Shown here piece by piece: positions 1-33,082 of a stretch of 33,082 nt of DNA. Within the stretch, counting starts at the first letter, position 1. Each line of letters opens with the position of its first letter. The DNA is taken from assembly GCA_013298505.1 (NCBI GenBank), contig JAAFHY010000032.1, forward strand, positions 1 through 33,082. Direction: 5' to 3'. A program made the position numbers and the translations under genes. The notes under the pieces are model-generated. The model was not told the origin of the DNA and did not search any database. It saw only the letters and a program-made list of their open reading frames with translations. Origin of the DNA: Cytophagales bacterium (GTDB lineage: Bacteria; Bacteroidota; Bacteroidia; Cytophagales; Cyclobacteriaceae).

Positions 1-80
1 TGGGAAATTTTTGTTAGGAAATTGTCGTCCGTTTTTTTGAAACACAAATTTGTCCGGGCCCTATTGCTACCAACTCCTTT

Positions 81-104
81 ATTTAAGCCATTAATGGCTT
101 AAAT
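81..104. repeat. Perfect 24-bp palindrome downstream of integrase
   Basis: The 12-base arm at 81-92 (atttaagccatt) is followed directly by its exact reverse complement at 93-104. It sits 70 bases past the stop codon of the minus-strand recombinase. An 11-base direct repeat, tttttgaaaca, flanks it at 34-44 and 158-168. It could be a terminator-like structure or a recombination site; the sequence alone does not decide. Confidence 0.6.
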
Positions 105-173
105 CTACAATTCTTATGTGGCTTTGTGCCATGTGTGGCTGCTATATTTATTTTGTCTTTTTGAAACAGATTT

Positions 174-1214
174 CTATAAATCATCAAACGGACTCTTCAC
201 ATTTCTAATACTTTTGGTGCTTACGTGGGTGTAAAGTTCCGTAGTGCGGCTGCTGTTGTGGCCTAGTATTTCTTGGATGTGCCGCAAATCGGTTCCGCTT
301 TCGAGTAGGTGAGTAGCATAGCTGTGGCGCAGCCAATGCAAACTTACAGGCTTTTTGATTTTTGCTTTTACAAGGGCGTGTTTCAGCACGTTACTAAGGC
401 TGCGCTCGTCATACGGTCCGCCTGCTATACCTTCAAATAACCAACTGCTTGGCTTAAATACCACATAATACTCACGGAGTAGCTCAAGCACCTTGAGCGA
501 AAGTGGCACGATACGGTCTTTTTTTCCTTTTGCTTGCTTTACTAAAATAATGCCCCGCTTGCTATCAATGTCTGCTGGTTTTAGTGCGAGTAGTTCACTT
601 CTTCGCAAGCCACAACTATAAATCAGCGATAGCATGGCTTTGTGTTTTATATTGGTGGGGGCGTTCAGTATTAATTTTATCTCTTCTTTGCTAAGTACGT
701 TGGGCAGTTTTTGTTCGCGGATAGGACGCTCTAGTTCGTTAATGTCTAATTGCTTTTTTTGTAACGTACCAAAATATAATTTAATAGCATTGATGATTTG
801 ATTTTGGTACGAGGCCGACAGTTTGTTTTTTAAAATGTAATCGTTGTTGTAAACAATCACATCTTGATTGGTTATTTCGGCAATGGGCTTGTTGCTAAAA
901 AAACTGAGAAACGATTTGAGTGCCTCGGTGTATGTTTTGTGCGTGTTGGGGCTATAACGTCTTGATTTTAACCACTGCGAAAATTGATTTATAGGTTCAT
1001 GAATTTCTGTAACAATCTTAGTTTCGGTAGGTGTGGTTATTTTGAACCGCTCGCGGTAGGCTGAGGTATCGGGCAGATGCCATGCTTTTAGTTGCTGGCT
1101 CCATCGCGCGCCTGTCAATGCTTTTATGCGCTTGGTTAAATCTGCGCTGTAATCAAAGTAAACAGCTATCCGTTCTTCTCCCTTATGGTTTACAAGTTTG
1201 GTATGCCAGTTCAT
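174..1214 (-). CDS. Tyrosine recombinase/integrase, IntI/XerD-like
   Basis: A 346-residue site-specific recombinase that should cut and rejoin DNA through a tyrosine-DNA intermediate. The catalytic set is complete: R204 in GLRRSEL, a beta-hairpin lysine near 229-232 (KGKKDR), H293 and R296 in HWLRH, H319 in ILGH and nucleophile Y328 in ELYTHVS. Residues 75-160 form the SAM-like core-binding domain. Residues 1-60 are an extra N-terminal domain with a GARWSQQLKAWHLP motif, which I associate with Bacteroidota recombinases. The C-terminus KSPFDDL resembles integron integrases, but the integron-specific insertion before the HxxR box is absent and no cassette array is seen. No excision factor or phage gene is adjacent, so it appears solitary. 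The start is ATG at 1214. Confidence 0.93.
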   Translation of the reverse strand: MNWHTKLVNHKGEERIAVYFDYSADLTKRIKALTGARWSQQLKAWHLPDTSAYRERFKITTPTETKIVTEIHEPINQFSQWLKSRRYSPNTHKTYTEALKSFLSFFSNKPIAEITNQDVIVYNNDYILKNKLSASYQNQIINAIKLYFGTLQKKQLDINELERPIREQKLPNVLSKEEIKLILNAPTNIKHKAMLSLIYSCGLRRSELLALKPADIDSKRGIILVKQAKGKKDRIVPLSLKVLELLREYYVVFKPSSWLFEGIAGGPYDERSLSNVLKHALVKAKIKKPVSLHWLRHSYATHLLESGTDLRHIQEILGHNSSRTTELYTHVSTKSIRNVKSPFDDL

Positions 1215-1540
1215 AGAGATTATAAAAATAAAATATTCTTTTTAACAAGCAATATGATTTACCTTATAAAGAATGGTTAATGCTTAGCCACAGATAAGAA
1301 CAAATTTTCACAGATGGGGATTTCTCGATTGCTTATTCCGCTCGCTATCTGTTACCCTCTCTCGGCAAAGGATAGAAGTGGATACCCCGCACCCCGATGG
1401 CAATGGTGTTGGGACATGTGCGTATCGGGGGAGGAGTAGGAACGGATAGCCTGGTGACCCCGATAGCTTCTATGGGGGCATGCCGCCTATTGTTTTGTAT
1501 TTTGCTTACAAAATCTATATGCCGTAAGTGCTAATCTGGC
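1215..1540. other. Intergenic region with GC-rich structured segment
   Basis: No gene is visible here. Its first 100 bases are AT-rich and presumably hold the integrase promoter (minus strand). From about 1335 to 1495 it becomes GC-rich with internal near-repeats: aaggatagaagtgg and aacggatagcctgg are each followed by a ccccgat block. A hairpin (cccc-atag / ctat-gggg, one bulged g) lies at 1458-1477. This looks like a dispersed-repeat or RNA-structure segment, but I cannot name a family. Confidence 0.4.
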
Positions 1541-4500
1541 GTGTTACCACTACTTTTGAAGTTGTATTTACAATTTGTGAATTATACGCCTCTCTCATTT
1601 TTGCTTCGTTGCGCGCAAGTGGTTGCTTTTTTTTTGGCGATTCCACTGGTAGCTCAGGGGCAATACGCAAACAGTTGGATTGATTTTAACCAATCGTACT
1701 TTAAAATTTCAGTAGCACGCGATGGCATTTATAAACTTAGCTATGCCGATTTGCTGGCGTCCAATTTTCCGGTTGGCTCGGTAGATCCGCGACTGATTAA
1801 ACTTTACCATCGTGGTGTTGAGCAGGCTATTTTTGTGCAAGGCGAGGCTGATGCTGTATTTAACCCTACCGACTTCATAGAATTTTATGGGAAGCGAAAC
1901 GATGGCACGCTCGATAAGAATTTATACCAGCCTGTCACGGCTCAGCCACACAATTACTACAATCTTTACAGCGATACCACCGCTTATTTTTTAACCTATA
2001 GTTTTATACCTCCGGGTGGCAAACGGATTGCTTCTTTTTCGGAGGTGAATGTGAGCAACTTGCCGAAAGAAATTTTTCACAACGAAGAGCGGCTGTTGGT
2101 ATTAGGCACCAACTACTCGGCAGGTGCCACTTTTAGCGGCAGCTTGCAAAATACATTTTTTGACGAAGGAGAGGGTTGGTTTGGTGAACCTCAGCAACAA
2201 GGGCGAACTATTGATTACGTGGTAGATCTTGTTACCAACGGGCAGCAAGCGGATGGCTTGCCCAAACTAGAAATTCAATTGGTGGGTCGAGACTTGTTAC
2301 CGCACACGGTGCAAATTCAGGTAGGCGGTAGCTCTTTCCGAACGGTTTCGTTTGTCGATTTTTTTGGGTTTGAAACCAACCTCACCACCATAGACTTAGA
2401 TTGGAGTGACATCCGTGCTGATGGAAAAACAACCATTCGGCTTACGGCCGCAGCGGCAACTACCAACCGATTTCAATTTAGTGCCGCTTATATAAAAATT
2501 ATATTTCCACAAAACTTTGATGTAGCCAATGCAACCGAAAAAAAATATTGGCTAGCAGCTAACCCCACCGACAAATCGTATATAGAGTTTGATAACCCGC
2601 CATCGAACGTACGCCTTTGGGATATTTCTCAACCCGATGATGTGATAAGCATTGGCACACAACAAGTGGGCACGAAACTAACGGCCGTGGTTGCCAACAC
2701 CAGTTCGCCAAGGAATTTGTTCTTGAGCTCAACTTCGCTTGCGCCAATGTCTATCAAGCCAATTTCGTTTCGGTCTTTTCAATCGGTAAATGCCAACTAC
2801 TTAATTATAACTAACAAGGCTTTGATGAAGCCCGCAGCAAATTATGCCAACGTGGTGAAGGCATACGCTGGCTATCGCGCTTCAGCAGCAGGTGGCAAGT
2901 ACGATACGCTTACGGTTTCGGTCGATCAACTCTATGATCAGTTTAACTATGGTGAAACATCTTCGCTTGCTATTTATGAATTTATGAAATTGATGGTAGA
3001 TGTGGCCGATGTAAAACACCTTTTTATCATTGGCAAAGGCCGCGACATCTACACGTACTCGGGTTACAAGAGATTGGCTATTCCGATTACAGAACAGCGC
3101 GATCTGGTTCCTACTGCGGGGTCGCCCGCTTCCGATGCCGCTTACACCGTAGGTTTGGGTGGTGCCATTTCTTATCCCAAAGTTGCAACGGGCAGGTTGC
3201 CTGCAACTAATCCCACGCAAGTGGCTGCTTATCTAAACAAAATTATTGAAACGGAAGCCGCACCTGCTGCCGCAGAATGGAAAAAACAAGGCTTACACTT
3301 GAGTGGTGGGATTAAGGCAAATGAGCTTCCGCTCTTTAGAAGTTATGTTGATGGCTTTAAGTCAATTGCAAGCGGAGAATATTGGGGAGGCAACATTAGT
3401 ACCATTGGCAAACAAGAATCAAATCCAGTACAGCTGATCAATGTGTCGGATCAGGTTAACAAAGGCACTAACCTGATTACTTTTTTTGGTCACTCATCGC
3501 CTGGCACGATTGATATTGACATTGGTTTTGTTACCGATCCCATTTTAGGGTATAACAATCCTGGCAAATACCCCGTGTTTTTGATTAACGGATGCAACGC
3601 AGGTGCATTTTTTACCAACGGTTCTATTTTTGGAGAAGATTGGATTTTGGCTGCCAATAAAGGCGCTCGAAATTTTATTGCACACAGCTCGTTTGGGTTT
3701 GATAATACACTTCGGGCTTACTCTGAAGTATTTTATCAAGTTGGCTTTGCGGATTCTGTTTTCTTGCGCAAAGGAATAGGAGAGGTGCAGCAAGAAACCG
3801 CCAGGCGTTATTTAGAAATTTATGGCGATGGTGTTTTTAATACTACCCAAGCGCAGCAGATGGTGTTGTTGGGCGATCCGGCCGTAAAATTATTTGGCAC
3901 CAACAAGCCCGATTATACGATCGACAATCCAAGCATATCAATTGCATCGCTCGATGGAAGCCCCGTTACTTCGCTCAGTAGCGAGTACGCGCTACGTATT
4001 ATTCGAAAAAATATAGGTGCTACAGGTACTGCTTCTTTGCCTATTCGCGTTATCCGCACGTTTGCCGATGGAGTCGCTAAAACTTACGATTCTGTCTTCA
4101 ACAACGTAGTGCTTCAAGATACAGTTGTATTCAAATTAAAACGGGAGTCACTGGGGACAGGCCTCAATCAATTTACGGTATTACTCGATCCGCTCAACGC
4201 GATTAACGAGACCAATGAATTGAACAACTCGGCTTCGCTCTCTTTTTCGTTTCCTTCTAATAGCACACGGAATTTATTTCCTGCAGGATATGCGTTGGTG
4301 AATAAACAAACTGTCAATTTGGTATTTCAGGCTACCGACTTAACCTCGGCCAGCCGCGATTTTCAAATTCAACTCGATACGACTTATACGTTTGATAGCC
4401 CATTTTTAGTTTCTCAAAAAGTTTCTGGTAAAGTATTGGCAAAATTTTCGGCTACATTGCTCGGTAAAGATTCTACCACGTACTATTGGCGAACTAAATT

Positions 4501-6538
4501 TGATAGACCCGCAGCAAATGAAAGCAGCGATTGGTCAACCACTTCTTTTTCGTATATCAAAAATGGCCCCGAAGGTTGGGGGCAATTGCAATTTGCGCAA
4601 CTGCTCGAAGATGATGCTACTGGGCTGTTGAAGGATTTGCAAGTGAAAAAATTAAAGTACTTAGAAACCATCAAGCCCATTTCCGTAACCACCTTTGGCA
4701 GTGGCAACGCAACGCCTGTTACCAATGTATCTTTAAAAATCGACAATGTAGAATACAACATTGCCACACAAGGGCAGCCGTGCAGAACTAATTCTATTAA
4801 CCTCGTGGCCTTCAACAAAAATACCGTGGTTCCTTATGCTGGCATTCCATTCAGTTTTCAAGACCCACGCACGTGCGGGCGTCAGCCTCAGTTAATAAAT
4901 AGTTTTTTGTTATCGGAATTAGAAACAGGACTGGGCGATGATTTGGCTGCCTATGTAGATGCTATTCAGCAAAGCGATTCAGTTGTTATTTTCTCAATTG
5001 GCAACCCGGGCTATCAATCATGGTCGGCCAATGTGAAAACAAAGTTGGGTAACTTCGGCATCAGCGCTACGCAGATAAATGGATTACTAAATGGCGAACC
5101 CATTGTTATTTTAGGAAGAAAGGGTGCAAGCCCTGGCACTGCCAAAATTTTTAAGAGTAGCATAGCGCCAGTTGTAAACCAAACGGTTTCTGTTAACAAA
5201 ACCATGACGGGGAGTTTCTCTGGTGGATCAATAAAATCTACTTTAATTGGCCCAGCAAAAACATGGGTGCAGTTTAGTTCGAGTACGGCTTTGGTAGAAG
5301 GATCAGATGAAGTTAGTTATTCTGTTTATGGTCGCACCCTTGCGGGGAACGAAACCCTTTTGCAAAGTAACATGAGTGGAAACGTAAACTTGAATTTTAT
5401 AGACGCTGCTCAGTACCCTTATTTGCGTGTAGAGTTGAAGATGAAAGACGAAATAAATCTTACGGCTGTTCAGCTAAAGAAATGGATCGTGCAATACGAA
5501 ACAGTGGCAGAAGGCTTGTTGGTTTATAAAGGATCGCTGACAAAGCAATCGGTGCAAGAAGGACAAAACTTTGTGGCCAAGTATGGATTTGTAAACTTTT
5601 CGGATAAAACTTTTCCGAGCCAATTGCCTGTACGAACTGACTTGTTGAATAAGAACAGTGGCGTGACGGCCACAAGCCAACGATCTATTGCTCCGCCTCC
5701 AGTTGGCGACACCACTCGATTTGAAATTGAAATTGATTCCAAAAATAAAGTTGGGTTGAATGACCTCACTGTGTTTGTAAATCCACGTGTTGTAGCAGAG
5801 CAAGTTTACGATAACAACTTGATCAGTCTATCAGATTACCTGAATGTGATCGGAGACAAGATGCCTCCCATTTTGCAAGTAACGATCGATGGAAGAGTAA
5901 CCAAGAATGGAGATTTTGTTTCACCGAGCCCGCTCATCATTGCTACCGTAAAAGATGAAAATCCGTTTTTGTACAAAGCCGATACACTGGGTGTGCGTAT
6001 GTTTTTGAGGCGGCCTTGCCCGGCTACCACTTGCCCCTACGAACAAATTTATTTTAAACGAACCGATGTAACATGGAGTGCAGCCAGCCAAGCAAAGCCG
6101 TATGAAGTTATTTTCAATCCTCAAAATTTAGCAGTTGGTACCTATACATTCAGAGTAGAAGGCGAAGACGCAAGCGGTAATAAAAGTGGAGCAAAGCCCT
6201 ACGAGATTGAGTTTACTGTTACGGATGCAACCAATCTAAAATTGTTGTCGGCTTACCCCAATCCATCTGCATCGTATTTTTATTTTAGTTTCGAGCTAAG
6301 TGGCAACGTGCTACCTTCTGATTTTGCTCTTCAAATTTTTTCCTTAGATGGAAGAGTGATAAAAGATTTTACCAAAGATCAGGTCAGTCAATTTATTATA
6401 GGCACCAATGAGTTGGCTTGGGATGGCACCGATGCTTCGGGAAGCCCGCTGCCGAGCGGGATTTATGTTTATAAGCTCAGTAGTATAGCGAACGGAAAAG
6501 TCACAACACAAGCCGGACGATTGGTATTGGCGAAATGA
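1541..6538 (+). CDS. porU2: PorU2-like T9SS C25 (gingipain-fold) protein
   Basis: A 1665-residue secreted protein. An N-terminal hydrophobic stretch (about 20-40, ending VAQGQ) is a likely signal peptide. The peptidase C25 domain covers about 417-790, with the catalytic pair visible as H651 in FFGHSSP and C685 in INGCNAGAFF, plus a GDPA motif near 778. A CARDB-like beta domain (about 790-905, NAINETNELNNS) follows, then beta-rich repeats, a second CARDB-like unit near 1390-1470, and a C-terminal T9SS sorting domain from YPNP (about 1570) to the end. PorU is the T9SS sortase that removes sorting domains and attaches cargo to A-LPS. The longer architecture with CARDB domains and its own sorting domain matches proteins annotated as PorU2. 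The GTG at 1541 is the best start, since no ATG gives this signal peptide; ATG at 1519 hits a stop after two codons. No other core T9SS gene is adjacent. Confidence 0.88.
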   Translation: MLPLLLKLYLQFVNYTPLSFLLRCAQVVAFFLAIPLVAQGQYANSWIDFNQSYFKISVARDGIYKLSYADLLASNFPVGSVDPRLIKLYHRGVEQAIFVQGEADAVFNPTDFIEFYGKRNDGTLDKNLYQPVTAQPHNYYNLYSDTTAYFLTYSFIPPGGKRIASFSEVNVSNLPKEIFHNEERLLVLGTNYSAGATFSGSLQNTFFDEGEGWFGEPQQQGRTIDYVVDLVTNGQQADGLPKLEIQLVGRDLLPHTVQIQVGGSSFRTVSFVDFFGFETNLTTIDLDWSDIRADGKTTIRLTAAAATTNRFQFSAAYIKIIFPQNFDVANATEKKYWLAANPTDKSYIEFDNPPSNVRLWDISQPDDVISIGTQQVGTKLTAVVANTSSPRNLFLSSTSLAPMSIKPISFRSFQSVNANYLIITNKALMKPAANYANVVKAYAGYRASAAGGKYDTLTVSVDQLYDQFNYGETSSLAIYEFMKLMVDVADVKHLFIIGKGRDIYTYSGYKRLAIPITEQRDLVPTAGSPASDAAYTVGLGGAISYPKVATGRLPATNPTQVAAYLNKIIETEAAPAAAEWKKQGLHLSGGIKANELPLFRSYVDGFKSIASGEYWGGNISTIGKQESNPVQLINVSDQVNKGTNLITFFGHSSPGTIDIDIGFVTDPILGYNNPGKYPVFLINGCNAGAFFTNGSIFGEDWILAANKGARNFIAHSSFGFDNTLRAYSEVFYQVGFADSVFLRKGIGEVQQETARRYLEIYGDGVFNTTQAQQMVLLGDPAVKLFGTNKPDYTIDNPSISIASLDGSPVTSLSSEYALRIIRKNIGATGTASLPIRVIRTFADGVAKTYDSVFNNVVLQDTVVFKLKRESLGTGLNQFTVLLDPLNAINETNELNNSASLSFSFPSNSTRNLFPAGYALVNKQTVNLVFQATDLTSASRDFQIQLDTTYTFDSPFLVSQKVSGKVLAKFSATLLGKDSTTYYWRTKFDRPAANESSDWSTTSFSYIKNGPEGWGQLQFAQLLEDDATGLLKDLQVKKLKYLETIKPISVTTFGSGNATPVTNVSLKIDNVEYNIATQGQPCRTNSINLVAFNKNTVVPYAGIPFSFQDPRTCGRQPQLINSFLLSELETGLGDDLAAYVDAIQQSDSVVIFSIGNPGYQSWSANVKTKLGNFGISATQINGLLNGEPIVILGRKGASPGTAKIFKSSIAPVVNQTVSVNKTMTGSFSGGSIKSTLIGPAKTWVQFSSSTALVEGSDEVSYSVYGRTLAGNETLLQSNMSGNVNLNFIDAAQYPYLRVELKMKDEINLTAVQLKKWIVQYETVAEGLLVYKGSLTKQSVQEGQNFVAKYGFVNFSDKTFPSQLPVRTDLLNKNSGVTATSQRSIAPPPVGDTTRFEIEIDSKNKVGLNDLTVFVNPRVVAEQVYDNNLISLSDYLNVIGDKMPPILQVTIDGRVTKNGDFVSPSPLIIATVKDENPFLYKADTLGVRMFLRRPCPATTCPYEQIYFKRTDVTWSAASQAKPYEVIFNPQNLAVGTYTFRVEGEDASGNKSGAKPYEIEFTVTDATNLKLLSAYPNPSASYFYFSFELSGNVLPSDFALQIFSLDGRVIKDFTKDQVSQFIIGTNELAWDGTDASGSPLPSGIYVYKLSSIANGKVTTQAGRLVLAK

Positions 6539-6656
6539 GTTAGAACGAAAAATCAAATCTGAACAATTAATCAGCGCTACGGGAGTTTTCAAATTATTCA
6601 AGGATTCTTTATTGCTCTTACCCACTTAAACTCTTCAATTCTTGTTGGCTTGTGTA

Positions 6657-6726
6657 TCCCTCTCCTGTGGGAAAAGGAATGATGAAATGCGTAAACTCAG
6701 TAGCTTATGCAGGGTGAGGGCAGAGC
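6657..6726. repeat. Degenerate palindromic intergenic repeat
   Basis: In the 280-base gap after porU2, ccctctcc is followed about 55 bases later by gcagggtgagggc. These arms resemble those of the clearer element at 22481-22586. Homology to that element is limited to the GC-rich arms, so this is tentative. I see no gene in 6539-6818. Confidence 0.3.
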
Positions 6727-6818
6727 TAACTGGTCAATTTTAAAACGCATCAATTAAAATTAAACACCTGATTTATAAATGGTATCTTGCATTCTGTATA
6801 TCAGAAATCGTTCCCTCT

Positions 6819-7760
6819 ATGCAAAGAAGAAAATTCTTGACCGCCTTCGCAGCAACTTTTGCAACACTGCAACTACTACCTCAACATGTTTTTGCGGGGT
6901 TAGCTGCGACTCGAAATAACTTTAAGCAGATATACTCCAGTTCGACTTATAAAAAGGAGTTCTATAAATTCCTGCAGAATGTGTTTAACCTTTTTCCAGA
7001 GAAGGATTTCCATAAACTGATTGACGATACGGCTGCCGTAAAAAGTGATGACCAATCGATTTACGTAGCGGTGCAATCGAAACTAGATGAGATCACTCCT
7101 GTGCTTTCTACATTTCGCTATTCGCTTCCTGCGCTACTGAAGCAGAAAGATGAAATGGCAAGGCAAGCAGTGGTGCTGTTGGGAGAAGGCGGCACCTATA
7201 ATGGTTATTTAGAAGTGGGTTCATCGGGCAGGTACCTCGATTATCTGGAAGAGAAAGTAACGATTAAGGGAGAACGCTACTATGCAGATGGTAAGGAGCC
7301 GGGCTATGCCATCACTGAAATGATTGACCGTGGTCAAATTAAGATCGGGGCCAACTATATTCCTTTTGTAGATTACAATACACGTTATACGGATAGTATT
7401 CCAAAAGCTAGTCTTGATTTAGTTACGGTATACATTGGCTTTCATCATTGTCCAACAGAGCTGCGCGTACCCTACATTTCTTCTCTTCGCGATACCTTGC
7501 GCGTAGGGGGGAAGTTGATTTTGCGCGATCACGATTGTGATACGGAAGAGCAAAAAGTATTGGTCGCGTTGGCACACGATGTATTTAACATGGGTACTAA
7601 CGAATCGTGGGAGTACAACAACAAAGAAATTCGCAATTTTTATTCGTTGAAATTCATTTGTGATTTTGTAGAACAAATTGGATTTAAGTTTGATAAACGT
7701 ACTCTCTTACAAGAAGGCGACCCTACCAAAAATGCGCTGATGATGTTTACTAAAATTTAG
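6819..7760 (+). CDS. Tat-signal protein with SAM-methyltransferase fold
   Basis: A 313-residue protein. It begins MQRRKFLTAFAATF, a good twin-arginine (Tat) signal (R3-R4-x-F-L) with a hydrophobic core to about residue 24 and a likely cleavage after VFA (about 26). Residues 125-240 look like a class I methyltransferase: LEVGSSGRYLDYLEE (131-145) as motif I, LDLVTVYIGFHHCP (199-212) as the post-II strand, and LRVGGKLILRDHD (227-239) as the motif III region. SAM is normally cytoplasmic, so Tat export of such a fold is odd. The domain may have lost methyl transfer, or the apparent signal may not be used. The next gene starts 7 bases after the stop (ATG 7768), so it is co-transcribed with an FAD-linked oxidoreductase. 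Function unknown; the fold call is fairly confident. Confidence 0.75.
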   Translation: MQRRKFLTAFAATFATLQLLPQHVFAGLAATRNNFKQIYSSSTYKKEFYKFLQNVFNLFPEKDFHKLIDDTAAVKSDDQSIYVAVQSKLDEITPVLSTFRYSLPALLKQKDEMARQAVVLLGEGGTYNGYLEVGSSGRYLDYLEEKVTIKGERYYADGKEPGYAITEMIDRGQIKIGANYIPFVDYNTRYTDSIPKASLDLVTVYIGFHHCPTELRVPYISSLRDTLRVGGKLILRDHDCDTEEQKVLVALAHDVFNMGTNESWEYNNKEIRNFYSLKFICDFVEQIGFKFDKRTLLQEGDPTKNALMMFTKI

Positions 7761-7767
7761 TTTGTTG

Positions 7768-10281
7768 ATGAAGCGTTTATATAAGGCTATAAGATTTGTG
7801 CTGGGCAAGTTGCTTGCACTCTTCCGAATACTTTTTCAATTTTTTGTTAGGTGCTTGCGCGCAGTAAATAGAAAAAAGCGTTACGCAATACCATTCTATT
7901 CGTTTGTTGCGTACGTGGTGCTGGTTGTGCTCCTCATCAAGTTTCCTGGCGATTCAGGTTATGATAAAATAATCCCGAATAAAAGGATTAATGACGTAAC
8001 CCAGATTAATCCAATTCAAGTTAATAAGGAGATCAAGCCTCAGTCAATCGAAGAAATTGTTGAAGCCATTAAAACTACTATTGGGCCAATTTCAATTGGT
8101 GGAGGAAGATTTAGCATGGGCGGCCAGATCGGCTACGAGAACAGCCTGCATATCGATATGCGCAAGTTTAACAAGATACTTCAATTAGATACGGTCGCTA
8201 AGCAAGTTACGGTGCAGCCGGGCATTGTGTGGCGCGATCTTCAAAAAGTAATTGATCGCCACAATCTCTCCGTCAAAATAATGCAGACCTATGCCAACTT
8301 TACCGTAGGTGGTTCTGTGTCGGTTAATTGCCACGGAAGATATATTGGGCATGGCCCTATCGTTTCGTCTGTGTTGGAATTGAAATTAGTCACCGCATCG
8401 GGCGAGGTAATAACGGCCAATAGAAATCAGAACCCTGAAGTGTTTGCAGCAGCAGTCGGTGGTTATGGAGGTATTGGTGTGCTGGTAGAAGTTACGTTGC
8501 AATTGGTTGATAACGTAAAAGTAGAGAGGCAAACGAATTTGGTACAAGCCAACGACTACAATGCTTTCTTCAACACAACGATCCGAAACGATAAAGATGT
8601 GATTTTTCAAAATGGTGATCTGTATCCGCCTAATTTTGATTTGATTAATAGCGTTGCCTGGAGAAAAACCGACAAGGCGCTGACCGATACCGTGCGCGTG
8701 AATCCAGCAGGGGAAAATTATTGGCTCGAACGGCAAGTGATGAAATTCGTTGCCTCTGGCTCAACTGGAAAATGGGTTCGGAAAAATTGGATCGATCCGC
8801 TTCTTTATCGTAGCGAAAAAGTGTTGTGGAGAAACCGGGAGGCGAGCTACGATGTGGCCGAACTGGAACCCAAGTCGAGGGAGGAATCGACTTATGTGCT
8901 ACAAGAGTATTTTATTCCCGTAAACAACATCAACTCATTTATCCCAAAAATGAAAGCGGTTTACGACCGCTACGATGTGAATGTAATTAATGTATCGTTG
9001 CGCCACGCTTATGCGGATAAGGAAACCTACCTATCGTGGGCAGCAGAAGAAGTATTTGCTTTCGTGATTTATTACAAACAGGGTACTGATGCTGAAGCCA
9101 GAGAGAATGTAAAGAAATGGACGGTTGCGATGACGGATGCTATCCTCAGCGAAAATGGAAGGTGGTATTTACCTTATCAACCTCACGCTACGATCGAGCA
9201 ATTCAAAAAAGGCTACGCGCAATCAGATAAGTATTTTGAAGTTAAGAACAGGCTCGATTCTTCGCATCGCTTCACCAACCGATTATTGGACAAGTACAAT
9301 CCTTTTGTCAAAGAAAGAATTGAAAAGAAAAGAGATGGCATAAAAGGGTACTATCGAGATGAAGCACAAACTTTTCTTACTGTACCAGAGTGGTACCTCG
9401 TGTTCAATCCCAAAGAATATGCCGACTATTTAGATGAAGGAAAGAACCCCTCGGCCTTTCCTTTTTATGCGTCTATCAAAGAATATTGGTCATTGTACGA
9501 TCGCTCAATGAAGTTGGTATCAACAGCCTATCCAAAAAATCAAGAATACAATATCATGTTGCGAGTGATCGGCATTAGCATTACACTGGAGTATACGGCA
9601 AAGTTGATTTACGAAAATACAGTTGGCCGTTTATTCTCTTGGTTCGCCAACGGAACAATTTCTGATGAAGAAAAAGTAATTGCCGAGGCACAGCGAGCCT
9701 ATAGCAATTTTATTTACGATGTGGCGTGGTATGAATTTCAATTTATGCCCTGGGTGAAGAAAGTATGGGGTGTTTCCAATAAAGCCAATAGCAATTGGCT
9801 TCGTAAAATGGAACGTACGCTTTTCTTTACCCTCGAATTTACCTTCAAGGCGGGCTATGCAAAGATGATTGAGTGGGCAGCAAAGGCGAGCTACGAGGAG
9901 CCTGTTACCGATATTTACTTGATGGTTTCCGCTAACGATTCGTTGAAAAATGTTCCTGATCTAAAGATGATCGAGCAACAAGCCGATAAAAAAATCATCG
10001 GTATCAAGCGGTGGGGTGCGTTTACAAAAGCGATTTTAGAAATGGCGGACAAAGATGTTAACATTCTTGAAATTGGAGGCAATGACGAAATCGTGGTTTC
10101 TGTTTTGATGGACAGGAATGCGAAAAGCAATTTTACCAATGAACTATTGTACGAATCCGTTGTCGTTAGTAAACCAGATAGAGTTAGAAAAGTCTATTTA
10201 CTGCCCGTGTCGAAATTGTTGGCTTTTGTGAAAGAAGCAAAGCGTCAAGGTGTTGAGGTAGAGCACGTTTTTGATTATTGA
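7768..10281 (+). CDS. Membrane-anchored FAD-binding (PCMH) oxidoreductase
   Basis: 837 residues from the ATG at 7768; TTG at 7762 is an upstream alternative that adds two residues. A basic N-terminus and a hydrophobic helix at about 41-58 (FYSFVAYVVLVVLLI) anchor it in the inner membrane. A PCMH/FAD_binding_4 domain covers about 75-255, with ISIGGGRFSMGG as the FAD pyrophosphate loop, VTVQPGIVWRDLQ, and GGSVSVNCHG. The loop has Phe where several covalent flavoproteins have the FAD-linking His, so FAD is probably non-covalent. Residues 255-510 resemble the C-terminal half of VAO-type oxidases. About 515-837 is an aromatic-rich region (TFLTVPEWYLVFNPKEYADY, WYEFQFMPWVKKVW) that I do not recognise. 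It follows the Tat protein by 7 bases and precedes a lipoprotein by one base. Substrate unknown. Confidence 0.85.
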   Translation: MKRLYKAIRFVLGKLLALFRILFQFFVRCLRAVNRKKRYAIPFYSFVAYVVLVVLLIKFPGDSGYDKIIPNKRINDVTQINPIQVNKEIKPQSIEEIVEAIKTTIGPISIGGGRFSMGGQIGYENSLHIDMRKFNKILQLDTVAKQVTVQPGIVWRDLQKVIDRHNLSVKIMQTYANFTVGGSVSVNCHGRYIGHGPIVSSVLELKLVTASGEVITANRNQNPEVFAAAVGGYGGIGVLVEVTLQLVDNVKVERQTNLVQANDYNAFFNTTIRNDKDVIFQNGDLYPPNFDLINSVAWRKTDKALTDTVRVNPAGENYWLERQVMKFVASGSTGKWVRKNWIDPLLYRSEKVLWRNREASYDVAELEPKSREESTYVLQEYFIPVNNINSFIPKMKAVYDRYDVNVINVSLRHAYADKETYLSWAAEEVFAFVIYYKQGTDAEARENVKKWTVAMTDAILSENGRWYLPYQPHATIEQFKKGYAQSDKYFEVKNRLDSSHRFTNRLLDKYNPFVKERIEKKRDGIKGYYRDEAQTFLTVPEWYLVFNPKEYADYLDEGKNPSAFPFYASIKEYWSLYDRSMKLVSTAYPKNQEYNIMLRVIGISITLEYTAKLIYENTVGRLFSWFANGTISDEEKVIAEAQRAYSNFIYDVAWYEFQFMPWVKKVWGVSNKANSNWLRKMERTLFFTLEFTFKAGYAKMIEWAAKASYEEPVTDIYLMVSANDSLKNVPDLKMIEQQADKKIIGIKRWGAFTKAILEMADKDVNILEIGGNDEIVVSVLMDRNAKSNFTNELLYESVVVSKPDRVRKVYLLPVSKLLAFVKEAKRQGVEVEHVFDY

Positions 10282-10282
10282 A

Positions 10283-10867
10283 ATGAATCGGTTAATAAAC
10301 GCCCTGCGAATTGAGCTTTGCCTAGCAGCGTTGTTAGTAGTAGGTTGTAGCAAAGGCAAACAAGATAATAGCGCTAACGCGATTCGATTGGCTAATCAAT
10401 TTGTCGATGCGTTCTATTCCTTCGATCGAGATTCGCTTCAATCTATTTTGTCTGAGGCCAGGGAATCTCAGCCTAACATTTTATACTACCAGAAATGGGC
10501 AGAGTGTGGTAATTACAGAATTATAGATCGCACCAAATATTTTGTAAAAAATGATTCGATCGTGATGTTCCCTGTTACAGTTGAAGATGATCTGATGAAG
10601 GCTCTAGAGATTGATTTTCATGTTACAGATACATTTCGGATAGCGATCCTGCGTGGACGGATTCGTTCAGTGGAAACTTCATCCAATGACTTGGCTATCT
10701 ATCATGAAGCAAAAGAGTGGGTAAAGGTGAACCGACCTGATTTAGTGGCGATCGCCTGCGAAGGAATATGGAACGGTGGACCTACTCCGTGCGAGTGTCT
10801 TAGTGGGTTTGTAGCGGGCTTTAGAAATTTCGTGAAAGTAAAAAAATCGGCACTTTCTAAACAATGA
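10283..10867 (+). CDS. Small lipoprotein of unknown function
   Basis: 194 residues from ATG 10283, one base after the stop of the oxidoreductase gene, so probably translationally coupled. The N-terminus MNRLINALRIELCLAALLVVGCSKGK is a lipoprotein signal with lipobox VVGC. The mature part begins with an NTF2/DUF-like helical segment (ANQFVDAFYSFDRDSLQSIL), followed by mixed alpha/beta sequence and a Cys-containing end (GGPTPCECLSGF). A longer reading from TTG at 10271 would overlap the upstream gene and spoil the signal peptide. It is probably the third member of the unit with the Tat protein and the oxidoreductase, facing the periplasm. I do not recognise the family. Confidence 0.8.
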   Translation: MNRLINALRIELCLAALLVVGCSKGKQDNSANAIRLANQFVDAFYSFDRDSLQSILSEARESQPNILYYQKWAECGNYRIIDRTKYFVKNDSIVMFPVTVEDDLMKALEIDFHVTDTFRIAILRGRIRSVETSSNDLAIYHEAKEWVKVNRPDLVAIACEGIWNGGPTPCECLSGFVAGFRNFVKVKKSALSKQ

Positions 10868-10889
10868 TTGCCCACCATACTTTTGGTTT

Positions 10890-11327
10890 CTATTTACAAC
10901 TTCCACACGCCCATTCTTCGTCTAGGTCAATCACGGTGACAATGGTAAGGTGCCGCTGCTTGGGTGCTACAATGATACGAACATGTTGATTGTCTTTTGA
11001 GGTGTACCCTTCGAGGGCATACTTCGGGCCACGAGGGGCGTCTAGTTCGCTTTTGCTGTAATTTACTTCTGCTTTCCTTACAATCTCTTTTACTTCACGC
11101 TGCGTGATATGTCTACAATCCATTCGGCAGCGGGCATGTTTGGTGAAAAAGTATTCTGCGTTTTCGTCTCTGAAGACGTCAAGGTTGTCAGTTGGTTGGC
11201 GTGAATTCGTTTCTTCTTTCGAATTCGTAGTAAGCTCGTTATCATTTTTTGCTTCGCGGCATTGTTTTACAAATAGTGCAATCACAAAAAAGACGAGCAC
11301 GAAAATATAGGGGATCAGTTTTTTCAT
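10890..11327 (-). CDS. DUF4258 domain protein with N-terminal membrane anchor
   Basis: 145 residues. MKKLIPYIFVLVFFVIALFV is a transmembrane helix or uncleaved signal; a low-complexity Glu/Asn/Thr linker runs to about residue 50. The DUF4258 domain (about 58-140) shows the typical FFTKHARCRMDCRHIT start, an EVKEIVRKAEV helix, and the RIIVAPKQRHLTIVTVIDL strand pair. The C-terminus CGSCK is a possible metal site. DUF4258 is a small fold related to RelE/BrnT-like proteins, but here it is anchored and no antitoxin is next to it, so a toxin role is not supported. A -7 element TACCTTTG lies on this strand at 11390-11397, without a clear -33. It converges with the lipoprotein gene (22-base gap). 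Confidence 0.82.
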   Translation of the reverse strand: MKKLIPYIFVLVFFVIALFVKQCREAKNDNELTTNSKEETNSRQPTDNLDVFRDENAEYFFTKHARCRMDCRHITQREVKEIVRKAEVNYSKSELDAPRGPKYALEGYTSKDNQHVRIIVAPKQRHLTIVTVIDLDEEWACGSCK

Positions 11328-11687
11328 TTGTAGTTTCTTCAGTTTTAATAATGGGGTTTGTTAATGACTTAAGTATTTAAAGGCATTGACAAAGGTAGCC
11401 CTTCAAAAGATTTTTTTTAGTCGTTGTAAACGCCAGAGTAGAAAGCGCGTAAGAATGACTGCTTTTTTTCTCAAGATTAATGGCCATAAACCACTCTTGG
11501 CAGCCAATCAGTTGATGGGTTGCTCCAAAAAGCGTTTCCTAATGATTGGACAGATGAGTTTCGCATGTATTTAAATGAATAATTGTTACTTGATTTTCAG
11601 CTCGGTTCTACCGTGAAACATCTAAATTTGAAATAGATTTTATTTAAAATAGACCAAGAGAAAGAATATTTATAAGTAAAACAAAAA
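11328..11687. other. Intergenic region, probably divergent promoters
   Basis: 360 bases separating divergent genes. It contains a -7 match TACCTTTG (minus strand, 11390-11397) for the DUF4258 gene and a -7 match TAAATTTG (plus strand, 11623-11630) for the methyltransferase gene; neither has a good -33 partner. A 62-codon plus-strand reading frame at 11386-11574 overlaps the first of these signals and has no recognisable composition, so I do not call it a gene. Confidence 0.4.
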
Positions 11688-12464
11688 GTGAAGGCCATCA
11701 ATAGCATAAAGAAATTAATACCGCTTCAAATCAAGCGAGGTATCAAGTTATGGTGGCACCGTGGAGATCAGTTTGTTTGTCCGTTATGCCAGTATGCAGC
11801 AAAAGAATTGCTGCCGATTGGTTTGGATATACCCATACTTCGGGAAATGGCGGTGGCCGGTGCCGGCAGAAGATTAGGTGGTTGCCTGAAGTGCAACTCT
11901 ACTGATAAAGAGCGTTTGGTGTATTTGTTCTTAGCCAATAAGGCAAACATTTTTTCAACTAAGCAGGTGCGCATCCTTCATATTGCCCCAGAGAAAAACC
12001 TGTCGCAGAAATTGTATGAAACAGGTTTTACTCAATATGTATGCGGAGATTTATTTACTGAAAGCTACCAGTATCCAACCTACGTGCAGCCCATGAACGT
12101 GCTTCAGCTGCCATTTGAAAAGGATTGGTTTGATTTTGTGATTTGCAACCATGTGTTAGAGCATGTACCAGAAGACAGAGCAGCCATGCGTGAATTATCT
12201 CGTGTTTTGAAGCCGGGTGGACAAGCTATCGTGCAAGTACCCATTGCTAAGAAACTGGCTCATACTGTGGAAGATGCCAGCATCACTACTCCACAGGCAA
12301 GGGAACAAGCTTTTGGTCAATTTGATCATGTGCGCCTGTATGGAATGGATTATGCGGATCGGCTTCAGCAATGCGGATTTACCGTCAGCAAGTTCAATCT
12401 GTTCCTTGAATTTCCGCAATACGGCCTCAATGAAAATGAAGATATTTATATAGGTAGTAAATAG
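11688..12464 (+). CDS. Class I SAM-dependent methyltransferase with zinc ribbon
   Basis: 258 residues from GTG 11688. Two CxxC pairs (C31/C34 and C66/C69) in the first 70 residues suggest a zinc ribbon. The methyltransferase domain runs from about 94: VRILHIAPEKNLSQKL replaces the usual motif I, CGDLF is the acidic strand end, DFVICNHVLEHVPED is the motif IV/helix region (149-163), and LSRVLKPGGQAIVQVP is motif VI. This is the Methyltransf_11 pattern, with substrate unknown. Such Cys-pair-plus-methyltransferase proteins are often found in polysaccharide or glycan loci, but no glycosyltransferase is near. There is no Shine-Dalgarno sequence, and the GTG start gives a plausible basic N-terminus. 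Confidence 0.85.
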   Translation: MKAINSIKKLIPLQIKRGIKLWWHRGDQFVCPLCQYAAKELLPIGLDIPILREMAVAGAGRRLGGCLKCNSTDKERLVYLFLANKANIFSTKQVRILHIAPEKNLSQKLYETGFTQYVCGDLFTESYQYPTYVQPMNVLQLPFEKDWFDFVICNHVLEHVPEDRAAMRELSRVLKPGGQAIVQVPIAKKLAHTVEDASITTPQAREQAFGQFDHVRLYGMDYADRLQQCGFTVSKFNLFLEFPQYGLNENEDIYIGSK

Positions 12465-12576
12465 TTTTGTTGACACTACATTTTGCCGAGGAGCGAAACT
12501 AGTGAGCAAGGTATCTTTAAAAATTTTGACTCTTGAATTTTCAGAATTGGCTAAATCTTACGAGTAGCAAGCCAAC

Positions 12577-13485
12577 TTACCTCATTTTCTCCCTCTTAAT
12601 CAAGTAAGCTTGCAACACTTCAATGTAGTTGGTTTTTGAGTTTACCTGAATGAAATCTAGCTTAAGCTGGTGGCACTTCATTTTTAGTTCAGCATGAAGT
12701 TGCGAAAGATGAGCCTCATATTTCGTTTTAATCTCTGATGGCTTTAGTTTTATCTTCTCTTCCGTTTCTAAGTCAATAAACTCGTAAGGACGTTCTGCAA
12801 ACGAAAAATTCATTTCTGTTTCGTGGTCGGTAACGTGAAACAAAAGTACTTCGTGCTTATTATGCTTTAAGTGTTGAAGTGATTTAAAAATAGCGTCTAG
12901 GTTTTCGCTGCCATCAAACATATCGCTAAACAGGATAACGAGCGAGCGCTTATGTATTTTTTCGGCAATCTCGTGCAGCACGCTTACCACATCGGTAGTT
13001 TGAGGTCGCGCTGGTTTTGCGCGAAGCTGGTTTTCTAATAGAGTAAATAACTTATTTAGGTGCGCCCCAGACGATTTAATGGGGGTGAGCTCTTCAAGGC
13101 GGTTATTAAAAAAGGCAAGACCTACCGCATCGCGTTGTTGGTTGAGCAAGTACGCTAGTGCAGAAGCGGCATGTATGCTGAACTTTATCTTCGCCAGCGA
13201 AGGCTGGGGGTAGTACATCGAAGACGATGTATCGATGGCAATGAGGCACCGTAGATTTGTCTCTTCTTCGTATTGTTTGGTAAAAAGCCGATCGGTACGG
13301 GCAAAAACTTTCCAATCAATGTGCCGCGTGCTTTGGCCTTCATTATAAAGCCTGTGTTCGGCAAACTCTACCGAAAAACCATGAAATGGAGACTTGTGCA
13401 GCCCGGTAATAAAGCCTTCTACCAACTGTTTGGCCAGCAGTTCTAAGCTTCCTGTTTGCTTGCTATCTTCAAAAGTTGACCTCAT
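12577..13485 (-). CDS. DUF58 domain protein (vWA-like)
   Basis: 302 residues. The DUF58 signature is clear: FHGFSVEFAEHRLYNEGQ followed by STRHIDWKVFARTDRLFTKQ (about 38-75), then a vWA-like fold with LIAIDTSSSMYY (about 83-94), whose DxSxS is the MIDAS metal site, and VILFSDMFDG (about 182-191). DUF58 proteins usually sit beside a MoxR-type AAA+ ATPase and Bat proteins; none is adjacent here, so it is either solitary or part of a split system. It has no membrane segment and is probably cytoplasmic. It is transcribed divergently from the PUR gene with a 110-base shared upstream region. Confidence 0.9.
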   Translation of the reverse strand: MRSTFEDSKQTGSLELLAKQLVEGFITGLHKSPFHGFSVEFAEHRLYNEGQSTRHIDWKVFARTDRLFTKQYEEETNLRCLIAIDTSSSMYYPQPSLAKIKFSIHAASALAYLLNQQRDAVGLAFFNNRLEELTPIKSSGAHLNKLFTLLENQLRAKPARPQTTDVVSVLHEIAEKIHKRSLVILFSDMFDGSENLDAIFKSLQHLKHNKHEVLLFHVTDHETEMNFSFAERPYEFIDLETEEKIKLKPSEIKTKYEAHLSQLHAELKMKCHQLKLDFIQVNSKTNYIEVLQAYLIKREKMR

Positions 13486-13529
13486 TAGAACTTAAATAAA
13501 CGCAAAGCCCGTAAAAATCGTACGATCTT

Positions 13530-13560
13530 TTTGCATTAAATTTTTAAAATACTACCTTCG
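13530..13560 (+). promoter_or_regulatory. Bacteroidota-type promoter for PUR gene
   Basis: TTTG (13530-13533), a 19-base spacer, and TACCTTCG (13553-13560), a 7 of 8 match to TAnnTTTG. This places the transcript start near 13567, about 29 bases before the GTG start. Confidence 0.6.
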
Positions 13561-13595
13561 ATTTACCTAAAACCCTAACCTAACCCTAAGATTCT

Positions 13596-13955
13596 GTGGA
13601 AGAGCAAAAGAACAGTAACCGTGAAGAGATTTATTCAGAGAAAGTAAAGGCGGGAAAGCGCACTTACTTTTTTGATGTGAAGTCGACCCGTTCCAATGAT
13701 TATTACCTCACCATTACCGAAAGCAAAAAGCGCTTTAACAAAGATGATGAAGGGTTTACCTACGAAAAGCACAAGATTTTTGTATACAAAGAAGATTTCA
13801 ACAAGTTTTTGGAAGCACTCAACAACACCGTAAACCATATAAAAACAGAACTTCTTCCCGATGTTGATTTTGACTCGTTCGATCATGCCCGCGAAGAGAA
13901 AGAACACGATGAAGCAAAGCCATCCGCAGTTGTTTCAGAGCTAAAGTGGGATTAA
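13596..13955 (+). CDS. DUF3276/PUR family DNA/RNA-binding protein
   Basis: 119 residues from GTG 13596. Residues 10-90 (EEIYSEKVKAGKRTYFFDVK, DYYLTITESKKRF, HKIFVYKEDFNKFLEALN) are the beta-beta-beta-beta-alpha PUR repeat found in bacterial Pur-alpha-like proteins, which bind single-stranded DNA and RNA and may dimerise. The C-terminal 35 residues are acidic and probably disordered. A good promoter lies 36 bases upstream, and a hairpin followed by a T-run follows the stop at 13978-14010, so it is a single-gene transcript. The family is near-universal in Bacteroidota; its cellular role is poorly defined. Confidence 0.9.
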   Translation: MEEQKNSNREEIYSEKVKAGKRTYFFDVKSTRSNDYYLTITESKKRFNKDDEGFTYEKHKIFVYKEDFNKFLEALNNTVNHIKTELLPDVDFDSFDHAREEKEHDEAKPSAVVSELKWD

Positions 13956-13977
13956 GATTTTTCTTTACCTAAACCGG

Positions 13978-14010
13978 AAAAGGCCTTGGTGAAAACTGAG
14001 GCTTTTTCTT
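13978..14010 (+). terminator. Probable intrinsic terminator of PUR gene
   Basis: The left arm aaaaggcct and right arm aggctttt pair with one bulged g around a 12-base loop, and the right arm runs into tttttctttt. It lies 22 bases after the stop codon. Confidence 0.65.
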
Positions 14011-14100
14011 TTCACTCTCTGTAGCTTCAGCGAAGGAGGTTTCTCCCATTAAAAGTTGTAGCTCTAGCTACGTACATTGCCTAAATGTAGAAACGGATTT

Positions 14101-14210
14101 TTTTTGCGGCCTGCCACGTGGGGCACCGTGGCACCGGGCTTTTCGCTGCAAGTCCGTCCACGCTAGCTCTATCCCGCTTCGGGCTTTTCGCTTCAATCCC
14201 TGGCCGGGGC
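14101..14210 (+). repeat. Dispersed GC-rich repeat, copy A
   Basis: A GC-rich 110-base block in the gap upstream of ychF. It shares blocks with the reverse complement of 17537-17622: gcggcct at the outer end, a gggc-t-ttc-ct-caagtcc-ccacgc stretch, cttcgggcttttcg, and atccctggccggg at the other end. Copy A carries an extra 23-base palindromic insert (gccacg / cgtggc) absent from copy B. The rest of 13956-14270 holds the PUR terminator and the ychF promoter; no gene is seen. Confidence 0.8.
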
Positions 14211-14211
14211 A

Positions 14212-14242
14212 TTTCAATCAGAGCGAAATTGCCATATCTTTG
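14212..14242 (+). promoter_or_regulatory. Promoter of ychF
   Basis: TTTC (14212-14215), a 19-base spacer, and a perfect TATCTTTG (14235-14242). The -33 element lies one base past the end of repeat copy A, so the repeat abuts the promoter. The transcript start would be near 14249, about 22 bases from the ATG. Confidence 0.65.
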
Positions 14243-14270
14243 CGCCCTAATTTTATAAAAAACAGATCGA

Positions 14271-15368
14271 ATGGGACTTAAATGCGGAATCGTTGGCCTA
14301 CCCAATGTAGGCAAGTCAACACTTTTTAATGCAATTTCTAATAATAAGGCAGAAGCCGCCAACTTCCCGTTCTGTACCATCGAACCTAACGTGGGCGTAA
14401 TATCTGTGCCCGATGAACGATTACGAATATTAGAAAGTCTGGTTAATCCACAGAAGATTATACCCACTTCGTTCGAGTTTGTAGACATAGCAGGTTTAGT
14501 AAAAGGAGCCAGCAAAGGCGAGGGGCTGGGCAATCAGTTTTTGGCCAACATCCGCGAAGTAGACGCTATCGCGCACGTGGTGCGGTGTTTTGATAACGAC
14601 AACATCATCCACGTAGGTGGAAAAGTAGACCCCATTGCCGACAAGGAAATCATCGATACCGAGTTGCAATTGAAAGACCTCGAATCGGTAGAAAAAAAGA
14701 TTAGTAAAGTAGAGCGCACTGCCAAAAGTGGTGATGCCAAGGCAAAAAAAGAATTGGCCACTTTAGTAGCCTACAAAGAAACATTGCTTGCAGGTAAAAA
14801 CGCCCGCAGCTTGCAGGTAGATGCAGAAGATAAAAAGGCTATTGAGGACTTGCTGTTGCTTACTGATAAGCCGGTGATCTACGTTGCAAATGTAGATGAG
14901 GGTTCTATCCATACTGGAAACGCTCACGTAGATGCCTTAAAGAAATTGGTAAAACAAGAAGGCGCAGAGGTAGTGTTGGTTTGCGCGGCCATCGAAGCGC
15001 AGATAGCAGAATTGGAAAGTGAAGACGATCGAAAAGTATTTTTGGCCGAGTATGGATTAACTGAATCTGGCCTTAGCCGACTGATCCGTGCCGCCTACGA
15101 TTTGCTCGATTTGATAACTTATTTTACTGCTGGAGAGAAAGAGGTACGAGCGTGGACAATCCACAAAGGTTGGAAAGCCCCCCAAGCGGCAGGTGTTATT
15201 CATACCGATTTTGAAAGAGGCTTTATCCGTGCCGAGGTTATTAAATTACCCGACTACCAGAAATTTAAGACCGAGGCGGGGTGCAGAGAGGCTGGCAAAT
15301 TAGCGGTAGAAGGTAAAGAATATGTGGTAGTAGATGGCGATGTAATGCATTTTCGCTTTAATGTCTGA
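14271..15368 (+). CDS. ychF: YchF/OLA1-family P-loop ATPase
   Basis: 365 residues, the usual length for YchF (363 in E. coli). The P-loop GLPNVGKST is at 9-17, switch [21 protein letters not shown] follows, and the G4 motif is NVDE in place of NKxD (YVANVDE), the substitution that makes this GTPase-fold family prefer ATP. A coiled-coil insertion lies in the middle ([16 protein letters not shown]), and the C-terminal TGS domain (about 280-363) contains [17 protein letters not shown] and [14 protein letters not shown]. YchF binds ribosomes and is linked to the oxidative stress response and translation. The ATG at 14271 matches the family N-terminus. Confidence 0.98.
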
Positions 15369-15384
15369 TATTTCCTTACATGGT

Positions 15385-15417
15385 TTTGTCCGATTAGCTT
15401 GATTTTTAGTACTTTAG
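15385..15417 (+). promoter_or_regulatory. Possible promoter of Cas6-like gene
   Basis: TTTG (15385-15388), a 21-base spacer, and TACTTTAG (15410-15417), 7 of 8 to TAnnTTTG. It lies about 65 bases before the GTG start and 17 bases after ychF, suggesting transcription independent of ychF. Confidence 0.4.
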
Positions 15418-15480
15418 CTTTCCGCATTCTTCAATTTTTTAGAGCGGCTTAAGTCAGGCTATTTTTTTAGCTTTCAAATT

Positions 15481-16281
15481 GTGAGAACCAGAATCGTCTT
15501 TTCATTAAAAAACAGAGGGGCTTATGTTCCCTTTCACCACCAATTTTTGTTGGCACAAACCATCAAGGGTGTTATTATGCTTGGCAAGAAAAGTGAGTTT
15601 TACGGATTTACGCAATACAACTTCTCGGGTCTTAAAGGCCAAATAAAAATTAGCAGAAAGGGGCTTCACTTCTATTCTTCGCGTGTAACACTTGTCTTCT
15701 CATCGTCTAACAAAACTTTCTTAGACTATTTTATAGCATCGCTCTTCGAACAGAAAGAGTTGCTGATCGGCAATTTGCAGTTGGTGCCCGAAGCTACCGA
15801 AATAGAAGAACCAGTAGTGATAAGCGATTCGGTAAAATTTCTGTGCATTTCGCCCATTGTATTGTTGCCATCTTCTTTTAATGACGAAAGCAGCAAGCGT
15901 TTTATATCGCCTCATGCCGATGAGTTTTCGGATTTGCTTTACGATAATACCATTGAGCGAATGAATGCCAGCGGTCGGTTTTCCGAGCAGCAGATGGCCG
16001 ATTTTTATAAATTCCAGTTGGTAGCCGACAAAGACTATATCGATCGCATACAAGTCTTGCATAAAAAATTTGCTCGGATTTACCCGCTCTATGATTCGGA
16101 TATAAAGTATGAAGTACGCGGGTACACTTTCCCTTTCACCTTATATGCACCACAGCCTGTGCAACAATTTATTTACGAAAATGGGTTGGGACACTTTTCG
16201 CACAAAGGTTTCGGAATGGTTGATGTGGCAACAACAGCATCAACTCGTAAGGAAGAAGAGTTGGAAAACGAATACGCTTAA
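15481..16281 (+). CDS. cas6: Cas6-like CRISPR RNA endoribonuclease, orphan
   Basis: 266 residues from GTG 15481. The N-terminus MRTRIVFSLKN is the first RAMP/ferredoxin strand, and VPFHHQFLLAQTIKG is helix 1 with H19/H20 in the zone where Cas6 enzymes keep the catalytic His. The middle has NFSGLKGQIKISRKGLHFYS. The C-terminus has a textbook Cas6 glycine-rich loop, GLGHFSHKGFGMVDV (235-249), fitting GhGxxxxxGFG with a Lys inside. A 17-residue acidic tail follows. Cas6 cuts CRISPR precursor RNA within repeats. No other cas gene and no CRISPR array is present in the window, so it is either an orphan acting in trans or a repurposed RNase. Its stop overlaps the convergent plug gene by 4 bases. Confidence 0.85.
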   Translation: MRTRIVFSLKNRGAYVPFHHQFLLAQTIKGVIMLGKKSEFYGFTQYNFSGLKGQIKISRKGLHFYSSRVTLVFSSSNKTFLDYFIASLFEQKELLIGNLQLVPEATEIEEPVVISDSVKFLCISPIVLLPSSFNDESSKRFISPHADEFSDLLYDNTIERMNASGRFSEQQMADFYKFQLVADKDYIDRIQVLHKKFARIYPLYDSDIKYEVRGYTFPFTLYAPQPVQQFIYENGLGHFSHKGFGMVDVATTASTRKEEELENEYA

Positions 16282-17645
16282 CGAGGATTGACCGGAATCA
16301 AATAATAACCAACCAGTAAATCGGCATTGGGTCTAAATGGCCGATTGTAAATAAAAACCTCGTACACATTTTCTGTTTGGTAGTGGCTTCCTTCAAATTG
16401 AGTTTCGCTTGCTTGATCCGATCGCACCGAATAGTAGTAGTTATACAAGCCTTGTTTTAAAAACTGCCGCGATTCATAATAGCCCGTTTCGTTGTAGTAC
16501 ATGCGGCTATCATCGCTTTGTTGATAACCGTTAAATGCTCCGAGCAAGTAAACATCGCCAATTACTTTGTTTGAAGACTTTAAATAAAAATTGACAAATA
16601 CATAGTTTCCCGTCAATGATGGTTCACCAACGTCTAGGTTTTCGATCAAAAAATTTCCGTTCAAATCGGGGTAGAGTGCATAGGCATCTGATTCTCGGCT
16701 TACGTCTAGCGCAACAGAAAGTTCATAGGGTTTTACGGCTCTGTTTATTTTACCTGTGTTTTGTCCAGGAAAATTAAGCGATCTAAAATCGACAAATCTA
16801 AACTCGTTGCCCCCGGCAAATTGATCTTCGTCTTTGAAAAATCGATACTCAAGACGGTTTGCATGCTCTCTATAAAAACTCGGGCGTAGATCGTTCTTGG
16901 CATTATCCCATCGCTGGTTTTGCCGCACTGTTACATGCATAGTTTCCAGTGGGTTGATGATTTGCTGATTGGAATAATCAATATCAAAGTTGAAAAGTTG
17001 TTTTTTGTTGTCGAGTGTGCCGGTGCCAATTAGTAAATTGTCTCTGGTAAGCACCACTTGGTTTTGATAGATCATCATTCGTTTAGAAAGGATAATTTCT
17101 GAGGGAGAATCGCGATATACCAATAGCAAGTAGTTGCCCGGCAATTTTACTGGCTGTACTTGGTGCCGATAGTGAAAGTAGCGGTTGTGTGTATTGATGG
17201 AAAGGGCGTAGTCGGTAATTGGATTTTCATTAAAGTTGGCAAGAAAGTCTAAGTCCATCAGATTTGATTTTGTCCAATCGTAATTGCAATGGATTAATTT
17301 TACGTAGTAGTTGTTTCGGTTGTCTTGCAGGTCATCGAACTCAAGCACTAAGTTTTGATTTTCTAGTGCAGCTGCGGGCGATAATAGATAATCGCGGGGG
17401 GCACCAAGCTGTGGGTATAGTAGAACGGTTTTTATTTGAGCTTCATAATTTTTGTCTGTGTATTCAATTTCTTTTTGAGAGAAGCTGGCGTGGGTAGAAA
17501 GTGTAACTAGTAAAACAATAGATAAGTATGGTGCGAGCCCGGCCAGGGATAGTAACGAAAAGCCCGAAGTGGGTTGGGTTTGCGCGTGGCCGGACTTGTA
17601 GTGAATAGCCCGCAAGGCCGCCAAAAAGAAATCGGATAGAGTCAT
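16278..17645 (-). CDS. T9SS plug protein (DUF5103)
   Basis: 455 residues. After the signal region, residues 58-455 match the DUF5103/T9SS plug family: KEIEYTDKNYEAQIKTVLLYP, a first beta-sandwich through YYVKLIHCNYDWTKSNLMDLDF, RYFHYRHQVQPVKLPGNYLLLVY, and a second part with DVYLLGAFNGYQQSDDSRMYY and GLYNYYYSV. The plug closes the periplasmic side of the SprA/Sov outer-membrane translocon. Residues 8-37 are encoded by a dispersed GC-rich repeat (copy B), giving an n-region of about 39 residues before the hydrophobic core (YLSIVLLVTLS, 40-50; cleavage near 53-56). No ATG, GTG or TTG occurs between the repeat and the core, so translation must start in or before the repeat; ATG 17645 is the best start. 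Confidence 0.87.
   Translation of the reverse strand: MTLSDFFLAALRAIHYKSGHAQTQPTSGFSLLSLAGLAPYLSIVLLVTLSTHASFSQKEIEYTDKNYEAQIKTVLLYPQLGAPRDYLLSPAAALENQNLVLEFDDLQDNRNNYYVKLIHCNYDWTKSNLMDLDFLANFNENPITDYALSINTHNRYFHYRHQVQPVKLPGNYLLLVYRDSPSEIILSKRMMIYQNQVVLTRDNLLIGTGTLDNKKQLFNFDIDYSNQQIINPLETMHVTVRQNQRWDNAKNDLRPSFYREHANRLEYRFFKDEDQFAGGNEFRFVDFRSLNFPGQNTGKINRAVKPYELSVALDVSRESDAYALYPDLNGNFLIENLDVGEPSLTGNYVFVNFYLKSSNKVIGDVYLLGAFNGYQQSDDSRMYYNETGYYESRQFLKQGLYNYYYSVRSDQASETQFEGSHYQTENVYEVFIYNRPFRPNADLLVGYYLIPVNPR
17537..17627 (-). repeat. Dispersed GC-rich repeat, copy B, inside plug CDS
   Basis: The reverse complement of this block matches 14101-14210: it starts tttttggcggcct, contains acaagtccggccacgc and cacttcgggcttttcg, and ends atccctggccgggc. 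It is read in frame as residues 6-37 of the plug protein. It is distinctly GC-richer than the neighbouring coding sequence. Confidence 0.8.
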
Positions 17646-17725
17646 GGTTCAAAACTAAACGAAATAATTACTCAATTTACGTTCCAACGTTTCGATTTTT
17701 GGGTGTGTCAAAGAGAAAATGGTTA

Positions 17726-18283
17726 ATGTTTAGCGAAAAGGAGCTTATTGACGGCTGTGCCAAAGGCGAGCGGAGCGCACAACGCGCTTTGTACGAACGG
17801 TATTCTGGCCGCATGTTAGCCTTGTGCCAGCGCTACGCAAAGTCTACTCAAGAAGCGGAAGATATTTTGCAAGAAGGTTTTATAAAAGTTTTTGGGAGTA
17901 TCAAATCTTTTAGGGAAGAGGCAAAAGTGAGCACGTGGATTACCCGCATTATGATTAACACGGCACTGAACATGCAACGCCAAAAGTTGTATCTCTTACC
18001 GATGGTAGATGTGAATGATGCAAAATTGCACGAAGAAGAGGAAATCGGTTTATCGCAATTTCATTTAAGTGAGTTGATAAAAATAGTGCAATCGCTGCCC
18101 GATGGATGCCGTGTTATTTTTAATCTTTTTGCCATTGAAGGATATGGGCATAAAGAAATAGGCGAGATGTTGAACATTAGCGAGGGCACTTCTAAGTCGC
18201 AGTACAACAGAGCCAAGAGTTTATTACGAGTGAAGCTGCAAGCAGAAAAGAAATATGAAAAGTTCAGAGAATCGAAAATTTGA
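17726..18283 (+). CDS. ECF-type RNA polymerase sigma factor
   Basis: 185 residues from ATG 17726 (MFSEKELIDGCAKGE), which matches usual ECF starts; a TTG at 17699 would add nine residues. Region 2: ALYERYSGRMLALCQRYAKS, then the DILQEGFIKVFGSIKSFREE core with the STWITRIMINTALNMQR segment. Region 4: LPDGCRVIFNLFAIEGYGHKEIGEMLNISEGTSKSQYNRAKSLLR, a complete helix-turn-helix. It should direct RNA polymerase to a small regulon under control of a membrane anti-sigma. The next gene starts 29 bases before its stop and has the look of its anti-sigma partner. It is divergent from the T9SS plug gene. Confidence 0.95.
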   Translation: MFSEKELIDGCAKGERSAQRALYERYSGRMLALCQRYAKSTQEAEDILQEGFIKVFGSIKSFREEAKVSTWITRIMINTALNMQRQKLYLLPMVDVNDAKLHEEEEIGLSQFHLSELIKIVQSLPDGCRVIFNLFAIEGYGHKEIGEMLNISEGTSKSQYNRAKSLLRVKLQAEKKYEKFRESKI

Positions 18284-19619
18284 AGAGGAGTGGAGCCAGG
18301 CATTTGAAGGTGCAGAGGTAGCACCAAGCGAAAATGTTTGGACATCTATTGATTTAAAGCTCTCGCATGCCGATAGCGGCAATATGAAGAGAAGAGTTAT
18401 ATTTTATCAGCGGCTGGCTGCGGCAGCAGTTTTTTTTGCATTGTGTATTGGCGCAACAGGAGTTTGGTATTTGGCGGGAGAAAGTGAGGTTAAACAATTG
18501 GCAAAAACTGCGGAGGCAAGCCATGAGAACACAACAGCCGATGCAAACAGTCAAAGTTTGAGTTCGAATGATGGAACAAAAGATAAAGTAAGTTCCAACT
18601 CTGCTGAGAGCCTAAATGGAACTAATCAAAGTGATAATAGGATAGCGTATAGAAATACGGCACGTACATTAATACATGGTTCTAGCCAGCAATTAGCAGG
18701 GAACTCTGGCGATGGTACGGTAAGCTTATCTGAGCTTAAGTCAGTTTCGCAACAATCAGAAATAAAGCATAAATGGTATGATGTTACCCTTGCAAAAGAA
18801 GTGAATTTTTTAGCAACGCTAAAAGTGAACGGTAAGCCCATTGAACAAATTGCAAGTGCCAGAAAATTTAAAGAAGTGCCTAAAGAAAAAAATAATGATA
18901 AAGAAACCAAAGAAGATTGGTGGGCATCGGTGAATGGATCGGGTGGAATTTATAGCCAAACGGCAACTTCAAACTCAATTGCCGCCAACTTATTTAGTAC
19001 TGGCTCCAACGTAAATTTGCGAACACCGCCTGCAAGCAGTGCTGCAAATGTGGGTACTTCTTACTCATATGGCGTAAGTGTGGGAAAAAAAGTGAGTAAG
19101 CGATGGGTGTTGATGACAGGTATCAGTTACCTCAATCAGTCCATCGACTACAACTCGAATATTGTACTTCAGAATTCTTCTAATCAATCGAAGGCCTTTT
19201 TCTCAGAGATAGCTACTCAATCGTCAGATTTGGCTACCACTACCCCCTACACGATTAAAAATACAAATGAGTTTGTTTCACTACCGCTTCAAGCGGGATA
19301 TTTGATTTTGAATAGGAAGGCTGGCATACAATTAAATGCAGGGGTAGCCGCTGATTTATTTTATAAAAATACGGTAGCTGATCAAAGTGGACAAGTAAGT
19401 TCTTACTCGCAGGGTGCAGGCGATAACTCCGTCTATCGAACTGTAAATTGGACTGGTTTGGTAGGAACTGAACTTAGTTACAAGATGAACAGTCACTATC
19501 GTATTGCTATTGTGCCGGGTGTTAGGTATAGTTTTGATTCTGTCTTGAAGTCAAGCACGGGTTCCGCAATCAATCCGCTGATTTGGGATGTAGGATTTCT
19601 ATTTAAGTATATTTTTTAA
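18255..19619 (+). CDS. Anti-sigma-like membrane protein with C-terminal beta-barrel
   Basis: 454 residues; the start overlaps the sigma gene by 29 bases, implying coupling. Residues 1-50 are soluble and charged (FEEEWSQAFEGAEVAPSENV, then WTSIDLKL), the form seen in Bacteroidota proteins following ECF genes. A single membrane helix is at 53-75 (LAAAAVFFALCIGATGVWYL). A Ser/Asn/Lys-rich linker of about 150 residues follows, then a beta-rich domain (about 230-454: SYSYGVSVGKKVSKRWVLMT, SLPLQAGYLILNRKAGIQLN) ending in FLFKYIF, like an outer-membrane barrel. If both are true, one chain would touch the cytoplasm and reach the outer membrane. The annotation as anti-sigma is by position and N-terminal form, without a recognised zinc motif. 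Confidence 0.8.
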   Translation: MKSSENRKFEEEWSQAFEGAEVAPSENVWTSIDLKLSHADSGNMKRRVIFYQRLAAAAVFFALCIGATGVWYLAGESEVKQLAKTAEASHENTTADANSQSLSSNDGTKDKVSSNSAESLNGTNQSDNRIAYRNTARTLIHGSSQQLAGNSGDGTVSLSELKSVSQQSEIKHKWYDVTLAKEVNFLATLKVNGKPIEQIASARKFKEVPKEKNNDKETKEDWWASVNGSGGIYSQTATSNSIAANLFSTGSNVNLRTPPASSAANVGTSYSYGVSVGKKVSKRWVLMTGISYLNQSIDYNSNIVLQNSSNQSKAFFSEIATQSSDLATTTPYTIKNTNEFVSLPLQAGYLILNRKAGIQLNAGVAADLFYKNTVADQSGQVSSYSQGAGDNSVYRTVNWTGLVGTELSYKMNSHYRIAIVPGVRYSFDSVLKSSTGSAINPLIWDVGFLFKYIF

Positions 19620-19639
19620 CCTAATTCAAAAATTCAAAG

Positions 19640-19674
19640 TTCAAGATTAATGAGCGGGAATTTTGAATCTTGAA
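19640..19674. terminator. Possible bidirectional terminator between convergent genes
   Basis: TTCAAGATT at 19640-19648 pairs with AATCTTGAA at 19666-19674 (9 bp, 17-base loop) in the 56-base gap between the barrel protein and the ABC-F gene. It is AT-rich with no strong T-run, so this is weak. Confidence 0.35.
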
Positions 19675-19675
19675 T

Positions 19676-21589
19676 TTATTTCCCTTCCCACTCTTCGATT
19701 TCGAGGGCAACAGATTCCCATCTTTTATTGAATTCTTCCAACTTTGTATCGATTGCATCAAACCGTTGCTGGTGCTCGTTCAGTTTTTCAAAATTTGAAA
19801 ATACTTCAGGGGCTGCCATGGCAAGTTCTATCTTTTCTTTTTCTTGTTGGGTTTGATGAATTTTATCTTCGATTTTCTTTAGTTCTCTATTTAGCTCGGC
19901 TAATTTTTTAACTGTCGATGGCTCAGCAGGCTTTCGTTCTTTTGGTTTGACTTCTTGTTTCTTAGGTGAAGGAGGTGGTGGTAGTGCTGCGGCTTCATTT
20001 TTCTTGCGCCAATATTCATACTCTTCGTAAGTGCCAAGGTATTCTTTGATCTGATGGTTTTCGATATACCAAATTTTGTTAGCCACTTGGCTTACAAAAT
20101 GGCGATTGTGAGAGACCACTATAAAAGTGCCTTGATATTGCTGCAACGCTTGAATAAGAATGTTCTCTGAAATAAAATCCAAGTGGTTGGTAGGCTCATC
20201 TAATAGTAAAAAATTGGCTTCCGAAATCAACGTTTTAGCTAACGCCACTCTTGATTTTTCTCCACCTGAGAGAACTTTGATTTTTTTGAACACGTCTTCA
20301 TCTGAAAATAAAAAGCAGCCTAGCACCGTGCGAAGCTCTTGCTCGCTTTTACCGCTTCCGGCTTGCTTCAATTCATCAAGTATTTCGTTTTCAACGTGCA
20401 GGGACTCTAATTGATGTTGAGCATAGAAACCATAGATCACGTTGTAGCCAATGGTTCGTTCACCACCAACTTCTTCTTCGTTGGCAATAATTCGTAACAC
20501 AGTCGATTTACCCTTGCCGTTGGCTCCGATCAAAGCAATCTTATCACCACGCTCAATGGTTGCACTAGTTGATTTTAAAATATCCAACGGACCGTACGCT
20601 TTTGATACTTCGTTCAGCGTAACCACGTGCCTGCCCGAAGGCTGCTTAAATAGAAAACGAAAGTTTACTTCCGCAGCATCGCTTACCACTTCGTCTACCA
20701 AGTCCATTCGATCTAGTGCTTTTACGCGCGATTGTACTTGCCGTGCCTTGGTGGCCTTTGCTTTAAAGCGTTCTATAAATCGTTCGGTTTGCCTGATTTT
20801 AGCTTGCTGGTTTTCGTATGCGCCTTGCTGTATTTCTTCGCGCATTTCTTTTTCTTTTAAATAGAAAGAGTAGTTGCCCTCGTAGGTAATCAGTTGTTCT
20901 TGTGTTACCTCTACGGTTTTGCTCACTACGTTATCTAAAAAAGTACGATCGTGCGAAACAATTACCACGGCACCTTCATAACTGCGCAGGTAATTTTCTA
21001 CCCATTCTATAGATGGTAAGTCCAAGTGGTTGGTAGGTTCATCGAGCATCAGGCACGATGGTTTTTCTAACAGAAGTTTAGCCAGCATAACACGCATGCG
21101 CCAGCCGCCAGAGAATTCTCGAAGTGGGCGGTGTAAATCTTTTGTGGTGAAACCAATGCCTTCTAATACGGCTTCGGCTTTTGATTGCATGGCGTACCCG
21201 TCTAGCTGTTCAAACTTTTCTTGCAGCTTTGTTAGCTTTTCAACCAACTCGTCAGAGTATTCTGTTTCGAGCAAGTGAATGGTCTTTTCTAATTGACGTT
21301 GCGTATCTACTGCTTCTTTAAAAGCACCCATTGCTACTGTTAGGATGGCATCATCGGTTTGATAAGAGAGAAGGTCTTGGTTTAAAAAGCCGATGGTACA
21401 ATCTTTGGCTTTGCTGATCGAGCCGGCATCCAACCTTATATCGCCATGAATAATTTTTAATAAGGTTGACTTTCCGCGACCGTTTAACCCGATCAATCCA
21501 ATTTTGTCGTTTGGTTTGATAAACATAGACGCGTTTTGGTAGAGCGCGCGCCCACCAATAAAGTATGAGATACTTGAAACTGAAATCAT
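19676..21589 (-). CDS. ABC-F family ATPase (Uup-like)
   Basis: 637 residues with two ABC domains and no membrane segment. First domain: Walker A GLNGRGKST (34-42), FSGGWRMR signature, and CLMLDEPTNHLD Walker B. The inter-domain linker is long and basic (RQTERFIERFKAKATKARQV), as in ABC-F proteins that enter the ribosomal E site. Second domain: GANGKGKST, LSGGEKSRVALAK, LLLDEPTNHLDF. A Pro/Lys-rich segment and a C-terminal coiled coil (about 555-635) match Uup rather than EttA. The likely role is ribosome rescue or translation regulation. A -7 element TATCTTTG lies on this strand at 21606-21613, giving a short leader of about 10 bases. Confidence 0.95.
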   Translation of the reverse strand: MISVSSISYFIGGRALYQNASMFIKPNDKIGLIGLNGRGKSTLLKIIHGDIRLDAGSISKAKDCTIGFLNQDLLSYQTDDAILTVAMGAFKEAVDTQRQLEKTIHLLETEYSDELVEKLTKLQEKFEQLDGYAMQSKAEAVLEGIGFTTKDLHRPLREFSGGWRMRVMLAKLLLEKPSCLMLDEPTNHLDLPSIEWVENYLRSYEGAVVIVSHDRTFLDNVVSKTVEVTQEQLITYEGNYSFYLKEKEMREEIQQGAYENQQAKIRQTERFIERFKAKATKARQVQSRVKALDRMDLVDEVVSDAAEVNFRFLFKQPSGRHVVTLNEVSKAYGPLDILKSTSATIERGDKIALIGANGKGKSTVLRIIANEEEVGGERTIGYNVIYGFYAQHQLESLHVENEILDELKQAGSGKSEQELRTVLGCFLFSDEDVFKKIKVLSGGEKSRVALAKTLISEANFLLLDEPTNHLDFISENILIQALQQYQGTFIVVSHNRHFVSQVANKIWYIENHQIKEYLGTYEEYEYWRKKNEAAALPPPPSPKKQEVKPKERKPAEPSTVKKLAELNRELKKIEDKIHQTQQEKEKIELAMAAPEVFSNFEKLNEHQQRFDAIDTKLEEFNKRWESVALEIEEWEGK

Positions 21590-21669
21590 TTTAAATAAAT
21601 AGCTGCAAAGATAGCTTGATTTTGCGTATTTGAGGTTTGATTGTTAGGCAGATAATCTATTTCTATTGA

Positions 21670-22437
21670 ATGAACCCATCTTTATTTTCAGAAGTTAAAA
21701 ATTTATCGTTCAAGCCAGTATTTGTTTTACTGATCAGTTCATTGTGCCTTGTTTGTATTCACTTTCTCCCAACGGTGCAACGATTGGCCAGCTATAGCGA
21801 TTTTTTTTCTTGGTTTGGGGCTTCTGATTTTCATACTCGCATTCTTGTTACGCTTACCGAGGGCGATCACTCTCTTTTTTGGAGATTGGTTTATTGGGTC
21901 TGCCATACGTTGATTTTTTATTTTGTTATTCCATGTTTGGCCGTGAAGTATATTCTAAAAGAAAAGCTGAGCGATTATGGGTTAAAATGGAAAGGTATGT
22001 TTTCAGCGGGCAAAGTTTATTTTGCTGCTTTGCTTTTCATATTGCCATTTGTTGTTTGGGTTTCGTATTCACCACATTTTCAAGTTACCTATCCTTTTTT
22101 TGTGCCTACAAACAAGTCAGATATGATTCCGTATTTTTTGTGTTGGGAACTGATGTACGTGCTGCAGTTTTTTGCGTTAGAATTTTTCTTCAGAGGTTTT
22201 ATGGTGCAAGGGTTAAAGCCACAATTCGGAGCCTACTCTGTATTTGTAATGGTGATCCCTTATTGCATGATCCATTTCGGAAAGCCAATGCCAGAGGGTG
22301 TGGGTTCTATTTTTGCAGGCGTCTTTTTAGGATTGATGAGTTATAGAACAGGCTCGGTGTGGCTCGGTGCCATGTTGCATGTAGCGGTAGCCCTTAGCAT
22401 GGATTTTTTAAGCCTTTGGCACAAGGGGTATTTTTAA
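21670..22437 (+). CDS. CPBP/CAAX-like intramembrane protease homologue
   Basis: 255 residues with about seven hydrophobic helices. The CPBP (Rce1-like) motif 1 appears as LEFFFRGF, so the usual EExxxR is reduced to LExxxR. Motif 2 is YCMIHFGKPMPEG with the His, and motif 3 is MLHVAVALSMD, where His is kept but the Asn four residues later is Ala. These changes at positions important in Rce1 make catalysis uncertain; other single-Glu members exist in bacteria. Substrate unknown. It is divergent from ABC-F with an 80-base gap. Start ATG 21670. Confidence 0.82.
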   Translation: MNPSLFSEVKNLSFKPVFVLLISSLCLVCIHFLPTVQRLASYSDFFSWFGASDFHTRILVTLTEGDHSLFWRLVYWVCHTLIFYFVIPCLAVKYILKEKLSDYGLKWKGMFSAGKVYFAALLFILPFVVWVSYSPHFQVTYPFFVPTNKSDMIPYFLCWELMYVLQFFALEFFFRGFMVQGLKPQFGAYSVFVMVIPYCMIHFGKPMPEGVGSIFAGVFLGLMSYRTGSVWLGAMLHVAVALSMDFLSLWHKGYF

Positions 22438-22480
22438 TGTTAAGTAAAGGCTAGTTGATAGGGTGCAATTGTCACTCTAA

Positions 22481-22586
22481 CCTCACCCCATTGAATGCTT
22501 GCAAGCAGCATAATTTGTGATCCCCTCTCCATTGGAGAGTGGAACAGATGCTCCGCTATATTTCACTTGTGATTTGGGGTGAGGTC
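22481..22586. repeat. 106-bp palindromic element
   Basis: The outer arms are an exact 11-bp inverted repeat, acctcacccca (22481-22491) and tggggtgaggt (22576-22586). Inside lies a hairpin ctctcc-att-ggagag (22526-22540). It occupies most of the 236-base gap between the CPBP-like and dehydrogenase genes. It has the form of a small non-autonomous or REP-like element. Confidence 0.65.
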
Positions 22587-22621
22587 AAAATTTAACGGCA
22601 ATTTGAAATGCACTTTCCTGG

Positions 22622-22652
22622 ATTGAGGAGCAAAAAATAAAGTGTAATTTCG
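22622..22652 (+). promoter_or_regulatory. Promoter of dehydrogenase gene
   Basis: ATTG (22622-22625), a 19-base spacer, and TAATTTCG (22645-22652), 7 of 8 to TAnnTTTG. The transcript start would be near 22659, 15 bases before the ATG. Confidence 0.55.
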
Positions 22653-22673
22653 CTTCATTCAAAATTTATACCG

Positions 22674-23852
22674 ATGCATATTTCAAAACATTCTTTATTG
22701 GCAGTTGGTTTTGCAGCGATGTTGTGCTGCAACAATTCGACAAAATCCACATTGCCAGCTTCTAGTGAGACGGATAATTCGTTCTCGGCTCTCACTAATT
22801 CGAGTGCAGCCCTTCCTCTTGATCAGATAAAACTTCCGTCAGGGTTTTCGATCAGTGTGTATGCCGAAGTAGAAGATGCACGCTCAATGGCCTTATCGCC
22901 AAGCGGCACTTTATATGTTGGCAACCGAAGCGAAGACAAAGTGTATGCGGTGAAAGATACTGATGGCGATTTTAAAGCCGATAAGAAATGGATTATTACT
23001 TCGGGGCTTAATATGCCTAATGGTGTCGCGTTTAAAGATGGTGATTTGTATGTGGCCGAAGTAAATCAGATCCATAAGTTTTCTGGCATTGAGGCTAAAC
23101 TCGCTAATCCCGGTAAATCTCAGATTGTGTACGATAAATTCCCGACCGAGAAGCACCATGGTTGGAAGTACATTGCCTTTGGCCCTGATGGTAAATTGTA
23201 TGTGCCCATTGGTGCACCTTGCAATATTTGCGAATCAAAAGATCCGATTTTTGCGTCCATCCATCGAATGAATGCCGATGGAACAAACTTGGAATTGTTT
23301 GCCAGTGGTGTTAGAAATACAGTAGGCTTTACCTGGCACCCTACAACCAAAAACATTTGGTTCACCGACAATGGCCGCGATATGATGGGCGATGATGTTC
23401 CTCCTTGCGAATTGAACACAGCCTCCAAAGAGGGGATGCATTTTGGCTATCCCTATTGCCATGGCGGCACCATTAAAGACCCTGAGTTTGGAAACAAACG
23501 GCCTTGCTCTGATTTTACCAAACCGGCACAAAACTTAGGTGCGCACGTAGCACCACTTGGACTAAAATTTTATACAGGTGCTATGTTTCCTGCCGAGTAT
23601 AAAAATCAAATTATATTGGCCGAGCATGGCTCGTGGAATAGATCGAAGAAAAGTGGTTACAAGCTCAGTCTTGTAAGAGTAGACAACGCTGGAAAATCGA
23701 TGGGCTATTCTGATTTTGCTACAGGCTGGCTAAACGAAGCAACCCAAAAGGCATGGGGACGGCCAGTAGACGTATTGTTACTTCCCGATGGATCTATGTT
23801 GGTAAGCGATGATATGGCTGGGGTGATTTATAGAGTGGTTTATAGGGGGTAG
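22674..23852 (+). CDS. Glucose/sorbosone dehydrogenase-like lipoprotein
   Basis: 392 residues. The N-terminus MHISKHSLLAVGFAAMLCCN is a signal sequence with Cys18/Cys19 as the likely lipidation site, though the lipobox is not perfect. The rest is a six-bladed beta-propeller of the GSDH family: LYVGNRSEDKVYAV, KYIAFGPDGKLYVPIGAPCN, SGVRNTVGFTWHPTTKNIWF, a metal-type TDNGRDMMGDD, and LAEHGSWNRSKKSGYKL. Family members oxidise aldose sugars or sorbosone with PQQ and calcium. A pair of Cys (CNIC) near the active-site loop may form a disulfide. Probable location is periplasm or outer membrane. No PQQ synthesis gene is near, so PQQ would be taken up. Confidence 0.88.
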   Translation: MHISKHSLLAVGFAAMLCCNNSTKSTLPASSETDNSFSALTNSSAALPLDQIKLPSGFSISVYAEVEDARSMALSPSGTLYVGNRSEDKVYAVKDTDGDFKADKKWIITSGLNMPNGVAFKDGDLYVAEVNQIHKFSGIEAKLANPGKSQIVYDKFPTEKHHGWKYIAFGPDGKLYVPIGAPCNICESKDPIFASIHRMNADGTNLELFASGVRNTVGFTWHPTTKNIWFTDNGRDMMGDDVPPCELNTASKEGMHFGYPYCHGGTIKDPEFGNKRPCSDFTKPAQNLGAHVAPLGLKFYTGAMFPAEYKNQIILAEHGSWNRSKKSGYKLSLVRVDNAGKSMGYSDFATGWLNEATQKAWGRPVDVLLLPDGSMLVSDDMAGVIYRVVYRG

Positions 23853-23919
23853 GATTTTTAAGAATCTATTCCCGCATCTATGTAACCAGAATTTTTTGTA
23901 GTAATCTTACGAATAGTAG

Positions 23920-24393
23920 ATGGAAAAAAATAAGATGGCTCTAAGGGTTCTTTTACTCTCATCAACTTGCGCGTTAGGTGTTTTTTTAGGCGCCCAGCTT
24001 GCCGAAGCGGTGCTGATTGTTCCCTATTGGAAAGGATTATCAGCAGATAGTTTCTTTATTTTTTTTAAGAACTATGGCCAAAGTCTCTACGAATTTTATG
24101 CTCCGCTAACAATTGCAGCAACTATTTTCCCAACGGTTACTTTTGTTTATAGCCTGTTAGTCAAATCAAAGACAGATATTTTAATGTGGCTTTTACTTGT
24201 TTTTACGATACTTTTCTTCGCTATGTATTTTATTTATTTCAAAGATGCCAATCTAAGTTTTGCCCAGCGAACAATTTCAGACCAAGCGCTTTCAAATGAG
24301 TTGGTTAAATGGGGAAATTTACATTGGACAAGGGTTTTTTGTGAAGCTGTTGCTTTTGTTTGTGGATTACTTTTGTTGTTTAAGTCAAAGTAG
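23920..24393 (+). CDS. Four-helix membrane protein, DUF1772-like
   Basis: 157 residues with four hydrophobic segments (about 8-32, 57-80, 86-107, 133-155). The pattern is a first helix with GAQLAEAVLIVPYWK, a long loop, and NLHWTRVFCEAVAFVCGLLLL at the end. It resembles the DUF1772/anthrone-oxygenase-like family, where small polar residues in helices 1 and 4 form a pocket, but the similarity is general and no enzymatic role can be assigned. It lies 67 bases after the dehydrogenase on the same strand and may share its transcript. Start ATG 23920. Confidence 0.7.
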   Translation: MEKNKMALRVLLLSSTCALGVFLGAQLAEAVLIVPYWKGLSADSFFIFFKNYGQSLYEFYAPLTIAATIFPTVTFVYSLLVKSKTDILMWLLLVFTILFFAMYFIYFKDANLSFAQRTISDQALSNELVKWGNLHWTRVFCEAVAFVCGLLLLFKSK

Positions 24394-24414
24394 GATTCAT
24401 CGAAAATATCTCAA

Positions 24415-24569
24415 CTAGCACGGAAGTTACTTCCCACCTTTACTGCGGTTCTTCTCATCTAGCGCGGAAGGTATTTCCGTGCTCTCTCCGCCTTTGCTGG
24501 TGTTCTTCACCAGCAAACAAGATGAACTATCCCAACTAGTGCTGAGTTACTTCCGTGCTCTCTAAAACT
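24415..24569. repeat. Three tandem copies of a palindromic repeat
   Basis: The core unit is agcacggaagt / acttccgtgct, an 11-bp inverted repeat around one base. Copy 1 is at 24415-24435 (right arm truncated), copy 2 at 24459-24486, copy 3 at 24536-24569. Copies 1 and 2 are followed by related spacers starting cctttactg and cctttgctg. A perfect 10-bp hairpin (tttgctggtg-ttctt-caccagcaaa) lies at 24493-24517. The arrangement resembles REP/BIME clusters. Confidence 0.75.
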
Positions 24570-24584
24570 AAAATCCAAAACGTA

Positions 24585-24662
24585 AAGCAGAAAAAACTTT
24601 TGGTTAATGCTCTTGTAATTGGATTTACTTTTTCGTTTGCTTATCTACTCTTTGACCTGTAG
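24585..24662 (+). pseudogene. Relic of a duplicated ParD-type antitoxin gene
   Basis: The 39 bases at 24585-24623 match 25238-25276 inside the intact antitoxin gene at 34 of 39 positions. In frame they read KQKKLLVNALVIG against KKKKILVNALVIG. The frame continues with unrelated hydrophobic codons to TAG at 24662. Upstream there is no antitoxin N-terminal half. Repeat copy 3 lies just before this relic and repeat copy 4 just before the intact gene, with similar bases after each (taaaactaaa / taaaactgaaa), so this looks like one segmental duplication that later lost the N-terminal half. The remainder of 24663-24989 shows nothing I can call; a 70-codon frame at 24704-24916 has no recognisable features. 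Confidence 0.65.
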
Positions 24663-24989
24663 TAGGCACAAGTCCCGCGCATTTCCTCGCACAGCCTTAA
24701 GACTTGCGACAGATTGTGTTTAAAAAGGACTCAATTGGAGTAACTTTTCGATCAGTGGATAAAGTAAAATATTTTCAATCATATTATAGTTGCCTTGGAA
24801 AGGAAGTAGTTTTTTTGTGCCGGATAACAACTCAGCACATTTTACCTTTAAACAGATTTCGAAAAATAAACTTAGCATATCCTACTATGGCAAGAAAAGT
24901 ATTTACACTAAAGTAATCCGATAATCATATTAGCGAAAGATAGCTTCCCCCCTAACAAACGCCCCGTTTGTACTCTGGAGGCCTTTCAT

Positions 24990-25031
24990 CTACCGAGGAA
25001 GTGGCTTCCGTGCTCTATAAAACTGAAACTC
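24990..25031. repeat. Palindromic repeat, copy 4
   Basis: ctaccgaggaagtggcttccgtgct plus a tail tataaaactgaaactc, matching copy 3 and its tail (24536-24576). The left arm has decayed (accgagg against gcacgg). It lies just upstream of the antitoxin promoter. Confidence 0.65.
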
Positions 25032-25057
25032 GAAGAGTTGATAATATTTGATTTGGG

Positions 25058-25088
25058 TTTGTAAAAATACCAAACATTGGTATTTTTA
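25058..25088 (+). promoter_or_regulatory. Antitoxin promoter with overlapping operator palindrome
   Basis: TTTG (25058-25061), a 19-base spacer, and TATTTTTA (25081-25088), 7 of 8 to TAnnTTTG. A perfect 12-bp inverted repeat, taaaaataccaa (25062-25073) and ttggtattttta (25077-25088), fills the spacer and the -7 element. A ribbon-helix-helix antitoxin bound here would block RNA polymerase, the usual autoregulation of such genes. Confidence 0.7.
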
Positions 25089-25105
25089 TTTTATAACTTA
25101 TTTTT

Positions 25106-25348
25106 ATGGCACGTAATACTTCGGTTTTACTAGGAGAACACTATGATGAATTTATTTCAAGGGAAGTCTCATCGGGCAGATATAGTTCTGCAAGCGAGGT
25201 GATTCGATCGGCACTTCGCATACTTGAAGACGAAGAAAAGAAGAAGAAAATTTTGGTTAATGCCCTTGTGATTGGAGAAAAAAGCCCGCGGGTAGAGAGC
25301 TTTAATCCAAAGGCTCATCTTAAAAAATTACATGATCGCTTAAAATGA
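25106..25348 (+). CDS. ParD-type ribbon-helix-helix antitoxin
   Basis: 80 residues. Residues 1-45 form the RHH DNA-binding domain: strand MARNTSVLLGEHYDEFI, then EVSSGRYSSASEVIRSALRILEDEE, the GRYssASEVIRsALRlLE signature of ParD/CC2985-type antitoxins. The C-terminal half (KKKKILVNALVIGEKSPRVE to KLHDRLK) would wrap the toxin. Its stop overlaps an ATG (ATGA, 25345-25348) exactly as in parDE operons, but that second frame is only 43 codons and does not look like ParE after the first few residues. The antitoxin is therefore probably an orphan. It has an operator-like palindrome over its promoter and a decayed duplicate 650 bases upstream. Confidence 0.9.
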   Translation: MARNTSVLLGEHYDEFISREVSSGRYSSASEVIRSALRILEDEEKKKKILVNALVIGEKSPRVESFNPKAHLKKLHDRLK

Positions 25349-25476
25349 AAGAATTTAAAACCTTTTTCATTTTTGCTCATGCTTTCTGGCAAACATTCAC
25401 GCCAACTAAAAGTCCTCAGCCACTTCTTCTACCTTTTTTCCCTTATCGACAAACATCAATTTACGCACGGGCATAG
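25345..25476 (+). pseudogene. Probable truncated ParE-type toxin start
   Basis: A 43-codon frame starting at the ATG that overlaps the antitoxin stop by 4 bases. Only the first residues (MKEFKTF) resemble a toxin start. The frame then runs antisense through the 3' end of the neighbouring minus-strand gene (25406-25906), so the codons after about 25405 cannot be toxin sequence. I infer that a rearrangement between about 25360 and 25405 removed the toxin body. Confidence 0.45.
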
Positions 25477-25906
25477 AGCGGTAGATGAGTTCTATTTTTT
25501 TAGCGTGGCCTTTGTAGGCTAAGCTGAGCGTATCGGGTGCACGCCAGTAAAAATGCTCGCTGCGTATACTGTAAGTTGCTTTGCCATACGATTTCTCGAG
25601 AGCCTTCATCACCTGCGGATCTTTTTCGGTAGCTACGTTTATTTCGTAGATCAGGCCTTTGTACACTTTCAACTCGATGTGTTTTACAGAAACAGACCCA
25701 ATCTTTTGGTAATCGGGATGTTCTACTTCGTATAGTTTTGCTGGAAATTCTTTCGCTTCGATAAAATCTTTTTTGAAGATCGTGCCCTTCACGCTATCCA
25801 AGCTGCTTCCGAGCTTAATACTTTTAAAACCATTTCTGCGGGCTAGTTCGCTTTGTGCCGTGCAGGTAGCAATCGATAAAACAAATAGTAGAAGGCCTAG
25901 TCGCAT
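25406..25906 (-). CDS. Secreted hypothetical protein
   Basis: 166 residues. MRLGLLLFVLSIATCTAQSE is a signal peptide, with cleavage probably after TAQ or TCTA. The mature part is one small alpha/beta domain with FKSIKLGSSLDSVKGTIF near the start, a pattern common to secreted Bacteroidota proteins in which a short G-S-S-x-x-x-V segment begins a strand-helix unit, then HIELKVYKGLIYEINVAT and ALEKSYGKATY. I do not recognise a named family. It follows the DUF2911 gene by two bases on the same strand, so the two are an operon. Its 3' end abuts the broken toxin-antitoxin locus. Confidence 0.8.
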   Translation of the reverse strand: MRLGLLLFVLSIATCTAQSELARRNGFKSIKLGSSLDSVKGTIFKKDFIEAKEFPAKLYEVEHPDYQKIGSVSVKHIELKVYKGLIYEINVATEKDPQVMKALEKSYGKATYSIRSEHFYWRAPDTLSLAYKGHAKKIELIYRSMPVRKLMFVDKGKKVEEVAEDF

Positions 25907-25908
25907 AG

Positions 25909-26445
25909 TTAGTTAGGTTCTTGGAATTGAATAGGGAAGGAGACAATGGTTTTATCCCATGCAAGTGAGATCGTTGCCTTTTCGTTTTGTTGCTCTATTA
26001 GAATAGTGAATGGTTCGTATACATACTGAGTGTTGACTCTGACTGGAACCTCAAACCGTATAACATCTTTCTTTACATTGTAGTTGTACGATCCCCACAA
26101 GCCCATATCGCTGTTTATTATGATAGTCCATTTTTCCCTTCCGGGGATTGTAAACAAAGAGTAAGTGCCTTCTTTCACCAGTTTACCGTTAATGGTTAAT
26201 GTTTTTGTAAAGGTAAGCTCAGTTGCTTCGTTGGCACCGGTGCGCCAAACTTGGTCGAAGGGAACCATTTTTCCAAATACCTCTCGTCCGCGTTTATGAG
26301 GTTGGCCAAATGTAATTTTTAGATAAGTGTCTTTATAGCGTGCGGTAACAATGCCTATGGGGCTTGGTCGCGGTTGTAGGGCATCTTGCGAAAAACAGCG
26401 AGCAGCGATAATCAATGAGTGAAAGACGATAACGAACCTGCACAT
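25909..26445 (-). CDS. DUF2911 domain protein, secreted
   Basis: 178 residues with an N-terminal signal (MCRFVIVFHSLIIAARCFSQ). The DUF2911 domain covers about 25-175: SPIGIVTARYKDTYLKITFGQP, KRGREVFGKMVPFDQVWRTGANEATELTF, GKLVKEGTYSLFTIPGREKWTIIIN, and NEKATISLAWDKTIVSFPI. This is a beta-sandwich family common in Bacteroidota, of unknown function, usually extracytoplasmic. It heads a two-gene operon with the secreted protein downstream. A strong promoter lies just upstream at 26463-26493. Confidence 0.93.
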   Translation of the reverse strand: MCRFVIVFHSLIIAARCFSQDALQPRPSPIGIVTARYKDTYLKITFGQPHKRGREVFGKMVPFDQVWRTGANEATELTFTKTLTINGKLVKEGTYSLFTIPGREKWTIIINSDMGLWGSYNYNVKKDVIRFEVPVRVNTQYVYEPFTILIEQQNEKATISLAWDKTIVSFPIQFQEPN

Positions 26446-26462
26446 TCAAGTTTATTTCTCTC

Positions 26463-26493
26463 GAAAGATAAGCAATGAAGATAGCCTCGCAAA
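26463..26493 (-). promoter_or_regulatory. Promoter of DUF2911 operon
   Basis: On the minus strand TTTG (26493-26490), a 19-base spacer, and TATCTTTC (26470-26463), 7 of 8 to TAnnTTTG. The transcript start would be near 26456, about 11 bases before the ATG. Confidence 0.65.
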
Positions 26494-26547
26494 ATTTGAG
26501 ATAATGCTGCGTAAAACAATTGCCGCTAGTACAAGTGAAACCTTTTT

Positions 26548-26710
26548 TCGTCTTTGCAAGCCCCTATGATGCTATTTTGAAGTGCTGGCTTTGAAGGGGC
26601 GAAGCCATCTGTTGTTTTGGAGTTCAGATTTCGATTTGAAAGATCGCCTGCCTACCGGACAGGCAAGCTTCGCTCTACTCTCGGGCCAACGCAGTTACTT
26701 GCGATGACGA
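26548..26710. repeat. Putative MITE-like element with imperfect terminal repeats
   Basis: Ends tcgtctttgcaa (26548-26559) and ttgcgatgacga (26699-26710) are inverted copies at 10 of 12 positions, each flanked by T-runs. Inside are a gcctgcctaccggacaggc hairpin (about 26650-26669) and gaagcttcgctc-like motifs typical of intergenic repeats of this phylum. It fills the middle of the gap 26446-26828, where no gene is seen. Confidence 0.45.
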
Positions 26711-26771
26711 CTTTTTTATTTATTTTGAGTGATATCGGGGTAACGCAGAATTATTATCCTCTAAATTTAGA

Positions 26772-26804
26772 TTGCTAACAGATCGCAGGCAATCTGTATT
26801 TTTG
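26772..26804 (+). promoter_or_regulatory. Promoter of dCMP deaminase gene
   Basis: TTG (26772-26774), a 22-base spacer, and a perfect TATTTTTG (26797-26804). This places the transcript start near 26811 and so excludes the upstream TTG at 26772 as a translation start. Confidence 0.55.
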
Positions 26805-26828
26805 TTGTTTAAATTAAATCCATCTACT

Positions 26829-27314
26829 ATGTCTGCTAGGCCAGCTTTTAATGATATCTACATGGAACTAGCCGTTAACCTGGCAAAACGTTCGCATTGC
26901 ATTAAGCGGCATGTGGGGGCGGTGCTTACTAAAGAGACACGGATTATCTCCATCGGATATAACGGGCCGCCTTCTGGAACTCACAATTGCGATGAAGAAT
27001 GGCCGCAAGTTGGTTGTCCCCGCGATTCGAAGGGTGGCTGCTCGTTGGCGATACATGCCGAGCAGAACGCGATACTTTATGCTGTTAAAAACAAAACATC
27101 GGTGGAAGGGGCTACGCTCTATGTCACGCTCTCTCCGTGTTTGGCTTGCTCGCGAATCATTTATAGTATGGGTATTAAAAAAGTCATCTACCTGAACTCG
27201 TATGCCGAGTATAAAAAAATTTCGTCTGATGAGGGGGTGGACTTCTTAAACAAGTTTGGCGTAGAGTGCATACGATATGTCGGTACGTTATCAAACGTTA
27301 CTCACATGATCTAA
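26829..27314 (+). CDS. dCMP deaminase family protein
   Basis: 161 residues from ATG 26829, which lies 18 bases after the predicted transcript start. The zinc site is complete: H76 and E78 in HAEQNAI, C104 and C107 in SPCLACSR. The N-terminal KRSHCIKRHVGAVLTKETRIISIGYNG and the HNCDEEW-VGC insertion match deoxycytidylate deaminases of the ComEB type, where extra Cys/His may bind a second zinc. It converts dCMP to dUMP, feeding thymidylate synthesis; it lies alone with its own promoter and a strong terminator. The alternative would be a riboflavin or tRNA deaminase, but the insertion and length favour dCMP. Confidence 0.93.
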   Translation: MSARPAFNDIYMELAVNLAKRSHCIKRHVGAVLTKETRIISIGYNGPPSGTHNCDEEWPQVGCPRDSKGGCSLAIHAEQNAILYAVKNKTSVEGATLYVTLSPCLACSRIIYSMGIKKVIYLNSYAEYKKISSDEGVDFLNKFGVECIRYVGTLSNVTHMI

Positions 27315-27352
27315 CCAAAAATGCCGAGGAACCTCGGCATTTTTGGTTTTTT
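27315..27352 (+). terminator. Strong intrinsic terminator, probably bidirectional
   Basis: Perfect 15-bp stem (ccaaaaatgccgagg, 27315-27329; its complement at 27332-27346) with a minimal loop, followed by six T (27347-27352). It begins right after the dCMP deaminase stop and also faces the convergent basic-protein gene ending at 27365. Confidence 0.93.
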
Positions 27353-27364
27353 ACTTAACGAGTA

Positions 27365-27688
27365 TTACCCTTTTGCTACCTTTTCTAGGTCGGAAACAAA
27401 TTTGGCGGTTACTCCTTTTATTTTGTTCGCGAGTGCTGCCTCGAACACAACGAGTGCTTTTTGAGCAGCTTGAATAAGACCTACTGGATTTTTATCAAAG
27501 CTATAGCTCCCTAGGCACCATTCGATTTCGGCTTGTAGGGTTGGCTCGATGCCAAGTGATTTTAATTTTTCTAGAATTCCTGTCGATACTTTTTCAAGAT
27601 CGGGTGATTTTACTGCTGATGCGCGCTTTGCTGCTGGTTTTTTAGCTGCAGGCTTTGCCGTTGCTGGTTTGGCGATTGCTTTTGCCAT
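27365..27688 (-). CDS. Histone-H1-like basic protein
   Basis: 107 residues. The first 28 residues are Lys/Ala/Pro repeats (MAKAIAKPATAKPAAKKPAA, continuing to KSP), the composition of bacterial H1-like tails that bind DNA without sequence preference. Residues 30-107 form a helical domain (DLEKVSTGILEKLKSLGIEP, AEIEWCLGSYSFDKNPVGLI, KVAKG) that I do not recognise. Its promoter is at 27705-27736 and the stop faces a bidirectional terminator. A second, tail-only gene lies upstream on the same strand. Nucleoid binding is inferred from composition only. Confidence 0.82.
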   Translation of the reverse strand: MAKAIAKPATAKPAAKKPAAKRASAVKSPDLEKVSTGILEKLKSLGIEPTLQAEIEWCLGSYSFDKNPVGLIQAAQKALVVFEAALANKIKGVTAKFVSDLEKVAKG

Positions 27689-27704
27689 AGTTATAAATTT
27701 TTTA

Positions 27705-27736
27705 CAAAGTTAAAGGCAACCATCAATCGTAAACAA
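27705..27736 (-). promoter_or_regulatory. Promoter of histone-H1-like gene
   Basis: On the minus strand TTG (27736-27734), a 21-base spacer, and a perfect TAACTTTG (27712-27705), 17 bases before the ATG. Confidence 0.55.
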
Positions 27737-28023
27737 GCAACGGCAACACAATATTTATGCAACCGATCCCATTATTTTGTCTTTCGCTAATGATTGCGTG
27801 CTAAATTCAGTTTGATTTAAGCGTTTCTGGCATTTTTTGATTTTATCCGCTTTACCTCACTTTATATAGAGAGGAACTTTTCGATGAAGTTACAGAAGTT
27901 GCTACTTCGATTTACGTTAGAATCATTTGGCAAACGATAATTGATAAGTGATTTTTCCTGCTAAACAGAAGACTACAATCAAAATGTGATGTTAGTTTGA
28001 GCAAGGTGGGTTTTTGCATTGCC

Positions 28024-28063
28024 ATAAAAAAAGAAGGGGAAGTGATCTTGGATCACTTCCCCC
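28024..28063 (-). terminator. Intrinsic terminator of micropeptide gene
   Basis: A perfect 12-bp stem (ggggaagtgatc at 28036-28047 and its complement at 28051-28062, three-base loop). On the minus strand it is followed by a pyrimidine/T-rich run (ttctttttttat). It lies 21 bases past the stop at 28085. Confidence 0.88.
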
Positions 28064-28084
28064 AGAGTATCAAGCTTGGCTTGA

Positions 28085-28150
28085 TTACTTTTTCTTCTTA
28101 GCAGCTTTCTTTGCTTTCTTAGCTGCTTTCTTAGCGGGTTTTTTTGCCAT
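28085..28150 (-). CDS. 21-residue Lys/Ala micropeptide, histone-tail-like
   Basis: 21 codons from ATG 28150 to TAA 28085. The product starts MAKKPAKKAAKK and is made only of Lys, Ala and one Pro after the Met: 13 Lys, 6 Ala, 1 Pro. That is essentially the H1-like tail of the neighbouring 107-residue protein without its globular part. It is too short for routine gene callers, but a Bacteroidota promoter (28180-28209) and a strong terminator (28024-28063) frame it exactly, which argues for a real, well-expressed gene. The likely role is DNA or RNA compaction, by composition only. Short Lys/Ala-rich proteins are known in this phylum. Confidence 0.8.
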   Translation of the reverse strand: MAKKPAKKAAKKAKKAAKKKK

Positions 28151-28179
28151 AGCGTTTTATATTTTGGTTTAAAACTTAC

Positions 28180-28209
28180 GAAATGTATAACAAAAAATTA
28201 ATCTACAAA
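28180..28209 (-). promoter_or_regulatory. Promoter of micropeptide gene
   Basis: On the minus strand TTTG (28209-28206), an 18-base spacer, and TACATTTC (28187-28180), 7 of 8 to TAnnTTTG. The leader would be about 23 bases. Confidence 0.6.
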
Positions 28210-28292
28210 AATTTTTCGCAAAATATTTTTTTATGAGTGAAGAAATTCATGTTGATGATTTTTGTGTTTGCGATCATAACTGCAATTATTTT

Positions 28293-29318
28293 TTACGTAA
28301 TAATGTTTACTTCAGGTGTAAGAGTGATATCAAATTTTTCTTTTACACTCGCACAAATTTTTTCTGATAACGCAAGAATTTCTGCACCATTTCCATTTCC
28401 ATAATTCACTAGCACCAATGCTTGTTGCAAATGAACGCCCACGTTATTTATTTTTTTTCCTTTCCATCCACATTGTTCAATCAACCATCCGGCAGGAACT
28501 TTAACTTCTTGATTTACAGTTGCGTAAGATGGTATTGTTGGATTAATTTTTTGAAGTAATTCAAAATGATTTTTTGTGATCGTAGGATTTTTAAAGAAGC
28601 TTCCTGCATTGCCATGCACACGCGGATCGGGTAATTTACTTTCGCGAATATGTACTACCGCTTTGCTCACCGATTGAATGGTTGGAGTAGTGATATTCAT
28701 TTGTTTAAGTGTGTCGTTAATGGCACCATAGCTCACATTCAGTTGATGTCTTTTCGTGCTAAGAGTTAAAGTAACACTTGAAATAAAATATTTTTCTCTC
28801 AACTCACTTTTAAAAACACTTTCGCGGTAACCGAAGCAACACTCGGCATTGTTGAAGATCTTTTGCGCACCATTTGCAAGTTCAATGGCAGCTACTTCTT
28901 CAATTACATTTTTGATCTCAACACCATAAGCACCTATGTTTTGGATTGGTGCTGCACCCATTGTGCCTGGTATAAGTGATAAATTTTCAATGCCACCCCA
29001 ATTGTTTTGTACACAATGCATCACTACATCGTGCCAACTCTCTCCCGCACCTACTTTAATGGTGATGGTCTCTTCTGTTTTGTTTATGATTTCTATTCCC
29101 TTTAGCGCTGTCTTTATAATTAAGCCATCAAAATCATTGGTGAATAGCACATTGCTGCCTCCACCAAGGATCAAATGCTTTTCATTCCTGTAAACATCAG
29201 TCTGAAATAGTTCTTCAAGCTGATCGAGCGATGAAATGGTGATGAAATGCGCAGCCTTTACATCAATCCCAAAGGTATTGAGCGGCTTAAGGCTTTTATT
29301 TTCTTCGATCTTGACCAT
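28293..29318 (-). CDS. murB: UDP-N-acetylmuramate dehydrogenase MurB
   Basis: 341 residues, the type I MurB length. It reduces UDP-GlcNAc-enolpyruvate to UDP-MurNAc with NADPH in peptidoglycan precursor synthesis (cytoplasm). FAD-binding segments: LILGGGSNVLF, ENLSLIPGTMGAAPIQNIGAYGVEI. Catalytic residues are visible by comparison with E. coli: Arg in GYRESVFK, Ser in GNAGSFFKNP (the proton donor), and Glu in LTPEVNII near the end. The C-terminal domain has VPAGWLIEQCGWKGKKI and GVHLQQALVLVNYGNG. It is a single gene; no other mur gene is near. The heptad repeat array lies just upstream, between it and the next gene. Confidence 0.97.
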   Translation of the reverse strand: MVKIEENKSLKPLNTFGIDVKAAHFITISSLDQLEELFQTDVYRNEKHLILGGGSNVLFTNDFDGLIIKTALKGIEIINKTEETITIKVGAGESWHDVVMHCVQNNWGGIENLSLIPGTMGAAPIQNIGAYGVEIKNVIEEVAAIELANGAQKIFNNAECCFGYRESVFKSELREKYFISSVTLTLSTKRHQLNVSYGAINDTLKQMNITTPTIQSVSKAVVHIRESKLPDPRVHGNAGSFFKNPTITKNHFELLQKINPTIPSYATVNQEVKVPAGWLIEQCGWKGKKINNVGVHLQQALVLVNYGNGNGAEILALSEKICASVKEKFDITLTPEVNIIT

Positions 29319-29360
29319 AAACTATGGCGAAGGAAGATAAAAGGAGTGAGATATGAAAAT

Positions 29361-29472
29361 GGATGCAGGATGCTAGATACTGGATTCTAGGTACTAGATA
29401 CTAGATTCTAGATACTAGATACTAGATACTAGATACTAGATGCAATTATCAAGTATCTAGAATCCAGTATCT
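29361..29472. repeat. Heptameric tandem repeat with inverted arm
   Basis: Twelve consecutive 7-base units at 29361-29444, consensus RGATRCT (agatact is the commonest; variants ggatgca, ggatgct, ggattct, aggtact, agattct, agatgca). After an 8-base gap, three units occur in the opposite orientation at 29452-29472 (agtatct, agaatcc, agtatct), so the array can fold into a long hairpin. The final unit overlaps the TAG stop of the lipoprotein gene at 29471-29473. Confidence 0.9.
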
Positions 29473-30679
29473 ACTTAAATGACTTGGCTAGTTCGTCTTT
29501 TGAAATTTTGAATAGGCATATCCGCGGAAAGCGACCAGCTACATAGGTGGTGCCACAAACGGCAAGTCCTCCATCTTTTGTTGTAGTCATAGCGGCAATC
29601 TCAAATGGGTTTGAAAAACCTAAGTAGCGGCTTCCGATAAACTTGCCCGTGGCCTTATCATATCCATAAAGTGAAATTTGCTTACTGCGTGTGTTACTTC
29701 CGTACAAGATAATGTCTTTACCGTTTACAGTAGCTGAAATTATTCTTACAGTGGCGTTTGGCGAAAGTTCAGGTAAGTAATTACCTGCTAGGTCTTCGTC
29801 AGTGAAATTACTTTTGTTATCAGCTCCGGTTTTAAAAATAGCATTGGGGACTAAATAATTATCGCCCGAGTTGAATCTCGATGCTGCAAACTTAGTCCCG
29901 TCTAGCGGCACAATACTGCTGAAACCACCATTGGCCGCTTGACCAAATACGATGGCAGGTTTTGAATTGTCTGCGAAGTCTGCAAAAACCAATGAGAAGT
30001 TATACTGATAAAATCCATTGAAGAAATACTTGCCAGCAGCTTTACCAACTTGAAACGGAAATTGACGACCTGTGCGAGTAAAGTGGGTAATAAACTGCGC
30101 TTCTACGCCATCTCCAGCACCTATGCTAAAACCTTTAGAGTTTGTTGTGACTCCGGCAGTACTTACCAAATCCACAACACTTTCTTTTTTTAGATTATCA
30201 TACCGCAGCAGTAGAAAATTTCCGTTATCGTTGAATGCTGCAGCCGGGTAGCCAATAGCAGCATCTCCAACAACGGCTATTGTTTTACTAATCCCACCAT
30301 TTGCATCCACTTCACATAGTTGAATATTCAATCCAACGGGCGTCATACTAAAAAAATAGTACTTACCATTTGTCTCTAACAATGGCCCGATAGGCCCGAC
30401 TTTATCCGTTGGCACTTCTAAGTCTGAAACATAAGCACCTAGTTTATCAATTTTCATTAAGTAAGTGCCGCTTAGATTAGAATCAGTTAATCTTCTCCCT
30501 CCCAGAATCAAAAAACCTTCATCGGGTGTTTGCTTTATATCTATCGGATAATAAGAAGCATCAAACTTATTACTATCGTAGATGCGGGTAAAGTTTGCTT
30601 GGTCGGTTGCCAGATCAGCATCTTTAGCGCACGATGCAGCTAGAAAAATAAGTGTAAATAATTGAATATATGTCTTCAT
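29471..30679 (-). CDS. Lipoprotein, probable beta-propeller
   Basis: 402 residues. MKTYIQLFTLIFLAASCAKD is a lipoprotein signal with lipobox AASC (Cys17). The mature chain is beta-rich with propeller-like repeats of the form G-x-F-L-I-L-G-G-R (DEGFLILGGRRLTDSNLSG, NGNFLLLRYDN, DGGLAVCGTTYVAG), about seven blades by eye. No catalytic motif is seen. It starts 5 bases after the stop of the outer-membrane barrel gene, so it is the last gene of a three-gene operon. The stop codon is embedded in the inverted heptad repeat. Confidence 0.8.
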   Translation of the reverse strand: MKTYIQLFTLIFLAASCAKDADLATDQANFTRIYDSNKFDASYYPIDIKQTPDEGFLILGGRRLTDSNLSGTYLMKIDKLGAYVSDLEVPTDKVGPIGPLLETNGKYYFFSMTPVGLNIQLCEVDANGGISKTIAVVGDAAIGYPAAAFNDNGNFLLLRYDNLKKESVVDLVSTAGVTTNSKGFSIGAGDGVEAQFITHFTRTGRQFPFQVGKAAGKYFFNGFYQYNFSLVFADFADNSKPAIVFGQAANGGFSSIVPLDGTKFAASRFNSGDNYLVPNAIFKTGADNKSNFTDEDLAGNYLPELSPNATVRIISATVNGKDIILYGSNTRSKQISLYGYDKATGKFIGSRYLGFSNPFEIAAMTTTKDGGLAVCGTTYVAGRFPRICLFKISKDELAKSFK

Positions 30680-30684
30680 AAAAA

Positions 30685-31563
30685 TTATCGGTCGTTGGAT
30701 TTAAAACTGCTGCTGAGGTAGCGCATCGGAAACAAGACACCTGCGGAGATGGTAATATTTTTTAGGTTCAAGTCGTCTTGGGCATCGCCAATGCCAGAAA
30801 GACGATCGTTGATAAAACGATTCTGCGGATTAGCAATGTTACTCATGCTTTGCCGATACGTGGCATCAAGTACCAAACGCACATTTCCGAACTGATAGCT
30901 TGCGCCTATGCCGCCCATCAATCCCCAATAGCTGCTAAATAAATCTTTGGCACCTACAATCAATGGCTCACTATTTATGGTATTCGTTCCGCCCGTTGCC
31001 TGATCTATGCTCGAAACTTCTACCGTTTTTACTGCATTGAGTAGTAATGAATAGAAAATCCCAACTTGAACAAATGGCCTTAGCTTACTTCCGGTAATGT
31101 CGTACTTTATAATAAAAGGAAGGTCTGCATATTCTACTTTTTGTGTTTGCTTATATGTTTGAGTGAGTTGTTCGTTGACATTAGTGGCATTAACCCATTG
31201 CAATTGATTAGAGTAGGTAAATGTCGAGCTAATGTAACTGGGCTGCGTGCTGAAGTAGAACCCCTTGTAGTAGTAACTAATTTCAACGGTGGTTTGGATG
31301 CCTATCTCTTTAAAAGCATCGTATTTTTTTTCGACTAGCGAAGAAGAGTAATTGGTAGGTGTTAAAATAGTATATCGTTTGATCGGATCGGCCTGTGCCA
31401 TGTTAATACCAGCCTTAAACCCTAGCCACCACTGTTGCTCAATAAACTGGTTGGCATTTGCTTTTTGTTTATTCGCATTAAAAGCGGCTGCTCGCTTTTT
31501 TCCTTGGGCTTGCGCACCCAAGGCTACGGAAACCAAGAGTAGCACTAGATAGATTTTTCTCAT
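30685..31563 (-). CDS. Outer-membrane beta-barrel protein (PorT-like family)
   Basis: 292 residues from ATG 31563; a TTG two codons earlier is less likely. MRKIYLVLLLVSVALGAQAQ is a signal peptide. The barrel begins at WWLGFKAGINMAQADP and shows alternating strands (VEISYYYKGFYFSTQPSYIS, YADLPFIIKYDITGSKLRPF, GLMGGIGASYQFGNVRLVLD), as in porin-like OMP_b-brl_2 proteins. The N-terminal mature part is Lys/Ala/Asn-rich. It is cotranscribed with the DUF1501 gene upstream and the lipoprotein downstream. The end YLSSSFKSNDR extends past the last strand. Confidence 0.85.
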   Translation of the reverse strand: MRKIYLVLLLVSVALGAQAQGKKRAAAFNANKQKANANQFIEQQWWLGFKAGINMAQADPIKRYTILTPTNYSSSLVEKKYDAFKEIGIQTTVEISYYYKGFYFSTQPSYISSTFTYSNQLQWVNATNVNEQLTQTYKQTQKVEYADLPFIIKYDITGSKLRPFVQVGIFYSLLLNAVKTVEVSSIDQATGGTNTINSEPLIVGAKDLFSSYWGLMGGIGASYQFGNVRLVLDATYRQSMSNIANPQNRFINDRLSGIGDAQDDLNLKNITISAGVLFPMRYLSSSFKSNDR

Positions 31564-31604
31564 ATACAAATTTGTGAATATAGTTTGGCAGTATTGTTGC
31601 CTTG

Positions 31605-33082
31605 TCAGCGTGCAACAATCATTTTTTTAGTTTCATTTACAAATCCTGTCTTTAACTGGTACATGTAAATTCCAGAAGGTAAATCGGCTACTCGTACCGT
31701 TACCGAATGCTCTCCTTCTTCTCTTCGCTCGTTTAGTAACGTCCTTAGCGTATTACCAGCATTGTCTAACAGCAACAGATTTACGTGGTTCGTGTTGTTT
31801 AACTTAAATGTAATGGTAGTGCTTTCGTTTGCCGGATTGGGGTAACATCCCGTAAGGCCAAACCGATTTGAGATAAAGTTATTTTCTACCCCTGTAATTA
31901 CTTTGTTGGCCACGGTGATGTTTTGGAAATTGGCCGTATCGTCTTCATTGCGACCTGTAAAATAATTTCCGAAGAATACACTGTCGTTGATAACAGTTTC
32001 ATCTACCAGCATCCAATCGCGCAATATGCTGGCATATACTTGGCGGTAGTCGTATTGCATTTCTACATTGTCTTTGGTTAGATCTGGAACTTTGCCAATC
32101 ACCCCGGGCTGCACACCTTTACCAAACAAATACATGGGTCCTCCTGTGCCATGATCGGTACCGTAGCTATCGTTAGAGCCAATGCGTCTTCCAAATTCTG
32201 AAGTGGTTACGGTAAGTACACGATCGTCTAACCCTCGTGCTTTTAAATCGTTTTGAAACGCTTGCATGGCAGATGAGATGTGATACATCAATGCAGCGTG
32301 CGAGCCCATGGTGGGGTCATAACTTTCTACTTGATCGGCATGGGTATCGAACCCGCCAATTTTTACTAAGAACACTTTTGTCTTCACGCCTTGCCCGCCA
32401 CCGTCTAATAGTTTTGCAACAATTTCAAGTTGGCGGCTCAGCGGATTACGCATACTGCCTGTAGGCGCATTGAACGGATAAACACGTGGGTACGTAACTG
32501 GTGGGCTTAGCTTATCGGCATCTTGTGCACGAGCGTAAACTTCGGCAAGCCGCGCGGCATAGTCTTTTGATTTTTTTTCCAGTCCCAGTATCCAAGTTAT
32601 CTCTTTGCCATACGGTGAGTTGATTAGCGCAGCTGGGGGGTAACCTCTTGGATCGATCTCGTTGTCTTTGAATCCCTCTAATTGTTTTACTAGTGCATCA
32701 AAGCCTTCGGGGTCGTTGATGGAAACCGAAGTAGGTATGTTTCCGGGTTGATGGAAAATAAGCGATACATCATTTCCCATTTCAATGGCGAGCGGATCTT
32801 CCATATCGAGGTTTGGAAAATCATCGGGATAGATTTTGGGGTCTGCATCTTTTTGCAAATACCTGCCCACCCAGCCAGAAGAATAGTAATCGTCAAAACT
32901 ACCACCCATAAAAGAGATATCCCTTCCACGAAAGTGTGATCCATTATTATTTTTATACGATACCCCTTGCACAATTCCCATCTGCCCGCGATCGTACAAA
33001 TCTTTCATGCCGATCATATCGGGGTGAAGACCCACTTGTGCATCGGGAGGCAGCGTAGTATCGAGCCTAATCATTTTACGGA
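31605..33082 (-). CDS. DUF1501 protein with T9SS sorting domain, 5' truncated
   Basis: At least 491 residues; the frame stays open to the window edge (Arg-Lys precede the internal Met at 33074), so the N-terminus with its signal is outside. The DUF1501 domain, related to sulfatase/alkaline-phosphatase folds, shows QMGIVQGVSYKNNNGSHFRG, VFLVKIGGFDTHADQ, LTVTTSEFGRRIGSND, GTDHGTGGPMYLFGKGVQPG and YDYRQVYASILRDW. The last 80 residues are a T9SS type A sorting domain (LTGCYPNPANESTTITFKL to GIYMYQLKTGFVNETKKMIV), so it is T9SS cargo, exported and cell-surface or released. It is followed at 41 bases by the barrel gene on the same strand. Confidence 0.93.
   Translation of the reverse strand, partial: RKMIRLDTTLPPDAQVGLHPDMIGMKDLYDRGQMGIVQGVSYKNNNGSHFRGRDISFMGGSFDDYYSSGWVGRYLQKDADPKIYPDDFPNLDMEDPLAIEMGNDVSLIFHQPGNIPTSVSINDPEGFDALVKQLEGFKDNEIDPRGYPPAALINSPYGKEITWILGLEKKSKDYAARLAEVYARAQDADKLSPPVTYPRVYPFNAPTGSMRNPLSRQLEIVAKLLDGGGQGVKTKVFLVKIGGFDTHADQVESYDPTMGSHAALMYHISSAMQAFQNDLKARGLDDRVLTVTTSEFGRRIGSNDSYGTDHGTGGPMYLFGKGVQPGVIGKVPDLTKDNVEMQYDYRQVYASILRDWMLVDETVINDSVFFGNYFTGRNEDDTANFQNITVANKVITGVENNFISNRFGLTGCYPNPANESTTITFKLNNTNHVNLLLLDNAGNTLRTLLNERREEGEHSVTVRVADLPSGIYMYQLKTGFVNETKKMIVAR

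Follow-up and report, generated by a model that had tools for sequence, protein, structure and literature searches.

An isolated gene for a Cas6-like protein among the housekeeping genes of a Cytophagales bacterium raises the question of what such a protein does there, i.e., whether it still serves a CRISPR array at a distance, persists as a remnant, or has been taken over by the cell. The window denotes the whole stretch of DNA analysed (33,082 nucleotides); the features on which the argument draws are collected in Table 1.

Table 1. The orphan cas6 locus: features, positions in the window, strand, and evidence
Feature	Position	Strand	Evidence
ychF, upstream neighbour	14271..15368	+	upstream in 70/72 related loci
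ychF-cas6 intergenic region with conserved leader	15369..15480	+	leader comparison
TACTTTAG, conserved -7-like promoter box	15410..15417	+	leader alignment
Leader hairpin 1 (probable), CCGC [AUUCUUCAAUUUUUUAGA] GCGG	15422..15447	+	folding, shuffles, arm-swap
Second U-rich element GCTA-TTTTTT-TAGC (possible hairpin 2), upstream of start codon	15458..15471	+	leader comparison
Orphan Cas6-family protein	15481..16281	+	GTG start, 266 aa; profiles, fold, orthologue alignment
Codons 17-21, PFHHQ, conserved loop before helix 1	15529..15543	+	H20 in 101/101; His at position 19 in 98
Codons 48-54, FSGLKGQ, orphan-specific block	15622..15642	+	alignment comparison
Codons 235-246, glycine-rich loop GLGHFSHKGFGM	16183..16218	+	kept in orphans and CRISPR-type Cas6
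T9SS-plug (DUF5103, PF17116) gene, convergent downstream neighbour	16278..17645	-	downstream in 65/72 related loci

Family membership and the CRISPR locus of the source genome

By profile and predicted fold, the gene is a genuine member of the Cas6 family, and on this point the Pfam, NCBIfam, and PADLOC profiles and the predicted structure agree with the earlier note on this DNA, made from the sequence alone. The window protein lies above the cut-offs of curated Cas6 profiles, matching Pfam Cas_Cas6_C (PF01881) at E 3.5e-22 (80 bits, cut-off 23) and NCBIfam TIGR01877 with 68.9 bits (cut-off 58.65), and its top match in PADLOC is Cas6b (1.6e-30); all 19 members of the family alignment (A1) match TIGR01877 at E 1e-5. 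The AlphaFold model, built on 19 orthologues (mean pLDDT 73.8, pTM 0.74), exhibits the tandem ferredoxin-like (RAMP) fold of Cas6. With this predicted model as query, the top nine structures found by Foldseek are all of Cas6 type (TM 0.62-0.71 by query), PH0350 (3qjj), 5yi6, 3ufc, and PfuCas6 being ranked first, and the PDB relatives closest in sequence are 3ufc (best) and 5yi6. Both features on which the identification had originally been based, a glycine-rich loop and an N-terminal RAMP strand, are present: a strand at residues 2-9 opens the predicted model, and the loop possesses G243 and G245 in 101/101 orphans, with F or Y at position 244 in all of them. Residue counts, here and below, refer to 101 distinct orphans (two overlapping fetches, identical sequences removed), compared with 21 CRISPR-type Cas6 proteins.

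Concerning the source genome (3.96 Mb in 206 contigs, 98.93% complete, 2.19% contaminated), the gene is the sole match both of the Cas6 C-terminal profile and of A1 used as a query, and the profile PF10040 finds no match; since the assembly is fragmented, this absence elsewhere in the genome is strong but incomplete. Direct repeats (those of the 20 largest among at least 60 families), tandem repeats, and Rfam matches at gathering cut-offs gave no sign of a CRISPR-like array in the window. The gene thus stands as described at the outset, as an isolated Cas6 with no array in the window, between ychF and the T9SS-plug gene and near a sigma-70-type factor.

The genome does have a CRISPR locus elsewhere. 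Its one Cas1 gene is situated on a contig of 6.5 kb, separate from that of the orphan, together with the genes for a 1219-residue Cas9-type protein (RuvC III, HNH) and for Cas2, and with an array of at least four 48-nt repeats that have a 77-nt period and head to the contig end. The layout of this locus is type II-C-like and includes no cas6; no second CRISPR locus was found in the genome. Cas10 was not found in the genome, and the Cas3 profile yielded nothing over cut-off, with helicase-like matches below threshold. As a separate observation on the same contig (C42, L075), an open reading frame at 3976-4638, between cas9 and cas1, has the look of an IS200/REP-associated transposase, its motif NHLHLLV being presumably typical of such proteins, and matches nothing in Pfam at 1e-6; a truncated duplicate of its start is found at 3751-3969.

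The earlier note had suggested a processing enzyme that acts in trans on a distant array. In favour of a detached crRNA processor, the array beside cas9-cas1-cas2 is accompanied by no cas6, and of the 28 genomes that carry the orphan and were scanned for Cas1, 15 have it. In type II systems, however, crRNA is matured by tracrRNA and RNase III, and Cas6 is not normally used. Furthermore, the other 13 of the 28 genomes have neither Cas1 nor Cas10, nor Cas3 over cut-off, independence from CRISPR being judged in these 13 by the three genes. The single genome with Cas10 among 20 scanned (G035) and the single one with Cas3 over cut-off among 18 (G117) are both outside the 13, and 57 of the 98 own-family genomes scanned lack Cas1. 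No link of the orphan to a CRISPR array or to class 1 cas genes was thus found in its own genome or in the relatives scanned, and it is not tied to cas9-cas1-cas2 either by location, being on another contig, or by occurrence, given the 13 genomes without Cas1. As will be seen below, the canonical catalytic residues are missing and inheritance tracks that of housekeeping genes. The suggestion of a processor acting in trans is therefore unsupported, and we regard it as highly improbable. A CRISPR locus elsewhere in the genome without a cas6 of its own had been named beforehand as the finding that would make the gene a mere detached component; the type II-C-like locus answers to this description in letter, yet not in sense, because type II systems have no need of Cas6.

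Distribution, neighbourhood, and inheritance

The scan of named species genomes yielded 72 related loci, the titles of which name Cyclobacteriaceae, Flammeovirgaceae, Fulvivirgaceae, Cytophagales, named Cytophagales species, and unplaced Bacteroidetes/Bacteroidia. Of 75 Cas6 matches, 12 were dropped as fragments, as frameshifted, or because their first residues were missing. The neighbourhood of these loci is nearly constant (Table 1). The two loci without ychF upstream begin (L066) or end (L072) inside cas6, and among the seven without the T9SS-plug gene downstream six stop at a contig edge inside cas6, such that L014 constitutes the true exception. As a guide to function the neighbourhood was considered and rejected: ychF, the T9SS plug, DUF58, and the sigma factor share no common pathway.

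Across the order, A1 finds a match in 176 of 391 genomes; for 173 the E value is 1e-56 or better, whereas the other three matches are weak (1e-7 to 1e-9). Two Cas6-type matches are present in 13 of the 176 (e.g., G085 and G117). The remaining 215 genomes show no match to A1, which indicates that the orphan is dispensable in many lineages. Among the genomes listed for the own family, with near kin listed first, 84 possess the orphan and 3 do not; the 195 genomes of the order beyond this listing are all without a match. A sample of the phylum (392 genomes) contains nine strong matches, all from the own family, and weak matches in 34 other genomes (best 2e-19).

In other families of the order, ychF adjoins the gene in 9 of 20 loci (L131, L132, L134-L139, and L148); of the remaining 11, one (L133, on a short contig) has retained the plug gene, and 10 are placed elsewhere. 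From these 10 loci and L139, 79 of the 80 neighbour open reading frames found were scanned with PADLOC. One of the 79, in one of the loci L139-L150, matches RtcR, a CARF-domain regulator of RNA repair. Clean empty sites exist as well: in 4 of 14 gene-less genomes ychF and the plug gene adjoin each other with no tblastn trace of cas6 (L153, L154, L156, and L158, three of them from the own family), and such genomes offer natural controls for expression studies.

A stand-alone defence protein binding or cutting phage RNA might be considered, RAMP proteins being mostly defence proteins by general knowledge, and single neighbour open reading frames in the other-family loci do match a type IIG restriction enzyme, SoFic, IetA, DrmMI, and RtcR. 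These PADLOC matches, however, are confined to one open reading frame each and belong partly to housekeeping-like families, no Cas family is among the 25 of 33 PADLOC families listed for the 79 frames, and the window's clade is characterized by a fixed housekeeping neighbourhood and slow vertical evolution, so that a role in defence is very unlikely.

The orphan and its housekeeping neighbours diverge in parallel, which is the pattern of vertical inheritance. Its pairwise distances correlate with those of DUF5103 (r 0.87), ABC-F (0.86), DUF58 (0.84), DUF3276 (0.80), and ychF (0.65), compared with 0.44-0.85 for the neighbours among themselves. Purifying selection is evident from dN/dS values of 0.000-0.039 in the 8 scorable of 12 pairs, 4 pairs being saturated and several of the other eight having dS above 1, and 76 of 267 alignment columns are invariant across 19 diverse orthologues. 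In a tree of 30 orphans and 21 Cas6 proteins of other classes of the phylum, the two groups are split by a 100/100 branch, although the joining branches are long and drew a warning from the tool. The neighbours of the latter 21 (44 of 51 open reading frames scanned) include Csm3 (6), Csx1-type proteins (5), and Cmr1 (4), which places at least part of them in type III CRISPR loci; a direct-repeat search of the short flanks of 6 of these 21 loci revealed no CRISPR-like array.

The same data bear on the idea of a decaying, functionless relic, left behind when a class 1 CRISPR-Cas system was lost. Such a relic would fit a gene that stands alone, that is cleanly absent from the same site in some genomes, and the canonical catalytic centre of which is gone; but the dN/dS values contradict it, and together with the invariant columns and the presence across much of the order they argue against neutral decay, leaving the relic scarcely credible. 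Domestication, also raised in the earlier note, best explains a conserved isolated Cas6 that combines the lack of a CRISPR link with vertical inheritance and purifying selection.

Catalytic centre and conserved residues

The description of the gene as an intact Cas6 stands for the open reading frame, which is unbroken, but not for the canonical catalytic residues. In PfuCas6 the catalytic triad consists of Tyr31, His46, and Lys52 (PMC3652601), and the columns taken to correspond to these residues were chosen by sequence motifs. The His column is a gap in 101/101 orphans and holds His in 20/21 CRISPR-type proteins; Tyr is found in 0/101 orphans (Lys in 84) and 19/21 CRISPR-type proteins, and Lys at the third column in 6/101 and 20/21, respectively. 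The canonical Tyr/His/Lys triad is thus lacking. The segment that bears the catalytic His in CRISPR-type Cas6, where it precedes the position of FSGLKGQ, is absent from all 101 orphans.

The orphans possess conserved residues of their own. Those invariant only in this family include R4, N11, F18, H20, Q21, K52, G53, Q54, K195, and T216, and a set of basic residues (K52, K195, K196, R199, and R213) is invariant in the orphans, positions 199 and 213 being mostly Lys in CRISPR-type proteins. From the lost active-site residues, the retained glycine-rich loop, and the family's own invariant residues we infer that selection holds an RNA-facing surface and not the old active site.

Loss of the catalytic His is no proof of lost cleavage, since SsoCas6 is active without it, using lysines and an arginine, Lys28 above all; K29 in helix 1 of the orphan may by its position recall this residue. 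Published active sites of Cas6 are plastic, the catalytic His being situated in helix 1 in Cas6e and Cas6f; these enzymes, moreover, work slowly and possibly serve as RNA chaperones (PMC3652601, also for SsoCas6). On such grounds the orphan might be an RNase that was domesticated and now relies on a rearranged active site, in which H19/H20 or K29, along with the invariant basic residues, would replace the triad and cut a cellular hairpin, perhaps in the protein's own leader. The constancy of H20 (101/101), H19 (98/101), K29 (84/101), and the invariant basic residues speaks for this reading, as does the plasticity just mentioned. However, His is also found at the position of H20, alongside the canonical His, in 4 of the 21 CRISPR-type proteins, and the solved Cas6 5yi6 combines His at that position with an LHN segment, so that H20 may be a structural or binding residue. 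We consider such an RNase a serious possibility, albeit a minority one.

Leader, proposed role, and comparison with known systems

The leader of the gene is conserved and contains, in this order, a TACTTTAG-type box, a hairpin, a U-rich element, and the start codon. In the window, ychF and cas6 are 112 nt apart; over 71 rows the median distance is 128 nt. Starts and leaders were compared in 70 loci (71 rows, the window being listed twice, as L074), with L019 (match from residue 7), L066, and L072 left aside. The box resembles TAnnTTTG, which we take to be the promoter consensus of Bacteroidetes, and hairpin 1 would accordingly be close to the 5' end of the mRNA, if that end is placed by the promoter-like box.

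The start codon of cas6 is GTG or TTG in 70/70 loci, with no in-frame upstream ATG, and among 20 orphans of other families 14 start with GTG or TTG, 5 with ATG, and 1 ambiguously. Among the neighbours, ychF starts with ATG in 66/66 and ABC-F in 44/50 loci. DUF3276, presumably a Pur-alpha-like nucleic-acid-binding family, has GTG in 55/55 related loci, which means that a constant non-ATG start is not unique to cas6; in the window this gene lies at 13596-13955, and its non-ATG start is as constant as that of cas6.

Conservation of the U-rich leader element is well supported by comparison with the leaders of other genes. In 85 of 110 orphan rows (112 Cas6 rows minus 2 CRISPR-type), or 80 of 105 distinct sequences, TTTTTA is no more than 45 nt away from the start, as against 24/99 for ychF, 10/57 for ABC-F, 8/63 for DUF3276, 10/29 for DUF58, 0/21 for the gene behind the sigma factor, and 0/6 for the sorbosone-type gene. 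The T content of Cas6 leaders (0.42 vs 0.23-0.34 in controls) explains part of this signal.

Hairpin 1 is probably real in the window's clade. Of 66 leaders, L067, L068, and L044 being excluded here as well, 40 fold better than their mononucleotide shuffles at p<=0.05 (a first run gave 34); these 66 leaders are related, and the counts are therefore not independent events. Controls reach this level in 7/60 cases (ychF 1/12, DUF3276 1/12, DUF58 3/22, ABC-F 0/7, sorbosone-type 2/4, and single window genes 0/3). The arms vary yet still pair in L007, L027, L038, L058, L064, and L070; the hairpin fails in L055, L056, L059, L061, L062, L069, L071, and others. When arms were swapped among all 55 leaders, 1 of 2000 swaps paired equally well, i.e., the test was passed; it failed for the 19 leaders without CCGC in the 5' arm (572 of 2000). 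RNAalifold gave no consensus pairs on the raw MAFFT alignment of the leaders, a result that counts against the hairpin as well as against the alignment, as the positions of the arms shift between leaders. With a length of only 4-8 base pairs, hairpin 1 would in our judgement yield a covariance model that is unspecific in 4 Mb. The pattern CCGC-N8-20-TTTTTTA-N0-3-GCGG matches nothing in the genome but the leader, so the search found no target beyond it; the reversed control matches twice, and a regulon with these arms is thus not detectable.

The earlier note had pointed to hairpin repeats of the genome as possible substrates. The window contains four copies of a palindromic repeat of the GGAAGT-ACTTCCGTGCT type at 24415-25016 (0 expected); a stricter palindrome pattern has 0 matches in the genome and also misses the copies in the window. 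Around ten tandem GATACTA 7-mers are situated at 29369-29441, between the open reading frames 28293-29318 and 29471-30679. As a ligand of the protein, its own mRNA would be the best candidate, better than the palindromic repeat hairpins, because the leader combines the U-rich element with the clade's hairpin behind a promoter-like box and with a GTG/TTG start.

Cas6 proteins grip a short hairpin or a single-stranded repeat by means of the glycine-rich loop and the cleft between the two RAMP domains. As the orphans keep these RNA-gripping parts and have lost the cutting residues, a specific RNA-binding protein is proposed: the gene would encode a domesticated Cas6 that serves the cell as an RNA-binding protein, possibly cleaving slowly and maybe regulating its own mRNA, a reading to which we assign a probability of roughly 55%. 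An ancestor within the Cytophagales would have taken a Cas6 of the CRISPR kind into its core chromosome, where it would have been inherited vertically thereafter with no CRISPR system required. Comparison with CRISPR-type proteins shows that the segment with the catalytic His, the Tyr, and nearly always the Lys were then lost, that the tandem-RAMP fold and the glycine-rich loop were kept, and that family-specific invariant residues, several of them basic, were acquired. The product is most likely a sequence- or hairpin-specific RNA binder with at most slow cleavage. Autoregulated RNA-binding proteins bind their own leader and damp their own translation, and the orphan could likewise bind its 5' leader near the weak start codon, which would keep its own level low. 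The wider proposal, that at an early stage and across much of the Cytophagales a crRNA enzyme became a core RNA-binding regulator of cellular mRNAs by deletion of the cutting centre and formation of a new RNA-contacting surface, with its own mRNA as first target and short U-rich 5' hairpins recognized with no guide RNA, is put forward tentatively, its chances lying slightly below even.

If true, this would constitute a CRISPR-derived post-transcriptional regulator in need of no guide RNA. Cas proteins are familiar chiefly as immune-system components with fast evolution and horizontal movement. A Cas6 spread across much of an order, inherited as its housekeeping neighbours are and stripped of its canonical active site, would clearly exemplify in nature how a CRISPR protein enters cell physiology; the orphan family offers a simple test of Cas6 as a stand-alone RNA-binding regulator. 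For annotation, it follows that the name Cas6 alone is not evidence of a class 1 CRISPR system. Pipelines using TIGR01877 would call the orphan a CRISPR endoribonuclease, and databases based on this model probably already name such proteins Cas6, their existence in annotation being not new. What appears to be new is their interpretation as a domesticated lineage: no report of this Cas6 family was found in the accessible parts of open-access full text, and the mentions of cas6 in the accessible part of PMC11742911 concern ordinary CRISPR loci.

Among known systems, the orphan shares with the Cas6 crRNA endoribonucleases (TIGR01877/PF01881; PfuCas6 3i4h and 3pkm; 5yi6) the profile, the predicted tandem-RAMP fold, and the glycine-rich loop, whereas it is accompanied by no adjoining CRISPR genes, is inherited vertically beside ychF, and has lost the catalytic Tyr and His in 101/101 and the Lys in 95/101 sequences. 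Since both the canonical triad and a link to CRISPR are absent, we speak of a Cas6-derived protein and avoid the term CRISPR endoribonuclease.

Closest, together with SsoCas6, are the non-catalytic Pyrococcus homologues, PfuCas6nc (3ufc) as the best PDB match in sequence and PH0350 (3qjj), which we take to be catalytically inactive, as the best match in structure. The Pyrococcus homologues are archaeal and come from organisms with CRISPR systems. The Cytophagales orphans differ from them as a separate lineage with invariant motifs of its own, found also in genomes without detected Cas1, Cas10, or Cas3. 3ufc is the non-catalytic Cas6 of P. furiosus (PMC3652601). SsoCas6, finally, resembles the orphan in that the canonical His is missing in both and in its reliance on basic residues (same source); it processes crRNA, however, whereas the orphan has no linked array or effector, and it keeps Lys51, the equivalent of which is not kept in 95 of the 101 orphans.
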